Shown here: piece after piece, positions 1-55,797 of the stretch
Layout of the letters: each line of letters starts with the position of its first letter
How positions within the stretch are numbered: position 1 is the stretch's first letter
Source of the DNA: a virus
Length of the DNA stretch: 55,797 bases
Strand: one strand, 5' to 3'
Virus record (IMG/VR): IMGVR_UViG_3300032087_002848
Coordinates: 1-55,797 of that record
Made by a program: the position numbers and the translations under genes
The notes under the pieces: model-generated
What the model saw: the letters and a program-made list of their open reading frames with translations, nothing else
What the model was told of the DNA's origin: nothing
The model's database searches: none

Positions 1-563
1 ACTCGATAAGCACCACTTGCTTGAGTATTAGAAAAGACCATTGCACTACTAGTAACGCCTGTCTTTGTATTTGTTAGCGTAAGTGCTTCACCACCAGACA
101 TGCGTAACAATTCTTTACCACCAGACGTGCTTGTTCTGTCTGAGCCAATAATGAAGTCTTCACCAGAGGAAGTGTTATCGCTATCTATGTTTACAAAAAG
201 TGATGCGGGTGCATTTATGATTCCATTGTGGCTACCGTTATCATCGAGATATATAACACCGTTAGATACTTTTACGTTACCGGCACTGTCGATGGCCATG
301 CGAACATTATTATTTGTAGCAAATTCAGTGCTGCCAGAACTGGCAGTTCCGAATACGGCTGCATATCCAGATGATCCAACAAACAAACCACCTCCAGCGC
401 TTTGCTCCACACCTATAGTTGCGCGAACCGCACTACTATTTGACAAAAAGTCTTGACTTGCGTGAGAAGTTCCAGTGTCTGCAACATCTATGTTTGGATT
501 TGCGCCACTAACTGTCAAATCTGTGTCGAACGTACCGTCAGCTAGATCACGGGCTTTGGACAT
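1..563 (-). CDS. Tail fibre, N-terminal part (cut by window edge)
   Basis: The ATG is at 563 and 187 codons are open to the window edge with no stop. The N-terminus (MSKARDLADG) is a common start of marine phage tail-fibre proteins, and the rest is Ser/Thr/Gly/Asn-rich beta-structure sequence. Its frame continues exactly into the fragment at 55377-55797, which carries a typical fibre C-terminus. The two pieces would give one 327-residue fibre if the molecule is circular. Host recognition is the expected role, by family knowledge. Confidence 0.8.
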   Translation of the reverse strand, partial: MSKARDLADGTFDTDLTVSGANPNIDVADTGTSHASQDFLSNSSAVRATIGVEQSAGGGLFVGSSGYAAVFGTASSGSTEFATNNNVRMAIDSAGNVKVSNGVIYLDDNGSHNGIINAPASLFVNIDSDNTSSGEDFIIGSDRTSTSGGKELLRMSGGEALTLTNTKTGVTSSAMVFSNTQASGAYR

Positions 564-566
564 TGG

Positions 567-824
567 TTACTCTCCGAGTTGGCTACTAGCTACGTGTGCT
601 TGGTATGCAGCGATGACTTCAGCAGTGTGGACAGCGGCTACGATGGCTTGAACCTCTGCGCTTTCACCGGATACGTCGTCACCGGGGGATACCACATGGC
701 GGCTAAAGCTACGGCTGATTTCTACACCGTCGCGCTCGATGACCGTGGCTGTACGCACCTGAATGTGCTTGTAGTCGCCAACGATTTCAATTTTGTCTTC
801 AACTGTTCTCTCTGTTAGTGCCAT
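567..824 (-). CDS. Small conserved-type tail-region protein (85 aa)
   Basis: An 85-residue acidic protein starting MALTERTVED, with a Shine-Dalgarno (AGGAG) just before the ATG. It lies 3 bp upstream of the tail-fibre start in the same operon. It has no signal peptide or membrane segment. The first half looks beta-rich (VQVRTATVIERDGVEI type) and the second half helical (Ala/Val-rich). The function is not recognised. Position suggests a fibre-associated or assembly protein, as small proteins of this type recur next to fibre genes in environmental phages. Confidence 0.7.
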   Translation of the reverse strand: MALTERTVEDKIEIVGDYKHIQVRTATVIERDGVEISRSFSRHVVSPGDDVSGESAEVQAIVAAVHTAEVIAAYQAHVASSQLGE

Positions 825-878
825 TTTTTATCTCCTATGGCTTGGACTGTCCGACCCAACTCTTGCTGGGTTATTAGG

Positions 879-1880
879 TTAGCTATCAGTTTGATACGTT
901 ATAGCCAAATACATACTATTGGCAGAATTACTAAACAAAGCGGCGTTACTAAGAGAAGTATATCCAGAGGTATCACTGTTTTCATAAAATCTTATGTAAG
1001 ATACATTAGCGGATATAAAAGTAGATATGGCAGTATTAGTATCTCTATTCTGAGCCAGAATAGTACCTATAGCGGAAGTTCCAGATGCCGCTGAAGAAGC
1101 AAACGGAAGGCCACCAATTTGCAAACTTGAAGTTGAAGTGTAATCAGATAAAACTATATTAGATATCTGTATAAATACTAAATTTCCAATCTTAGTGTAC
1201 GACGCTCTATCAACTGTAAGAGTTCCGTTGTTAGCAGTAGGCGTGAAAGTCCCCTCCTCATAGTCATCCAGATAGTTAGCCGAGCCTGTCCCGCCGAGAT
1301 ACGCACCGCCAGAGAGGTAGAGGTCTTTCCACCTATTAGTTGATCTGCCTAAATCATGTATACCGTTGGTCGGACTACCAGTGTTGTCAGTAGGAACTAA
1401 GCCTAGACTTGAAAAACTTATTCCAGAGGCTCCGGAAAAACTATTATAAGCCCCGCCGTTATCTACTACTGTGTAATTGAAATAACCTGCTCCATTTACA
1501 TCTAATTTGTAACTGCTGTTAGGCGAACTTGTCCCAATACCAACATTATTTGCGCTAGAATCAATAAACAGCGTATTACTATCAAAATTGTAATCGCCGT
1601 TAGCTTGCTTCTCAGGTATGCCTATGGTCTGCTGGGCTTTACCTTGAAACACCACATAGAAATCGTCAGTAGCGGCAATGCTTCCGGTCATAGTCAGCGA
1701 AGTGCCGGATACCGTATATGCTACAGTAGGCTCCTGTCTGACGTTATTAACGAAAACTTCGATCTCACCAGCACTACCTGCGGGGTAGTCGAGCGTGAAG
1801 CTCGTACCAGAACCACCTGTTAGGTCTTGGTAGCTTATTTGTGAGTAGGCTTCCGCCGGGGCATTACCTAAATAAGGCAT
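879..1880 (-). CDS. Tail fibre protein (333 aa)
   Basis: The N-terminus (MPYLGNAPAEAYSQ, then DLTGGSGTSFTLDYPAGSAGEIEVFV) is the virion-anchoring domain seen in many podovirus fibres and occupies about residues 1-110. The middle has NVGIGTSSP and LDVNG motifs characteristic of fibre shafts, followed by the DDYEEGTFTP motif (about residues 205-215) that introduces a C-terminal beta-structured receptor-binding domain. The stop of the 110-aa gene overlaps the ATG in a TGATG arrangement, so translation is probably coupled. Likely role: host attachment. Confidence 0.82.
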   Translation of the reverse strand: MPYLGNAPAEAYSQISYQDLTGGSGTSFTLDYPAGSAGEIEVFVNNVRQEPTVAYTVSGTSLTMTGSIAATDDFYVVFQGKAQQTIGIPEKQANGDYNFDSNTLFIDSSANNVGIGTSSPNSSYKLDVNGAGYFNYTVVDNGGAYNSFSGASGISFSSLGLVPTDNTGSPTNGIHDLGRSTNRWKDLYLSGGAYLGGTGSANYLDDYEEGTFTPTANNGTLTVDRASYTKIGNLVFIQISNIVLSDYTSTSSLQIGGLPFASSAASGTSAIGTILAQNRDTNTAISTFISANVSYIRFYENSDTSGYTSLSNAALFSNSANSMYLAITYQTDS

Positions 1881-2212
1881 CAGGTGATCTCCAGAATCGA
1901 CATCACAACATCTACAGAACTAGCCGTATCTGATTTTACTTTAATACTGTCACCTACCTCAAGTACCACTTTCTGATCGCCGCCGACCACGACTAACGAG
2001 CCGCCGCTTGGTATAGGCGCTTGGTAAATCAAGTATGTGTCATTCGATGCGTCATTGAGCGTGACATCAACAAGTATCTGACTAGCCGTCCGGTTAGCCA
2101 AATCCAGTCCAATAACAGTCACCTCCGTCGAAGACGGTACTGTATAAGAACCTACAGCAGTAAGCGATGTGCCAATGCTGCGAGAGAGTTTGCGTTTAAA
2201 GCTATTAGCCAT
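1880..2212 (-). CDS. Putative virion/tail-associated protein (110 aa)
   Basis: A small beta-rich protein (MANSFKRKLSRSIGTS start) ending in a SILEIT-type C-terminus. The pattern of alternating hydrophobic strands and PIPSGGSL and LEVGDSIKV segments matches a common small phage structural family found beside tail fibres. It sits between two fibre genes and its stop overlaps the next ATG. A structural role is inferred from context and composition; no catalytic motif is visible. Confidence 0.7.
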   Translation of the reverse strand: MANSFKRKLSRSIGTSLTAVGSYTVPSSTEVTVIGLDLANRTASQILVDVTLNDASNDTYLIYQAPIPSGGSLVVVGGDQKVVLEVGDSIKVKSDTASSVDVVMSILEIT

Positions 2213-2217
2213 CTACA

Positions 2218-2826
2218 TTACCCCAGTGCTATTGCCAGTGCGACCGCTGTACCAGCTTGGTCTACATCTAAATTGGTGCGGGCGGCAGCAGCCGTACTTG
2301 CCCCCGTACCACCGTCCGCTACCGCTAAATCGGTGATACCTGTAATTGAACCACCTGTGATTTTAGCGTTCGACATAGCTAAATTATCACCTAAACTATA
2401 AACAAGAGCCCCTGCTCCTGCGCCATCGCAATAAACGATAGCCGTTTGACCGTTTACTATGGTAGCATTACCACCAGAACCCTGTGTTACAGTAATGTCT
2501 CGGCTACCAGAAAGCGCGTTTTGGAAAAGGAAAAACGCCGCAGACGTGTTCGGACCAACAGTAAGTGTGACAGTACCACCTAGATCACCACCATCCACAA
2601 ACTTAATAGCCCTAAACATACCATCTTCGACGTTACTTGCGCCTTGTGAAGGGGTAGAGGGCCGAACGGTAAGGGTAGAACTGGTGCTGGAAAGCGTAAC
2701 CGATTTAAAACCAGCTAAACGGTCAAAAATATCAAAGTTGTAATTGGTCGTAGTGCCCCACGTACCGGACTGTTCACCAGTAGCCGGTTGCTCTATCGCA
2801 AAGTTGGTAGTAAACACACTGGGCAT
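2218..2826 (-). CDS. Tail fibre / tail-tip structural protein (202 aa)
   Basis: Starts MPSVFTTNFAIEQPATGEQSG, followed by a WGTTTNYNFD segment typical of a conserved phage fibre family. The C-terminal part contains the recurrent fibre motif VADGGTGASTAAAARTNLD (about residues 168-186). It lies in the tail-fibre cluster, 5 bp from the next gene. It probably forms part of the fibre or its adaptor. There is no enzymatic motif. Confidence 0.75.
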   Translation of the reverse strand: MPSVFTTNFAIEQPATGEQSGTWGTTTNYNFDIFDRLAGFKSVTLSSTSSTLTVRPSTPSQGASNVEDGMFRAIKFVDGGDLGGTVTLTVGPNTSAAFFLFQNALSGSRDITVTQGSGGNATIVNGQTAIVYCDGAGAGALVYSLGDNLAMSNAKITGGSITGITDLAVADGGTGASTAAAARTNLDVDQAGTAVALAIALG

Positions 2827-2835
2827 TTATGTCTC

Positions 2836-3732
2836 CTATGCGGCAATATCCGTCCAGTTTGGCGTCTGAGATGGTGTCGTCTCTGTCCAGCTTGGCGACT
2901 GCGAGGGCGAAATTCCTCCCCAACTTGGGTTCTGGCTCGGTATAATTTGACTCCAAATGAAGACGTTGCCTATTTCTCCTGTTGCAGACACGCCTGTGAC
3001 CGCTACATTTGCGTCTGCTTTTGCTGTTACAGTACCAAGATTTGCAGTTACTTGCAATCCTGTAGCTGGTATGACAGCACCCCCAGCTACAGTAACCGTA
3101 CCTAAACCGCTTGTTGCTTCTTCACCTGTAACCGCTACATTTGCATCAGCGACTACGGCAACGCTTCCTAACCCCGCTGTAGCTTGTAATCCCGTAACAG
3201 GAACAATAGCGTCAGCGACAACCGTTACGGAACCAACCGCACCCGTAGCTGAAAGGCCGGTAACAGGAACAATAGCGTCTCCTGTTACACTAACCGTACC
3301 AACCGCACCCGTAGCTGAAAGGCCGGTTACAACAACATTTGCATCAGCGGAGACTGCAACACTGCCTAGAGCTGTAGTGCCTTCAAGTCCAGTAACAGCG
3401 ACATTTGCATCCGCTGCTACCGTGACGCTGCCTACATTACCTGTACCGGCAACACCTGTAACCGCCACGTTGGCTTCCGCTACGACAGTTACAGAACCTA
3501 ATCCGGTGGTTCCCGCTTCTCCGGTTACAGCAACATTTGCATCAGCGGAGACTGTGACGCTGCCTACATTACCTGTTGCCTGTAACCCCGTAACCGGGAC
3601 ATTAGCTTCCGCTACAACGCTGACACTACCGATTGCTCCGGTGGCTGAGACCCCGGTAAGCTCAACGGGGATAGGCTCACCCCACGTTCCACTCGACCAT
3701 GTGCCCCGGCCCCAACCGGCAATGATAGCCAT
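2836..3732 (-). CDS. Tandem 22-residue repeat tail protein (298 aa)
   Basis: The core consists of about eleven near-identical 22-residue repeats (consensus VTGLxATGxVGSVTVxADANVA), each encoded by 66 bp. They lie between an N-terminal cap (MAIIAGWGRGTWSSGTWGE) and a C-terminal tail with three copies of a PSQxPSW motif. The repeat has alternating hydrophobic residues and glycine turns, suggesting a stacked beta-solenoid or fibre shaft. Similar repeat proteins are frequent in uncultured marine phages. Copy number could vary by recombination between the 66-bp repeats. A tail structural role is inferred from position. Confidence 0.78.
   Translation of the reverse strand: MAIIAGWGRGTWSSGTWGEPIPVELTGVSATGAIGSVSVVAEANVPVTGLQATGNVGSVTVSADANVAVTGEAGTTGLGSVTVVAEANVAVTGVAGTGNVGSVTVAADANVAVTGLEGTTALGSVAVSADANVVVTGLSATGAVGTVSVTGDAIVPVTGLSATGAVGSVTVVADAIVPVTGLQATAGLGSVAVVADANVAVTGEEATSGLGTVTVAGGAVIPATGLQVTANLGTVTAKADANVAVTGVSATGEIGNVFIWSQIIPSQNPSWGGISPSQSPSWTETTPSQTPNWTDIAA
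2896..3690. repeat. 66-bp coding tandem repeats (about 11 copies)
   Basis: Direct 66-bp DNA repeats within the 298-aa tail protein. Each encodes one 22-residue unit, and several neighbouring copies are nearly identical at DNA level (for example units sharing accgcacccgtagctgaaa). The repeats are in frame, so they are protein repeats rather than a CRISPR array. Confidence 0.85.
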
Positions 3733-3744
3733 AACGGATCTCCG

Positions 3745-4185
3745 TTAGGCTATACGGATAATGGCGTTAGATGCGTCCGCAGTTGGGAACTGAACAGTGA
3801 AATCACCAGCGGTCGAGGTCTTATCAGCACCAAAATCTAAAACACACACCGCATCCGTGGTGCTTACACCACCGCCTGTAGTTGTGTTGTAGATGATTGC
3901 GCCCCGTGCGGTAATAGAAGCAGTGGTCCAAGTTTCATCCGCAAAGTCGGTGAACGCTGTCGTGCCACTAGTGGTTGGGTTCACATTAGTCAGCGCCTGC
4001 CCACCTGCACTATAACCGGTTCCGCTAACCTCGTTAGTTGCAGAATAGTCCGTAGTTGAGGCGTCCAGTGTAGCTGAACTTGTGTACAACGCCATATTAA
4101 AAGTATGGCCTGTTGTACGAAAATCGTGTTGAGCTTCAAGCAATTCTTGCTTGAAGGACGTACACATTGCCTGTGTAATAGCCAT
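3745..4185 (-). CDS. Putative virion structural protein (146 aa)
   Basis: An initial helix (MAITQAMCTSFKQELLEAQHDF) is followed by a Thr/Ser/Ala-rich beta-structured body with the segment HTFNMALYTSSATL. This arrangement belongs to a widespread family of small phage structural proteins found near tail genes. It is the first gene after the neck-adaptor cluster. The exact function is not known. A role as tail or decoration protein is inferred from position and composition. Confidence 0.72.
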   Translation of the reverse strand: MAITQAMCTSFKQELLEAQHDFRTTGHTFNMALYTSSATLDASTTDYSATNEVSGTGYSAGGQALTNVNPTTSGTTAFTDFADETWTTASITARGAIIYNTTTGGGVSTTDAVCVLDFGADKTSTAGDFTVQFPTADASNAIIRIA

Positions 4186-4187
4186 GT

Positions 4188-4481
4188 TTACAGTCTCCTT
4201 ATCGCATCAGCTAATTCAGGATGCCCTGCATCCTTCAGGTTATTATATACCGTAGTTCGGTCACTCCGGATAGCCTCCCGCATATAGTGAGCGACTACCT
4301 TTTCAATATGCTTCTGAAAAGCACGAGCCTGATCACGGATGCCCGGATGTGCGCTATCCGAAACCGATATTATTTTTGCAGCGCAACGCTCTGCTACTTC
4401 TTCCGGGGTAAATCCACGGTTTTCCGTAGTATGAACCGTTACAAACGGCTCATCCGAAAGCTCCATTTTAAAGCTAAACAC
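4188..4481 (-). CDS. Unrecognised small helical protein in neck region (97 aa, GTG start)
   Basis: The likely start is a GTG at 4481, which overlaps the upstream stop codon and has GGGAG 8 bp before it. The internal ATG at 4466 has no Shine-Dalgarno. The sequence is helical and charged (EEVAERCAAKIISVSD, AFQKHIEKVVAHYMREA). No catalytic motif or membrane segment is seen. It lies between an adaptor-like protein and a structural protein. The function is unknown. Confidence 0.65.
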   Translation of the reverse strand: MFSFKMELSDEPFVTVHTTENRGFTPEEVAERCAAKIISVSDSAHPGIRDQARAFQKHIEKVVAHYMREAIRSDRTTVYNNLKDAGHPELADAIRRL

Positions 4482-5131
4482 TAGATTTTCTCCCTAATGA
4501 TAAGCCCCGTGCGATACGCATCCGTATCTTCAAGCGCTTCACCATAGTTCTTGAGGCGTCCAATAGACTCCTGAAACTGCAACAAATAATTCTGTATGAT
4601 ATCCTGCTCACCCTTCATATAGGTATAAGCCTCAACTAAAGAACCATACAACATTGCAATTGGTGCATTGACACTAAGCCATGTCGTACCACCACCAGCG
4701 CCTGCGGTAAGGCTGGCTGGCCGATAGTAGTAATGAAGCTCTGCGGTCAAAGCGGCACTAGGAGTTGGAGCAACAATGAAATTAGAGACATCAAAATAAC
4801 CATAATACCGAGGTGTCCCAGTAGAAGAAGGGTTTGGATAAGCCGTTTGAAGAAAATTTACGTCTTTGTACTCTAAAAACTCGTTATTCCCATCGGCTTT
4901 GATTATCGACAACGAATACGGTGCCAGAAAATCAGAGGGGCAGTTTAAAAACTTGTTTCCTACAGTCAGCGTACCTGTTTGATTGCGCCTAAAAAAGTTG
5001 AGCTGCACACTCTTAAAAATACGCTCTTCTGCGCCACGAATGAAAACATTCAGGTTGTTGACGAAAGTCGTCTCCTGATTCTCTGTGTAGTCCTTAATTG
5101 CGTCTTGCAACTGTGTCAGCGTAAAACTCAT
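4481..5131 (-). CDS. Neck/head-tail adaptor-like protein (216 aa)
   Basis: An N-terminal helix (LTQLQDAIKDYTEN) is followed by IRGAEERIFKSVQLNFFRRNQ and a beta region ending in a helical bundle (LYGSLVEAYTYMKGEQD). This is the pattern of the helical adaptor (T7 gp11 / SU10 adaptor-like) family in podovirus necks. It follows the second adaptor-like gene and a 99-aa protein, overlapping the latter by 4 bp. The neck role is inferred from architecture and gene order. Confidence 0.65.
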   Translation of the reverse strand: MSFTLTQLQDAIKDYTENQETTFVNNLNVFIRGAEERIFKSVQLNFFRRNQTGTLTVGNKFLNCPSDFLAPYSLSIIKADGNNEFLEYKDVNFLQTAYPNPSSTGTPRYYGYFDVSNFIVAPTPSAALTAELHYYYRPASLTAGAGGGTTWLSVNAPIAMLYGSLVEAYTYMKGEQDIIQNYLLQFQESIGRLKNYGEALEDTDAYRTGLIIREKI

Positions 5132-5427
5132 GTCACCACCGTTACACGGCCCACAGACCCGATAAGTCTTGTTGCCACGCCTCTATCTGGATAGCCACCA
5201 CCTCCAACGGGAACGTCCATTGGCTCTACACGATCCGGTCTTGCATTTTTCAATGCCTGCGGGTCGGTAACTTTAGGAAATGGCTCTAACTGTGGTTGTT
5301 TAGGCTCCCACTCATCCTTGCCGACAAGTAAACCGTTCCACTCTCTACGCATATCTTGATACCGATACCGTAATCCGGAGCGGTCAGATATAGCATAAGA
5401 GTTTTTACCTGTAGCAAATCGCGCCAT
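5128..5427 (-). CDS. Unrecognised neck-region protein (99 aa)
   Basis: A small basic protein (MARFATGKNSYAISDRSG) with a conserved-looking N-terminal segment (RYRYQDMRREWNGL) and a proline-rich middle. It lies between two neck-adaptor-like genes and overlaps the next one by 4 bp (ATGA). Proteins with this N-terminus recur at the same place in marine phage genomes and may link head and tail components. The function is not established. Confidence 0.65.
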   Translation of the reverse strand: MARFATGKNSYAISDRSGLRYRYQDMRREWNGLLVGKDEWEPKQPQLEPFPKVTDPQALKNARPDRVEPMDVPVGGGGYPDRGVATRLIGSVGRVTVVT

Positions 5428-5429
5428 GT

Positions 5430-6095
5430 TTAAACCCTAAAATAACCTACGTCAGGGGCAATGTTAAAAGAAGCCCTGTCACGATCTTCTGATATCGCCC
5501 TTTCAAACTCTTCCTCATACATCGCCTTCAAGAGTTGTGCTCTGTTAGGAGCCCTCTTGATGGAAATATAATAGGCAAGACCCGCAGCCAAACACGGATA
5601 CAAACGGAAGGGTACTTCCATTGTATTCGTAAAATCGTCCGCGTCATCCATTCGTGTCAGAGCATCATAGTATACCACATCCGTGCTGTTCTCTGGAACC
5701 GGCCAGAGTTTTAAAACAGGTGTGATTTGACGATCTAAAAAGAACTGAGATGGTCTAGCTTGTGTAGTTTTGGTTGGAATAGACAAATAGCTGTCCCGGC
5801 TAATCCGTTCTAGCGCATAATCTGTTCCACTACGGCGTACCACTACAGACAAGATGTCGATAACATCCGTCCCAAGGTTATAATCACCCGTACCTTGCGT
5901 TAAGGCTTGGCTTCTTTGGGCTATAGTCCATGCGTTTAGACCACGGTTTGCCCATTCCGCAAGCATCAAATTCAAGGAACGCTTCGCAGTCTTAAGGTCG
6001 TAACCAGTACGAACCTCAAGCCCACAACGCTCAAACGCCTCCTCTACATAATCGGCGACATCTAGCTCAAAATTTGTGCTTCCAGAAGTAGCCAT
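5430..6095 (-). CDS. Head-tail connector/adaptor-like protein (221 aa)
   Basis: The N-terminal helices (YVEEAFERCGLEVRTGYDLK, then RSLNLMLAEWANRGLNAWTI) are typical of the tail-tube A / adaptor family that docks under the portal. The central part is beta-rich, and the C-terminal helix (LLKAMYEEEFERAISEDRDR) matches the long helix of that fold. Gene order (capsid, small proteins, connector, tail) supports a neck role. The family assignment is by eye. Confidence 0.68.
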   Translation of the reverse strand: MATSGSTNFELDVADYVEEAFERCGLEVRTGYDLKTAKRSLNLMLAEWANRGLNAWTIAQRSQALTQGTGDYNLGTDVIDILSVVVRRSGTDYALERISRDSYLSIPTKTTQARPSQFFLDRQITPVLKLWPVPENSTDVVYYDALTRMDDADDFTNTMEVPFRLYPCLAAGLAYYISIKRAPNRAQLLKAMYEEEFERAISEDRDRASFNIAPDVGYFRV

Positions 6096-6096
6096 C

Positions 6097-6240
6097 TTAC
6101 TTCTTCTTCACCATGCCGCCGCCGCGCATTTTCTTAACCATTCCACCGCCGCGCATTTTCTTAACCATTCCACCGCCGCGCATCTTTTTGACCATGCCGC
6201 CGCCGCGCATTTTCTTAACTTTACGTGGTTTCATTGCCAT
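6097..6240 (-). CDS. Basic 9-residue repeat microprotein (47 aa)
   Basis: A short gene with ATG at 6240 whose product is MAMKPRKV followed by four perfect copies of KKMRGGGMV and a KKK end. It overlaps the end of the upstream gene by 10 bp and sits just before the connector gene. The 27-bp DNA repeats are clear. The function is unknown. The high Lys/Arg/Gly content suggests nucleic-acid or capsid-interior binding, but this is inference. Similar GGG-Met-Lys microproteins occur in other marine phages. Confidence 0.68.
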   Translation of the reverse strand: MAMKPRKVKKMRGGGMVKKMRGGGMVKKMRGGGMVKKMRGGGMVKKK

Positions 6241-6809
6241 TGCTGAAGTCTCCTATATAACTCTTTGCGGGTTTGGAAGATGTGTTCCGCGTCATACTCT
6301 TCCAAGTAATTATCATAATACCCTTTTTGTTCGAGTTTGTCTGCTGCTTCCTGTATCTTAGACAAACGCTGAACAAAAATCATTGCGTATTCGTCGTCTA
6401 CCATCTGCATAAAAGAGCTATCGTCAATGAAATCATTGGGTTCATCGTGAGGATGAAAGCCCATCAACCAAATATCCCTGTCAATAAAAACCCCTTCGGA
6501 TATGGCATCGTTTAGCATTTCTAGATAGTCGTGAAAATCATCCGGGTCTTTATCAAAGACCATATCTACTATGATAACTAGATCAAACGTGTCTTCCCAT
6601 TGAGATATGGTGCTATATAAACACTGCAAGTTAGTGTCATACTTAAACAAAATCGCTACCTTGTGATCTTCCCAAGCTTTTTGGGCATACGGGCACGGCG
6701 GAAGACCGTTATAAAACGGATTTGGTTTCTGCAAGGTATGAGCAGACCACGCCAAAATCTCTTGGCATATCTCCTGTTCCTTGCCTATGTAAAACCGCGT
6801 ATTCTTCAT
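6231..6809 (-). CDS. Unrecognised acidic protein (192 aa)
   Basis: The start at 6809 (MKNTRFYIGKEQE) is chosen because its ATG overlaps the upstream stop (ATGA). The protein is acidic and rich in aromatic residues. It contains FDLVIIVDMVFDKDPDDFHDY and a histidine/acid cluster (GFHPHDEPND) that could bind metal. There is no membrane segment. Its place between basic small proteins and the neck genes gives no clear function. It could be an assembly or modification protein, but this is not recognised. Confidence 0.7.
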   Translation of the reverse strand: MKNTRFYIGKEQEICQEILAWSAHTLQKPNPFYNGLPPCPYAQKAWEDHKVAILFKYDTNLQCLYSTISQWEDTFDLVIIVDMVFDKDPDDFHDYLEMLNDAISEGVFIDRDIWLMGFHPHDEPNDFIDDSSFMQMVDDEYAMIFVQRLSKIQEAADKLEQKGYYDNYLEEYDAEHIFQTRKELYRRLQQWQ

Positions 6810-7192
6810 GCTTGTGTTACCGAGCCTTTTGTCCGCTTGCGGCGACCGTTCATAACCTTGCCACAACCCCTAGCTACAGCCGTTCCGGGTATACTAGTGC
6901 CGCGGAAAGGGCGTTTTGGCTTACTTTCGTAGCCAACCGCGCCCCCTAAAGCCATTTTCCTTACCTTGGCAGCTTTAGTATTCTCCACAACCTGCTGCCC
7001 TTTAGCTCCCGCTTGCTTTTTCTTACGAGCCGTTGCAGCGCGTTCCGACTTTGATAGGCTTTGAGCCTTATTTCTAGGTAAACATCTATCAGGATTTCTT
7101 TTATTCTTCGATGTACCGCACGGACCAGCGATGTTACCCGCGCTATCAATTCGCACCCAATCATCATCTAACCACTCCTTTAAGCTGCCCAT
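6806..7192 (-). CDS. Basic small head-region protein (128 aa)
   Basis: The N-terminal domain (MGSLKEWLDDDWVRIDSAG, then PCGTSKNKRNPDRCLPRNKA) has paired cysteines and resembles a short DUF5872-like phage domain. The C-terminal half is Lys/Arg-rich and contains GYESKPKRPFRGTSIPGTAVARGCGKVMN, a motif shared with other small basic proteins of environmental phages (the 66-aa protein at 15346 ends similarly). The gene looks like a fusion of two such modules. It probably acts inside or on the capsid; the function is unknown. Confidence 0.68.
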   Translation of the reverse strand: MGSLKEWLDDDWVRIDSAGNIAGPCGTSKNKRNPDRCLPRNKAQSLSKSERAATARKKKQAGAKGQQVVENTKAAKVRKMALGGAVGYESKPKRPFRGTSIPGTAVARGCGKVMNGRRKRTKGSVTQA

Positions 7193-7407
7193 TACTTACC
7201 CTTTCTTTTACCACCTTTAGCCTTTTTGGCGTAATTAGGGTCTTTACAATATTTAGAGGCGGCTAAATTAGCATAAGCTGACGGGTAGGTATCAAAAGTT
7301 CTTTTAGCCCATGCTTTACCTTCAGGGCAAATAACTCCACCCTTTTTTTTACGAACTATTTTGCTTTTTCTCGCGGAAGATCCAGCACCTAAACTAACTC
7401 TTGTCAT
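7192..7407 (-). CDS. Small basic cysteine-containing protein (71 aa)
   Basis: The start at 7407 (MTRVSLGAGSSARKS) overlaps the upstream stop as ATGA; a longer frame upstream is not needed. The core KGGVICPEGKAWAKRTFDTYPSAYAN followed by ASKYCKDP is a recognisable recurring motif in small phage head-region proteins. The C-terminus is Lys-rich (KKAKGGKRKGK). The function is not known. Confidence 0.68.
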   Translation of the reverse strand: MTRVSLGAGSSARKSKIVRKKKGGVICPEGKAWAKRTFDTYPSAYANLAASKYCKDPNYAKKAKGGKRKGK

Positions 7408-7601
7408 GCCAGCACCGCTACTAACGCTATGACTGTCGCCGCAAGTTGCAGAGCAATACCCCCAAGAATAGCCCAAACCTTAACATCCAAACGATCTATG
7501 TCCTTTTGCATATGAGCTAGGTGGTTTGTTTCTAACCGATTTAAAACAGTGGAGATTACTTCTACTTTTTTGTCTAAGTCAGCAACCGTGGGTCTAGTCA
7601 T
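7404..7601 (-). CDS. Small membrane protein with coiled coil (65 aa)
   Basis: Residues 1-40 are a charged heptad helix (ADLDKKVEVISTVLNRLETN) and residues 43-64 a hydrophobic segment (WAILGGIALQLAATVIALVA) ending at the C-terminus. The topology resembles small holin-associated or spanin-like proteins, but the gene lies among capsid genes. It overlaps its neighbour by 4 bp. The function is unknown. Confidence 0.65.
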   Translation of the reverse strand: MTRPTVADLDKKVEVISTVLNRLETNHLAHMQKDIDRLDVKVWAILGGIALQLAATVIALVAVLA

Positions 7602-7602
7602 C

Positions 7603-7890
7603 TTAACACTTCCATCTTTTACGAGCCTGCCTTAAACGGCTGTTTGGGTCTTTAGCCGCTTTTGGAAATTTTTTCATTTGTCCGGCAGAACGCGCACAGA
7701 AAGATTTACGACGCTTTGCATCCTTACTACCTTTTTTGACCGTGCCAGTTACAGCGGTCTTTAACTTTGATCCGGGGTTTGCGCGTCTATATGCGGCTAC
7801 TCCAGCCTTAGTCATTCCCGCCCCTTTTTCAGTAGGGCGAAAATTTTTCTTGTTGCGGGGAGGCATTTTGGCTTTTTTGCGTTCAGCCAC
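7603..7890 (-). CDS. Basic small protein, DUF6321-like (95 aa)
   Basis: Contains the segment PRNKKNFRPTEKGAGMTK followed by AAYRRANPGSKLKTAVTG and KRRKSFCARSAGQM, which I recognise as a small phage/viral domain usually called DUF6321. It is strongly basic with two cysteines. It overlaps the upstream structural gene by one base. The biochemical role is unknown. Its basic character fits DNA association in the head. Confidence 0.68.
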   Translation of the reverse strand: MAERKKAKMPPRNKKNFRPTEKGAGMTKAGVAAYRRANPGSKLKTAVTGTVKKGSKDAKRRKSFCARSAGQMKKFPKAAKDPNSRLRQARKRWKC

Positions 7891-8687
7891 TACAAATTAC
7901 TCCCGTTTTGAATGTAAACAAACTCCATTGACGCGGAGACATTAAAGCTAACCGACCCTGAAGAAGAAAATGCTCTCATCTCTAAGTCTGTTTTTTCTGT
8001 AAACCTTAACGGGAAAGTATAAAACTGTTCGTGTGCGCCATCCGTAAGAGTAAATCTTTCTTTTATTTGAAATACTTCTCCGTATGGCCTAGCAACAAGA
8101 GAAGCATTTAGAATAGCAGGTGTTTGCGTTGAGGTGCCTGTAGATAAAGACATCTTTGTAAGGAACGCTGTATATCCTGCGGGAACTGTCCAAAGACCCA
8201 TCAATGTTTGGTTATCACCATCCCCATTTATGGTCAGGTAAATATTAGCAGGAACCCCAGAAGTTACTGTTCCTGTACCAGCGTAGATTACGCCCGCGTT
8301 TGCGCCACCACTACCTGCACTGCGAACAATGCCGCGATTTATACGCAGATAAGATTTTGTCGTATTAACAGCCGTTTGTCCGTTTAATGTGACAACTTCG
8401 TTTATTTCGTTGTAATCAGCGTCTAGGCCAAAAATCTCTACTGTTCTTGCACCCGTTCCTGCGGCAGTGTCGTTAGCCGAACTGCTTGATACAGTCATTA
8501 CTGTGGCTGATGCGGGGTAGGAATATAAACCACCTTGTTCCCAAATGGTTTCTTTTGTAGCTCCAACAACAGGGTTGTAACCAAACTTAAAAATAGTTTT
8601 GTGGAAGGATATTTGGCCGCGGGCAACTTGAAGCTCAAACGGCTCTGAAGTCCCTATGCGAGTGATAGAGCTTACTTCACGTGCCAT
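7890..8687 (-). CDS. Putative virion structural protein (265 aa)
   Basis: A beta-rich protein (MAREVSSITRIGTSEPFELQ) with repeated Ser/Thr/Gly strands and a C-terminal strand ending SMEFVYIQNGSNL. This family is common beside the capsid gene of marine phages and is probably a head-decoration or capsid-associated protein. There are no catalytic residues. A Shine-Dalgarno (AAAAGGAGG) lies 5-6 bp before the ATG. The exact place in the virion cannot be told from sequence. Confidence 0.7.
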   Translation of the reverse strand: MAREVSSITRIGTSEPFELQVARGQISFHKTIFKFGYNPVVGATKETIWEQGGLYSYPASATVMTVSSSSANDTAAGTGARTVEIFGLDADYNEINEVVTLNGQTAVNTTKSYLRINRGIVRSAGSGGANAGVIYAGTGTVTSGVPANIYLTINGDGDNQTLMGLWTVPAGYTAFLTKMSLSTGTSTQTPAILNASLVARPYGEVFQIKERFTLTDGAHEQFYTFPLRFTEKTDLEMRAFSSSGSVSFNVSASMEFVYIQNGSNL

Positions 8688-8699
8688 TTGAGCCTCCTT

Positions 8700-8972
8700 T
8701 TAGTTGTAGAAAACAGTCATGGCGGTGCAAGCAGTAAAGGTTGAGACATAAATGTCCGATACCCGTATACCTTCCGCTGGAATGTTTACTGAGTGAGAAT
8801 CAGATGCAAGAAAGTCCAAATCAAGCACCGTCGCGCCGCCATTACCGTCAGTAATAGTCAAACGCGGGGTGCCTGTTGCGGTCAAAACTTGTATCTGACG
8901 AATACGCGCAGGGCCAACACCGGCAGAGCCTGTGGCAGCTAAACGCTTCGCTTTTACGTCAGAACCAGCCAT
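8700..8972 (-). CDS. Small putative head protein (90 aa)
   Basis: A short all-beta protein (MAGSDVKAKRLAATGSAGVG) with strands such as IRQIQVLTATGTPRLTI and a C-terminal VSTFTACTAMTVFYN. It resembles small trimeric head-decoration or fibre-head proteins by strand pattern and lies between two other beta-rich head proteins. The role is inferred from position only. Confidence 0.68.
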   Translation of the reverse strand: MAGSDVKAKRLAATGSAGVGPARIRQIQVLTATGTPRLTITDGNGGATVLDLDFLASDSHSVNIPAEGIRVSDIYVSTFTACTAMTVFYN

Positions 8973-8985
8973 AACAGCCTCCTAT

Positions 8986-9429
8986 TTACGAGAGGTTGTT
9001 ATTTTGTAGATACAGAACTGTTACCGTTGCTGCACCAGCAGAAGCTGCCGTGCCTGTCTGATTGTAAGTAACTGTAACATTAACATCGGATGTACCGATA
9101 TCAATTAGATTACCGATTTGAGACACATCAGATGTAGCAAGAACACGTGCCTGTGCGCCAACCGCTAGTGCGTCTGCATACTGGTCAGCGGTTGAGCCAT
9201 CGCCAATGTCGAATGTGTTGGTTGTACCTGCATTAAATGCAGTCGTTACGTCTACGGTGATCTGGAAAATTTGGCTGTTTGCAGGAACAGTAGCAACAAC
9301 AGTTTCAGTGCCGTTTGCACCAAAAACTACGTTTGCGCTCTGCGCCATCAAAACAAAGCCCACGTTGGCAGATGCGCCTTCGCGGATAGACCCAGCCTTA
9401 ATAGGACCGGAAAAAGTTGTAGTAGCCAT
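8986..9429 (-). CDS. Putative head decoration/structural protein (147 aa)
   Basis: The first gene downstream of the capsid terminator. The sequence (MATTTFSGPIKAGSIREGAS) has the short N-terminal arm and beta-rich body typical of phage decoration-type proteins (motifs FDIGDGSTADQYADAL and VTVTYNQT). The leader includes a hairpin at 9455-9473 and an AGGAG Shine-Dalgarno. Function inferred from context: capsid decoration or minor structural protein. Confidence 0.7.
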   Translation of the reverse strand: MATTTFSGPIKAGSIREGASANVGFVLMAQSANVVFGANGTETVVATVPANSQIFQITVDVTTAFNAGTTNTFDIGDGSTADQYADALAVGAQARVLATSDVSQIGNLIDIGTSDVNVTVTYNQTGTAASAGAATVTVLYLQNNNLS

Positions 9430-9454
9430 TTTGTACTCCTGTCGTGGCTAGTGT

Positions 9455-9473
9455 CAGACGCACCATGCGTCTG
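9455..9473 (-). other. 5' leader hairpin
   Basis: An 8-bp perfect inverted repeat (cagacgca / tgcgtctg) with a 3-base loop in the leader of the 147-aa structural gene, between the upstream terminator and its Shine-Dalgarno. There is no T-run, so it is not a terminator. It could stabilise the mRNA 5' end. Confidence 0.5.
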
Positions 9474-9496
9474 TCAGGATAAAAAAAATATACAGT

Positions 9497-9525
9497 AAAA
9501 AAGAAAGGGCGGCAAGAAGCCGCCC
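9497..9525 (-). terminator. Rho-independent terminator after the capsid gene
   Basis: On the minus strand a 7-bp perfect GC stem (GGGCGGC / GCCGCCC, 5-base loop) is followed by TTTCTTTTTT. It lies 25 bp after the capsid stop and probably limits read-through from the highly expressed capsid gene. Confidence 0.85.
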
Positions 9526-9549
9526 CTCCCGTCTCGATAGGAGACCGTG

Positions 9550-10458
9550 TTATGCACCTTCGGTGCCGAACACGCTGCGCCAATCAGAAACACCGAAGCT
9601 GTAACGCTCACGGGCTTTGAAACGCATGTTACCGGTATCGAAGTCCCCTTCCATTGCCGTTTTAATAGGCGAACGGTTGAAGTACTTGAAGCCGTTTGGT
9701 GCATCCGTCTTAATGAAGAAGGCATCGGTATCGACCAAGAAGTGGTTTACAACCGCTCCTTCTGGAAGCATACCCATGTTCTTCATGGCGTTTGCATCAT
9801 TGTCGGCTGTTCCCGGACGAAGGTTCGAGTTGAGAACCCGCTCTGCAATGAATTGCAGTTCTTTCGGGATAATCAGCTTCGTACCACGAACGGCAATCTT
9901 GAGGCCGCGCTCGTCTGTAAGACCAGCAATGTCGATCAGCATTTGCTCAAGAGAAGTCTCGTTGAGGTCTGCTGCGGTAGACAGCTTGTTGCGCTGGTTA
10001 CCGGACAAAGATGGGTGAGCAGTCGAGCAAAGAGCTGCACCGTCACCAATTGCAGAAGCACCCGCAGTGAACGCATTGTTCAGGATTGCGGCAGCTTTGA
10101 TTTGCTTGGTCTGAGCCATAGAGCGGGCCAGAGCCTTGGTGTAACGCGATGCCAAACGGTCATACAAGTTGTCCTCGATAGCTTCCTCAGTGATTGAGAA
10201 GGCCAGAGCGATTGTTTCGTGTGTGTACCGAGCGGTGTATGTCTCTTGAGCGTCGTCAAAGTTGATGGCAGCGCCTTCGCCTTTAACAGGTGCCGTTGAG
10301 AACCCACCGAGCATCACTTCTTCCTCAAATGCACGATCCGAAGACTCTTCGTCGAAGATCTCCGCATGTTCATTTTCGTAGCGATCATACTCAAGACCGA
10401 ACAAGGCATTCAGGCCGGGCTCAAGCTCTTTCGCTAGTTGTGCGCGAGAAATAGCCAT
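9550..10458 (-). CDS. Major capsid protein (302 aa)
   Basis: The N-terminal helix (MAISRAQLAKELEPGLNALFG), followed by YTARYTHETIALAFSITEEAIEDN and LARSMAQTKQIKAAAILNNAF, is typical of the Mu gpT-like HK97-fold capsid family. The length of about 300 residues matches that family. It lies downstream of the scaffold and a second structural gene and is followed by a strong terminator, consistent with high expression. The protein forms the icosahedral head shell. Confidence 0.8.
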   Translation of the reverse strand: MAISRAQLAKELEPGLNALFGLEYDRYENEHAEIFDEESSDRAFEEEVMLGGFSTAPVKGEGAAINFDDAQETYTARYTHETIALAFSITEEAIEDNLYDRLASRYTKALARSMAQTKQIKAAAILNNAFTAGASAIGDGAALCSTAHPSLSGNQRNKLSTAADLNETSLEQMLIDIAGLTDERGLKIAVRGTKLIIPKELQFIAERVLNSNLRPGTADNDANAMKNMGMLPEGAVVNHFLVDTDAFFIKTDAPNGFKYFNRSPIKTAMEGDFDTGNMRFKARERYSFGVSDWRSVFGTEGA

Positions 10459-10472
10459 TGTCTATCCCCTCC

Positions 10473-11120
10473 TTAAATGCCAGTAGACAACGAAGTCGTT
10501 TGCGAAGCCGAAGCTGCAACCGGCGCGTTGTGGTGGAAGTTGAACCGAACTACATAGTTCACACCTGCGGCATCGTAGTCAAGATTGGCTATATCGCCGG
10601 TAAGACCTACAACACGCATGAACAGAGTTGCCGTGGTGGCAACAGTAGAAATATCGAGTTCAGCAGTGGAACGACCGGTTGATGTTGAACCGGAAGTAGC
10701 TGTTGCCAAAGATGCGTTAGCAAAGATATTTGACAGTGCTGTTGCACGGTCTGTCGAGCTACCATCAGCAGCAACCATAAACAACTGGTTAGGGTTGTCT
10801 GCAACAAAAGCTTTGACAGGATGATTCGTGTCAACGCTTACGTTGTTCGCACCGGGCCAGTAGTTTTTCCAGACGCTCTTACCTGAAGAGCTATCTACAT
10901 ACTCTACACCCATCAGGACGCCGAGAGCAGGAACTGTACCACCGTTAGCATTACCAACAATATCGATAACACCAGCAGCCAGAGGAATTACTGGCGAATA
11001 CTGATATATCGCGTTTGTGTTGGTAGCTGCAATCTCATATTGAGTTACACCAGTAGTATTAGCACCTGCGCCATTGAGCCCGATAGGACGAAGACCAAAG
11101 GCAGTATCTTGGTTTGCCAT
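10473..11120 (-). CDS. Capsid-associated structural protein (215 aa)
   Basis: Starts MANQDTAFGLRPIGLNGAGAN, a signature N-terminus of an abundant phage structural family found beside the capsid gene. The body is beta-rich, with VLMGVEYVDSSSGKSVWKNYWP. It is 14 bp upstream of the capsid start in the same operon. It is probably a decoration or second major head protein. The family is recognised by pattern, but the role is not proven. Confidence 0.72.
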   Translation of the reverse strand: MANQDTAFGLRPIGLNGAGANTTGVTQYEIAATNTNAIYQYSPVIPLAAGVIDIVGNANGGTVPALGVLMGVEYVDSSSGKSVWKNYWPGANNVSVDTNHPVKAFVADNPNQLFMVAADGSSTDRATALSNIFANASLATATSGSTSTGRSTAELDISTVATTATLFMRVVGLTGDIANLDYDAAGVNYVVRFNFHHNAPVAASASQTTSLSTGI

Positions 11121-11147
11121 TTGTTTTTCTCCAATCAGGGCGACCCC

Positions 11148-11636
11148 TTATCGTTGTGGGCCGCCAAAGGTTACACGAGATTGCCGATCAGCGTTGCTGA
11201 TCCGCATGGTTGAATGTGCGTTCTCGCGCATCATGTCGGAGTCAACAGCTTGCAACTGGTCACGGTTTCTTTCAGAGAAATAAGCCGTTCTTTCTGCTAC
11301 TGTTTCCAACGGAATCCGTGCAAGAACAAGTCCACCTACTCCAAACACACCTTCGTATTTACCTGAATCAACTACCGGGGCCTCAAAGTCCGGGTACTCG
11401 TCCTTACGAACCAGTTCCCAGCCTTCACGCATTTTAGCGCTTACGTTTTTAGTATCGTCAAAACCACGGGTTTCAGCCCTGATCCAACGATGCTTAAAAC
11501 CATCCGGTGCAGGTGGTGCGTCTAGCATAGACGGGGGAGCCCACGGCTTACGCCTTGCCGTCTTCTCCCTAGATTGGTTTGCGCGAGAAGCACGTTTGAT
11601 TCCGCCTTCAAACATTTCGTTTTGTTCTTCAGCCAT
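11148..11636 (-). CDS. Conserved-type head-region protein (162 aa)
   Basis: A basic N-terminus (RANQSREKTARRKPWAPPSML) is followed by a compact domain with HRWIRAETRGFDDTKNVSAKMREGWE and VDSGKYEGVFGVGGLVLARIP. These motifs recur in a phage protein usually located between scaffold and capsid genes. No enzymatic residues are evident. It may be an assembly or minor capsid protein. Confidence 0.68.
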   Translation of the reverse strand: MAEEQNEMFEGGIKRASRANQSREKTARRKPWAPPSMLDAPPAPDGFKHRWIRAETRGFDDTKNVSAKMREGWELVRKDEYPDFEAPVVDSGKYEGVFGVGGLVLARIPLETVAERTAYFSERNRDQLQAVDSDMMRENAHSTMRISNADRQSRVTFGGPQR

Positions 11637-11641
11637 CTCAC

Positions 11642-12508
11642 TTACTCCTTCACGTATTTCGCGTATTCTTCAAGCGGCACACCCAATTTCTTCGCTATCG
11701 CGACTTGGCTAGGGGTGAGTCTAACCTTTTTCCCACTACTGCGCCCAGAACTGCGGGATACAGAAGCAACCGTCTGAGCGGGCCGTTTACTTCCACCGTT
11801 TGACAGCTTATGTGGGAACTCTCCCGCCATACGTCTATCAAGCTCAGTATAATAGTCATCGGACTGCGGGTCAAACCCCTCGTCTTCGATCAACTTTTTG
11901 TGGATACCAAACGCGGCATACGTCATGGCTTCGTCTTCACCAAACCAAGCGTTTCTTTGGGCCCATCTTTCTGCTTTCGGGTCCGGCCTACGCGGTTGTT
12001 GCTGCGGCATTGGCTGGTTAACACGCGCTTCTTGCTGCGCCCGTGCTTGTTGAGCGTACCTTTCTTGCTGAACTTTTGCTTGTTGAGCTCTATCGTTTTC
12101 AATAGCCAGCTTTGTAATTTTGCGTTGAGCTTCGACAACACCGTTAGTGTCGCCCATTTCAATAGCTCTGGCAAGATCCTGCTCGGCAGTAGCCATCTGC
12201 GTTTCTACACGGCTGCTGTACTCAGACACATAGCTTGTATCCAAAGCATCCATGCGTGCTTTTAACTTCTGCGCTTCTGTTTGTACGCCTTGAGCGTACC
12301 TTAAAGCTTCTTCGCGCTGGCGTTCAGCCTCACGCATTTTCTTTGTCAGGCGGTCTATACGCTTTTGTGTGGCGCTTTCTGCCTTATCAAAGTTATCGTC
12401 ATCAGATGATGCTTCGACATCATCATTAGACGCAAGATCTACTTCCGCGTCTTCGCCCAAATCTAACTCAATCTGGTCTTCGTTTTCTAATTCTTGTGCT
12501 TCTGCCAT
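11642..12508 (-). CDS. Scaffold-like head assembly protein (288 aa)
   Basis: The acidic N-terminus (residues 1-45, Asp/Glu-rich) is followed by a long heptad helix (about residues 45-170, RIDRLTKKMREAERQREEAL through the QQAKVQQERYAQQARAQQEA stretch) and a small basic C-terminal domain with VRLTPSQVAIAKKLGVPLEEYA. Acidic coiled-coil bodies with a basic capsid-binding tail are the hallmark of scaffolding proteins, and the position upstream of the capsid genes fits. No protease motif is seen. Confidence 0.75.
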   Translation of the reverse strand: MAEAQELENEDQIELDLGEDAEVDLASNDDVEASSDDDNFDKAESATQKRIDRLTKKMREAERQREEALRYAQGVQTEAQKLKARMDALDTSYVSEYSSRVETQMATAEQDLARAIEMGDTNGVVEAQRKITKLAIENDRAQQAKVQQERYAQQARAQQEARVNQPMPQQQPRRPDPKAERWAQRNAWFGEDEAMTYAAFGIHKKLIEDEGFDPQSDDYYTELDRRMAGEFPHKLSNGGSKRPAQTVASVSRSSGRSSGKKVRLTPSQVAIAKKLGVPLEEYAKYVKE

Positions 12509-12517
12509 AATTATCTC

Positions 12518-12970
12518 CTAGAAATGCAGAATGTCTTCAGGTTCATTAATACGTGCCAAAATCTCGTCATCGTTTAAGATGCGGACTTCACCACCATCAA
12601 TTCTGAAACGCGAACCAGCATATCGGGCAAACATCACCCAATTACCCTGCTCGCACCACGGACCAAAGGGAAATTTCTCTGTGTCCTTGTAAGCCAGAGG
12701 TCCTACTTTGAGGACATAACCAACCTGCGTGGATACTGTTTGCTCCTGAACCACCGCATCGGGTAGATATATACCGCCGTCGGTCTTACCTTTTCCGCGG
12801 TATGGCAGGATTAGCAAACGCCAGCCCGTTGGGCTTGGCATCCGTTCTAGGAGAGAACCACCGATTTTCTCGGGGTCTAATACCTTGTCAGTGACATCCT
12901 TGTAAGCTTCTGCGAGGTTCGCGACTCCCTCGGCTACACTATCAAGGTCTACTTCTTGCGCTTCAGTCAT
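12518..12970 (-). CDS. GroES-like co-chaperonin (150 aa)
   Basis: Residues about 46-140 fit the Cpn10 fold: PTGWRLLILPYRG, GGIYLPD, VGYVLKVGPLAY, GNWVMFARYAGSRFRIDGGEVRILNDDEILARI. The segment TDGGIYLP corresponds to the GroES strand after the mobile loop. A 45-residue N-terminal helical extension precedes it. Phage Cpn10 homologues such as T4 gp31 work with host GroEL to fold capsid protein, and this gene lies next to the scaffold gene. The role is by analogy. Confidence 0.75.
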   Translation of the reverse strand: MTEAQEVDLDSVAEGVANLAEAYKDVTDKVLDPEKIGGSLLERMPSPTGWRLLILPYRGKGKTDGGIYLPDAVVQEQTVSTQVGYVLKVGPLAYKDTEKFPFGPWCEQGNWVMFARYAGSRFRIDGGEVRILNDDEILARINEPEDILHF

Positions 12971-13160
12971 TACTTTGCTCCTGTTTGTCTAGCAGGCTCT
13001 TGAGTTCCTGTTCCACGTGATTAAGGCATTCAAGATTGCCCATAAGCTCACGATAATGCTCCATCGATTTTACATTGCCATTCAACATATAATCGACACA
13101 ACCTTGGCGACGTTCACGGAAAATCCGAAACACCGCTTCGGCTATTTTTATCTCATCCAT
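12963..13160 (-). CDS. Small helical protein (65 aa)
   Basis: The start at 13160 (MDEIKIAEAVFRIFRERRQG) is preferred to a longer upstream frame. The protein is all helical and ends KSLLDKQEQSND, with a single cysteine pair (CVDYML and ECLN). It overlaps the GroES-like gene by 8 bp, so the two are probably coupled. The function is not recognised. Confidence 0.62.
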   Translation of the reverse strand: MDEIKIAEAVFRIFRERRQGCVDYMLNGNVKSMEHYRELMGNLECLNHVEQELKSLLDKQEQSND

Positions 13161-13240
13161 TAAGTCCCCACAGTTTATCGCATAACGTATAGTGCACCCT
13201 AGCACATATAATATAGGAGATGCTAGGAGAAACTATAAAT

Positions 13241-13693
13241 TTATGCTAATTCAAAATGAGGCCCATCTAAAAACGGGCGACGGCCCTCTGAGCGACGAAG
13301 ATCAATGTATGCGTTCATCGCTTCTTCCATTGTTCCGTCCCACTTCCGGATGTCGTAAATATGCCAAGCACATCCCCACCGGATGCCAACGTCACAAACC
13401 TCTGCGGCTCTCTTCATGGCGTCAGCCACGTCATCATATAAATTAAGCTCCCAAGAGCCTCTAGAACCGACATACGCCATCAAATCGACGGCTTTACCCT
13501 CAACGTGCTTGGATTTTAACGTCTGACTGACGCCTTTAGCCACCATTTCCTTTTGTTCTTCAAGAGTACGCAGACCCTGAATAACCCCAAAATCTATTTT
13601 GGTTTCCAAAATGGCATACTTAACAACTGTCACGAGGCGCTCATCGACGCCCTCTAAACGATCCAAACTACGCTGAGATAACTTAAAAGACAT
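13241..13693 (-). CDS. Endolysin, M15 D,L-peptidase (150 aa)
   Basis: The peptidase M15 zinc site is visible: SKHVEGKAVD (His63, Asp70) and GPHFELA (His146), with the IQGLRTLEEQKEMVAKG segment typical of L-alanyl-D-glutamate peptidase endolysins. The start at 13693 overlaps no gene and is two bases past the upstream TAA. There is no signal peptide, so export probably depends on the adjacent holin genes. It cuts peptidoglycan cross-link peptides at lysis. Confidence 0.88.
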   Translation of the reverse strand: MSFKLSQRSLDRLEGVDERLVTVVKYAILETKIDFGVIQGLRTLEEQKEMVAKGVSQTLKSKHVEGKAVDLMAYVGSRGSWELNLYDDVADAMKRAAEVCDVGIRWGCAWHIYDIRKWDGTMEEAMNAYIDLRRSEGRRPFLDGPHFELA

Positions 13694-13695
13694 AT

Positions 13696-13836
13696 TTACT
13701 TCCCTTGTCCGCGGTATCTTTTCCAATTCTGCCTTTTATGTTTATTGGCAGGGCGACTCAATGGAGATTGGCCAATAGAGGTTTTCTTTTTTACTGGGAT
13801 AGGACGCCATGTCGTCCCCACGGATGTTTTTGCCAT
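13696..13836 (-). CDS. Basic microprotein in lysis cassette (46 aa)
   Basis: The ATG at 13836 overlaps the holin stop (TAATG), and the TAA at 13696 is immediately before the endolysin ATG. The product (MAKTSVGTTWRPIPVKKKTS...) is Lys/Arg/Pro-rich with two Trp and no membrane segment. The tight packing between holin and endolysin supports a real gene. The function is unknown. Confidence 0.6.
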   Translation of the reverse strand: MAKTSVGTTWRPIPVKKKTSIGQSPLSRPANKHKRQNWKRYRGQGK

Positions 13837-14303
13837 TATTTGCCTACCCTTGCTCTAGCTTTGCTCATGGCTCTGTTACCAAACCAAAATGCGATAATTG
13901 CACTGAAAATAGCCTGCGTTTCGCTATCCCAAACAGCAACTAATCCCGCAGCTAAGTCTACACCCTCTTGGCTTACCATCGTGTATAGCGTGACCCCTTT
14001 GACCGTCGCAAACAAGATGAAGAAGGCATAAGTAATAATGGGACGAACACTACCGCGCAGAGCGTTGACAAATTTTCCAGAATCCAAGTTAGAATCATGG
14101 CTATATATAGACTGCGACTCGACTATATCGGCCTGCGCGTCCAACTCCTTTATTTTAAGCTCCGACAACTTGTCGGCATACTTAGCTTTAGCCTCAAGCA
14201 TGTCCAACTCTTGCTGATTAGCCTGACGCTGCTTGAAATATCCCAATATCTCCGGAACTATAGAAGTCCCGAAGCCGAGTAAAGTTCCTAGTAAAGATAT
14301 CAT
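13836..14303 (-). CDS. Holin-like 3-TM protein (155 aa)
   Basis: It has an N-terminal hydrophobic segment (LLGTLLGFGTSIVPEILGYF), a central charged helix (LDMLEAKAKYADKLSELKIKE) and two more hydrophobic segments (about residues 87-110, ITYAFFILFATVKGVTLY, and 130-145, IFSAIIAFWFGNRAM). This matches the holin family with three transmembrane segments found beside M15 endolysins. It overlaps the next gene and lies in a four-gene membrane cassette. It probably permeabilises the inner membrane at lysis. Confidence 0.75.
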   Translation of the reverse strand: MISLLGTLLGFGTSIVPEILGYFKQRQANQQELDMLEAKAKYADKLSELKIKELDAQADIVESQSIYSHDSNLDSGKFVNALRGSVRPIITYAFFILFATVKGVTLYTMVSQEGVDLAAGLVAVWDSETQAIFSAIIAFWFGNRAMSKARARVGK

Positions 14304-14521
14304 TTTTTAGCCTGCTGAAATGAAGTGGCACCAAAATACACAGCGACGAGGCCGGACAAGCCGTAGAAAATAGGCCCAAGCTCTGATCCACCGTATTTTT
14401 GCGGGTCAATTAAAAAGCACACAACGACTGCCATCATCATGCCCAAAGCAGCCCAGCACATGAGCCTTCTATTTACCTGATAAGCTGCTTTATCGGGTAC
14501 GTTATCAGTGTTCTCCGTCAT
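14300..14521 (-). CDS. Small 2-TM membrane protein (73 aa)
   Basis: Two hydrophobic segments (about residues 20-40, LMCWAALGMMMAVVVCFLI, and 50-66, IFYGLSGLVAVYFGATSF) joined by a short loop. Overlaps the holin gene by 4 bp. It is probably a second holin, antiholin or pinholin of the lysis cassette; the exact role cannot be told from sequence. Confidence 0.68.
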   Translation of the reverse strand: MTENTDNVPDKAAYQVNRRLMCWAALGMMMAVVVCFLIDPQKYGGSELGPIFYGLSGLVAVYFGATSFQQAKK

Positions 14522-14780
14522 TTTTTTTAGCCTCCAACAGTTTCAATCTAACTTCATGGTCATGGATAAATACCATAAAGTCCTCTCTAAGCTTTTGTCG
14601 AGCAATACTGTTTGCCGGTGATGCCACAATTTCCCCCTGTGGCGTAACCAAAAGCATTAGATAGCCTTCTGATTTCTGTATACGGTTCTCTAGATCGTTC
14701 AAGCTGACAATCAAATAACCTACCGCTGCAAATAAAACAGGTGCTAGCGCACCTATAACCGACTGCAAATTGAAATTCAT
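14505..14780 (-). CDS. Small membrane-anchored lysis-cassette protein (91 aa)
   Basis: One N-terminal hydrophobic segment (residues about 8-25, IGALAPVLFAAVGYLIVSL) is followed by a charged helical tail. Its layout resembles an inner-membrane spanin subunit or a holin-associated protein. It overlaps both neighbours by 4-17 bp, which suggests coupled translation. Role inferred from position. Confidence 0.62.
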   Translation of the reverse strand: MNFNLQSVIGALAPVLFAAVGYLIVSLNDLENRIQKSEGYLMLLVTPQGEIVASPANSIARQKLREDFMVFIHDHEVRLKLLEAKKNDGEH

Positions 14781-15139
14781 TGCGCCGTCCTCGTATTTGC
14801 TACAGGCGGATGCACTCCGTTGTGGATCTTGTGCATCCTGTCCGATTCTGCTTTTAAATAAGCAATGTCAGACTTAATTTGAGCCAATTCCATGTGGTCT
14901 CGGCGCAAATTCTCAGGGCTGTTCATCTGAGCAAGTATATCAAGCCGCTGCTTGACCACACCTTCGCCGTTTTCCAACGTATCTATCCGCTGGTCTATTT
15001 TCCGTAGACGCGCTTCAATGTCATTCAATGTATCTTGAATGACCTTAATCTGCATCTTTCCAACTGCTGCTGCACCCGCCACACTGAACAAAATCCCGCC
15101 CAAGGTGACGATGAGACGTATATCGATGGCCCCCTCCAT
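14777..15139 (-). CDS. Membrane-anchored coiled-coil protein (120 aa)
   Basis: An N-terminal transmembrane helix (residues about 7-27, IRLIVTLGGILFSVAGAAAV) is followed by a long heptad coiled coil (KVIQDTLNDIEARLRKIDQRIDTLENGEG). This is the type I topology of an inner-membrane spanin (Rz-like). No lipobox partner was found. It is the first gene of the lysis cassette, which could fuse inner and outer membranes at lysis. Confidence 0.65.
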   Translation of the reverse strand: MEGAIDIRLIVTLGGILFSVAGAAAVGKMQIKVIQDTLNDIEARLRKIDQRIDTLENGEGVVKQRLDILAQMNSPENLRRDHMELAQIKSDIAYLKAESDRMHKIHNGVHPPVANTRTAQ

Positions 15140-15147
15140 AGGCGCAC

Positions 15148-15345
15148 CTAGAACACGCCTTTAAAGCGCTGCGGACGCGCTATGGGGCTAAAGCCCTTAA
15201 CCACGCCCCCACGCGCCATCCGCGTTACCTTGTCCTCTCCAGCCTTCGACAGGGCGATAGCAACAGCTTGGTTCTGGGGATACCCCTCAGACTTTAGCTG
15301 CTTTATGTTAGAGCCTATCGCGCGTTTGCCTCTTTTCAGAGGCAT
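15148..15345 (-). CDS. Small basic phage protein (65 aa)
   Basis: Residues 1-40 follow the widespread pattern MPLKRG-(x)-SNIKQLKSEGYPQNQAVAIALSKAG, a small phage domain (DUF6496-like by memory). A short C-terminal segment ends GVVKGFSPIARPQRFKGVF. It lies between the portal-side genes and the lysis cassette. The function is unknown. Confidence 0.66.
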   Translation of the reverse strand: MPLKRGKRAIGSNIKQLKSEGYPQNQAVAIALSKAGEDKVTRMARGGVVKGFSPIARPQRFKGVF

Positions 15346-15546
15346 TTAACAGCCCATGTAGCTCGTGCCTTTGATCGCGGCACCAGCCCCACGCATTTTC
15401 ATCTTACGCATCTTGTTACCCGCCATCGGAGGAACAGCAGTCTTGCCGTAAGGTACGCGACCCTGACCAGCAATATCAGCATATTCAACCGCTTTAGGCG
15501 GATCTTTAGGCGCAGAGCCGTTTACTTTTACTGAACGATTTTTCAT
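15346..15546 (-). CDS. Small basic phage protein ending in a GTSYMGC motif (66 aa)
   Basis: The C-terminal segment MRGAGAAIKGTSYMGC is shared with other short basic proteins in marine phages. The N-terminus is Lys/Pro-rich (KNRSVKVNGSAPKDPPKAVEYAD). It overlaps the portal stop by 4 bp (ATGA). Likely head or neck associated; function not known. Confidence 0.66.
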   Translation of the reverse strand: MKNRSVKVNGSAPKDPPKAVEYADIAGQGRVPYGKTAVPPMAGNKMRKMKMRGAGAAIKGTSYMGC

Positions 15547-17990
15547 TGTGGAGAACCCCCATTCTGCTGTTTAAGTAACTCACGCTGCATTGCAGCATCA
15601 ATCCGCTGCTGCGTCTGCCGCTCTTGGCTAGCCAGCCGCTGCTGGAACTGATTAGCCCGCATCTGCTGACCTGACGCCTCAAGACTGAGCTTGGCCTGAT
15701 CCAATTGTGCGTCCGCCTGCTCGGCTTGCGCCTTGATCTGAAGCTCTTGCTCTTTAAGCTGTACCAGCGGATCGGGCCCCTGACCAGAGACTTGCTGAGA
15801 CAACTGCTTGAGCATCTGCATGCCTTCAGCAATAAACTGTGCCGTAAGTCCTTCAATTTGCAGCATTTCTTCTTCAGAAGCAGCTTGCCCACCGGCCTGC
15901 TGGCGGCTCTGAATAAACGCCACTGCCGCCTTCTCACGGGCCGCAATTCGGACATGCTCCATAATGTGCTTTTGCAAAGCCATAGCAACAGGAGGCATAC
16001 CAGATACCATCGGCGTCGAACCAAACACCATGTGCGCCATGATGTGCGCCTCATGCTCCTGACCCTCAAACGCCTTCAGAGGTATCATGTCCATCGAATC
16101 GATGTTCTCTTGCGCTGGGTCTTTAGGTGTCGGCTCGTCATCAGGTATGCGCTTCATTATGCGGTCGGTGTCACGTACACCCAACGCATCGTACATATCC
16201 CGATACACCTCATACATGTTGTGTAATTCAGGTGCCGCACCCGCCAACTGCAACTTAGTCTGCGCCAAAGCAATCCTTTGCGCCTGACTGAACACGTTCG
16301 GGTCAGAAACAGGTAACACGTCTACCCTGTCATCAAAGTCAGACCGCATAACCGAGGCATCTGCACCCTCTACAGAGTACGGATACTCCTGTGGCAAGCT
16401 CTCACTCATCACACGGGCAAGGATTTTAAACTCCTGCTTCATGCCATAGTGCAGGCGCTTGTGCACCGCACTCATCACACGAGAGCCCTGCTCCAACAGA
16501 GCGATAGTTGTGCCCACCGCAGCCTGCTGATTGCCGTCACCGACCTTCATGTCAGTGATAGTTGCAAACCTCTGACCGGCCTGAACCACAAAACCTAGTA
16601 GAGAGAACAGGGTTTGGTCTGGACCTTTGAAGGGCAGCGGCATCAGGCTGTCACGAATAGCCCCTCCGGGTGCGTCCACATCACGGAACTCACCGGGCTG
16701 AAGCGGATCATCGTCGTCTCTGATCCGTAGTCCGCGGGCCTTGAAGCCCGCCGGGAGGTTGGACAACGTACCAGCGTCGATCAACTGCCTCAGTGCCGCC
16801 GTGGCGGTGCGTGACAACCCGCCAATGGTGTGAATAAGACCTAATCCGTAAAAACCGAAGCCCGGAAGGAACTTGTAATGCACAAAATACTGAATTTTGC
16901 GCTGTAAATCGTCGTCCTCAAGATAATTCCGACGAATCGACAGGATTTGCCCGTTGTCCTGACTAATTGTGACAACATATGGTATTTTGATACCTGTAGG
17001 CTCTCCGTCCTCGTCTACATCCTCATACCCTTCCAAGTCCAAATCGACATGACACTCCAGTATGGTGCAGTCGTAGTCGATCTGACTGGGGGAAATGCCG
17101 TCAATCCGGTCTATCTCGTCCTCTACACTGTCCAATTCGGCCTGTGCAGGGATAACCGGTATGTCCAAATAGAAGCCCGCGACCTGCTTTTTCCGCAAAT
17201 CGTTCAACGACATGCGTATAACCTGCGTTATGTTCGGGCATGTATCCAAATCTGACGTTTCATACGGCACCACGAGGTTTTCAGCAGGGATAAACTTACT
17301 TACCGCACGGCCCAAGGTCTCGTCATAGTACACCTTCTTGAACGTGCTGCCCGCCAACGGCAGGTAAAACAGCATCTGGTCCATATCCGGCGTGTAGTCC
17401 TCCATCACGTTCGTGATGTAGTAATTCATAAACTGCTTCACGCGCTGCGCCTGCGACTGCTTTTCCCGCGTTTCCGCGCCCATAACAGCAGTTCTCACGG
17501 GCCCCGAAGCAGGTAACAACTCATTAAAGGCCTGCGCCTGAAATTGCGTAGCAGCTTCCGCCAACAACGGATGTGTTACCCCAGAAGCACCCCTAAACGG
17601 CTGCGTCCGCTCTTCATAAGTAAATCCAAGCAACTCCAGCCCGTTGGCATACGCATCTTCCCAATCCTGCCGACTTGCCTTATTTGCGTCATATTCCGCC
17701 AACAACTCACCAGCAATGCGGCTCAACTCACGGTCAGGCATCTCCTCCGCTAGATTAGCATAGAAATCATCCGACTCTCCGCGCTGATCCTGCGGGTCAA
17801 AATCAATAGTAACCCCGCCGTCTTCCTCCGGAGTCACCTGAATATCCATATTGTCCGCCATACCTTCAAAAGCTATGACATTGTCCATGCTGCCCGGAAC
17901 CTCTAGCTCCACCTCGGCAGCTAAATCTTCCGGATCAAGTTGTGATGGAACATTCCTGTCCACCATTCCAGCAATCGGTTCACGCGCCAT
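15543..17990 (-). CDS. P22-like portal protein (815 aa)
   Basis: A large portal of the P22 type. It has an acidic N-terminus, then helical body segments such as RQDWEDAYANGLELLGFTYEER and AATQFQAQAFNELLPASGPVRT, and the conserved stretches GFGFYGLGLIHTIGGLSRTATAAL and AVHKRLHYGMKQEFKILARVM. The C-terminal 180 residues form a long Gln-rich coiled coil (about residues 670-815) like the P22 portal barrel. It forms the dodecameric DNA channel at the head vertex, where terminase docks during packaging. Confidence 0.85.
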   Translation of the reverse strand: MAREPIAGMVDRNVPSQLDPEDLAAEVELEVPGSMDNVIAFEGMADNMDIQVTPEEDGGVTIDFDPQDQRGESDDFYANLAEEMPDRELSRIAGELLAEYDANKASRQDWEDAYANGLELLGFTYEERTQPFRGASGVTHPLLAEAATQFQAQAFNELLPASGPVRTAVMGAETREKQSQAQRVKQFMNYYITNVMEDYTPDMDQMLFYLPLAGSTFKKVYYDETLGRAVSKFIPAENLVVPYETSDLDTCPNITQVIRMSLNDLRKKQVAGFYLDIPVIPAQAELDSVEDEIDRIDGISPSQIDYDCTILECHVDLDLEGYEDVDEDGEPTGIKIPYVVTISQDNGQILSIRRNYLEDDDLQRKIQYFVHYKFLPGFGFYGLGLIHTIGGLSRTATAALRQLIDAGTLSNLPAGFKARGLRIRDDDDPLQPGEFRDVDAPGGAIRDSLMPLPFKGPDQTLFSLLGFVVQAGQRFATITDMKVGDGNQQAAVGTTIALLEQGSRVMSAVHKRLHYGMKQEFKILARVMSESLPQEYPYSVEGADASVMRSDFDDRVDVLPVSDPNVFSQAQRIALAQTKLQLAGAAPELHNMYEVYRDMYDALGVRDTDRIMKRIPDDEPTPKDPAQENIDSMDMIPLKAFEGQEHEAHIMAHMVFGSTPMVSGMPPVAMALQKHIMEHVRIAAREKAAVAFIQSRQQAGGQAASEEEMLQIEGLTAQFIAEGMQMLKQLSQQVSGQGPDPLVQLKEQELQIKAQAEQADAQLDQAKLSLEASGQQMRANQFQQRLASQERQTQQRIDAAMQRELLKQQNGGSPQ

Positions 17991-18020
17991 ACATAGTCTC
18001 CTCTAGCCCAGAGTACCAGT

Positions 18021-18038
18021 TCCGTGGGCCGCGGTCCA
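18021..18038. repeat. GC-rich element copy between portal and 840-aa genes
   Basis: The sequence tccgtgggccgcggtcca lies in the 48-bp gap between the portal start and the 840-aa stop. Confidence 0.6.
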
Positions 18039-20561
18039 TCAATATTGCTTCATACTCACAATTCCACCTTCCGGTGACTTAAACGAACGCTCCCCGGGCC
18101 GTCGCCCAAGGACCACGTCTAACTGCTCATAAAGCTTCGGATCAACCCGATTAGCAAGCTGACGAGGCGTCGTAGCAAGACCAGCTAACTTCAATAACTT
18201 CGCGCCAAAAGCCTCGTTGCGTTGGTCCGTGGGCCGCGGATCACGGCTCACGGGTACGGTGACGATGCCGCCTTCATCAAACTTAATGGTCCGCGAACCA
18301 TAGATCCTGTAATCGTCGGTATCCGGGTTATAGCTCCCCTCCACACGATAACCTTCTGGACTTTCATAATAGCCAGAGATGTTACCATACTCTACGCCGT
18401 CTGTGCCGTATTTGAGGCTCTCGGGGGCCCCAAAGAAACGAGCCTCATCACTAAAATCCATTTTACCTTCGAGGTAATTAGCCTCCCGACCTATACCAAA
18501 ACGCCGACCTTCTGGCGTTAAAACCTCAATCCCTAATTTTCCAAACGCCTCATCTTCTGATGTTTCCACAAAAGGGTTTCTAGATTGTTTTCCAAGATCC
18601 CCTTGAGCAAAAACCTTTGGCATTATGGCATAATCACCAACACCAAAGGACAATTGCTCTGATGGAAGGGGTGAACCTTGTCCTAAATCGACCGCAGAAC
18701 CTCCTACTTCTCCACCGCTTTCAAATACCTTTGTCGAATACCCTCGTTCAACAGGCGCGTTAAAGTTCGCAATAGATTTTTCTAAGTTCTCGAGAAGCAT
18801 TTCAGGCGTTATTTCCTCCGCCGTGAAAAGATACTCTTCCGGCACACCACGTTTCCGCTGATCCATGCGAAGAAAATGTAACATATCCTGACGCGCCCCG
18901 AGTATAACCTGTTCCCCGTAAGGCGCTTTATTATAATCTTTGGCGGGCATAGTTAGGATGTCATCTAAAACACGGAGCACAATATCTCTATTTTCAGGCG
19001 TAGGGTTATTTAAATACCTGCCTATAGGATAAAACGACTCGCGCTCTTCCTTATACTCTTCTGGAAGATTTTCCCCGCTTCTTATATGCTCACTGGCTTG
19101 CATTGATTCAATCAGAAAATGCTCTGGATTACTCGTATACGGGCTCCGGTCCTTAATGCTTCGCTCACGTATCACTTCAGACAAAATACTTAAAGGGGAG
19201 CTCTCTACCGGAGACATACCAACATCTAAAGGATCTGTTATTGATTTTATGCCAGCATGTTCCAGCTCATGCCTAATCACCCCTTTTTCCGCATCCTGAC
19301 CTACTATAATACCGCGCGAAGGTATGTTTACCGGGCCCCGCGAGCCTTCATAAGCAGTTTTGCTTGATCCCTCCCTAACAGGGACCGGAAAAGTATTCGG
19401 GTTATAAACACCCGCACTAGGAACACCCGCGATGTACAACGGGAGCTCTTCGACAGTAGCATCTCCGCCTAAGTTACGAATGAGGCTGGACAAGCCACCT
19501 TCTGAAGAACGAAGTTGAATTTCCCGTAGGCCGCGTTGCGCGAGATTTGAGGCCATGTCATCGCCAGAGCCGATAACGTCCACAACAAACTCGGTGTCGG
19601 CCAACCCAAACAAATCATCTAGCGTGAACACGTCGTTGGCGTAAGGGCCTTCGCCGACCACGCCGCCTTGGTCAAATTGTTCAAAGGGATGTAATTCCCG
19701 TCCCGTATCTGGCTTTGTATTAAAATTCATAGAGGCTTGCATCAAGCTATCAAGAAGCTGGTATGGAAGAATTTGATTAGCAATGGGTGTTTTTCTGCTA
19801 AAAACCCCGTCTTCTTTTAACATATGAATAGCGGTGTTATACACGCTGCGATCAAAAAAGTTGCTTCTACTCGGACTAGACAAAGCCTGTTGAATACGAT
19901 GTAAGGCTTGATCCCTGTTTTCATCCGAGGGATCATTCATATATTGAGCTATTGTATCAAAGCCTAACCGACCAACACTTTGTGCTTCTTTAGAAAGCTT
20001 TTCTCCTGTTTTTAATCTAGTAGAAGCATCTAAACTTTCTATTAACAAATGCTCTGCATCGGAAGAGTCGCCTTTTTCAAGGACTTTAGATAGCGCATCC
20101 ATAGGTACGGGTACTTCATATCCCCCAAGTTCCATAGAACGCCGCAAGGCATCAAAGCCACGATGGGCTAACTCATGCCTAATTCCGCCGGTGGAAATAG
20201 ACGGGTTTGTTAAAATACCACCGGGCGCAACTTCTACAACGCCACGGCTTCCAATTGAGCTAAAGGCGTGTGGTTTGAAGGGATCTTTGTTATATATAGC
20301 CCCTGCTCCGGATAAACCCGCATCTGGACCTAAATCTGCTCCTACGTTTCGTATTTTTTCCCACAAATCGCCGCGTCTAGTGCTCGCGTTAATACTCTGT
20401 ATGCCACGTTCTGCAAGACCATAGGCGGAATCGTCTCCATACCCAATAAGATCTACGGTTAACTCAGTGTCGGCCAACCCACGTAAGTGGCGTTGCTCTC
20501 TGTCTTCCAAATACCCTTGAACAGCGTCTGCGGCCCCTGTGTTAACTTTTGACTCAGCCAT
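18039..20561 (-). CDS. Tandem duplicated HExxH protein (840 aa)
   Basis: Two homologous modules of about 300 residues (roughly 28-300 and 318-625) each start with LADTE-x-VVD-IG-GDD. Each carries an HExxH zinc motif (HELAH at 129-133; HELEH at 431-435) and, 38-47 residues later, an EH-x-LIES-x-AS segment whose Glu could be the third zinc ligand of a gluzincin. The module ends have GGVV motifs of phage structural proteins. It lies between terminase and portal. It may be a virion metallopeptidase or a zinc-stabilised structural protein. Activity is not proven. Confidence 0.68.
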   Translation of the reverse strand: MAESKVNTGAADAVQGYLEDREQRHLRGLADTELTVDLIGYGDDSAYGLAERGIQSINASTRRGDLWEKIRNVGADLGPDAGLSGAGAIYNKDPFKPHAFSSIGSRGVVEVAPGGILTNPSISTGGIRHELAHRGFDALRRSMELGGYEVPVPMDALSKVLEKGDSSDAEHLLIESLDASTRLKTGEKLSKEAQSVGRLGFDTIAQYMNDPSDENRDQALHRIQQALSSPSRSNFFDRSVYNTAIHMLKEDGVFSRKTPIANQILPYQLLDSLMQASMNFNTKPDTGRELHPFEQFDQGGVVGEGPYANDVFTLDDLFGLADTEFVVDVIGSGDDMASNLAQRGLREIQLRSSEGGLSSLIRNLGGDATVEELPLYIAGVPSAGVYNPNTFPVPVREGSSKTAYEGSRGPVNIPSRGIIVGQDAEKGVIRHELEHAGIKSITDPLDVGMSPVESSPLSILSEVIRERSIKDRSPYTSNPEHFLIESMQASEHIRSGENLPEEYKEERESFYPIGRYLNNPTPENRDIVLRVLDDILTMPAKDYNKAPYGEQVILGARQDMLHFLRMDQRKRGVPEEYLFTAEEITPEMLLENLEKSIANFNAPVERGYSTKVFESGGEVGGSAVDLGQGSPLPSEQLSFGVGDYAIMPKVFAQGDLGKQSRNPFVETSEDEAFGKLGIEVLTPEGRRFGIGREANYLEGKMDFSDEARFFGAPESLKYGTDGVEYGNISGYYESPEGYRVEGSYNPDTDDYRIYGSRTIKFDEGGIVTVPVSRDPRPTDQRNEAFGAKLLKLAGLATTPRQLANRVDPKLYEQLDVVLGRRPGERSFKSPEGGIVSMKQY
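18224..18255. repeat. GC-rich element, four tandem units, in coding DNA
   Basis: About four units in a row (ccgtggg, ccgcggat, cacggct, cacggg) lie inside the C-terminal coding part of the 840-aa gene, encoding VSRDPRPTD. Confidence 0.65.
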
Positions 20562-20576
20562 TAAACATCTCCGCGC

Positions 20577-21380
20577 TCATCGGCCCATTATACGCTCTAT
20601 TTGAGATAAAATCTCGGGGTTTATCATTCTATTGTCTACAGGGAGGTCTACAACGCCGCCTTCCGCCTTATTTATTTCTGGTTCTACTTCTATACGAACT
20701 GACATTGGCCTACCTTCCGGGCCCCGAACAATCAACTCTCCTTCCGCCTCATAACCAGCGAAAAGAACATCGTCCTTATCAACTTCAAAAAATCTTTTTT
20801 CTCTCCTGCCCTCTACACCAGCTTTAGGGTCCGAATAGTTTTCGGTTCTTGAAACCGGTATTTTATCACCCGGAAATGTTCTATCTAAGTTAGCTCGTAA
20901 CACATCGGCGTAATCAAGGTACTCATCCGAAGATAAGGCTTTGTTTAGTGACGTGAAATCTATGTCATAGATATATTTATTTAAGTTTTCACCAATTTCT
21001 GGGAACTCTAAAAGCGCCCCTTGATCCCCCATAGCATCAAAAAAATCTGTTTTTTCTAGGGTCCTACTTCCACGTAAAGACTTTCCTAAAGCTTGTGCAC
21101 CTTTAAGGGCTGCACCCAAAGGAGCCGTAGCCCCCATCATATACAAAGCATCTCCCGCGCCGCCTAACACCTGTAACCCGGCACCTAAATAATCGCCTTT
21201 TCCTATGTTTTCAGAAAAAGAAGGGGACATCTGACCGGGGTTAAACGGGTCCGGCATTTGGCCAAAAAGATCCGCAATACCCGCGCCGGGTACAAAACCC
21301 GCTCCCAGCGCTGCTGTAGTATGGGCCACTGACCCTACATCAACTTTACTGGTGGGCGTTTTGTCTTTTGACTCAGCCAT
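20577..21380 (-). CDS. Hydrophobic putative virion protein (267 aa)
   Basis: Starts MAESKDKTPTSKVD, like the 840-aa neighbour (MAESKVN), and carries the same AEGGVVDLPV motif near the C-terminus. The N-terminal third is Gly/Ala-rich with hydrophobic stretches (HTTAALGAGFVPGAGIADLFG, YLGAGLQVLGGAGDALYMMGA) typical of phage internal or membrane-active proteins. It lies directly downstream of the large terminase. Function unknown; a virion role is inferred. Confidence 0.68.
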   Translation of the reverse strand: MAESKDKTPTSKVDVGSVAHTTAALGAGFVPGAGIADLFGQMPDPFNPGQMSPSFSENIGKGDYLGAGLQVLGGAGDALYMMGATAPLGAALKGAQALGKSLRGSRTLEKTDFFDAMGDQGALLEFPEIGENLNKYIYDIDFTSLNKALSSDEYLDYADVLRANLDRTFPGDKIPVSRTENYSDPKAGVEGRREKRFFEVDKDDVLFAGYEAEGELIVRGPEGRPMSVRIEVEPEINKAEGGVVDLPVDNRMINPEILSQIERIMGR

Positions 21381-21394
21381 GTGACAGAAAACCC

Positions 21395-22840
21395 CTAGTA
21401 ATATGCCCGCACTTTAACAGAAGTCTCACCATCTTCCCAGTCATCTGTTGGAAGCTGTACAAAGTTACCCTGACGATAACGCATCAAGGCCTGTGTCATA
21501 CTATCAACCAAGTCGTCATGCTCCCCGTTTGGAAACGCCGCGACCTCTTCAATCATCTCATCCGCAAATACCGTGTCGGGGGCCCAAACCATGCCCGCTT
21601 CAAACAGAGGAGAAACAGAGTGTACTCGCGTTACTTTATCATTTCCCTTACTCGGGGTAAAGTTGACGACAGGTATGCCCATGTTCCGTAGTTCGTGGGT
21701 CAAGGGCAGTCCAGAGGCTTTCGCTTCCACAATTACTGTGTCGGGCTCCCAGTATTTATATTGATCCAAAGCCACCTGCTTCAACTCTGGAAAATCCCAA
21801 CGATCCTTCTTACTGTCCAAAAGTATGAGTCCCGGCGGGCCCCCTATCTCCTCTGGACGAAAAACACCCCACGTTGTTATCGCGCTAAAATCAGCCGTCT
21901 CGCGTTTACTGAACGCCGTGTCATAGCTCTGAATGACGTATTCAAGATTAGGTATGTTCTTCTTTTCCCAGCGCTGCCACCACTGGCGCGGTATAATCGC
22001 GTTCTCTTCGCCCGTCGGGTTCTGCTGATACTGCGCGTTCCATTTGCTGGGAGGTATAGATGCGCGGACCGCGGTCAGATCCTCAATGCTCCAGAACTCT
22101 GGCCAACACGGAGTGCCGTCATCAAAAATCGCAGGGAGTTCCACAACTTCCCACTGATCCGCTAGGGGGTCTTTAGCCATCGCCTTCAAAAGCTGGCCTG
22201 TCATGTCCTTTTCAGACCACCGGGTCTGTACCAGAACTATCGAGCCCCCCGGCTGGAGCCTCTGTCGGGGGCCCCCGGTGTACCAATCCCAAGCATCATC
22301 AAACCCGTTCGCTGACATAGCTGTTTGTTCAGAGTGCGGGTCATCAATAATTACCAAGTCACCACCACGACCCGCGAGGTTTGACCCAACTCCGACGGCA
22401 TAGTACATGCCGCCAGAAGAAGTGTCCCAGCGACCAGAAGCTTTACTATCCGCAGCCAGTTTAACATTTGGAAAGACCTCCTTGAACTCGTCGCTATCCA
22501 AAAGGTTTTTCGTTTTACGACCAAAGTTGACGGCTAGCTCCGTTGTGTGAGTAGCCTGAATGATCTTCATGCGCGGGTTTTTACCCATCATCCAAGCGGG
22601 AAACAAGAACGAAGCGAACTCTGACTTCGTATGACGCGGGGCCATGTTGATGATCAGGCGCTTTAAGTCGCCTTTTGCGACCCTTTCCAACTTTTCAGCA
22701 ATAATTTTGTGGTGTCGGCCCGCAATAAACTCCGGCCACATGGATTTTACAAACGTCAAAAAATCATTCTGACAAGCTTCATTCTTCTCGATTTGGGCAA
22801 GCCGTAAACGAAGCTTTAGTTCTTGATCAGAAACATCCAT
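21395..22840 (-). CDS. Terminase large subunit (481 aa)
   Basis: The N-terminal ATPase has a deviant Walker A (APRHTKS, residues 67-73) and Walker B (LVIIDDPH, with Asp166-Asp167). The C-terminal nuclease has SYDTAFSKRETADFS (Asp307), VIVEAKASG (Glu372) and HDDLVDSMTQ acids (about Asp442-Asp446). The length matches phage TerL. It is the first gene after the parS-containing region. It pumps DNA into the prohead and cuts it. Confidence 0.92.
   Translation of the reverse strand: MDVSDQELKLRLRLAQIEKNEACQNDFLTFVKSMWPEFIAGRHHKIIAEKLERVAKGDLKRLIINMAPRHTKSEFASFLFPAWMMGKNPRMKIIQATHTTELAVNFGRKTKNLLDSDEFKEVFPNVKLAADSKASGRWDTSSGGMYYAVGVGSNLAGRGGDLVIIDDPHSEQTAMSANGFDDAWDWYTGGPRQRLQPGGSIVLVQTRWSEKDMTGQLLKAMAKDPLADQWEVVELPAIFDDGTPCWPEFWSIEDLTAVRASIPPSKWNAQYQQNPTGEENAIIPRQWWQRWEKKNIPNLEYVIQSYDTAFSKRETADFSAITTWGVFRPEEIGGPPGLILLDSKKDRWDFPELKQVALDQYKYWEPDTVIVEAKASGLPLTHELRNMGIPVVNFTPSKGNDKVTRVHSVSPLFEAGMVWAPDTVFADEMIEEVAAFPNGEHDDLVDSMTQALMRYRQGNFVQLPTDDWEDGETSVKVRAYY
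22064..22076. repeat. GC-rich element copy in terminase gene
   Basis: A short copy of the scattered GC-rich element (gcggaccgcggtc), with a CCGCGG core and dyad symmetry, inside the coding sequence of the large terminase. Confidence 0.5.
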
Positions 22841-22931
22841 CGGGGGCCCCTAAATTGAAATAATATTTCAATAAATATGCCTAATTTTTAGTCAGTTAAC
22901 GATAATAAGCATTTTATCAAAAAATAAGCAA

Positions 22932-22947
22932 TGTTTCACGTGAAACA
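22932..22947. promoter_or_regulatory. parS: Perfect 16-bp parS (host ParB-binding) site
   Basis: A perfect 16-bp palindrome, TGTTTCACGTGAAACA, identical to the canonical bacterial chromosomal parS consensus. It lies 91 bp upstream of the large terminase start in non-coding DNA. Host ParB is known to load on such sites as a CTP-dependent clamp. No ParA or ParB gene was found in the window, so any use would rely on host proteins; that is inference. Confidence 0.85.
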
Positions 22948-23014
22948 ACCATATCATTTTTTGCAGTATTGTTTGTGAAAAACATGGCCCTTGCCCCCGC
23001 ACTCAACCGCTAGG

Positions 23015-23043
23015 GTCGATTTTCGTGGATTTTGTCGATTTTC
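23015..23043. repeat. Three direct repeats GTSGATTTT
   Basis: Three head-to-tail 9-10 bp repeats (gtcgattttc, gtggatttt, gtcgattttc) directly downstream of the parS region. Their spacing of about one helical turn suggests a protein-binding array or packaging site. The identity of the binding protein is unknown. Confidence 0.55.
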
Positions 23044-23086
23044 CCAACATTTCCGGCCATTTGACCCGATAGCCCGGGGCCCCTAG

Positions 23087-23110
23087 CCATGGTCCGCGGA
23101 CCGCGGTCCG
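23087..23110. repeat. GC-rich overlapping palindromes
   Basis: Two overlapping perfect 12-bp palindromes, GGTCCGCGGACC (23091-23102) and GGACCGCGGTCC (23098-23109). This is the clearest copy of the scattered GC-rich element. Confidence 0.75.
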
Positions 23111-23125
23111 GTGCCCGGGTTTTTA

Positions 23126-23143
23126 GATTCCGATTCCGATTCC
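23126..23143. repeat. GATTCC triplet tandem repeat
   Basis: Three tandem 6-bp units (gattcc) in the non-coding region between the two GC-rich elements. Simple repeat, no further function visible. Confidence 0.6.
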
Positions 23144-23153
23144 AATCGCCCGG

Positions 23154-23216
23154 TGCTCACGGCTCACGGGCCGGGGCTCATGATTGATCGCCCGGCAACC
23201 ACGGATCACGGGCCGG
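23154..23216. repeat. GC-rich element cluster (CACGG units)
   Basis: Repeated cacgg-type units: gctcacggctcacgggcc at one end and accacggatcacgggccgg at the other, with a spacer. The same units occur at 18224-18255, 27841-27858 and 28575-28589. Confidence 0.65.
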
Positions 23217-23281
23217 TGAAAATGTTGCGCGGTAAGTTTGAGAAGGTGCGGGGGCGGCGGGGCGGGGCAGCATTAACTGCT

Positions 23282-23297
23282 TTTAAATCGATTTAAA
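23282..23297. repeat. AT-rich 16-bp palindrome
   Basis: A perfect palindrome TTTAAATCGATTTAAA in the non-coding region. It could be an operator or a duplex-unwinding site; no binding protein is known. Confidence 0.55.
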
Positions 23298-23315
23298 TGG
23301 GGTCTAGGCGCGCAT

Positions 23316-23348
23316 AAAAAAAACCCGCTAGGTAGTTAGCCTAGCGGG
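23316..23348 (-). terminator. Rho-independent terminator after 76-aa gene
   Basis: On the minus strand a 9-bp perfect stem (CCCGCTAGG / CCTAGCGGG) is followed by a run of eight T. It lies 24 bp after the stop of the 76-aa gene and separates it from the parS region. Confidence 0.85.
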
Positions 23349-23371
23349 CGAGATAAGCGATCAGTGACGCG

Positions 23372-23602
23372 CTATTCGGCGGCGCTTTCCATTTCCGCAA
23401 CTGCCGTGGCTAAGTAGTCAATCGCAGTATCTAGATAGTCTATGGCTTGTTGCGCGGCATCGCCCCGATCGCCGTCTTGGAAGCTTTCCGGCATATTGTC
23501 GAAAGCCTCTTGTTCCGCATCGCGGATTTCTTCGACAAGAACGGCGAGCTCATCAATTTGAGCGCCTAGCCATTTTAACTTTTTTCGTCTTTCGTTGTTC
23601 AT
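23372..23602 (-). CDS. Coiled-coil small protein (76 aa)
   Basis: The start at 23602 (MNNERRKKLKWLGAQIDEL) overlaps the upstream stop as TAATG, and a longer upstream frame is dismissed. The protein is mostly one charged helix (ELAVLVEEIRDAEQEAFD and AAQQAIDYLDTAIDYLATAVAE). It lies in a small terminator-flanked cassette. The function is unknown. Confidence 0.7.
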   Translation of the reverse strand: MNNERRKKLKWLGAQIDELAVLVEEIRDAEQEAFDNMPESFQDGDRGDAAQQAIDYLDTAIDYLATAVAEMESAAE

Positions 23603-23784
23603 TAGATAGCCCCCAAAAATACGATTAAAAATGCCGCTAAAACAAAAACCCCAAAAGGAACATTGGATAGTTTTTCGTCCATGGCGTGCCAATTAAGAAA
23701 ATCCCGGCGCTGACGTTGGCGGCGGGTTAATTCAAAATCCGCGCCTTGCATAATGCTACGGTCTTTTTTGGTTAAGTAATCCAT
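23602..23784 (-). CDS. Tail-anchored small membrane protein (60 aa)
   Basis: A basic N-terminal half (MDYLTKKDRSIMQG, then RRQRQRRDFLNWH) is followed by a C-terminal membrane segment (residues about 42-60, VPFGVFVLAAFLIVFLGAI). The leader carries CTATGGGAAGG, the same extended Shine-Dalgarno seen before the DUF7227 and DUF932 genes. Function unknown. Confidence 0.68.
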   Translation of the reverse strand: MDYLTKKDRSIMQGADFELTRRQRQRRDFLNWHAMDEKLSNVPFGVFVLAAFLIVFLGAI

Positions 23785-23837
23785 TTTTAATCCTTCCCAT
23801 AGTTAGTTATAGGTTTTTATCTCATATAATCGCATAA

Positions 23838-23863
23838 ATGAAAAGCCCCGCACGAGGCGGGGC
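23838..23863 (-). terminator. Rho-independent terminator after the 59-aa gene
   Basis: On the minus strand GCCCCGC and GCGGGGC pair over a 5-base loop, followed by TTTTCATTT. It ends the single-gene transcript of the 59-aa gene. Four similar hairpins flank the genes of this region. Confidence 0.8.
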
Positions 23864-23888
23864 AATTCAGGGGTTTATGAGGGGCGGG

Positions 23889-24068
23889 TTAATCGTCGGC
23901 GGTATTGCCCCACTCTAACCAGTCTTTAAGTTCTATGGGATAGCCGCCGTTATCGCTGCATCGGATAACGTAGGCCTCATATCGTTGGAACGTTTCCAAC
24001 GATACGTGACGATTGACGCGAGCTTGCCATTTTAAAAAACGGCGGCGCTTGGAATTAGTCTTAAACAT
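23889..24068 (-). CDS. Basic small protein (59 aa)
   Basis: The ATG at 24068 has AAAGGA upstream. The product starts MFKTNSKRRRFLKWQARVNR and ends LKDWLEWGNTADD, with no membrane segment. It is flanked by a terminator downstream and by the DUF7227 gene 15 bp upstream. Function unknown; it looks like a small accessory protein. Confidence 0.62.
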   Translation of the reverse strand: MFKTNSKRRRFLKWQARVNRHVSLETFQRYEAYVIRCSDNGGYPIELKDWLEWGNTADD

Positions 24069-24083
24069 ACCAAAAAATCCTTT

Positions 24084-24758
24084 CTATTGAGCTGCGACGG
24101 CGGAAGCTTTCCGCTTGTTATTCCCATGCGCCGGGAAGCCGACAATAACCTTCCGGTTAGCCTTGGCGCATAAACCGCATTCTTTACAAGAGGTGTCTTT
24201 ATATGTGGCGGGGCATTGCGCTACGAGGCGGCCTTGCGGCGTGGTAGTTTTGCGCCCGTTAAAATCGGCGGGTAAGACGGCGGCAACGGGTCCAATATCC
24301 AACGCGGCTAATTCGTCGGCATGGGCTAGGGTATTAGCCGATAGGTTAACAGTAAAACCGCCCCGGTTAGCATCGGCGATAATTTCCGCGTTATGGCCAA
24401 CGTGTGGTTCATAGTGAGTAAAAGTAAACCCGGCCTTGCCAGAGTTAGAAGATACAAGCTCGCGCATATCGTCGGGGTTTATGTTAACGCCGTCGCCCGG
24501 TAGATCGCCCGCTTGATTATGCCGCCACAATTGGCCTTCCGGCAGCGCCGCAATTTGCGCCAAAAAAGCTTTAAAGCTTCCGCCGCGCTCGCCCCGGGTC
24601 ACCTCATCCCAACGCCCCTTTAAGGGGTAGCCGTCCGCATAGCATCCATTGGATTTGAAGGGGCAAGCGTCGGGGCACGTATCCGCCGACGTGGTGGATA
24701 CCGGAATAGGTCCGGTCTTTTTGTTTTTACTTTTTACAGTCAAGAAATAGTTGCTCAT
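24084..24758 (-). CDS. DUF7227-like cysteine-rich protein (224 aa)
   Basis: Contains the pattern LTVKSKNKKTGPIPVSTTSADTCP and CPDACPFKSNGCYADGYPL, then LPEGQLWRHNQAGDLPGDG, which I recognise as a phage and mobile-element family called DUF7227. There are four N-terminal and four C-terminal cysteines (CPATYKDTSCKECGLCAKAN), likely binding a metal or cluster. It starts after a CTATGGGAAGG leader. Function unknown; often found near DUF932 genes. Confidence 0.72.
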   Translation of the reverse strand: MSNYFLTVKSKNKKTGPIPVSTTSADTCPDACPFKSNGCYADGYPLKGRWDEVTRGERGGSFKAFLAQIAALPEGQLWRHNQAGDLPGDGVNINPDDMRELVSSNSGKAGFTFTHYEPHVGHNAEIIADANRGGFTVNLSANTLAHADELAALDIGPVAAVLPADFNGRKTTTPQGRLVAQCPATYKDTSCKECGLCAKANRKVIVGFPAHGNNKRKASAVAAQ

Positions 24759-24827
24759 TGGTTAAACCTTCCCATAGAAAATTTTAAAAGTTTTCTTTAC
24801 TCGCATACAATCCCATCCAATGCAAAC

Positions 24828-24857
24828 AAAAAAAAACCCCGCCGGGTTAGGGCGGGG
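24828..24857 (-). terminator. Rho-independent terminator after DUF932 gene
   Basis: On the minus strand a 7-bp GC stem (CCCCGCC / GGCGGGG) is followed by a run of nine T (aaaaaaaaa on the plus strand). It lies 29 bp after the DUF932 stop. Confidence 0.85.
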
Positions 24858-24885
24858 CAAGTTAGGGGAAGGTGTAGGGTTTATT

Positions 24886-26007
24886 TTATGCGGCGATGCG
24901 CTGCCAGTCGGCGCGGCGCAAGTTTAACAGCTCGCCGCCCCGGCGCTGCCACGTGTCCACATCGTCGGCGTCGGCCTTGTGAGCTACCGCCGTCATTGCA
25001 TTAATAAGGGTAGCTCGAGAAAGCGGTTTTTCGCGCTCATATCCCGACTGGCCGATGGTATCAAGTAAACCATTTAGAACATCTGACGTTTCTTTTTTGG
25101 TTAACTTCATAACCGCGCCCAAGTTATCAACGACGGCGGCCTTGTCGGCGGCGGGGTCCACTACGTCGGCGGCGGCGGCCCGCATACTTTCAAGCACGCC
25201 GTCGAAAGCTTCACGGCTAGAATAAACCCCGACAAGGTCACGGATTTTCAATTCAAGCGCCCGGTTATCCGCATCTTTAGCCTGATCCGATAACAAGCCC
25301 CAGTCGTCGCTATCGCGCCCGCTAGTGATATGACTTGAGCGGGTTTGATTTTGGGTTTGTAGGCCATTTGAACATGCTAGCGTCCAACTTACTTGGTAAA
25401 CCATGATAGAGCCCGCGCCGACTTCCGAATTTTGCAAGCCAATGCCATTAGCCATAATATCGCCAACGCTAGCGCCCTGCCCGGTTTGAACCAACGACTT
25501 TAAACGCAGATACAAGCGCTTATCCGTGACAGTGGCGTTAACAACCTGAAACTGAGCCGGGTTATCCATTAATTGGGGCAATGCGGAATTAAGCAAGTTA
25601 ACGTGATCAAACGTCTTAAACTTATCGGAAACAAACGCCCGCAATGTCCCCAAGCCGTCAAGGCTATCATACGTGCGAAGCATCCGGACGGATGTTTCTT
25701 TCCGCCAGATCGCATTAACCAAATCATCAAACTGCCGCGAGTAATTAGCTTGCAGGCGACGGGCCGTTCTAACATCAATCCCGGCGTGAGCGGCTATCTG
25801 ACCGAAGGCTACTTCGTTGATATCTAAAATCTCGGTAGGTTTGCCCGCGCAAGCCTCTAAAATAATGCGAGGTTTGCCTTCTTCGGTGGTGACTTTTTGC
25901 AAGTGGTTGCTTGGTGCAATGTAGTCAACCTTTCGGGCGGCATCATCGCGGACCTTCTCTAAGAGGCGGGTCAAGGTGTTTTTACTGTCTTCGATTGAAT
26001 GTACCAT
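24886..26007 (-). CDS. DUF932-family phage/plasmid protein (373 aa)
   Basis: The start at 26007 (MVHSIEDSKNTLTRLLEK) is chosen because the CTATGGGAAAA leader lies at the usual distance; a start 5 codons upstream is possible. The family signature is LRAFVSDKFKTFDHVNLLNSALPQL followed by VSWTLACSNGLQTQNQ, typical of DUF932 proteins of phages and plasmids. The function of the family is not established. It is flanked by terminators and its own promoter (26067-26095), like a moron cassette. Confidence 0.78.
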   Translation of the reverse strand: MVHSIEDSKNTLTRLLEKVRDDAARKVDYIAPSNHLQKVTTEEGKPRIILEACAGKPTEILDINEVAFGQIAAHAGIDVRTARRLQANYSRQFDDLVNAIWRKETSVRMLRTYDSLDGLGTLRAFVSDKFKTFDHVNLLNSALPQLMDNPAQFQVVNATVTDKRLYLRLKSLVQTGQGASVGDIMANGIGLQNSEVGAGSIMVYQVSWTLACSNGLQTQNQTRSSHITSGRDSDDWGLLSDQAKDADNRALELKIRDLVGVYSSREAFDGVLESMRAAAADVVDPAADKAAVVDNLGAVMKLTKKETSDVLNGLLDTIGQSGYEREKPLSRATLINAMTAVAHKADADDVDTWQRRGGELLNLRRADWQRIAA

Positions 26008-26066
26008 GATTAATTTTCCCATAGGTTTTAGGCTAGGTCAGCGCCTATTAAAAAAGACCTATGAGG

Positions 26067-26095
26067 TTTATCGTATATTTTAATATATACTGCAA
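26067..26095 (-). promoter_or_regulatory. Putative sigma70-type promoter for DUF932 gene
   Basis: On the minus strand TTGCAG and GATAAA are separated by 17 bp, and the spacer contains an AT-rich inverted repeat (GTATAT...ATATAC, 26073-26090) that could bind a regulator. It lies about 60 bp upstream of the DUF932 start. Confidence 0.5.
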
Positions 26096-26123
26096 GCGGA
26101 AATTTTAAAAATTTTAAGAGACC

Positions 26124-26150
26124 AAAAAAAAACCCCGCACTAGGCGGGGC
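26124..26150 (-). terminator. Rho-independent terminator of the TerS operon
   Basis: On the minus strand CCCCGC and GCGGGG pair (6 bp, 5-base loop), followed by a run of nine T. It lies 95 bp after the 92-aa gene stop, ending the TerS / VRR-NUC / 92-aa operon. Confidence 0.82.
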
Positions 26151-26245
26151 CTTAGTTAGTTATCGGCGGCGGCGTCGCCCTCGCCTAGCGTGTCTTTCCC
26201 AATCAGGTCCGTGAATAAGGCGGGCTATTAAAGATAACAAAAACA

Positions 26246-26524
26246 TTAAACAGCCCCTTCTAAATCCAAAGGAACAGCCTCGCATCCGCCCTTTGAGGTA
26301 TTAAAGTAGACGTGATTAGCTTTTAAATTTTTAATTTTTTCGTTTCTAAACTTAACCCAGTTCTTAATGGCTTGGGGCTTCCACAACCCAGACAACCAAA
26401 CAAACCTATATCTTTTCTCTAATTGTGCTTCGTATGCAACTGGGTTTGCAACTGGACTCAATAGCGGTTCATCAATTTCAACCTCGTAAACGACTTGAGT
26501 CTGCTTCGAGAAATTATAACCCAT
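26246..26524 (-). CDS. Unrecognised small protein (92 aa)
   Basis: The start at 26524 (MGYNFSKQTQVVYEVEID) has GGGAG 8-9 bp upstream; two upstream codons are less supported. The protein has conserved-looking aromatic motifs (YRFVWLSGLWKPQAIKNWVKFRNEK) but no catalytic signature. It shares a promoter-like motif with other operons (26561-26576). Function unknown. Confidence 0.66.
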   Translation of the reverse strand: MGYNFSKQTQVVYEVEIDEPLLSPVANPVAYEAQLEKRYRFVWLSGLWKPQAIKNWVKFRNEKIKNLKANHVYFNTSKGGCEAVPLDLEGAV

Positions 26525-26560
26525 AGATTTTACTCCCGTATTAAACAACGATGCTGGGAC

Positions 26561-26576
26561 ATTATGCGATTATGTG
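26561..26576 (-). promoter_or_regulatory. Promoter/operator-like motif CACATAATCGCATAAT
   Basis: The minus-strand motif CACATAATCGCATAAT, preceded by ATATGCCC, closely matches the sequence at 40313-40334 upstream of the SNF2 gene. It lies 37 bp upstream of the 92-aa gene start. It contains a CATAAT -10 box; the -35 match is weak. Confidence 0.45.
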
Positions 26577-26998
26577 GGGCATATCAAGTCAAAAATAACA
26601 TCCCATTGAAATGGTTGTTCACATCGAAAAACAGGCTCGACTGCTTCCAGCCCATCCATTTTTAAATCAACGGCAGCGTTTGCAGGATACAAGAAGCACT
26701 CCGCAGGCTCTGTCGGCTTGGTTTGTTTTTTAATCAGTATCCAACAACTGGCGTGACCATGCCTTGAGAGCCACGCTACTTGAGAAGGCTGCAAAGTCAC
26801 TGCGTTGCCCGTCAGGTATTTCAATTCGACAAAATGAAAGTTTCCGTCTTCATCGCAGATCATTAGATCGGGAATACCTGCACCCACCCAGTTCTCAATC
26901 CGCGTCAGCAATAATTTCCTCTTGGTCCGCTGCGCTGCTTCCTTCACCTGTTTGTAAAAGCCTGCTTCGCGCCTTGTTGCGATTGGAGGTGTTTTCAT
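26570..26998 (-). CDS. VRR-NUC PD-(D/E)XK nuclease (142 aa)
   Basis: The nuclease core has VGAGIPDLMICDEDGNFHFVELKYL (Asp44, Glu58, Lys60), typical of the VRR-NUC family. The start at 26998 (MKTPPIATRREAG) is preferred over an earlier ATG that overlaps TerS by 143 bp; the overlap remains 104 bp. VRR-NUC proteins are structure-selective nucleases in phage and repair contexts. The role here could be recombination, repair or packaging. Confidence 0.78.
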   Translation of the reverse strand: MKTPPIATRREAGFYKQVKEAAQRTKRKLLLTRIENWVGAGIPDLMICDEDGNFHFVELKYLTGNAVTLQPSQVAWLSRHGHASCWILIKKQTKPTEPAECFLYPANAAVDLKMDGLEAVEPVFRCEQPFQWDVIFDLICPT

Positions 26999-27518
26999 CT
27001 TTTTCTTCGGGGGTGATGTCGATTGTAATCGGGGCATAGCTGTTCTTTATCTCTTCTAGAGCTTTCAAAACGTCTTCTTTCGACATGCTATCGATAGAGC
27101 CGTGTCGGATTTCTGATTTGCTGACATAGATGTCGCCTTGAGCTTGGCCTCGCCTATACTCTGCCTGAACAGCGGCAGAATACGCCCCGTTCTCCAAAGC
27201 TATATCACGGATCAATTGCAGATCGCGCATGTGGCGTTGGTAAGTAACCCCGTACTTCTCATCGAGCTCCCGCCTGTAGGCTTGGATAGCGGCCACGACG
27301 TGAGGGGACATATGAGGATTGGTTAGCTCATACGCCCTAGAGTGCGCCGACCCCGCGGCATAGCCCGCGTTGATCGCGGCTTCTCTCAGGGTTATCTGCC
27401 CGTCTTTAGAGACAAGCTCTTTTACAAAAAGCTCCTGTTTCCGGGTCAGAGGTTGGGTTGCGGTTATCTTCTTTCTCCCGCGCGTTTCGCTCTTCGGGAG
27501 TGCTTTTGCCCGTGGCAT
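26895..27518 (-). CDS. Terminase small subunit (207 aa)
   Basis: Residues about 22-70 (PLTRKQELFVKELVSKDGQ, then TLREAAINAGYAAGSAHSRAYELTNP) are the helix-turn-helix of the Terminase_2 small-subunit family, followed by a helical oligomerisation region. It recognises phage DNA for packaging. It is unusually separated from the large subunit by 4 kb of accessory genes. The start is supported by GGAGCAAATGT. Confidence 0.85.
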   Translation of the reverse strand: MPRAKALPKSETRGRKKITATQPLTRKQELFVKELVSKDGQITLREAAINAGYAAGSAHSRAYELTNPHMSPHVVAAIQAYRRELDEKYGVTYQRHMRDLQLIRDIALENGAYSAAVQAEYRRGQAQGDIYVSKSEIRHGSIDSMSKEDVLKALEEIKNSYAPITIDITPEEKDENTSNRNKARSRLLQTGEGSSAADQEEIIADAD

Positions 27519-27737
27519 ACATTTGCTCCGTTAAAAAGGTCTACTTAGACCCTCTAAATAACACGGTTTCTACCTATATAGGAAGAAAATTAGTTTTCAG
27601 AAAAAATATTTTTTAGCCTTAGTAAGGCCGATTTTGATTTTTGTATTAAAGGTTACACCTGTAAAAACAAATAAGTTACCTCTTATGTAACCATTAAAAA
27701 TCTCTGTATCCCTTGTATATCAACGGTTACAGAGAGT

Positions 27738-27764
27738 GGTTACGTTAGTTACATCAGTTACGCC
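27738..27764 (+). repeat. Three direct 9-bp iterons (RGTTACnnn)
   Basis: Three consecutive 9-bp repeats GGTTACGTT, AGTTACATC, AGTTACGCC form the densest part of a wider GTTAC cluster. The regular 9-bp spacing resembles an origin iteron array. Confidence 0.65.
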
Positions 27765-27840
27765 TATATTTTACCTAAAAATATTTTTTTTAATTTTCTC
27801 CCTATATAGTAAATTTGTTACTTTAAAGACTGTTTAGGCG

Positions 27841-27858
27841 AACCGTGAGCCGCGGTTT
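27841..27858. repeat. GC-rich element copy near the iteron region
   Basis: The sequence aaccgtgagccgcggttt has inverted ends (AACCG/CGGTT) with a central GAGC. It marks the end of the AT-rich iteron region. Confidence 0.6.
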
Positions 27859-27861
27859 ATG

Positions 27862-28554
27862 TTATTTGTTTAATATTTTCTGATACGTTTCCAACATCTC
27901 AACGGCCTCGGACCATTCATACACGTTGTGCTCGCAGTATGGATCGTCCTCATCCTTGATTGATGATGGAGGGTAAACAAACACGTCACCGTATGTCCGT
28001 ATAAACTGCGTATCGAGGTCTGCGCCAATTTTCTTGGCTAGTCGATAGGCTTTGGACCTAGCGGCGGCGTTTGGGTCTTTTGGTTTTGAGACATCGAGCT
28101 CTGGTCTGGTTACGTTGTCGGAGACAAGTTCCCAAACATCTGATACCCGCGCCCGGCGTTTCACCCGTTTGTCCCTGATCGAGACGATGTCTCGAATGCG
28201 ACCACAAGTGTAACGTCGTCCACTAACTAGCTGCCAGTGGTTTCCCGCTGCAACTAGGAAGACCCGACCTTCGGTTCGATCTTCTTTCGTTGCTTTGAGC
28301 CAAGCGGCTAAAGTCGATTTGTATCGAAAACCCGGTTTGTGGAAATATTTGCTTTGGATGTTACAAGCTTTGAGGGCTCGAACCACCTGTCCCGAATACG
28401 TTCCCTTAACCCGGGTCACTCGACCGTTGCTTTGCAGCCGGATCAGCCGTGCGGCTTCCCCGGTTGTTAGGCTGGTTAAAGCCGAAATCACGGATGGCCC
28501 GCAATATCGGTTTTTGTCTTTCCCATCTTTGATGGGCCGTAATTTTAATTTCAT
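27862..28554 (-). CDS. Papain-like cysteine protease-like protein (230 aa)
   Basis: The start at 28554 (MKLKLRPIKDGKDKNRYCGP) has GGAAGG upstream. The N-terminal motif NRYCGPSVISALTSLTTGEAARLI resembles the Cys-containing helix of C39/papain-fold enzymes (Cys18), and AAGNHWQLVSG carries a plausible catalytic His (His106). The C-terminal region is basic then acidic. It may be a processing peptidase or deubiquitinase-like protein. Function unknown; the fold assignment is by motif only. Confidence 0.6.
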   Translation of the reverse strand: MKLKLRPIKDGKDKNRYCGPSVISALTSLTTGEAARLIRLQSNGRVTRVKGTYSGQVVRALKACNIQSKYFHKPGFRYKSTLAAWLKATKEDRTEGRVFLVAAGNHWQLVSGRRYTCGRIRDIVSIRDKRVKRRARVSDVWELVSDNVTRPELDVSKPKDPNAAARSKAYRLAKKIGADLDTQFIRTYGDVFVYPPSSIKDEDDPYCEHNVYEWSEAVEMLETYQKILNK

Positions 28555-28574
28555 AGTAATACCTTCCCGTTGAA

Positions 28575-28589
28575 GGCTCACGGCTCACC
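28575..28589. repeat. GC-rich element copy
   Basis: The sequence ggctcacggctcacc contains two tandem CACGGCT-type units matching the scattered element. Confidence 0.6.
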
Positions 28590-28629
28590 TAAACAGTCGT
28601 TCGATTCACAATGTCCAATAGCGTTCTAT

Positions 28630-28649
28630 GTTCGAGGTCTCCCTCGAAC
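28630..28649. other. Perfect 8-bp hairpin
   Basis: GTTCGAGG and CCTCGAAC pair over a 4-base loop. There is no downstream T-run in either direction, so it is not a clear terminator. It could be a protein-binding or RNA structure element. Confidence 0.5.
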
Positions 28650-28694
28650 ACGAAAAAAGTCTACCAGATATGGGATAAATCGTATATAGCTAAA

Positions 28695-28703
28695 TGTGGA
28701 TAA
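28695..28703 (-). promoter_or_regulatory. Perfect DnaA box TTATCCACA
   Basis: The minus strand reads TTATCCACA, the exact strong DnaA-box consensus. It lies 75 bp downstream of the stop of the DnaA domain IV gene. It is the only perfect copy noticed. Confidence 0.75.
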
Positions 28704-28777
28704 GTCTCATAAGTCATTGATAAATAAGGAAGTTTTATTTTTATCGAGTTTTGAGGGGTGCGACAAGTTGACGCACT

Positions 28778-29086
28778 TTAGCTCCGGCCCGTGGTCCGCG
28801 CAGTCAGATCGATGACCCGTTGGAAGGAGTCGATGTCTTTTATCTTTTTGAGGGATCGAAGGACGGTGGTGTGGTTGCATCCGACGAATCGTGCGATTTG
28901 GGCTGCGGAGTAACCCATGTGTTTATGCATGACGCCCATGACGACCCACCGGGCGTGGACGGCTTCGCGTCGTTCCCGGCGGTTTTTGCGTTGGACGATA
29001 TCTTCGAGGGGCACGTCATAATATTTGGACACGAAATTAAATATGATTTCGCGCCGTTCGGCGGGGAATAGGTAGGTATCTTCCAT
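28778..29086 (-). CDS. DnaA domain IV-like DNA-binding protein (102 aa)
   Basis: The start at 29086 (MEDTYLFPAERREI) overlaps the upstream stop as TGATG. The segment REAVHARWVVMGVMHKHMGYSAAQIARFVGCNHTTVLRSLKKI carries the DnaA domain IV helix-turn-helix signature (HTTV at residues 72-75). The AAA+ ATPase domains of DnaA are absent. It could bind the adjacent DnaA box or compete with host DnaA. The function is inferred. Confidence 0.8.
   Translation of the reverse strand: MEDTYLFPAERREIIFNFVSKYYDVPLEDIVQRKNRRERREAVHARWVVMGVMHKHMGYSAAQIARFVGCNHTTVLRSLKKIKDIDSFQRVIDLTARTTGRS
28786..28801. repeat. GC-rich element copy in DnaA-like gene
   Basis: The sequence ggcccgtggtccgcgc lies in the last codons of the DnaA domain IV-like gene. 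Confidence 0.5.
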
Positions 29087-29265
29087 CAGAACGGCACGAC
29101 CAGTTCGTGATCTAGTTTTGGATCGAGGGCCGTGAGCCGCGACCTGAGTACCGCGGCCCGTGCTGCGTCGCCATTCCAATCGGCATCGCTAGCTTCGATC
29201 TCCAGTTGTCGGCGGAGCTTGGCCTGAGTAGGCCAAGTGTCCGTGTTGCGTGGGTCAATCTGCAT
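29086..29265 (-). CDS. Small helical protein (59 aa)
   Basis: The ATG at 29265 overlaps the upstream gene stop by 11 bp, and its own stop (TGA at 29086-29088) overlaps the DnaA-like ATG, so the three are translationally coupled. The product is helical and acidic (KLRRQLEIEASDADWNGDAA, then SRLTALDPKLDHELVVPF). It is not recognised; the coupling argues that it is real. Confidence 0.68.
   Translation of the reverse strand: MQIDPRNTDTWPTQAKLRRQLEIEASDADWNGDAARAAVLRSRLTALDPKLDHELVVPF
29128..29163. repeat. GC-rich element copies inside coding DNA
   Basis: Two element copies (ggccgtgagccgcgacc at 29128-29144 and accgcggcccgtgc at 29150-29163) lie within the 59-aa gene upstream of the DnaA-like gene. 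Confidence 0.6.
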
Positions 29266-29494
29266 GTTTTTTGCTTTTGGTCCTTCGCCATTTCCAAACG
29301 AGTTCCCAAGTATGGGGCTGGTTTGCTTTTTTTCGGTGGAAGAGCCAGATGTTTTCTTTTCTGGCTTCGTCTATGTATCTCTGGATGATTTTGCGAGAGT
29401 TAGCTAATCGTAAGAAGTCGCTATCATCTTTGACGCCTTGGGCTATCCAGTGATAGCCGTTTCGTGGCGATTTAAGGGCAACTACTTTCCACAT
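29255..29494 (-). CDS. Basic tryptophan-rich small protein (79 aa)
   Basis: Starts MWKVVALKSPRNGYHWIAQG. The sequence is rich in Trp, Lys and Arg, with a helical middle (RKIIQRYIDEARKENIWLFHRKKANQ). It overlaps the next gene by 11 bp. It has no membrane segment. Function unknown. Confidence 0.66.
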   Translation of the reverse strand: MWKVVALKSPRNGYHWIAQGVKDDSDFLRLANSRKIIQRYIDEARKENIWLFHRKKANQPHTWELVWKWRRTKSKKHAD

Positions 29495-29661
29495 GTCTTT
29501 TCCTCATCTTCGGCAGCGCGGCAGGCGGCGTATACCATTGGGATGAGGCCGTTGGCTACTTTCCAATGGACGGACAGTTTTAGTCCGTCGCCTACTTTGA
29601 GGATGACGTTACCGCCGACATCGTTGTCGGCAAAAATAGATACATTGCCTAGATCGTTCAT
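29482..29661 (-). CDS. Unrecognised small protein (59 aa)
   Basis: The start at 29661 (MNDLGNVSIFADNDVGGN) has GGGGGG 8 bp upstream; a TTG start 8 codons earlier is weaker. It appears beta-rich, then helical, and ends AEDEEKTCGK. It overlaps the 79-aa gene by 13 bp. Function unknown. Confidence 0.6.
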   Translation of the reverse strand: MNDLGNVSIFADNDVGGNVILKVGDGLKLSVHWKVANGLIPMVYAACRAAEDEEKTCGK

Positions 29662-29665
29662 CAAC

Positions 29666-29875
29666 TTAACCCCCCAGTCGTGCAAATACGCGACGCAGTG
29701 CGTATGACCGCACTAGCGACAATACAAAGTATGAAAGAGTTATCCATGTCGCCGCCAACGGCGTCGGTTCGAGGCCGAAGAACGGCAGACATAGATAGGT
29801 GAAAAGCCATGATACCAGAAGGCCGATTACGGCGTTAGTCTTGGCCTCAATAAAACTCATTTTTTTGCTTTGCAT
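29666..29875 (-). CDS. DUF7220-like small membrane protein (69 aa)
   Basis: Two hydrophobic segments (about residues 13-33, AVIGLLVSWLFTYLCLPFFGL, and 41-60, ATWITLSYFVLSLVRSYALR) follow a short basic N-terminus (MQSKKMSFIEAKTN). The pattern matches small membrane proteins called DUF7220 by memory. Function unknown; it overlaps the next gene by one base. Confidence 0.68.
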   Translation of the reverse strand: MQSKKMSFIEAKTNAVIGLLVSWLFTYLCLPFFGLEPTPLAATWITLSYFVLSLVRSYALRRVFARLGG

Positions 29876-30138
29876 TAGTGCAACGGCCCCTCTTCGGAAT
29901 CCATCAAGTCTACTAAGATGGTGGCTTTTTTTATAGCGTGAGCTAGTTCTGCTAACATCATGGTATTGTCTGGGTTTCTGACGATCAGGCGGGTAAGCAC
30001 CGCGGTGATTGCACCGCTGAGTGTTGCATGTTCGTCAAAGCCTTCCTCCTCCAGTTCATTAAGCAAGTCGTTTACCTTTGCTCCCGTTTCGGCAAAGTCG
30101 AGATCCGGGTTCCTCACCCCCTTTGCACTCTCAACCAT
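29875..30138 (-). CDS. Unrecognised helical protein (87 aa)
   Basis: An acidic helical protein (FAETGAKVNDLLNELEEEG, then TLSGAITAVLTRLIVRN) with no recognised domain. It overlaps a 59-aa gene at its 5' end by 25 bp and the DUF7220-like gene by one base. Function unknown. Confidence 0.64.
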   Translation of the reverse strand: MVESAKGVRNPDLDFAETGAKVNDLLNELEEEGFDEHATLSGAITAVLTRLIVRNPDNTMMLAELAHAIKKATILVDLMDSEEGPLH

Positions 30139-30293
30139 GCGGCTTGGATTTCAACGGCCCGGTCTATGGCATCGTGACCATACTTACCATCAGTAATGAT
30201 CCGTGATGCGTGGTCATTGATTACTTTATCGACCAGAGCGGTTGCGGTTTGCCAATCGAGGTCCTTGGCCTTTTCATCAACTCTATCAGTCAT
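30114..30293 (-). CDS. Unrecognised small helical protein (59 aa)
   Basis: ATG at 30293, stop TGA at 30114. The product MTDRVDEKAKDLDWQTATAL is helical and ends AIDRAVEIQAAWLRVQRG. It overlaps the next start by 25 bp and the previous stop by 8 bp. Compact packing on both sides supports it as a real gene. Function unknown. Confidence 0.6.
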   Translation of the reverse strand: MTDRVDEKAKDLDWQTATALVDKVINDHASRIITDGKYGHDAIDRAVEIQAAWLRVQRG

Positions 30294-30414
30294 CTTTTGC
30301 CTCCTCTTTAGGTTCTGGCCCTAGGATTATAACGTGTTCATCAAGCCAAGGTTTAGCTTTTTCTCCGAACTTTTTTTCGAGAGCTTCGCGCAGTTTTTCT
30401 TCAAGTGTCGTCAT
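30286..30414 (-). CDS. Charged microprotein (42 aa)
   Basis: The start at 30414 (MTTLEEKLREALEKKFGEKA) is the best supported. The 42 residues are helical and charged and end LGPEPKEEAKDD. It overlaps the end of the 95-aa gene by 14 bp. Function unknown. Confidence 0.58.
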   Translation of the reverse strand: MTTLEEKLREALEKKFGEKAKPWLDEHVIILGPEPKEEAKDD

Positions 30415-30688
30415 TTGTTTTCTCCTCATAAATGGTGTTGTCGATTTCGAGATCGATGTCATTGTATTTGCAATATCCGATAACGCCCCACATCGCCTTG
30501 GCTGGTGCAAACCAGTCATAAATTAAAACGTGTGGCTTACCTTCATCGCAGATTACTAGATGCATCCAGTAATCCTTGTCACCGCTCCAAGCCATCAAGC
30601 GCCCATTGTCGGTGCTGGCGGTAAATTCCCCTGCTATTGCAGATATGTTGCTGATGGCCCAAACGGCGTCGCTCCAGTCCTTAATCAT
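30401..30688 (-). CDS. Unrecognised acidic Trp-rich protein (95 aa)
   Basis: Contains several tryptophans (KDWSDAVWAISNISAIAGEF, MAWSGDKDYWMHLVICDEG) and an acidic end. No catalytic motif or membrane segment. It lies in a string of small early genes. Function unknown. Confidence 0.65.
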   Translation of the reverse strand: MIKDWSDAVWAISNISAIAGEFTASTDNGRLMAWSGDKDYWMHLVICDEGKPHVLIYDWFAPAKAMWGVIGYCKYNDIDLEIDNTIYEEKTNDDT

Positions 30689-30869
30689 CGGAGCGTTCCC
30701 GGTTTAAAGTTGAGCGCAAATATTGTTCAAAGCCACGCTGAAAATCACTGTCAGCGGGATCTAGTTGAAATAGGTACAGCGCACCCGGGATATCGTAGAT
30801 ATCTCCGGTCTCTACTTGTTTGCGGGCTTCTCTCGCCCCACGCACAAAATCTACACTAATTACGCTCAT
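30681..30869 (-). CDS. Unrecognised small protein (62 aa)
   Basis: The start at 30869 (MSVISVDFVRGAREARKQVE) overlaps the upstream stop as ATGA. It is helical with an acidic middle (GDIYDIPGALYLFQLDPADSD). Function unknown. Confidence 0.63.
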   Translation of the reverse strand: MSVISVDFVRGAREARKQVETGDIYDIPGALYLFQLDPADSDFQRGFEQYLRSTLNRERSDD

Positions 30870-31015
30870 TCCTCTAACCCCCAAAAATGAATGGTTACAG
30901 TTCCTTTTTCGTCGTACTCGCTATCGATTTGCTTGTAACCGACGCTCGTACCGCTAAGAGCTTGTAATACTTTTTGAAAAAGCTCTTCTTCGCTTATCGT
31001 TTTTCCTGAGTTCAT
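30866..31015 (-). CDS. Unrecognised small protein (49 aa)
   Basis: The start at 31015 (MNSGKTISEEELFQKVLQAL) has GGGAGAAAGAG upstream; an earlier in-frame start lacks this. A helix is followed by a beta strand (TVTIHFWGLEE). It is the first gene behind the strong promoter at 31045-31073. Function unknown. Confidence 0.62.
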   Translation of the reverse strand: MNSGKTISEEELFQKVLQALSGTSVGYKQIDSEYDEKGTVTIHFWGLEE

Positions 31016-31044
31016 CTCTTTCTCCCGTGGTATGAGATAACTCT

Positions 31045-31073
31045 TATATAATTGAACCACTAAATCTTGTCAA
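31045..31073 (-). promoter_or_regulatory. Strong sigma70-type early promoter
   Basis: On the minus strand TTGACA and TATATA are separated by exactly 17 bp. This is a near-consensus sigma70 promoter, 30 bp upstream of the 49-aa gene start. It probably drives the string of small genes toward 27862. Confidence 0.8.
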
Positions 31074-31076
31074 ACA

Positions 31077-31109
31077 ATAAAAAAAACCCCCGGAACCATG
31101 TTCCGAGGG
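31077..31109 (-). terminator. Terminator upstream of the early operon
   Basis: On the minus strand a stem (CCCTCGGAAC / GTTCCGGGGG with one mismatch, 3-base loop) is followed by a run of eight T. It stops minus-strand transcription coming from 31668 before the early promoter. A weaker plus-strand use is possible. Confidence 0.75.
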
Positions 31110-31261
31110 CTTTCTTACTACGGGAAGCGTAGAACTGGAGGGCTCTACAAGACTCAATATAAGCGATTATATGCGAATTGCAATATATTTAGGTGATTTT
31201 TAGTGGATTATTTTTCCACAAGCCGTTAAAAAATTAACTTCGCTACAACGGGAGTAGTCCT

Positions 31262-31690
31262 TTGTATGCTTTTGATGCTGGTAAGCTAGGAGAATACCTC
31301 TGTGCCGCGGGGTTAATGCGTATGGGTGTGTCTTGCGAGATTGTAACCTTGGATACAATCGACATCATCGCCAACGTAGACAGGCAGTTAGTCAGGGTGC
31401 AGGTAAAATCTAGTAGCTTGAGGTCATATAAAAACGTAAAAAAGAAAGAATATTTTGGGTATCAGTTTTCTACTTCGTTTGGGGCGTTGCGAAAAACTCT
31501 AACTAAAGAGCATTGCGATGTCTTGGCCTTTGTGTCGATTGATAATGGCAAGATATACTTTGAGCCCATAGAAAACATAAAGAGGCAGAAAGCTAAACGC
31601 TTTCCACCCCCTGTGTTTGAAGAACCTGATTTAGAAAAAAGGACGTGGTCCGAGTGCATGAAGCGCCTTAATCTAACTCCTCCGGCCTGA
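31262..31690 (+). CDS. PD-(D/E)XK nuclease-like protein (142 aa, TTG start)
   Basis: A plus-strand gene with TTG start and CGGGAG 7 bp upstream. The core has AGKLGEYLCAAGLMRMGVS (Glu11), TIDIIANVDRQ (Asp34) and LVRVQVKSSS (Gln47, Lys49), the pattern of PD-(D/E)XK endonucleases of the Holliday-resolvase-like or restriction-like group. It runs opposite to its neighbours and overlaps the convergent minus gene by 23 bp. It is isolated and could be a moron. Role not proven. Confidence 0.68.
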   Translation: MYAFDAGKLGEYLCAAGLMRMGVSCEIVTLDTIDIIANVDRQLVRVQVKSSSLRSYKNVKKKEYFGYQFSTSFGALRKTLTKEHCDVLAFVSIDNGKIYFEPIENIKRQKAKRFPPPVFEEPDLEKRTWSECMKRLNLTPPA

Positions 31691-31916
31691 CCCAGCCTTT
31701 TTCGAGCGCATCCCGCACAACAGCATCAGGATTAACCCACCCATTGCGTAATTTTCTTTTCGGTCCCCGTTTATAAGCCTGAACAGGCGCAAGAACTTCC
31801 AAGGTGGCATACCGGTGAAAACACTTATAACACTCCCGGTTTCTTCTTACTGAGCCGTCGTCCGTGCGCCGACTATTATAAACTATGCTTTTTGCATCAC
31901 ATTTTGGGCAAAGCAA
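31668..31916 (-). CDS. NrdR-like zinc-ribbon protein (82 aa)
   Basis: The start is uncertain; TTG at 31916 has GGAG 6 bp upstream (an earlier TTG at 31928 lacks it). The N-terminus CPKCDAKSIVYNSRRTDDG and RRNRECYKCFHRYATLEVL match the zinc ribbon of the NrdR repressor. The C-terminal region is unrelated (YKRGPKRKLRNGWVNPDAVV). It may bind nucleic acid or nucleotides. Role unproven. Confidence 0.65.
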   Translation of the reverse strand: MLCPKCDAKSIVYNSRRTDDGSVRRNRECYKCFHRYATLEVLAPVQAYKRGPKRKLRNGWVNPDAVVRDALEKGWVRPEELD

Positions 31917-32088
31917 CGTAATCTCCAATTGTTAATAGACAGTTTATACAGGTCACAGAGCCGTTGTCCGCGGGCTCTGGCAACTTAACTAAGCACTTCG
32001 GACACAAGCCCGCATTGAGGCGCTTCTGAATCACGCCCGGAGCGCCGAAGGTTTGGTTCCACTCTTCAGTTTGTGATTTCTTCGTCAT
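31897..32088 (-). CDS. Zinc-ribbon small protein (63 aa)
   Basis: The start at 32088 (MTKKSQTEEWNQTFGAPG) overlaps the hydrolase stop as ATGA. The C-terminal half has a CPKC and CINC zinc ribbon (GLCPKCLVKLPEPADNG). It is coupled to the SleB-like gene. Role unknown. Confidence 0.65.
   Translation of the reverse strand: MTKKSQTEEWNQTFGAPGVIQKRLNAGLCPKCLVKLPEPADNGSVTCINCLLTIGDYVALPKM
31958..31977. repeat. GC-rich element copy with hairpin ends
   Basis: The sequence gagccgttgtccgcgggctc has complementary ends (GAGCC / GGCTC) around a CCGCGG core, inside the 63-aa zinc-ribbon gene. Confidence 0.5.
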
Positions 32089-32507
32089 TTTTCCCACCTA
32101 TAAAAAATGTGATCGTCAATCCGCACGGTTTTAGTTTTACTAGAAGCCCATGCGGGTGTCACATAGTGGGCATGGTAATGCGTTGCGCCCTCAGTGGGGT
32201 CCAATTCGCGGTGATTGAGGGCTTCATAGGTAGCCTCAACGGCTTTTTTCCAAGCAAAGCCACTCAGCTTGGGCTTGTCCGGCTTGCCGTCGCAATAAAA
32301 ACTAAACTGACACTTATTTCGGACAGGAAAATCCTCTGTCCAAGAGTATGTAGGTCCCTGCTTTACCACGTCACATGCGGTGTTTGGGTATCTGCGGTCC
32401 TCAACCCTGTTCAAAATAACGTGGCCTACCGCAGCTTGACCAATTGCAGGCTGATCACGGGCCTCAAAATAGATGGCGGTGGCTATACATATAAAAGCTA
32501 AAGTCAT
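32085..32507 (-). CDS. SleB/CwlJ-type cell-wall hydrolase (140 aa)
   Basis: Begins with a hydrophobic segment (MTLAFICIATAIYFEARD). The core QPAIGQAAVGHVILNRVEDRRYPNT with YFEARDQ, then CQFSFYCDG and GATHYHAHYV, is the signature of the hydrolase_2 (SleB/CwlJ) family of lytic enzymes. It is a second peptidoglycan enzyme besides the M15 peptidase and lies in the early region. The N-terminal helix could act as a signal anchor. Role at infection start or lysis is open. Confidence 0.82.
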   Translation of the reverse strand: MTLAFICIATAIYFEARDQPAIGQAAVGHVILNRVEDRRYPNTACDVVKQGPTYSWTEDFPVRNKCQFSFYCDGKPDKPKLSGFAWKKAVEATYEALNHRELDPTEGATHYHAHYVTPAWASSKTKTVRIDDHIFYRWEK

Positions 32508-32540
32508 TTTACTCCCCGTATAAGATTAAGTAGTACTTAT

Positions 32541-32569
32541 CCCATACACGGAGTAGAAAAACCTGTCAA
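32541..32569 (-). promoter_or_regulatory. Sigma70-type promoter for the SleB operon
   Basis: On the minus strand TTGACA and TATGGG are separated by 17 bp, 34 bp upstream of the hydrolase start. The leader has CGGGGAG. A short ATGGGATAAG segment resembles sequences near other early promoters. Confidence 0.7.
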
Positions 32570-32584
32570 CATATAGTGGTTAAA

Positions 32585-32722
32585 CTAGCCCAAATTTTTG
32601 TAGGCTTCCCACATCACGCGAAGTTGTCCGCTAATTGTGCGGCCCTCAGATTTGGCGAGTTTTTTGATTTCTTCGTACACTTCAATGGGTACGAGAACCG
32701 ATTTCCATTTAGTTATGTCCAT
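32585..32722 (-). CDS. Ribbon-helix-helix-like regulator (45 aa)
   Basis: ATG at 32722, stop TAG at 32585. The product has an N-terminal strand (KWKSVLVPIEVY) and two helices (EEIKKLAKSEGRTISGQLRVMWEAYKNL), the Arc/CopG ribbon-helix-helix pattern. It lies between the PolA terminator and the SleB promoter. It could regulate nearby phage promoters; the target is unknown. Confidence 0.68.
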   Translation of the reverse strand: MDITKWKSVLVPIEVYEEIKKLAKSEGRTISGQLRVMWEAYKNLG

Positions 32723-32785
32723 CGAATTAACCTAGATATTGTATGCTGTAAGCGAATATATAGGAGATATAGTATGGTTGCAAGT

Positions 32786-32816
32786 AAAAAAATGGCTCTA
32801 GACATAGCCTAGAGCC
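32786..32816 (-). terminator. Rho-independent terminator of the replication operon
   Basis: On the minus strand GGCTCTAG and CTAGAGCC form an 8-bp perfect stem with a 7-base loop, followed by ATTTTTTT. It ends the replication operon downstream of PolA and the 29-aa microprotein. Confidence 0.82.
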
Positions 32817-32849
32817 AAAATTGGGGAGGTTTAACCATGCAAGAAAAAC

Positions 32850-32939
32850 TTAACGTCGGAGACGGTAAACTATAAAAAGAAGTAATGCAAGCTGTATTGC
32901 ATCTACCCACTCTAAAACAAAGCCTCCGGATAATGTCAT
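32850..32939 (-). CDS. Membrane microprotein coupled to PolA (29 aa)
   Basis: The ATG overlaps the PolA stop (TGATG), and the TAA at 32850 is 34 bp before the terminator hairpin. The product MTLSGGFVLEWVDAIQLALL has one hydrophobic segment (about residues 7-25) and a basic end (YRLRR). It looks like a single-pass membrane microprotein. Function unknown; short length makes it less certain. Confidence 0.5.
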   Translation of the reverse strand: MTLSGGFVLEWVDAIQLALLLFIVYRLRR

Positions 32940-34834
32940 CATTCTGTTGCCTCTCCCCAGCTAGGCCCGATTTCAATATCGCACTTGCTGGGAACCTCTA
33001 ATGGTACAGCATTTTCCATAATTTGTGAAATGTTTTCAGCATCTGCCCTATCTTTTACAGAAATTGCGATCTCGTCGTGTATCTGTATGAGCGGAATACG
33101 GCCCTGTTCATAGATGTTGACCATTGCTTGCTTGGTCATATCCGCGGCAGACGCCTGAATAAGCCTGTTTAGGGCTTTATAGGTGTAAGCCCGCTTGAGT
33201 CGGGTGGTGTCACCATACTCTTGGATCGCTTCCTTGTATGGTAACGCCTTATTCATAGCGAAAGTATCGGGCTCCCAGAGGTCAAAACGGCACTTACGGC
33301 CCAAAATAGAGCGGATGGAGCCGCTTGAGCCGCGGTCATTGAGCCGATTCTGAACTCCGTTCATCAACCCTTTTACAAACGGGACGCGGTCATGGTACTG
33401 ACGGACAAGTCCCTTGGCCTCATCTACACTAATATCTAGCTGTTCAGATAGTTTGTTGACGCCCATGCCGTACATCATGCCAAGATTAATTGTTTTGGCC
33501 TGCTTACGGGGGATAGAGGCCATCTCTGCTACCATCGTATGGAAGTCCATGTCGGGATCATTGCGATAGGCATCGACAAACTCTTCAACTCCAGCCATCT
33601 GTTTGCCGCGGGATTTGCCATATACATACGAATAATGGACCAAGATCCGTGGTTCCTGTTGCGAGAAGTCAATTGCCGCCCACTGCTCATCTTCTTCCGG
33701 GAGGAAAAGACTACGAATCATGGGGCCAAGCTCTGGATCGCGGGCCGGGATTTGCTGCAAATTGGGGTTGGACATAGAAATACGACCACTGACCGTACCG
33801 CCATCATCCGACCTAATCTGATTAATATGCGCGTGTATCCGACCATCGGAGCGGCAGTGCTTCATAATAGTATTAATAAAAGTACCGCTCGTTTTATTCA
33901 GGTTGCGGGCTTTAACTATGAGCTGCGCCAGCTCGTGCGGGTGGTCAGACAGGAACGCTTTGGTAAAAGACGGCGCACCTTTTTCCGTTTTTGGGTACGG
34001 GATGCTCAATTTATCAAAAGCTTTGGCTATTGAGGCCGCGGCCCAGAGCTCCACGTCACCACCCGCCACGCTCTTAATCCGCTTTAGGATGTCTTTTTCC
34101 TGTTTGATAAGCAGGTTTCTGGTCCGTTCGACGCGGTCTTGGTCAACGCGGACTCCGCGCCATGTCATATCGATCAGGCACGGCAGAAGATTTAATTCTA
34201 GGTTTGCTATAGGCCAGATGTCTTCTTTAGTTAGTTGTGTAGATAAGTAGTTCCATAGATCGAGCGTGATCTCAGCGTCGTTCTGAGCGTATGGCCCAAC
34301 ATACATGGCAGGCATCTTCCACATCTCTGATTTTGGATCGAGGCCAAACTCTCTGGCGGCTTCTTGTAGGGTCTTTTCCTGTTTAATTTTGCCCAAAAGA
34401 TCGTAACAGAGTGCATTTAGGCTGTAGCTGAATCGGTTTTCGTCCAATAGCGACGCGATCAGCATCGTATCAATGATACGGCCATTAATCGTGAACCCCA
34501 TGCGCCTGATCCAACCTGCATCATACTGGGCATTGTGCATGATCTTGTCGGCGGGGCATTCAAATACTTTCTTGAGCCACTTGTTGACGATGCGTTCATC
34601 TAGATTGCCGCCACCTAGATGACGGACGGGTATATAACCCGCCCAATCGGCTACCGCTATCGCATAACCCACAACCTCGCCATCACCTGTAGGCCAACCG
34701 GGGCCGTTAGATTTGATGTTGGGGTCACGGGTTTCGACATCTATTGCAATTTGCTTTGCATCAAAGATATCGGGTAGTTCTGCCGGAGGAACCCATTCGC
34801 TCTTCGGGCCGAACATCGTCATTTGAAGTGCCAT
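32939..34834 (-). CDS. polA: Family A DNA polymerase (631 aa)
   Basis: The 3'-5' exonuclease has Asp32-Glu34 (IDVET), Asn101-Asp105 (HNAQYDAGW) and Tyr182-Asp186 (YAQNDAE). The polymerase has motif A (IDFSQQEPR, Asp389), motif B (RKQAKTINLGMMYG, Arg443, Lys447, Tyr455) and motif C (HDE at 586-588). The residue equivalent to E. coli Phe762 is Leu451. No 5'-3' exonuclease domain is present. It replicates phage DNA in the early operon. Confidence 0.94.
   Translation of the reverse strand: MALQMTMFGPKSEWVPPAELPDIFDAKQIAIDVETRDPNIKSNGPGWPTGDGEVVGYAIAVADWAGYIPVRHLGGGNLDERIVNKWLKKVFECPADKIMHNAQYDAGWIRRMGFTINGRIIDTMLIASLLDENRFSYSLNALCYDLLGKIKQEKTLQEAAREFGLDPKSEMWKMPAMYVGPYAQNDAEITLDLWNYLSTQLTKEDIWPIANLELNLLPCLIDMTWRGVRVDQDRVERTRNLLIKQEKDILKRIKSVAGGDVELWAAASIAKAFDKLSIPYPKTEKGAPSFTKAFLSDHPHELAQLIVKARNLNKTSGTFINTIMKHCRSDGRIHAHINQIRSDDGGTVSGRISMSNPNLQQIPARDPELGPMIRSLFLPEEDEQWAAIDFSQQEPRILVHYSYVYGKSRGKQMAGVEEFVDAYRNDPDMDFHTMVAEMASIPRKQAKTINLGMMYGMGVNKLSEQLDISVDEAKGLVRQYHDRVPFVKGLMNGVQNRLNDRGSSGSIRSILGRKCRFDLWEPDTFAMNKALPYKEAIQEYGDTTRLKRAYTYKALNRLIQASAADMTKQAMVNIYEQGRIPLIQIHDEIAISVKDRADAENISQIMENAVPLEVPSKCDIEIGPSWGEATE
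33319..33346. repeat. GC-rich element units in polA
   Basis: Three gagccg-type units (gagccgcttgagccgcgg and ttgagccg) occur inside the polymerase coding sequence. Confidence 0.45.
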
Positions 34835-35085
34835 TAGTCCTCACCACCTAGTGCCGCATAGCCACAAATATCAATCCAACTGTCTAAATGATTGGTTTTC
34901 ATCAACCGTGCGGCTTTAACCATGATCATGCAGAGAGCCACCTGCTCTAGGGTGACTTCTTTTTCTAAAATAACCGACCAAAGGTCAGCGATGTCCTGAA
35001 GGTTCTTCTGAGCATCGCCATACTCTTTGGCACGGTCTCCATTAATTAGATTTTCCGCTGTTTGCAGAATCTCTTCACGCTTCAT
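34834..35085 (-). CDS. DUF6378-like protein (83 aa)
   Basis: The sequence MKREEILQTAENLINGDRAK followed by EYGDAQKNLQDIADLWSVIL and LMKTNHLDSWIDICGYAALG matches the small phage DUF6378 family by memory. It is helical. It overlaps PolA by one base. The function of the family is unknown; it lies with replication genes. Confidence 0.72.
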   Translation of the reverse strand: MKREEILQTAENLINGDRAKEYGDAQKNLQDIADLWSVILEKEVTLEQVALCMIMVKAARLMKTNHLDSWIDICGYAALGGED

Positions 35086-35422
35086 TATTTTTTCCTTTGT
35101 ATATTTTGCTCTTCCACTGACACACGTAATTGATGTGCGTGTGCATCGTCGTAGGGACCATCATGCCTACTTTTTCTGTCCACCCACGTTTCCTCAAAGA
35201 TACAACCATCGCGCCCCACACATTGTGGTGGTGTGGTTCTGGCATCCCTTGTTCTCTACAGAAGGCACAAAGCTGACCGCCATCAAAAAACTTATTCTTG
35301 TTAAGAAATTTTAAGGCGTTGTCATAATACATCTTCTTCCAGTCGTCGTCAGCCGCGACATAGCTACGAGTTATCTCTGTTTTAATGAACTCCTCACGAT
35401 CAAATAATTCTTCCTGTGTCAT
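35075..35422 (-). CDS. Unrecognised replication-operon protein (115 aa)
   Basis: An acidic N-terminus (MTQEELFDREEFIKTEITRS) is followed by a compact segment with paired Cys (LCAFCREQG) and a His-rich stretch (PEPHHHNVWGAMVVSLRKRGW). A C-terminal THINYVCQWKSKIY strand suggests a winged-helix fold. It overlaps both neighbours by 4-11 bp. Function unknown. Confidence 0.66.
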   Translation of the reverse strand: MTQEELFDREEFIKTEITRSYVAADDDWKKMYYDNALKFLNKNKFFDGGQLCAFCREQGMPEPHHHNVWGAMVVSLRKRGWTEKVGMMVPTTMHTHINYVCQWKSKIYKGKNNEA

Positions 35423-36936
35423 ATCCAGTAACTCCTCATTGTGTCATCTGGTTCAACTAAGTAGAGATTTTTCTTGGTCCGGGTGACCCCTACGTAAAAC
35501 ACCCGGTGCAAGTCGTCAGGAGCCGTCTCAGAGGCCTTTTGAGCCGCTGGTGATAGATCGGTATACAAGACGACGTTGTCGGCTTCCCCGCCCTTAGATC
35601 CGTGAATCGTGGACAGTGCTATGCGGGGGATTGCGTTAAACTTTTCCCCGCGTCGTAAGAGGGCCGTGATGTACGCTCTTTCGCCGCTGGGAAGTTTATC
35701 CATTGCCTCATGCCATATCATTTCATCCGTGGCTAAGAGACCGTGATCTTTTTGCAACACATCGAGGGTGACAGTGTCATCATCATCGAGAGTAGGAAGC
35801 TTTTTAAAGCCCCGCTTGACGCGATCATTGACAGACATATAACTGTAAATGGCTCGTGCGGCCTCGCCCGTGATGCTTCTACCTTTTCTCAGTTGCTCCC
35901 AACCGTTGATGGCCTCGCTCAACTTCTCCGAGATAGACCGTCTTCCGTTACGACTGTACAGGTAGCCCCGGCTCTTCAGGTCCTGTGTGGCGGCATCTAG
36001 AAAATATCCGGCTTGAGCTAGCACGAGCCACGATCCTTCAGAGAAATCTATATAGCTTGTACTAGGTATCCGTTGGACGCTGCCCGGATCTTTGCGGGGC
36101 AGATAGGTCTTTGGTACGCGGCGCGCGATGCGCTTTGCGATGCCTTCGGCTAGCGGGTGTACTGTAGCTGGTACGCGGTAGGATTGCTCTAGCACCTCGT
36201 ATCCACCATTGAGACCTATGAAATGCTCTACGTCTGCTCCGGCCCATCTATAGATAGCTTGATCGTCGTCGCCCGCGCAGTAGATGCGGTCAGAGTGCTG
36301 CTCTAGTACGTGGGCCACGTCCCATTGTAGGGGCGACAGGTCCTGTGCTTCGTCTATGAAGGTAATTGCTAGCCGTGGGCAGAAGTCTGCACCGTCACGC
36401 ACGAAAACTTCCAGCATGTCGGTGAAATCATACAGGTTAAACCTGTTCTTATATTCATTCATACTGTCGGAGACATATTTAATCGTGCTCCACGGTATGT
36501 TCATGTTGCTGTCGTTGTACTGTTGACGCAGGTCCACCTTGCGAAGACGTGCTAAGTTAATTAGCCCGATAATGGGGTTGTTGTTTTTGTTTAAGTCAAA
36601 AGCGTCTTCAGTGCTGGTGTCGGTAACCAGATCGTATCCAAGCGCATAACCCAGCTCTTTATAGTGTTCCGACTGCATAATCTGTTCTTGCCGGATGCCA
36701 CTTAGCTTGAGAGCAAAACTGTGAAGGGTCCTAAACCAAGGCAGTTGCGTTTTTTCTAGATTAAATCGCTGGCAAGCCCTGTCTATAGCCTCGTTTGCTG
36801 CCTGTCTGGTAAAGGCGAAGTACCCGATGTGAGCGGGATTAACACCTGCCGTGAGGGCCTCATCTACTTTGTTAAGCAGCGCGGTGGTCTTACCCGTTCC
36901 GGGTGGACCGTATATGCGGAATATCTTAGTATCCAT
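35419..36936 (-). CDS. UvrD/PcrA-like SF1 helicase (505 aa)
   Basis: The start at 36936 (MDTKIFRIYGPPGTGKTTAL) is chosen because it lies beside the Walker A motif. SF1A motifs: GPPGTGKT (residues 10-17), FIDEAQDLSPLQ, GDDDQAIYRWAGA, STIHGSKGGEADNV and VGVTRTKKNLYL. It probably unwinds DNA during replication or repair. A DnaB-type helicase was not found in the window. Confidence 0.9.
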   Translation of the reverse strand: MDTKIFRIYGPPGTGKTTALLNKVDEALTAGVNPAHIGYFAFTRQAANEAIDRACQRFNLEKTQLPWFRTLHSFALKLSGIRQEQIMQSEHYKELGYALGYDLVTDTSTEDAFDLNKNNNPIIGLINLARLRKVDLRQQYNDSNMNIPWSTIKYVSDSMNEYKNRFNLYDFTDMLEVFVRDGADFCPRLAITFIDEAQDLSPLQWDVAHVLEQHSDRIYCAGDDDQAIYRWAGADVEHFIGLNGGYEVLEQSYRVPATVHPLAEGIAKRIARRVPKTYLPRKDPGSVQRIPSTSYIDFSEGSWLVLAQAGYFLDAATQDLKSRGYLYSRNGRRSISEKLSEAINGWEQLRKGRSITGEAARAIYSYMSVNDRVKRGFKKLPTLDDDDTVTLDVLQKDHGLLATDEMIWHEAMDKLPSGERAYITALLRRGEKFNAIPRIALSTIHGSKGGEADNVVLYTDLSPAAQKASETAPDDLHRVFYVGVTRTKKNLYLVEPDDTMRSYWI

Positions 36937-37273
36937 CAGGTAACTCAAAACCATGTTTGCCTAACTTTGTTTTAATCTCCTGCAAACGGACCTTTCCTAA
37001 GTTTGGTATTCGGCGTAGATCGTTTGTTCTGGCGTATTCAACAAACTCCGCTAAAAACATTTTTGTAAGATTTTCGTTACGTAGGCAGTTACCTGTCCCT
37101 CGAGTCCAATGAATGTTGCGGATCACGACAGGCATAGCCACCGTATCTACTATTTGTCGTACTCGCTCACGACTAATACCGTGTTTATTTGCGATTGCTT
37201 GCAGAGTACGCTGTTCAAACACACGCTCCCGCCAGATTTGATGATCTCTTGGAACAAAAGCCATAATCGACAT
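36926..37273 (-). CDS. Sigma region 4-like HTH fused to alpha-CTD-like domain (115 aa)
   Basis: Residues about 14-43 (ERVFEQRTLQAIANKHGIS followed by RERVRQIV) are the sigma70 region 4.2 helix-turn-helix signature. Residues about 65-110 (LAEFVEYARTNDLRRIPNLGKVRLQEIKTKLGKHGFELP) follow the alpha-subunit C-terminal domain pattern, with NLGK-x(2)-LQEIK. No other sigma or alpha regions are present. GGAG lies 9 bp before the ATG. It could bind promoter DNA and modulate host RNA polymerase; this is inference. Confidence 0.72.
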   Translation of the reverse strand: MSIMAFVPRDHQIWRERVFEQRTLQAIANKHGISRERVRQIVDTVAMPVVIRNIHWTRGTGNCLRNENLTKMFLAEFVEYARTNDLRRIPNLGKVRLQEIKTKLGKHGFELPDGY

Positions 37274-37296
37274 CTATCCATTCTCCGCTGATGACA

Positions 37297-38838
37297 TTAA
37301 AAGGGTGCCTCCGTCTGACCACCACCAAAGCTTGGGGTGTTAAACTCCACCTCGACACTATCAAAAGAAGGTATTTGCCATACGCGCACAGGCCGTCCTT
37401 TTATTTTGAGGACCGTGCTTTCGCCGCCCCTATCTCGCAGACGCTGGGCTATCTTGTGAGATTTGTATTCAAAGAACTTGTTACGTTTTAAGAAGGCCTC
37501 AAAGTCTTTGAGCCGGAACATGGTTTGTCCGGACTCCTCATCTGTCCAAGGCCGCTTGAGAAGGATTTCTTCTCTATCGTTGGCCTTCTGTAAGTGGACG
37601 CAGAACTCTTCAAGATAATCGTAGAATTGGCCGCTGATGCTGGCATCTTCTGCCACCTCTATGATAGCGCTCTCGTTATCCTTCATTTCATTAAGCAGAC
37701 TACCTATACGGCTTTCCCAAACAGGTTTAGCTACGGAGCGAGGCATGAAGTTCAACTGCTCCATGCAGGCCTTCTGAAAAGTAGGCTGGTTCATCAAGCC
37801 CTCGGTATCTAACTCCAGCGGCTCTCCGTTTACATCCAGAAACCAGACAGGTGGGTTGGAATTATATTTCCGCAGATTAGCTATGGCTGCACCTTGAACC
37901 GCGGCCCCTATGCCGTGCTTACGGGTCTGACATAATTCTTTATTGCAGTGCGCGTTTATCGGAGCGTCCGCGCATTTATAGGCGTATTCTTTCTTGTTAA
38001 GTTGATTCGCAACTATGTTGACCTCGCTCAAGGGCAGCGGCGGCACTAGATATTGCATATTGTAAGTCAGGATTTCGGACTCCCAGCTATCTGGGTAGGC
38101 CTTGCGTAGGTAAACACCTATGTTGAATAGGCCGTTGTTGCGTCCGCCCTCGCTGATCTTATTCCGCATAAGAAATTGCAAGCATGGTGGTCCGTCTTTC
38201 AGGTCCCCGGCCTCGGCTTCTTCGCCTATCTGTAGCTTGAGCAACTGCTCCGGCGTCTGCTTATACTTCTCGTATAGCTCAATAAACTCTGATAATTCTG
38301 CGGAGCTGCCATCATCCTTGATAGCGTAGCGCAACCCATCCTCTGCATCATAGTAAGGCAGGTTCAGGAAGTTACCCACGTCATCGCGGTCTAGCCGTAG
38401 ACGCACCTGTTTTGGAAATATCTCGCTGCCGCCGTATCCCAGCGCTGCGGATATCTGTTGCAGGGTGGCCTGCATATCTTTGGCATCTACCCACTCTGTG
38501 GTGAATAGGAAACAATGAGCACCGCCCGATTTAGAGCGACACACAACTAACGGAAGCTCTAGCTTCCTAATCTTCTCAACTAAAACCTTGTGATCTAACG
38601 GATACTGATCAACATCAACACAACCCCAGACACACTGGTTATCTTCGTTAATCGGGATAATACCAATGCCCCGGCCTTTGCCGGACAAATGGCCTTCCCA
38701 AAGGGCCGTGGTCCGCGGTTCGCGTACAATGGCGGCTCGTCCGGTATTCTTACCGTTGGCCTGCTTCTTCTCTACTTTATATGTGCCATAAGCTAACTGT
38801 AGCCCGTTAAATATGGCAGAAAACTTTTCAACAGACAT
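37297..38838 (-). CDS. AEP-type primase (513 aa)
   Basis: The N-terminal half follows the archaeo-eukaryotic primase pattern: WGCVDVDQYPLDHK (Asp75, Asp77), SKSGGAHCFLF (about 103-111) and SEIFPKQVRLR. This subgroup resembles the primase of TOTE conflict systems. A Cys/His cluster (CADAPINAHCNKELCQT) suggests a zinc-binding site in the second half. No helicase Walker motif is present. It probably makes primers for PolA. Confidence 0.78.
   Translation of the reverse strand: MSVEKFSAIFNGLQLAYGTYKVEKKQANGKNTGRAAIVREPRTTALWEGHLSGKGRGIGIIPINEDNQCVWGCVDVDQYPLDHKVLVEKIRKLELPLVVCRSKSGGAHCFLFTTEWVDAKDMQATLQQISAALGYGGSEIFPKQVRLRLDRDDVGNFLNLPYYDAEDGLRYAIKDDGSSAELSEFIELYEKYKQTPEQLLKLQIGEEAEAGDLKDGPPCLQFLMRNKISEGGRNNGLFNIGVYLRKAYPDSWESEILTYNMQYLVPPLPLSEVNIVANQLNKKEYAYKCADAPINAHCNKELCQTRKHGIGAAVQGAAIANLRKYNSNPPVWFLDVNGEPLELDTEGLMNQPTFQKACMEQLNFMPRSVAKPVWESRIGSLLNEMKDNESAIIEVAEDASISGQFYDYLEEFCVHLQKANDREEILLKRPWTDEESGQTMFRLKDFEAFLKRNKFFEYKSHKIAQRLRDRGGESTVLKIKGRPVRVWQIPSFDSVEVEFNTPSFGGGQTEAPF
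38704..38724. repeat. GC-rich element copy in primase gene
   Basis: The sequence ggccgtggtccgcggttcgc is another copy with a CCGCGG core, within the primase gene. Confidence 0.55.
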
Positions 38839-38890
38839 GGTTGCTCCCCAAAAAAGGAGGGATGACGCTATAACGCCATCCCCCTACACC

Positions 38891-39679
38891 TTAGAACGGT
38901 ACGTCGTCGGAGAGGTCTCCGCCAGCATTATCGTCCTGATGCTTAACAACCACATCACCTGATTGAATACTTGCGTTGAAGTCCTTGGCTCGGATATAGA
39001 GTGCCATATCCTGTACAGGCCCTTCGCGGCTCATCTCCCAACCGTGCCAGCTACCTTTGCTGTTTTCCTCAAGATTGGTCTTCAGAACATATACGTGACT
39101 AAATCGAGGCGGTGTGAACGGCCCGTTTTTGCCCTGCATAGTCAGCGAAGAGATCATGCTGTTCCATTTACGGGACTTTTTAAGCTGCGTTGATTTCATA
39201 GCAATCAAAGCAGTTTCTGCCGACCCGTCCGGGTTTAGCACAATAACGAAGTGCTGGTGCGTCTCTTCAATGTATTGACCAGAACCGTCTGTCACATAGT
39301 CCCGGTTATCATCAGGGGAGCGCTCTGTTTTCGGTCTAGCTTCTCCCGGAGCATAGATAGCCGTCGGAGCGCCCGTTCCCTCGCCTCTAGGAGCCCATTG
39401 TATGAAGCGCCGCTGGTAGGCTACCGGAATTACTCGTATGCCCTCCTTGCCCTTGTAAACGCCTCCTGTGACGGTGTTATAGATGTCTCCTTTTTTAGCA
39501 TCATCTAGGTCATCTAATTCCCTGCTCATGCCGCCTAAAATTTTCAGGAACGGCAGCGCAAGATCTTCTTGACCCATGTTTTCAAGACCGGTGCCTGCAT
39601 CTGCTTCAAACATAGAGGCATCGAACTGTACAATTTCAGCAGTTTTTTGCTCTGCTACAGCATTTTTCTTATCAGCCAT
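38891..39679 (-). CDS. Single-stranded DNA-binding protein-like (262 aa)
   Basis: The C-terminus ends in the acidic tip DLSDDVPF, which matches the SSB protein-interaction tail. The middle is beta-rich (KEGIRVIPVAYQRRFIQWAPR and ETHQHFVIVLNPDGSAETAL). The gene lies between primase and the first replication gene. It is probably a phage single-stranded DNA-binding protein; the fold is not certain from sequence. Confidence 0.72.
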   Translation of the reverse strand: MADKKNAVAEQKTAEIVQFDASMFEADAGTGLENMGQEDLALPFLKILGGMSRELDDLDDAKKGDIYNTVTGGVYKGKEGIRVIPVAYQRRFIQWAPRGEGTGAPTAIYAPGEARPKTERSPDDNRDYVTDGSGQYIEETHQHFVIVLNPDGSAETALIAMKSTQLKKSRKWNSMISSLTMQGKNGPFTPPRFSHVYVLKTNLEENSKGSWHGWEMSREGPVQDMALYIRAKDFNASIQSGDVVVKHQDDNAGGDLSDDVPF

Positions 39680-39681
39680 TA

Positions 39682-40260
39682 TTATTTACTCCCTTTCACA
39701 ACGGCTCGTTGTCCAACGTAAGCTCCAAAAAGACTCATGGGAAACTCTTCACCACTCTCTACCCGCTCTTTGACAAATGCACGGAGCGTCTGAGGGTGAA
39801 TTTCGGTTTTCTGTTCGGCAAAGAAGCCTTCGTTTTCAGCAAAAGCTTTAAAAGCTGATGCTTTGTCGTCTTCTCCGCGTCCAAACTGACAGGCCACCGT
39901 GTTTTTGATGATGTCATCATAGCCATTTTCGCGTAGCCACTCGTAAGCAGCCGGGCGATTATCAACTAAAATGCTTGCCCCATAAGTTTGTTTGACGGTG
40001 ACCTCCGAGCCGTCATCTAGTTTCATGCTTGATAGCCCGATTTCGGCAAGCATGGTTGGCAGGTCCTCATCCGTCATCTTCAACAGAGCTTTCTTTTCGT
40101 CCTTGAGCTTTTGCTCAAGTTCGCTAACTACTCTCTCTTTGTCACGGATTGCTCTTGCCATACCGGCAACCGTAGTAAGGTCACCCTGATCCAGTTTTTC
40201 AACTGAGGAAGCCAGACTTTCTTCAAAGTCCTGTTCCATTTGATCGAAAATATCGCTCAT
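39682..40260 (-). CDS. Unrecognised early replication-operon protein (192 aa)
   Basis: The first gene of the replication operon. It has an N-terminal coiled coil (MEQDFEESLASSVEKLDQGD, then ELEQKLKDEKKALLKM) and a C-terminal mixed domain. The function is not recognised. It may be a Gam-like or replication accessory protein. Strong Shine-Dalgarno (AAAGGAG) precedes the ATG. Confidence 0.66.
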   Translation of the reverse strand: MSDIFDQMEQDFEESLASSVEKLDQGDLTTVAGMARAIRDKERVVSELEQKLKDEKKALLKMTDEDLPTMLAEIGLSSMKLDDGSEVTVKQTYGASILVDNRPAAYEWLRENGYDDIIKNTVACQFGRGEDDKASAFKAFAENEGFFAEQKTEIHPQTLRAFVKERVESGEEFPMSLFGAYVGQRAVVKGSK

Positions 40261-40350
40261 CGCGGTTCTCCTTTCGTCGTTAAAGACACCTTTCGGGTCT
40301 TGACATAATCATATATATGCCCACATAATCTTATGGTCAAGGAGAAATTG
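40261..40350. promoter_or_regulatory. Divergent promoter region
   Basis: The 90-bp gap between two divergent genes (the minus-strand replication operon and the plus-strand SNF2 gene). A plus-strand promoter TTGACA-18-CATAAT (40300-40329) drives SNF2. The sequence ATATGCCCACATAATC (40315-40330) in it matches, in reverse, the promoter-like motif at 26567-26582. The minus-strand promoter is less clear. Confidence 0.65.
40300..40329 (+). promoter_or_regulatory. Promoter of the SNF2 helicase gene
   Basis: TTGACA and CATAAT with an 18-bp spacer, 21 bp before the ATG at 40351, which has AAGGAG 6 bp upstream. This decides the start against an earlier ATG at 40333. Confidence 0.7.
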
Positions 40351-41799
40351 ATGCAAGGTTATAAGTTCAAGACCAAGCCGTTCGATCACCAGCATAAAGC
40401 CTTAGAAGATTCGTGGGCCGCGAACTTTTATGCGCTGTTCATGGAGATGGGAACAGGCAAGTCTAAAGTGGCTATTGACACTATTGGCGCACTTTATAAG
40501 GCAAACAAAATTAAAGCGGCACTGATCTTGGCACCAAAAGGCGTGTATGACAACTGGGTAAAGGGAGAAATACCAACACATTTACCGGACGACATTGATC
40601 GGCAGGTGGTGCGTTGGACGCCGTCCACGTCGCAGAAGTTTCAGGAAGAGATGAAAGCGCTGGTGTACGAGCCTTTTGACGGCATCAAGATTTTCGTAAT
40701 GAACATAGAAGCGTTGTCCACGCCGCGTGGTACGAAGGCCGCGTATGTCTTCCTGACGAAAAACCCCAACAACATTATGATTGTGGACGAGAGCACGACT
40801 ATTAAGAACAGAAAAGCGACACGCACAAAAAACGTGATGATGCTTGCGGATGAAGCTAAATACCGCCGCATCTTAACAGGGTCTCCTGTCACCAAGTCTC
40901 CTATGGATCTATATAGTCAGTGTGCGGTCCTATCCCCGAAAGCACTAGGTTTTAACAGCTACTACGCTTTTCAGAACCGTTATGCTTTGGTTCAAAAGCG
41001 TAAGATGGGTACTCGTGCTTTCCAAGAAATCGTCGGCTATCGGCGGTTAGATGAACTAAACAGCAAGCTAGACCGCTTCAGTAACCGCATCCTCAAAGAG
41101 GAGTGCCTTGATCTGCCGGACAAGATGTACATCCGCCGGGATGTAGCTCTGACAGATGAGCAAAAACGTGTTTACTTGCAAATGAAAAAGTTAGCTCTGG
41201 CTAAACTAGAGAATGGAGAGCTAGCTACAACAGCTAGTGTCCTGACGCAGATTATGCGTCTTCAACAGATATGTTGTGGTTTCCTCCAGCCCGATGACGG
41301 CGAGATCCAGACCTTGGATAACAACCGCTTGAAGGAGCTGCTGGAAATCACCGACGAGTTACAGGGAAAAGCTATCATTTGGGCGTCATATACACACGAC
41401 ATCCAACAGATAGCTTCGGCCCTGCGCGACCGCTTTGGGCCCGAGGCGGTCGCAACTTATTATGGGGATACCCCGCAAGACGAACGGCAGGCTATTGTCG
41501 AAAAGTTCCAAGACAAAGATAGCCCGCTTCGTTTCTTTGTTGGGCAACCACGAACAGGCGGTTATGGTATTACACTAACAGCCGCAAATACGACAGTTTA
41601 TTACAGTAATAGCTACGATCTTGAAATAAGATTACAAAGTGAGGACCGCGCACACCGGATTGGGCAGCGCAACAAGGTAACTTATATCGATCTGGTATCA
41701 CCCGATACTATCGACGAAAAGATACTTATAGCGTTGCGGGGCAAAATAGATTTAGCTGGTAAGGTGCTGGGTGAAGAGGCTAAGAACTGGTTACTTTAG
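40351..41799 (+). CDS. SNF2-family helicase (482 aa)
   Basis: A plus-strand gene with start at 40351 (MQGYKFKTKPFDHQ), supported by AAGGAG. SF2/SNF2 motifs: MEMGTGKSKVA (Walker A, about residues 31-40), VDESTTIKN (DExx box), TGSPVTKSPMDLYSQ, SNSYDLEIRLQSEDRAHRIGQRN (motifs V-VI). The family is common in phages and helps remodel or unwind DNA. It converges with the virion genes at 41791. Confidence 0.9.
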   Translation: MQGYKFKTKPFDHQHKALEDSWAANFYALFMEMGTGKSKVAIDTIGALYKANKIKAALILAPKGVYDNWVKGEIPTHLPDDIDRQVVRWTPSTSQKFQEEMKALVYEPFDGIKIFVMNIEALSTPRGTKAAYVFLTKNPNNIMIVDESTTIKNRKATRTKNVMMLADEAKYRRILTGSPVTKSPMDLYSQCAVLSPKALGFNSYYAFQNRYALVQKRKMGTRAFQEIVGYRRLDELNSKLDRFSNRILKEECLDLPDKMYIRRDVALTDEQKRVYLQMKKLALAKLENGELATTASVLTQIMRLQQICCGFLQPDDGEIQTLDNNRLKELLEITDELQGKAIIWASYTHDIQQIASALRDRFGPEAVATYYGDTPQDERQAIVEKFQDKDSPLRFFVGQPRTGGYGITLTAANTTVYYSNSYDLEIRLQSEDRAHRIGQRNKVTYIDLVSPDTIDEKILIALRGKIDLAGKVLGEEAKNWLL

Positions 41800-42207
41800 G
41801 GGTAAGTAAGCCCCTATTCCGCTTAACATAGCCGGTACATAACCCCCTTGAGCAAAGCCGAAGCTACCAAAGTTGTATTGCTGCGGATTGCGGACCACAT
41901 TCAAAGCTGTAGTCATCATGTCTCGATTACGCTCGGCACGTCGCTGCGCGTCCGCTTGAAATTGATCGACATCTTCTTGTGTAAAAGACGGGCCAGTAGG
42001 AGCCGTTGGCTCTACCCCAGTAAATTCTTCTGTTCTGGGGCCCGCGTTGTACTCTTCGATTTGCCTGTTAAAAGCATCTACGTTGGCTTGATATTGGTCG
42101 TAGGCCGTGTTGTATGCGTCGATTGCATTTTGATAGGTATCCATCTGAGCTAAATCCTCAGAGGTATACCGTGCAGGCAGGAATATGGTTCCCATTGGTA
42201 AAGGCAT
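41791..42207 (-). CDS. Unrecognised small virion-region protein (138 aa)
   Basis: The N-terminus (MPLPMGTIFLPARYTSEDL) is followed by a Gln/Asn/Tyr-rich helical stretch (YDQYQANVDAFNRQIEEY and VDQFQADAQRRAERNRDM). It ends with LSGIGAYLPLK. The last gene of the late region; its stop overlaps the end of the SNF2 gene by 9 bp. Probably a minor virion protein. Confidence 0.65.
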   Translation of the reverse strand: MPLPMGTIFLPARYTSEDLAQMDTYQNAIDAYNTAYDQYQANVDAFNRQIEEYNAGPRTEEFTGVEPTAPTGPSFTQEDVDQFQADAQRRAERNRDMMTTALNVVRNPQQYNFGSFGFAQGGYVPAMLSGIGAYLPLK

Positions 42208-42209
42208 AA

Positions 42210-42944
42210 TTACCTCCGTAACAGGCTACCGACGCCGCCAAGGGGTATCGAGTAACCCATTGTAGGGCCAGCCAGCCCGACGCCTGCCCCGAACGTGCCT
42301 CCAAATGCGGGCGTTGTAAAACCAATTCCACCTACCGCAGGAACCGCTCCGACGCTGAACGGAACCTCAGCTATCTCGAAAGAGGGTTTATTAAAAGAAG
42401 TAGTGGCTTGTTCTCTAGCCGCTTGTGGGGTTACCGGAACAGGTGAAGGCGCTAACGAAGGCGCTAATGCACGATCAATTGCGTTTGCTGATAAAAAACT
42501 AAGATCTTGTCTACCAGATACGGCTGGCATCAGTCCGGGTTGTTGTTGTGCTTGATTTTTTGCAGCGATTTCTTCTGCGACAGTAAAAGGATTATAACTT
42601 GGTGTGGACGCAACAGGAGCACGGTTCCCTATCTCCGCAAAAGTATCTACCGGAGAAATCGCGCTTATTTCCGCAAAAGTATCAACAGAGGGGGTCGCGG
42701 CTGCTGGAGCCGCAGAATAGCTGTCTACACTACCAAACATGTCGGAGTAGCTATTATCAGGAGCCGCAGAATAGCTATCTGCGCTACCAAACATGTCGGA
42801 GTAGCTATTATCAGGAGAACCGCCGCCACCGCCGTCGTCTCCGCCGTCACCACCAAAAAGACCGAACTTGCTTTCAAATTCGTCTACGTGCTCAAAATCA
42901 TTATGTAGCCCGTCTGACCATCTCTTCTTAAACAGCACAGGCAT
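42210..42944 (-). CDS. Low-complexity virion-region protein with repeats (244 aa)
   Basis: Contains two copies of an 18-residue repeat (NSYSDMFGSxDSYSAAPD) and two copies of a VDTFAEI motif, each encoded by long DNA repeats (42721-42815). The N-terminus is short and basic with an acidic/Gly stretch. The C-terminus ends PTMGYSIPLGGVGSLLRR. Probably an internal or minor virion protein. Low sequence complexity; function not known. Confidence 0.62.
   Translation of the reverse strand: MPVLFKKRWSDGLHNDFEHVDEFESKFGLFGGDGGDDGGGGGSPDNSYSDMFGSADSYSAAPDNSYSDMFGSVDSYSAAPAAATPSVDTFAEISAISPVDTFAEIGNRAPVASTPSYNPFTVAEEIAAKNQAQQQPGLMPAVSGRQDLSFLSANAIDRALAPSLAPSPVPVTPQAAREQATTSFNKPSFEIAEVPFSVGAVPAVGGIGFTTPAFGGTFGAGVGLAGPTMGYSIPLGGVGSLLRR
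42721..42815. repeat. Direct repeat encoding NSYSDMFGS units
   Basis: A direct repeat of about 54 bp inside the 244-aa gene, nearly identical in both copies (shared core aacatgtcggagtagctatt). Coding repeats, in frame. Confidence 0.7.
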
Positions 42945-43389
42945 ATCTCCTTATATCAAGCTCGGACTGTACGCCCGTGGCATACCCAACACGCTTTCCC
43001 TTCATCTGACGGATAAAATAAGCCCCGTCATAAGGATAGGTTTCAAGATAGCGCTCCGTCAGTTTCTTTTGTGTAAATCGTGCCACTTCATAAGCGTTCT
43101 GATATGGCGCAATGAAATCTATCACATACATCGTACCATCTCTTGGTCCATTACTCCAGATCGATGCTGGTAGTTTACTAGAACCATCCCTGTATCCCTG
43201 CGCCACATCTTTAGGGAGGAAGGCGTGTGTAAAAAGACCCACGGGCCGTGGTGCGTAGGGCGCGGGCTTATACAGGATGTCCATCTTCCCGTGTGCGATA
43301 GCCGGTACAATTAAGCGATCAAGATCGTGAATATACCAATCACGGTGAAATTCAGATTTCAGCATCAATTTTATGGCGTCGGAGATCAT
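42928..43389 (-). CDS. HlyC-like toxin-activating acyltransferase homologue (153 aa)
   Basis: The sequence aligns with HlyC-type acyltransferases: KSEFHRDWYI (His15, cf. SSPLHRNW), RLIVPAIAHGKMDILY (cf. LPAIRANQ), PVGLFTHAFL (cf. SWANLS), PASIWSNG and MYVIDFIAPYQN (Asp91; cf. FIDWIAPFGD). In HlyC the His and Asp are needed to transfer fatty acyl groups to lysines of an RTX toxin. It lies in the virion gene cluster and overlaps the 1271-aa protein stop by 4 bp. No RTX toxin is seen. It may acylate a virion protein. Confidence 0.72.
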   Translation of the reverse strand: MISDAIKLMLKSEFHRDWYIHDLDRLIVPAIAHGKMDILYKPAPYAPRPVGLFTHAFLPKDVAQGYRDGSSKLPASIWSNGPRDGTMYVIDFIAPYQNAYEVARFTQKKLTERYLETYPYDGAYFIRQMKGKRVGYATGVQSELDIRRYACAV

Positions 43390-46300
43390 CCCATTAAGCT
43401 TCCTATGCCCTGACCCTGCCTAATTAAGCCTGAAGCAATGTCTGTCGGGAACATCGCAGCATAACGGCTCCTGTCAACCGGGCCGCTGGCCGCGGGAGGC
43501 GGCGTAATTGGCCTCGGCTGAACAGGAGCAGCCGACGCAACACTGGTTGTGGGAGCTGCCGGTTGCGACGGTAAGTTGTTGGGTTGAAGAAGTTCTGGTC
43601 TGACTGAGCTTTGATCGTCCGAAAGGCCCATACGTTCAAGCATCTCTTCTCTAGTTATTCCAGTACCACGGTCTTCATCCTCATACATTTCACGAATGAT
43701 GTAAGGGGATTGACCTGCGGCTACTTCAAAACCTTTATCTGATAGGATGCGTTGAATACGACTTAGTTGGTTTTGCTTTTGTTTTGCGTTAGTTGCTGGT
43801 CGTAACAAAGTAGCAGCCAATTCTGGATCAGCAAAGAGCATCTGCATCGCTTCCATCCGCTTTGAGGAAGGATTGTGTTTAAACATATCTAAAATAAAGC
43901 GCTTACCTGCCGCCGCTGCACTAATTGCGCCTGTTCCCGATTCTCCACCCATCAAAGCTTTATAGGCTTTTGAACCACCTGCAAGACCAACCATTCCGAC
44001 ATAAAAATCGAAGATGGGTCCCGCCTGTTGAATCAATTCAGGATCATCTAATTTACCCGCAGCGTCTGCTGCCGCTAACCGTACCATTTGATTAGAGATG
44101 GTACGCATACGAGTAATCTGGTTTTTATCCATTATCCCGTATTGTTTAGCTATATCGACTAGAGACTGAGATCCACCACTTAACCCAGCGCCTTGTCCTT
44201 TAACTGGACTAAACATTATTTTGTGAAAAGTTATAGGATCAAAGGTTTTGATGGACTCGCCACCCGCGTTCATAAACGCATATTGCAATATAGCGTTTTC
44301 AAAACCCTCGTTTATTTTTGCCCGAATTGCATCTTGCTCTTCTTTAGGAAGAAGCTTGCCGTCGGGGCCTCTGTACTTGACCGTGGTTAAACGGAACAAA
44401 CGCTTTAGGCCGCCCACAGGGTCTTTAACAGTGCCTTTTTTAGGCACAAAATTCATAGCTTCTGAAATAGCCGCGGTTGGGGAACTGTTACCAATTAGAC
44501 CCGCAAGATAAGATTGACTGTCGGCTAATTTCTTTGATTCCGCGGAGCGAGCATCATAAACCTCAAAGGTGCGTTGAGCTGCAATTGCATTATCTAGATC
44601 CTGTTCTAGGGCCGGGAACCGCGATAGAGTTTCCGCGTTCTCTTGTTTCCACCTAGCTAAAGCGTCAGCATTTACCTGACCTTCTCTGGAGTGGCCCGGA
44701 GGAAATACGGACTTTTTCCGCGCATCACGGATAGCGCTTTCCATGATGTTGTTAATGGTTGTGAAGGTTTTTGTTGCTCCTTCAAAACCTTGTTCTTGGG
44801 CAAACTCAGCTATGCCTTGTAACTCTTGTATCCGAAGATCGGTAACATCCGGATTTCCGCGGATAAACTGTTGTGTTAAAAGCTCTGGAGGAATACGTCG
44901 CGCACCCATTGCTGTTTCGGCACGAGCTTTACCAACTATGGAACGAGTATAAACATCGTTTAATGCTGCGGAATAGCTACGTGCTACATCGTAAGCGTCA
45001 TTAACACCATCTTCAACGGTGTTCATGTCATCCAAGATAGCTTCGGCTATCTCACCAAATTGCCGAGCTTGGTTAGCCGTGCCTCGACGCGTTGTAGCAC
45101 CACTATATAAGTTAGAGGCGTCATTTAAAACTTCTCGTCTAAGTTTCACAAGTTCGTCCGCTGTTACAGGAGAAACTCTGGATGGGTCGGCTTTTGCTAT
45201 TTCTAGCTCGAGTATTTTCGCTTGTGCGCGGGCCGCAGGAAGCATTGTGCTCTTTTGAGCATTAGTGAACCTGTTACCATACAGCATTGCAAACTTAGAT
45301 TTATCTTCAAGTTGAGAAGAAATCTTTTTTGCAGCAGCTAGACGGTTTGAAAGCGATGCGCCCTCTCCCGCCTCCTGATTTATAAGCGTGTTAAGAGCGT
45401 TGACAGAATCGGCATCTTGTCTGGTTAACCGGCTAATAACACCTTTTTGTTCAGCAATACCTTGACGAATATCCAAACCAAGCCGTTGTTTCATGTTTTG
45501 TACGGTTTTATGGAGCGCTGGAGCGGCGGCTATAAACTCATCGCGATATTCGGGTAATATGTCTTGTAAAAGCTCGTCATATTTAAGGATAAAGGAAGGT
45601 GTAACACTTCCCTCAATAATTTCTTGAGGATTAAATACTGTAAATCTACCCACCTTATCCCACAGAGCTTTTTCTCTACGACGAGCAAGTTCTAACTGAC
45701 TGTCTATGGTATCCGCCAACATGCCTGAAAAAGCTTGCTGGCTTCTTTCGTTAATTGGTCCCTTTAACAATTGTTGAGCCGCTTTTATCCGCGCATCAAC
45801 GGCAGCCGTCAAACGAGTTTTAAGGGCATCATCAAACATTCCTCGGCGCAAAACAGCGGCTGTTTTTAAAGCATCCTGAGAGCCTTCTGATATTAGACCT
45901 TTGATCCAGTTATCAAAAAACTCTTTTGCGTTACGGTCAGCTTTCATTTTAGTGGCCATTAATTCAGGATTTTGTTTAGCCATTGCGGCTTCAACCATCA
46001 TCAAAAGGCCTGTATCGTCTTCTAACCGTTGACCGGCAGTAAATTCAACGTCAGGGAACACTTCGGATAAAATCGCCCGAGTTTCTGCGTTATTAAGATC
46101 GGCCATCATTTTTTCATAATTGCCGCCGTGAAGCTCGAACAACTCGTTCATCCGGTTAAAGAGCTTCCGTTGCTTACCTGTAGCAACCTTACCAATTAGA
46201 ACGTCACCAGCGTCGCCATTCTCTTTTACAATGTTGTAAGCTTTTGGCATAAGCTTACTTAAAGTAGCCGCGAAGGTATTACCCCCGATAAGTTCACTGG

Positions 46301-47201
46301 CTAACCTTGGACCTGTTTGTCCCGGATATGTTGCTTCTGCATATCTTGCACCTACACCCGACCCCAAAACAGGTACAGCTTCGCCCAAAACAGTTAAACC
46401 AGCGCCTACTTTTGAAGCTTTAGCTGATCGGCCCATGCCTTCGATCATGTTTTCGATAGCCGCCGTCATCCGTGTGGCAACAGGCGCTGAAGCATCTTCC
46501 GCTAAATTAGCAATAAAGTCCCGTGCAGCGCGATTCGTGAACTGTTTCATAAGAAAAGGGAACTGTATGCCCGCGGTACCACCGCCAAGGGTACGCACCA
46601 TTTCTACGTTGGCTTTTTGCCCCGGTAATATTGGAACATCTGGGCCAAAAATACCTTCTTCTAAAGCATCTGCACCTTCATATAAAAGCATACCACTGCC
46701 GATAAAGGCCGCTAAAGGAGGTGCGGCCTGTAAACCAAACTGTAATATACTTGTGGGCGGCTTACGAAAGGTTCTTGCAGCAGTCATTTGTGCTGCTTTT
46801 GTGCCAGCAGCCACACTAGGTGCAGTTTTGAAAAACTCAGAAAAGAAGGCTCCGGGTAAAGAGCCTATTTCAGCGTTAGATAATAGCGCGGAGATAGCAT
46901 CAGGGTTCTGAAATCGAACAGCACGTTCCGCGGGGAGCATATCGCGGATAGGCTTCTGTTCTCCATTAACTTCCATTGTGTATTGAGGTGAAAGCTGGTC
47001 AAAAAAGGTAGCTTTCCCTGATTTGATCAGGTCATAGTTGAAGAAATTGGGGTCTTCCTGAATTTGATCAGCAAAATCTACCGAAAAGGTGTTAACCAAA
47101 TCTTTGGCCAAATAATCGGAAGCTTCCTGCCCGAAGTTAAGGCGAAAATCGTCAATTATCTCAGGTTTGAGCTCAACTTTATTGATCGTGAGATCAGCCA
47201 T
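43386..47201 (-). CDS. Very large internal virion protein (1271 aa)
   Basis: A helical protein of 1271 residues with long coiled-coil stretches and a hydrophobic N-terminal region (PLAAFIGSGMLLYEGADAL, about residues 160-180). The C-terminus is Pro-rich and ends with a SRYAAMFPTDIASGL motif. Size and position after other internal proteins fit a podovirus ejection or internal core protein. No lysozyme or transglycosylase motif was recognised. Confidence 0.72.
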   Translation of the reverse strand: MADLTINKVELKPEIIDDFRLNFGQEASDYLAKDLVNTFSVDFADQIQEDPNFFNYDLIKSGKATFFDQLSPQYTMEVNGEQKPIRDMLPAERAVRFQNPDAISALLSNAEIGSLPGAFFSEFFKTAPSVAAGTKAAQMTAARTFRKPPTSILQFGLQAAPPLAAFIGSGMLLYEGADALEEGIFGPDVPILPGQKANVEMVRTLGGGTAGIQFPFLMKQFTNRAARDFIANLAEDASAPVATRMTAAIENMIEGMGRSAKASKVGAGLTVLGEAVPVLGSGVGARYAEATYPGQTGPRLASELIGGNTFAATLSKLMPKAYNIVKENGDAGDVLIGKVATGKQRKLFNRMNELFELHGGNYEKMMADLNNAETRAILSEVFPDVEFTAGQRLEDDTGLLMMVEAAMAKQNPELMATKMKADRNAKEFFDNWIKGLISEGSQDALKTAAVLRRGMFDDALKTRLTAAVDARIKAAQQLLKGPINERSQQAFSGMLADTIDSQLELARRREKALWDKVGRFTVFNPQEIIEGSVTPSFILKYDELLQDILPEYRDEFIAAAPALHKTVQNMKQRLGLDIRQGIAEQKGVISRLTRQDADSVNALNTLINQEAGEGASLSNRLAAAKKISSQLEDKSKFAMLYGNRFTNAQKSTMLPAARAQAKILELEIAKADPSRVSPVTADELVKLRREVLNDASNLYSGATTRRGTANQARQFGEIAEAILDDMNTVEDGVNDAYDVARSYSAALNDVYTRSIVGKARAETAMGARRIPPELLTQQFIRGNPDVTDLRIQELQGIAEFAQEQGFEGATKTFTTINNIMESAIRDARKKSVFPPGHSREGQVNADALARWKQENAETLSRFPALEQDLDNAIAAQRTFEVYDARSAESKKLADSQSYLAGLIGNSSPTAAISEAMNFVPKKGTVKDPVGGLKRLFRLTTVKYRGPDGKLLPKEEQDAIRAKINEGFENAILQYAFMNAGGESIKTFDPITFHKIMFSPVKGQGAGLSGGSQSLVDIAKQYGIMDKNQITRMRTISNQMVRLAAADAAGKLDDPELIQQAGPIFDFYVGMVGLAGGSKAYKALMGGESGTGAISAAAAGKRFILDMFKHNPSSKRMEAMQMLFADPELAATLLRPATNAKQKQNQLSRIQRILSDKGFEVAAGQSPYIIREMYEDEDRGTGITREEMLERMGLSDDQSSVRPELLQPNNLPSQPAAPTTSVASAAPVQPRPITPPPAASGPVDRSRYAAMFPTDIASGLIRQGQGIGSLMG

Positions 47202-47203
47202 GT

Positions 47204-49963
47204 TTAGTCGCTCCCCTCGACTGCTCCAGCACTTTTATTAACTCTTGGAAGATTACCCGTAATCCCACCACCGGAAGAGGAACTAACACCCGCGCCGCGG
47301 CCCCCGATGTTTGCTTCGTAAGCAAGAATTGCTGCGGTGTATTCAGCAATAAGTTTTTCGGTATCCATTACTGCAAGTCTAGCTTGTTCTACTGTTTCCG
47401 AACTAAATGCACCCGGTACTTGTTCGGCTCTATCTAATATATATTTCGCACGAGCATAACCGGAAGCCAAAGAATTTCTTACTGTGCGGAGTTGCTGAAG
47501 GGCACCCACATCAGACTTTGCCCCGCTTGGAAGGAAGCCCTTAACTTCTTGCATAATAAGCTCTACATCCAAAGCAAAGACTTTACCTTTAGTATCCGCT
47601 CTAAGGACATTTTGCGTCCGACGACCAAGGGACGCAAGTTCTTTATCAGCAGCACTTGTGATCTTGCTCTCTCTACCGGCATAGCCCGTACCCAGACCCA
47701 ATTCTGCAAGCTGTCCAGCAATACCATTGAAGAAGCGGTTAAGCGAAGAAACAAAACCTTGCGATTTAGTGTAATCCAAGCCCGTAATAATAAAGGTTGG
47801 ATCAGCCGTGGCCCGCTCAATATTAACCGTGCCGTCTGGGTTGATCAGAGGCACATCTTGCGACGGACCGAGCTTTTGCATCTCCTCTTGCGATAAATCC
47901 AACGTGTTAAGAGGAACAGGTGATTTAAGGTTAGAATTACCCAATATACGCTTTTTAATTGCTTCCTTAACAAAATCAGGTAGCTGTCGTTTCTGCATAA
48001 ACCCACGGGCATCCGGAACAGGGGCCGTGTAAGCTGCAATCATGCTATCCATTATCCTGTCATCACCGCCCTCGGCATAGGCATCAATAGCCTTAACACC
48101 TTCTGCAACTTCACCAAGAGAGAAATAACGAAGGGCTTTGTCAGCGCTGCCCTTGCCAAAGATATCTGGCGGAGTGTCAGCCTTTTCATAAGGACGAAAG
48201 GCATCCGCACCAAAAGCATCTTTAAGGGAACTTATTTCTTTTTCGTTGAGATAAAGAGGGGTTCCCGCAGGTATACTCTGTCCTTTAATAACCATGTCTT
48301 TGGTATTAATGACAGGCTTAGTGGACTCTGGACCTTGTGTTGTGGTAACACCACCCAGTGTACCACCAAGGCCACCTTCATCTACAGGTGTAATGGCTTT
48401 TTCGTAAGCGTCCGTGCCTTTTCTATACACTCTGCGGCTACCATCAGGGAAAACGATGTTTACGTCTTCTTTCTCTTCTGCTTTGTAAGGTTTAACCGAG
48501 GTTGCAAAACCTTCAATTTTATCCGCTTCTCCCGAATCTATTGCAATAATAGTTCCGGGCAGTTGTTGCTGACCCTCATAAAAAATAGGTTTTGTTACTT
48601 CGTAAAACTTCTTAGCTCCACCCTCACCGCTTACTTCTTTGTAGGGTTTCAAAGCATCCGGATCTATTTTGGCCACCTGATTTGGACGTAGGTTTAAAAT
48701 TTTACCTTTGGGGTATTCTACCCCATCAAGCACTATAGGCTTTTGTGTGACAAAAGCTTTGGTGGCTTTTACCTCTGTAGTTTTAGATTTAAGCCTTTGT
48801 AAGGCTCGAGCTTCTTTAGCAGCAACTTCTGCCGCCAACTTAGTTTCAGCCGACTGCAACGCAGCTAAATCAAGGGCGCGCTCTTCCTTCTTAGAAGCTT
48901 TTTCGGCCTTCGCCTGCTCCGCCACTCTAGCAGCAATAGTCTGTGGTAGCTTAGTTTGTGCCGCAACAAAAGCAAGCCGCTCTGCCGGGCTCATACCAGA
49001 TCGCTCTCCGGGCACTCCACCCGCATAAGCAAGACCCATCTGCGCTATATCAAAAAGTATTTGCGCCTGCATGGCGTCTTTATCTTTTTCGAGTTGCGCG
49101 GCGCGTTCTTCGGGATCACCTAAACCATACTTACGATAAATTGCTTTTTGAGCGTCCATCAGTTGACCAAGACGTGTTCCGTCGCCTTGAGTTGGTGCGG
49201 GCACCGCGTCGTTGTTCGCAGCTAATCCGTAAAGCGCTAAACTGTCTTCAAGGCCCAGATCAAACCCACCACCAGCTACCCGGTTCCTATTCTCTGGAGC
49301 AAAGTATTGAACCGGCTGGTTGTATCCGCGGCGGACCAGCCCGCCTTGGTTAAAATTTACGGGAGGCGGGCCCTCCATACCCATAGGAGGCATCTCTTCT
49401 GGTGGCGGTTCAGACACCGTAGACATAATACCTCCGGCCATATCGCCTTCAACCGGTTGAGTCATCTCAGCTTCGGCCAAGCCCCCAATGCCTTGGTCCA
49501 CGGCGTTCATCATCATTACCGGCTGAAGAAGAGCCAAAACAGATTCAGGGGTTTCTCCCGCATCTTCTGGACCGACTATTTCAGCAAGCTCTTCGTAGCG
49601 TGATTCTAACGGAGCCTCATCGCCCCGAATGGAGTTAATTACTGTCTCAAAGTCTTCAGCGTCATCTAAGTTACTGATGCTCTGTTGTGCAGAACCGAGC
49701 ATTTGCTCCAGAACTGCTGGGTCCATCGACTGCATAGCAACAGAAGCCGCTTCAGGAGGAACTGCATCTTGAGCCGCCATGCCGCCAGCCATGCCGGGAG
49801 CCGCAGCCATAATCCCAGCCATGCCGCCGTCCTGCATAAACTTCACACCTCGACCCATCAAGATGTCTTTTTGAGTTATCTTGCCGTCGTTATTTAAGTC
49901 GGGAAACCCGGCTGCGCCGCCATTCCGGAACATTTGACGATCCATTACACCTCGGTTCATCAT
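47204..49963 (-). CDS. Large virion protein with EF-hand-like loop (919 aa)
   Basis: Residues about 20-40 (FPDLNNDGKITQKDILMG) carry an EF-hand/dockerin-type calcium-binding loop (D-x-N-x-D-G-x-I-x(3)-D). The rest is largely helical with Gln/Ala/Glu-rich segments and GGLV-type motifs. It is one of four large proteins in the ejection cluster. Calcium binding is inferred from the motif only; the protein is probably internal or tail-associated. Confidence 0.7.
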   Translation of the reverse strand: MMNRGVMDRQMFRNGGAAGFPDLNNDGKITQKDILMGRGVKFMQDGGMAGIMAAAPGMAGGMAAQDAVPPEAASVAMQSMDPAVLEQMLGSAQQSISNLDDAEDFETVINSIRGDEAPLESRYEELAEIVGPEDAGETPESVLALLQPVMMMNAVDQGIGGLAEAEMTQPVEGDMAGGIMSTVSEPPPEEMPPMGMEGPPPVNFNQGGLVRRGYNQPVQYFAPENRNRVAGGGFDLGLEDSLALYGLAANNDAVPAPTQGDGTRLGQLMDAQKAIYRKYGLGDPEERAAQLEKDKDAMQAQILFDIAQMGLAYAGGVPGERSGMSPAERLAFVAAQTKLPQTIAARVAEQAKAEKASKKEERALDLAALQSAETKLAAEVAAKEARALQRLKSKTTEVKATKAFVTQKPIVLDGVEYPKGKILNLRPNQVAKIDPDALKPYKEVSGEGGAKKFYEVTKPIFYEGQQQLPGTIIAIDSGEADKIEGFATSVKPYKAEEKEDVNIVFPDGSRRVYRKGTDAYEKAITPVDEGGLGGTLGGVTTTQGPESTKPVINTKDMVIKGQSIPAGTPLYLNEKEISSLKDAFGADAFRPYEKADTPPDIFGKGSADKALRYFSLGEVAEGVKAIDAYAEGGDDRIMDSMIAAYTAPVPDARGFMQKRQLPDFVKEAIKKRILGNSNLKSPVPLNTLDLSQEEMQKLGPSQDVPLINPDGTVNIERATADPTFIITGLDYTKSQGFVSSLNRFFNGIAGQLAELGLGTGYAGRESKITSAADKELASLGRRTQNVLRADTKGKVFALDVELIMQEVKGFLPSGAKSDVGALQQLRTVRNSLASGYARAKYILDRAEQVPGAFSSETVEQARLAVMDTEKLIAEYTAAILAYEANIGGRGAGVSSSSGGGITGNLPRVNKSAGAVEGSD

Positions 49964-50985
49964 CCGAATAAACCCCCTGCTAATTTACTGGCACCCGCTG
50001 CTGCGGAAAGACCCGCTATACCTAAACCAAGATATTGTTGTGCGGGCGATACGTTAGGCGCGGTAGACGCTGCAATAGTCTGCTGCGTAGACGGCGCACC
50101 TTTATAAATGTCTGAAAGATACGCAAACCGTTGATAGGGCTCATACAACTGAGCAAGCTCGCTCTGCCGTTGTGCTTCCAAAGTGGCTTGCTGTTGAGCC
50201 TGCTGCTGTTTTCCAAGCTCAAATTGAGTTGTGATGTCGCGAAGAGCAGACTGTTGAGCAAGTTCGCCAAGGCTGGCCTGCTGTAGACCAAGCTGACCAA
50301 GCGCCTGACCGGTTTGCAACCCAAGCTGACCAAGCGTTTGACCGGCCTGCAAGCCCAGCGATCCAATGCCTTGAGCCGCGGCCAACCGGCGTTGCTGCTC
50401 GTTTTGTGCCGCCTGTTGCGCCTGCATAAAGTTTTGAGCCTGAGATTGAGCCAAAGCAGCCGCTTCGTTGCGCCCGATTTCCGCTTGCTGGATCGCGGCC
50501 CGTGATCCGCCGAACGCGGACGGTCCACCGGGAGCACCGACAGCGCCTAAATTGGCCGCGGCCCGTTGTTGAGCAAAACTACGGCTTATTTCGTCCTGAA
50601 CCGCCTGTTGATAGGGATTCATGTATTGAGCTATTTGCGCCCCACTTACAGGAGCGGCACCTTGCTGGTACATTTGACCAGCAGTGCCATAAGCACCTTG
50701 TATATATGGCGTAGCTGTTTGCCCTGCACCTATAAGTGTAGGTGCGGCCATACCCATTGTTTGACCAGAAGTATCAAGATAAGGCTGGTAACCCCCAATA
50801 CCGCCGGAAGCAGGAGAAGCCGCTTGAATAGCAGCCTGTTGTAGCCCAGACATCTGAGCTACTTGTTGGGTTGGAAGCGTGATCCGTTGGTTGGCTAAAC
50901 CTTTAGCGCTTTCAAGAAGCCCTAGCTTGTAAGCCTCAATTTCAGGGGCTTCACGGACTATTTGTACTTGGGTTTCAGTAGCCAT
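49960..50985 (-). CDS. Gln/Ala-rich internal virion protein (341 aa)
   Basis: A long Ala/Gln-rich helical protein (about residues 140-290), with a repeated GLQAGQTLGQLGLQTGQALGQ segment, and a hydrophobic Gly/Ala-rich C-terminus (YLGLGIAGLSAAAGASKLAG). This composition is typical of internal or ejection proteins of podoviruses. It overlaps the next gene by 4 bp. Function inferred. Confidence 0.7.
   Translation of the reverse strand: MATETQVQIVREAPEIEAYKLGLLESAKGLANQRITLPTQQVAQMSGLQQAAIQAASPASGGIGGYQPYLDTSGQTMGMAAPTLIGAGQTATPYIQGAYGTAGQMYQQGAAPVSGAQIAQYMNPYQQAVQDEISRSFAQQRAAANLGAVGAPGGPSAFGGSRAAIQQAEIGRNEAAALAQSQAQNFMQAQQAAQNEQQRRLAAAQGIGSLGLQAGQTLGQLGLQTGQALGQLGLQQASLGELAQQSALRDITTQFELGKQQQAQQQATLEAQRQSELAQLYEPYQRFAYLSDIYKGAPSTQQTIAASTAPNVSPAQQYLGLGIAGLSAAAGASKLAGGLFG
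50491..50526. repeat. GC-rich element copy in ejection-protein gene
   Basis: The sequence gatcgcggcccgtgatccgcc followed by gaacgcggacggtcc combines several element units inside the 341-aa gene. Confidence 0.5.
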
Positions 50986-52805
50986 TACGCCATTCTCCGC
51001 CCGCGGGACTCAAGATTTCGCATCATCCCGTACATGTTGTTTATGCCCTGACGGACGTTCCCGTTTCCAAGCCCGCGGACTGCGTCAGTTGTCATAACGA
51101 ACTCACCCGGCATGAGCATTGCACGAACACTGTCCTTACCGGGTATACCTTCGTCAGGCATGATACCACCTACACGACGTGGGAAGATCTCTCCACCTTC
51201 GGCAGCGGCCTGAATAGGCCTATACATGTTGCGGTAACGGGCGGTTCCAAAAGGGTCTGGGTTGTAAGTGCGAGGACCGGGTAGTCCCGCGTATTGTGTA
51301 GCAACCTCATAAGGTCCTTCAGCGCTTCGGAGCTCGTAGTTAGCAAGCCTATATCTGGTAGGGTCTTGTTCGAGAAGGTCTGATCCCGAGGGTCCTTGGA
51401 TAGCGTCGATATCCAGCTCTTCCTGTGGTGGAGTATCAAAGGCCCCCGCAGCATATGCCGCGCCACCTGCTAATGCAGCGGCTGGCAAGTAAGTGCGGAT
51501 AAGGCTCGGAGCGGCTTCCGCGGCTAGTTGCTTGGCCATATCTAAGGATATCCGGCCTTGGTTAGCTTGATAAATTTCTGTAGCAGTTGGCCCGGATGGC
51601 AAGAAAGCGTTTTGTAGCCCTTCTACAAAGCCAACGTCGTCGCCGGGTGTAACAGCGCCTTTGAGGCTTTCAAAGAAGCCGGGTGTTTCTGGAACATTAA
51701 CGCTTGGAGCGGCGGGAGCGGCGGGAGCGGCGGGAGCAGTGGGGGTAGAAAGAGAAACTTGTTGGAAAGCTGCTCCACTATCTGCTACTGGCATAACCGT
51801 TCCGTCGGGGGCAACCGCATATGGCCTACCGTAAGCGTCAAGACCTGTTGAACCGGGCTGGTTAACAAGAGATGATGCAGGCTGGTTAGTGACAGATGTT
51901 GCGGCTTCCCTTACAGAAGGAACGGCGGCTTTAGGTACGTCCGAGCCGAACATGTCCATGTATCTAGTGTCTTGGTAAGCAGTTCCACCTTCTGAAGCAG
52001 GACCCGCAGTCATGTTTGACATGGAGATACCAGAGAAGTCCCCACCAAGTGCGCTACCAATGCTCTTAAATCCTGCGCTCAAGTTAGCGGGATTAGCAGC
52101 CTTACCTATAGAAGAGAAGAACCCTTGTCCGGACAGAGCCCCGGAAGCGCCAGCAAAGAGAGCACCTGTGCCACCAGAAATAAGTGCGGATTTAAATGCG
52201 TCCCCTATACTACCGCCTTGTATCAACGTCGCGATACCGGAACCCAGTGCTGCACCATAAATAGGACCAAATATAGCTGTTCCTACAATCGGTAGGACAA
52301 TCGGAGCTACCTTCTTAGCTACCTTTACAACACCTTTAACAGCCTTTTTAAGAGTTTTTGTAACCTTTTTGGCTGCCTTAGATATTGATTTAACACCTTT
52401 TTTAAACGCTCGGCCAATACTACCAAAGGAGAAAAACTCCGGCATACCGGTTTCCGGGTTGATCGAGTTAGCACCAGAACCGACAACGTAGCGTTCAGGG
52501 TCTTCAACACCTAATTCGCGTAAATGATCAAAAATAGAATCTCGAAGCTTTGGGTTGTTTTCAATCAGGGCTTTTGGAACAACCAGCTCACCGGTCTCGA
52601 CGTGAGCTACAGTGTCATCACCAAAACGACCGTATGAGGCCATTCTGTCTGCCACGTCTTGGAAATTAGCAATACCGGAAGTACCGAACTCTTCTTCGGT
52701 TTCAGCGCGTTCTAGAGCCTCTAGCTCATCGTCTTCCAGATAGAAGTTGCCAATACCACCTTCTGGAAAAGAAAACTCTTCTTGTTTAACCGCGCTTTTT
52801 GCCAT
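50985..52805 (-). CDS. Putative membrane-active ejection protein (606 aa)
   Basis: Residues about 130-180 form a very basic amphipathic stretch (FKKGVKSISKAAKKVTKTLKK and VVKVAKKVAPIVLPIVGTAI) that leads into Gly/Ala-rich hydrophobic segments, a pattern of pore-forming ejection proteins. A DTVAHVETGELVVPKALIENN motif precedes it. The C-terminus (GKDSVRAMLMPGEFVMTTDAVRG) is a widespread marine phage tail motif. Function inferred. Confidence 0.7.
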   Translation of the reverse strand: MAKSAVKQEEFSFPEGGIGNFYLEDDELEALERAETEEEFGTSGIANFQDVADRMASYGRFGDDTVAHVETGELVVPKALIENNPKLRDSIFDHLRELGVEDPERYVVGSGANSINPETGMPEFFSFGSIGRAFKKGVKSISKAAKKVTKTLKKAVKGVVKVAKKVAPIVLPIVGTAIFGPIYGAALGSGIATLIQGGSIGDAFKSALISGGTGALFAGASGALSGQGFFSSIGKAANPANLSAGFKSIGSALGGDFSGISMSNMTAGPASEGGTAYQDTRYMDMFGSDVPKAAVPSVREAATSVTNQPASSLVNQPGSTGLDAYGRPYAVAPDGTVMPVADSGAAFQQVSLSTPTAPAAPAAPAAPSVNVPETPGFFESLKGAVTPGDDVGFVEGLQNAFLPSGPTATEIYQANQGRISLDMAKQLAAEAAPSLIRTYLPAAALAGGAAYAAGAFDTPPQEELDIDAIQGPSGSDLLEQDPTRYRLANYELRSAEGPYEVATQYAGLPGPRTYNPDPFGTARYRNMYRPIQAAAEGGEIFPRRVGGIMPDEGIPGKDSVRAMLMPGEFVMTTDAVRGLGNGNVRQGINNMYGMMRNLESRGRRMA

Positions 52806-53039
52806 TTATCCCGCTCCACCGCCTAGTGCCTCGGGCACTGTGACTTGAATGATAGTACTTCTTTTTTCATTTCCTGTCCATGAATTGCCGCAATTAGGGC
52901 AGTTCCCGTCTGGGTAACTGGCGATTTCTTCCGGTGTATCAACCTCATTAGGACACGAAGCGCAACTTACTATGTCCCTACTTGTTGACGGACGCCAGCG
53001 GGAGTTGTCTCCCATTACAATAATTGTATCATCGCTCAT
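52806..53039 (-). CDS. Zinc-ribbon protein in tail cluster (77 aa)
   Basis: Contains CASCPNEVDTPEEI and GNCPNCGNSW, a four-cysteine zinc ribbon. It overlaps its 94-aa neighbour by 4 bp. The start (MSDDTIIVMGDNSRWRPSTS) is supported by spacing. A structural zinc-binding role is likely; partner unknown. Confidence 0.68.
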   Translation of the reverse strand: MSDDTIIVMGDNSRWRPSTSRDIVSCASCPNEVDTPEEIASYPDGNCPNCGNSWTGNEKRSTIIQVTVPEALGGGAG

Positions 53040-53320
53040 GGAGTGCTCACCGTAACTGTTCCAACTGCGGCAGTTGCGCTAGTGCTTCCAGAAAATATAT
53101 CATTTTGGCGCACAATACGCAAAAACCCATTTTCCTCAAACAAATCGCCAACTTCCAATGTGTTAGCAACCGAGTCAGACGGGACATCTTGTATGTTTAA
53201 GAGAGGGTTCCGTTGCTCGTCTATGACCCTGTCTAAGTTCCGGGCTAACTGGTTTACAAAGTTCTGGTTATATATATCCGGAGCTACCGGTAAAATGGTA
53301 CGGACAATTTTTGTACTCAT
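53036..53320 (-). CDS. Small structural protein (94 aa)
   Basis: A short protein (MSTKIVRTILPVAPDIYNQN) with a helical middle (VNQLARNLDRVIDEQRNPLL) and a beta-rich C-terminus (TAAVGTVTVSTP). It overlaps both neighbours by 4 bp. Probably a tail component. Confidence 0.65.
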   Translation of the reverse strand: MSTKIVRTILPVAPDIYNQNFVNQLARNLDRVIDEQRNPLLNIQDVPSDSVANTLEVGDLFEENGFLRIVRQNDIFSGSTSATAAVGTVTVSTP

Positions 53321-55176
53321 CGCCTACCGTCCGGTCTCGCATCCAAACGCGGCGTCCCTAACCGCCAATTCACACCCGTGTCGGCATTGCTGATCTTGAA
53401 GTTCATGCTGCGGCCACGGGCCCGTAAGAACACCTGATTGGTATAGATGTCAGAGCTACTCTCTTCTACACTACCAGATACCGTCTCTGTAACAGCCTTT
53501 CCGTTAAAATCACGAGACTGCATGGACATAGTTACTGCCGGGGTAGCATCCGTAGACCCGTCAAAGGACAAATCAGGGATAACGCGGCGGATCAGCATGA
53601 ACTGGTCCCCGTCACCTATATCAAAATCTGCCGACTGAATATATGCCGGAACGGCACTAGCCGGAGCCGTGCTGCCGTCATCTAACCCATATTCGTGGTT
53701 ATAAAGATAATAGTCCGTGCTAGCAGACTGCGGATAGCTGCGTTGACCCGACGCTCGGTCATTCCAAGCCGTACGGGATAACGTACCGTAATACCAAATC
53801 TGCTGCCCGTAGTTATAGACAACATACCGATCAATCTCGCTTGATCCGGCAGAACAGTAGTACCACCAAACCTCTGTCTGGCTAGCTAAACTACCGGCAA
53901 AAAACTTAAAGGATTGTTGAGGGTTGATGTTGTTAAACACATACTCTCGAACAGAGCATGGAATGGGCTGTATACGACCATCATAAACATAAAAGTTCTC
54001 TTGGCCCATCCAGAAAACCAAGTCGTTCACGCTGATAGCCACGTTAGGTCCAGCAATCCTGACGTTGTCCGCTAAAAGTGCTGTTCCAAACACATACGGC
54101 GCACCGGTAAACTGTACCGAATGCAAAGTGTGGTCTGTCCAAACCAGTATCTGGCGGCTTGTACGCACCGCAGTCATAATCTCAGAGCCTTGTGACAGAC
54201 GTAAATCGCCTGCCGTATTCGTAGCTGTAGGGGTCCAATCGGTGGCCGACTCCTGACTAGACCAGCGGATAAGCAGTGGATCTTGGTCCGCGGACCCTAC
54301 AGGGTTGCACCCAAAAGCTAAAACGTGGCGATCTACTTCAGATACCAGCGTCTTTCTAGCAATAGTTGGTACGTCAGATGCACCGGACAAGCTGCTTAAA
54401 AGCACGGCACGACTGCTAGTCGTACCTGTTGCGTCCCAATAGTAGATTGCGCCGTCAGCTATATTACATATCAGGTCTTCACCAAAATCGTCTGCAAACC
54501 AAAGGCGAAGTGTCTGCCCTGCCAAAGAGCCTGCGCCCGAACCCCACGTAAAACGGCCCCATGTACCAGCACCCCAACCCGGCCCCAGAATAGTGGAGTT
54601 TAGCCCTACACTAATTTGAAACTCTGCCTGACCAGAAGAACCACCACCCGATACACCGCCGGATGTAGCCGAACCTCCAGTATCTGCTGTAAATGTCGTA
54701 GTTGTAGGTGCAGAAACAACCACAAGCTCTTGGTTTAAGTCGTCCGTAGTTAAGCCATCTACGGCGGTTAAACCAGAAAGTGTTACATAATCCCCGACCT
54801 GTGCGCCGTGGGCCGCGGACGTTGTTACGGTGATCACGCCGCTACCTGCACCACCCGAGGTGTTAATAGGGTCGGTAGGTAGGCTTACAGTCGAGCGGAT
54901 TGGTGTGATGTCATAAAGTGCGCCAGAATCCTCAAGGTAGATCTTTTTTTCGCTACCCATAAAGAGCAGGTTTTCAGAGGACAATGTAGTGAAATCGTGC
55001 ATAAACCGCACGTTGCCTGCAAATGGCGAAGAACCCGTCTTGGCCCACCCGCCAATGCGCTCCGGATACCCGTAAGTAAAGCGGATGTAGTTGCCGTCGA
55101 ACCAACCGCCTTCATTAGAGTAGTTCGTACCCTCTCTATTTATTCCGGGTTTAAATTGGAGCTTTGTTAGCGGCAT
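53317..55176 (-). CDS. Large tail/neck structural protein (619 aa)
   Basis: Begins MPLTKLQFKPGINREGTNYS followed by YPERIGGWAKTGSSPFAG. Repeated beta-strand blocks (WGAGTWGRFTWGSG, LVSEVDRHVLAFGCNP, SVNDLVFWMGQENFYVYDG) suggest a beta-propeller, as in P22 gp10-type tail accessory proteins. It is the first large gene after the tail-fibre C-terminus. Function inferred: seals the neck or tail channel. Confidence 0.7.
   Translation of the reverse strand: MPLTKLQFKPGINREGTNYSNEGGWFDGNYIRFTYGYPERIGGWAKTGSSPFAGNVRFMHDFTTLSSENLLFMGSEKKIYLEDSGALYDITPIRSTVSLPTDPINTSGGAGSGVITVTTSAAHGAQVGDYVTLSGLTAVDGLTTDDLNQELVVVSAPTTTTFTADTGGSATSGGVSGGGSSGQAEFQISVGLNSTILGPGWGAGTWGRFTWGSGAGSLAGQTLRLWFADDFGEDLICNIADGAIYYWDATGTTSSRAVLLSSLSGASDVPTIARKTLVSEVDRHVLAFGCNPVGSADQDPLLIRWSSQESATDWTPTATNTAGDLRLSQGSEIMTAVRTSRQILVWTDHTLHSVQFTGAPYVFGTALLADNVRIAGPNVAISVNDLVFWMGQENFYVYDGRIQPIPCSVREYVFNNINPQQSFKFFAGSLASQTEVWWYYCSAGSSEIDRYVVYNYGQQIWYYGTLSRTAWNDRASGQRSYPQSASTDYYLYNHEYGLDDGSTAPASAVPAYIQSADFDIGDGDQFMLIRRVIPDLSFDGSTDATPAVTMSMQSRDFNGKAVTETVSGSVEESSSDIYTNQVFLRARGRSMNFKISNADTGVNWRLGTPRLDARPDGRR
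54283..54298. repeat. GC-rich element copy in tail protein gene
   Basis: The sequence ttggtccgcggaccct contains a perfect 12-bp palindrome GGTCCGCGGACC, the same one as at 23091-23102, here in coding DNA. Confidence 0.65.
54805..54820. repeat. GC-rich element copy in tail protein gene
   Basis: The sequence gccgtgggccgcggac is a further copy inside the 619-aa gene. Confidence 0.5.
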
Positions 55177-55179
55177 TCA

Positions 55180-55374
55180 TTACTCCGCATCAGCAATGGT
55201 TAGTGTGCCAGCCTCAACTTGGCGCAGGATCTCGGCGTAGTGACGGTTTGCTGGGTCTAAGGGTACGAACATCTCAACGCCGTCGATGGTGGCTTTTATT
55301 GAAGTGTTTTCTGATGTTCCATCAGGTAGTAGTGCTTCTATGTATTGAGCGGAAGTGATTTGCATTTCATTCAT
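55180..55374 (-). CDS. Small tail-region protein (64 aa)
   Basis: Starts MNEMQITSAQYIEALLPDGT and ends RQVEAGTLTIADAE. The form resembles small proteins found beside tail fibres (similar in style to the 85-aa protein at 567-824). It lies 2 bp downstream of the fibre C-terminus stop. Function unknown. Confidence 0.65.
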   Translation of the reverse strand: MNEMQITSAQYIEALLPDGTSENTSIKATIDGVEMFVPLDPANRHYAEILRQVEAGTLTIADAE

Positions 55375-55376
55375 TT

Positions 55377-55797
55377 TTATAGCTCCGCATCTACGTCAAC
55401 AGAGGTTGTACCTGTAGAAAACAATATGGAATTACTACCCGCCGTAAGCCCAGTGTAACCACTACCGTAAACTCGACATTGTTTAGGTCCAGCAACCTGT
55501 ATGACATGACTACCAGTGGAAGATGGATAACCGCCTGTTGGGTTTAAAAAAGTAATCGTTCCGGTAGTCTGACCCGCACTGGGTAAAGTAACCGTCGGAG
55601 CAGTTCTTTTTTCTGTATAATAAAGTAAACCATTAGCTGTAGTAGTAGCCCCACCTGTTTGACCTTGTAGAACATAATCTGTGTTTAAAAAGTTAAGCCT
55701 TTCATAATACCTCTGGCACCGTGCAAGCTCATCCGCATACAGTCGATGCTCGAACGGGGTTGCCTGCGAGCCGACCTCTAGTTGAACGCCTGTGATG
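55377..55797 (-). CDS. Tail fibre, C-terminal part (cut by window edge)
   Basis: The frame enters from the window edge and ends with TAA at 55377. It carries ITGVQLEVGSQATPFEHR followed by LYADELARCQRYYERL, the classical phage tail-fibre C-terminal motif. It has no start of its own and continues the N-terminal part at 1-563 in frame, without stop. Together they would form the fibre. Confidence 0.85.
   Translation of the reverse strand, partial: ITGVQLEVGSQATPFEHRLYADELARCQRYYERLNFLNTDYVLQGQTGGATTTANGLLYYTEKRTAPTVTLPSAGQTTGTITFLNPTGGYPSSTGSHVIQVAGPKQCRVYGSGYTGLTAGSNSILFSTGTTSVDVDAEL

What the first reader, a model, noticed from the sequence alone, without database searches (positions are those of the whole stretch)
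22932..22947. Perfect bacterial chromosomal parS site on a phage without ParA/ParB
TGTTTCACGTGAAACA is a perfect match to the canonical chromosomal parS. It lies in non-coding DNA 91 bp upstream of the terminase gene and no parAB genes are present. Seen directly: the perfect palindrome. Known: host ParB loads at parS as a CTP-dependent clamp and condenses or segregates DNA. Inferred: the phage may recruit host ParB for partition, positioning, packaging control or regulation of the late operon. A perfect 16-mer is very unlikely by chance in 56 kb.
Basis: partly seen in the sequence, partly recalled or inferred. Interest (0 to 1): 0.82.

Follow-up and report, generated by a model that had tools for sequence, protein, structure and literature searches.

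The report
Phage-borne copies of bacterial centromere parS
This marine phage carries an exact copy of the DNA site that bacteria use to pull their chromosomes apart, but not the protein that reads it; the site is conserved in its relatives and recurs in many unrelated phages, so phages probably borrow the host's segregation protein ParB.

Summary
The 16-mer TGTTTCACGTGAAACA is at 22932-22947, single and exact, in a 480-bp non-coding stretch upstream of terL; about 1e-5 copies are expected by chance. No ParA or ParB is detectable in the window. The interpretation survives strong tests. In the upstream regions of 204 related terL loci, 72 hold the exact site; 200 shuffled palindromes hit none. 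Its flanks diverge, the site does not. It sits at the head of the terminase (late) operon, whether terL, terS or a small gene comes first. Some close relatives lack exactly the parS block, so it is an accessory module. 213 phage records of the INPHARED collection match a parS query (control: none): Listeria, Bacillus, Gordonia, Microbacterium, Ruegeria phages and microviruses. SAR11 chromosomes carry the identical site beside parA, with a canonical ParB. Best reading: a cis site that loads host ParB. What the phage gains (partition or condensin access, late-operon timing, ParB titration) is inferred. Precedents: phi29/Spo0J, and SGI1 with IncC parS. Not shown: binding, and the host of this phage.

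The parts
22932..22947 (.). parS, TGTTTCACGTGAAACA, perfect 16-bp palindrome
   Evidence: exact in 72 of 204 related terL upstream regions
22841..23322 (-). non-coding control region at the head of the terminase/late operon that holds parS
   Evidence: ORF list; upstream comparison
22873..22900 (-). conserved GTTAACTG...GCATATTT element, possible late promoter (inferred); 31-33 bp downstream of parS in 51 of 58 relatives that have it, 9 or 76 bp in the rest; kept in relatives that lack parS
   Evidence: not picked up by the sigma-70 consensus scan
21395..22840 (-). terL, terminase large subunit, first gene downstream of parS
23323..23349 (-). intrinsic-terminator-like hairpin that closes the preceding gene block
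26895..27518 (-). terS-like gene (Terminase_2); in the L167/L173 subgroup its homologue lies directly downstream of parS, ahead of terL
26570..27037 (-). VRR-NUC-like nuclease gene, travels with terS; its homologues hold or end in the parS-like site in some relatives (HTVC027P, L199, L200)

Best explanation
The site is a working parS borrowed by the phage: host ParB (a CTP-dependent DNA clamp) loads on phage DNA at this palindrome and slides onto the neighbouring DNA. SHOWN here: the exact site, its conservation against diverging flanks, its enrichment in phages, the lack of a phage ParB, and that alphaproteobacteria of the kind infected by the nearest isolates (SAR11) use the identical site with a canonical ParB. 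INFERRED: that ParB binds, and what follows. Most likely the ParB-coated genome is treated as part of the host's segregating origin region (contact with ParA and SMC condensin), so that phage DNA is kept, positioned or ordered in the cell, above all when infection is slow or stalled in a starved host. Because the site sits at the head of the late (terminase) operon, ParB spreading may also hold that operon down until replication dilutes ParB over many phage copies; this is the leading sub-variant for this clade.
For: Exact parS in 72 of 204 terL upstream regions, 76 with up to 1 mismatch; 200 shuffled palindromes: 0 exact, at most 2 loci with 2 mismatches; TTTCACGTGAAA is the commonest 12-bp palindrome there, 76 loci against 5 for the next. 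In 26 non-redundant carriers (<92% terL identity) the site's columns hold 1.45-1.92 bits, most flanking columns under 0.4 (carriers were chosen for having the site). Variants keep symmetry and are parS-like (TGTTCCACGTGGAACA), with tandem pairs 24 bp apart. IMG/VR: at least 120 contigs against 3 and 0 for control palindromes; no HTH_ParB in 30 long carriers; 1 ParB-like and no ParA or rsmG hit in 120 stretches. INPHARED: 213 records against none for the control; 11 cultured or complete phages checked hold 1-4 sites, none with HTH_ParB over the cut-off. SAR11: exact site beside parA in rsmG; canonical ParB in related genomes. Precedents: engineered lambda-parS is loaded by ParB after injection (PMC13190303); phi29/Spo0J (PMC9437464).
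Against: No binding data. The host of this phage is unknown. Some 56-58 kb relatives (terL 86% identical) lack the site altogether, so it is not essential. The nearest cultured relative with a site, HTVC027P, is obligately lytic (PMC12753301), which weakens classical partition between daughter cells, and its 15/16 site lies inside an unannotated VRR-NUC-like reading frame, so it may be a coding coincidence. The fixed place at the late-operon head speaks as much for regulation as for partition.
Confidence: 0.6

Rival explanations
1. Late-operon switch: ParB loaded at parS spreads over the late control region and represses it; as phage copies rise, limited host ParB is diluted and the terminase/late operon opens. 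parS is a copy-number timer, not a centromere.
For: parS heads the terminase operon whether terL, terS-VRR-terL or a small gene comes first; spacing to the GTTAACTG element is 31-33 bp in 51 of 58. ParB represses promoters next to parS in Pseudomonas aeruginosa (PMC5521831, title).
Against: In other subclades the site is in the 5' leader (L199, L214, L276) or after terL (L069, L290); in cultured phages it lies by other, mostly small genes. Close relatives keep the promoter-like element without parS.
Confidence: 0.25
2. Decoy: many replicating phage genomes, each with a parS, strip ParB from the host origin and stop host segregation or division, as SGI1 does to its helper plasmid.
For: Same logic shown for SGI1 and IncC parS (PMC10954446); phage copy number multiplies a single site.
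Against: Most carriers here have one site, not arrays; phages that kill within one cycle gain little from blocking segregation.
Confidence: 0.1
3. The palindrome is the operator of a phage-encoded regulator and its identity with parS is accidental.
For: It lies by a possible promoter; the phage encodes small DNA-binding candidates (a 45-aa protein that reads like ribbon-helix-helix, a DnaA-domain-IV protein, a sigma-region-4-like protein).
Against: The same full 16-mer recurs in unrelated phages, microviruses included, that share no regulator, while control palindromes do not.
Confidence: 0.05
4. Chance or a piece of host DNA (rsmG/parAB neighbourhood) carried along.
For: In a few carriers the site lies inside a reading frame (HTVC027P; several loci).
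Against: Expected about 1e-5 per window; no rsmG or ParA in 120 carriers; at least 42% of sites non-coding against 8.6% of random positions.
Confidence: 0.01

Closest known systems
Bacillus phage phi29 and host Spo0J (ParB), Meijer et al. 2005, as cited in PMC9437464
   Same: A virulent phage without its own ParB uses the host chromosome-segregation protein; here the phi29-type Bacillus phage B103 has an exact parS and a one-mismatch site.
   Different: phi29 uses it to be trapped in spores; SAR11-type marine hosts do not sporulate (own knowledge), and here the site is tied to the late-operon head. The 2005 paper itself was not held.
SGI1 carrying parS-like sites of IncC plasmids (PMC10954446)
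   Same: A mobile element without the matching ParB carries parS copies that recruit another replicon's ParB for its own stability.
   Different: Plasmid parABS and an integrative element, not the chromosomal ParABS and a phage.
Chromosomal parS (consensus TGTTTCACGTGAAACA, Livny et al. 2007, cited in PMC10197239)
   Same: Identical sequence; SAR11 chromosomes carry it beside parA.
   Different: On a 56-kb virus, away from any parAB or chromosomal replication origin.
Phage-plasmid ParABS (P1, N15; cyanophage Mic1, PMC7156551)
   Same: Phage DNA with a partition site.
   Different: Those encode their own ParA and ParB and use their own parS; here neither gene is present.

Membership tests
chromosomal-type parS site | 16-bp palindrome TGTTTCACGTGAAACA or a close variant | tested here: met
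   exact match, 22932-22947
chromosomal-type parS site | conserved as a unit against diverging flanks | tested here: met
chromosomal-type parS site | bound by ParB, nucleates clamp loading and spreading | not testable with these tools
   needs EMSA, ChIP-seq or loading assay
chromosomal-type parS site | a cognate ParB is available in the cell | tested here: inconclusive
   SAR11 and other alphaproteobacterial genomes have canonical ParB and identical parS, but the host of this phage is unknown
self-contained phage ParABS (phage-plasmid type) | parA and parB on the phage | tested here: not met
   window; other carriers, HTH_ParB
phi29-type use of host ParB | phage without ParB carries sites for host ParB | tested here: met
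   (site present, ParB absent; binding untested)
phi29-type use of host ParB | host ParB needed to retain or direct phage DNA in the cell | not testable with these tools
   needs infection experiments

The most novel reading that the evidence does not exclude
parS mimicry is a widespread strategy, gained repeatedly: many unrelated phages, tailed and ssDNA, virulent as well as temperate, carry exact chromosomal parS sites without ParB and so plug their genomes into the host ParB-ParA-SMC machinery during infection; in this marine podovirus-like clade the site is a movable module at the late-operon head and may act as a ParB-dilution timer.
Probability: 0.55. Interest if true: 0.88.

Novelty: new variant of a known kind. 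Interest (0 to 1): 0.74.

Why it matters
Lytic phages are not expected to need a centromere. If host ParB loads on them, the chromosome-segregation machinery is a general host factor for phage infection, testable at once in cultured pairs that turned up here (Bacillus B103, Gordonia phages, Ruegeria V10), and parS would be a simple sequence mark for phages that engage ParB-SMC. It also bears on how phage DNA is positioned and how late genes are timed in SAR11-like marine hosts.

Tried and rejected
Chance: rejected. Hidden ParB or ParA in the window: none (pfam and PHROG scans, which did not cover every ORF). Carried-over host rsmG/parAB fragment: rejected. My first reading that the HTVC027P site is intergenic was wrong: it lies in an unannotated VRR-NUC-like frame ('AFHVKHPNN'). 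Host prediction from MAG titles was not used: titles conflict (Verrucomicrobia, Rhodospirillales, Maricaulis, archaea), so phage contigs are mis-binned; only single-cell genomes and isolates were relied on. Strict position-independence was considered and dropped: within the core clade the site stays at the late-operon head. A broad terminase link in other phages is only a tendency: among 82 nearest outward-facing genes of other carriers terminase large subunits are the commonest class, at least 7, but stretches were limited and related phages recur. A tree of 128 terL gave at least 16 changes of parS state, 12 within the near clade; these minimum counts rest on flanks of limited length. The 213-record taxon summary suggests that phages of ParB-bearing hosts dominate, and no enterobacterial phage appears in the 60 sampled rows, but no full denominator was available.

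Full report
1. Observation. The 16-mer TGTTTCACGTGAAACA lies at 22932-22947, exact and single. Under Markov models of the window 0.8-1.6e-5 copies are expected. It is non-coding, 91 bp before the start of terL (21395-22840, minus strand), in a stretch of about 480 bp bounded upstream by a terminator-like hairpin (23349-23323). The window is one IMG/VR virus record of 55,797 bases. Six-frame searches with ParB_N, HTH_ParB and ParA (AAA_31) find nothing at E<=10. No integrase turned up among the proteins scanned, which were not all ORFs.

2. Which phage. By terL the nearest isolates or complete genomes are the SAR11 phages HTVC027P (61.5%) and HTVC023P (53.9%), phage 023Pt_psg01 (62.7%) and lake phage DSL-LC04 (57.4%). 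G+C is 48% against about 35% for the SAR11 phages. The host is not known; MAG titles of related contigs conflict.

3. Conservation. Of 80 close relatives by terL (86-100%) most have the exact 16-mer 31-330 bp upstream of terL, one subgroup 1,055-1,058 bp upstream. Over 204 terL loci, 72 upstream regions hold the exact site and 76 up to one mismatch, while none of 200 shuffled palindromes of the same half-site letters occurs exactly. In 26 carriers that differ by more than 8% in terL the site's columns carry 1.45-1.92 bits and most flanking columns less than 0.4; the immediate neighbours (A before, T after) are the next best conserved. Carriers were selected for having the site, so the contrast should be read together with the shuffled control. 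Variants are themselves parS-like: TGTTCCACGTGGAACA stands 24 bp from the first site in L192-L194, L196 and L263.

4. Anatomy. In the core clade the order is: a conserved element (CATGTTTCTCACAAATAATTATGTGAAAAATGATATG and variants), parS, GTTAACTG...GCATATTT (possible promoter), AGGGGCCCC, start codon. GTTAACTG follows parS by 31-33 bp in 51 of 58 loci, by 9 or 76 bp in the rest. In L167 and L173 the gene after parS is terS, followed by VRR-NUC and terL; in L152 and L190 it is a small gene. So the site marks the head of the terminase/late operon rather than terL itself. Relatives L144, L156, L162, L165 and L177 (89-92% terL) keep both flanks but lack the block with parS, and 56-58 kb relatives G050 and G051 have no site anywhere: parS is an accessory module that comes and goes (at least 12 changes within the near clade). 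Elsewhere in the family it sits in the 5' leader (L199, L214, L276), after terL (L069, L290), or, in HTVC027P as a 15/16 match, inside an unannotated VRR-NUC-like frame 4 kb upstream.

5. Beyond the family. In these 120 stretches one ParB-like, no ParA and no rsmG protein was found, and none of 30 long carriers has HTH_ParB over its whole length. At least 42% of the 146 sites are non-coding against 8.6% of random positions. Some stretches hold up to five sites (L016, L043). Among nearest outward-facing genes terminase large subunits are the commonest class. In the INPHARED collection a tandem-parS query meets 213 records, a control none: Microbacterium, Listeria, Gordonia, Lactobacillus, Arthrobacter and Bacillus phages, Ruegeria phage V10, Stenotrophomonas phage BUCT627, gokushoviruses and Spiroplasma phage 4. 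Eleven of them hold 1-4 sites with up to one mismatch, often between genes, and none has HTH_ParB over the cut-off. The same query met 24 of 72,556 plasmid records, some of which are chromosome-sized.

6. Host side. A SAR11 single-cell genome that also carries a phage contig of this family has the identical 16-mer in rsmG next to parA; 16 of 41 family genomes have it exactly (completeness not told). ParB of related genomes is canonical, with ParA-binding N-terminus, GERRWR box and HTH.

7. Mechanism. ParB loads at parS and spreads as a CTP clamp (PMC8367383, PMC12704722). That this happens on infecting phage DNA when it bears a parS is shown by the engineered lambda-parS reporter (PMC13190303). 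For phi29, Spo0J is reported to direct the phage genome into the spore (PMC9437464, citing Meijer et al. 2005, which I could not read). I therefore hold recruitment of host ParB as very likely (about 0.85, my judgement) and its purpose as open: partition/condensin access about 0.5, late-operon timing about 0.25, ParB titration about 0.1. The place at the late-operon head favours the timer in this clade; the spread over other genome positions in other phages favours a general effect on DNA placement.

8. Novelty. Borrowing a ParB in trans has precedents (phi29; SGI1 with IncC, PMC10954446). My searches of the held literature found no report of this marine clade's site or of the wide spread of exact parS in phages lacking ParB; the library is partial. 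Verdict: real, functional in all likelihood, a new variant of a known kind.

Noticed in passing
window 28778-29086 (-): 102-aa protein with a DnaA domain IV (Bac_DnaA_C, E 6e-13): a phage-borne DnaA-box-binding domain without the ATPase.
   Followed up: no
window 36926-37273 (-): 115-aa protein that combines sigma-70 region 4 and an RNA polymerase alpha-CTD-like part: possible transcription-appropriation factor.
   Followed up: no
window 9427-9479 (-): Rfam Mu-gpT-DE RNA (RF03012, 68.8 bits) among head genes.
   Followed up: no
window 42928-43389 (-): HlyC-type acyltransferase domain (PF02794, E 2e-13).
   Followed up: no
window 22843-22851 and 23076-23084 (-): AGGGGCCCC motif just before the terL start and again about 230 bp upstream, conserved across the clade with little variation; more than a Shine-Dalgarno seems to be kept.
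   Followed up: partly
L016, L043, L052, L074: A second phage group with 2-5 exact parS sites within about 1.3 kb near a divergent terL.
   Followed up: partly
L370 (Spiroplasma phage 4) and Microviridae records: Exact parS on 4-6 kb ssDNA phages.
   Followed up: partly
L364 (Ruegeria phage vB_RpoS-V10, 147 kb): Three exact parS sites, at 841, 142597 and 144884, close to the two genome ends; a cultured alphaproteobacterial phage fit for testing.
   Followed up: partly
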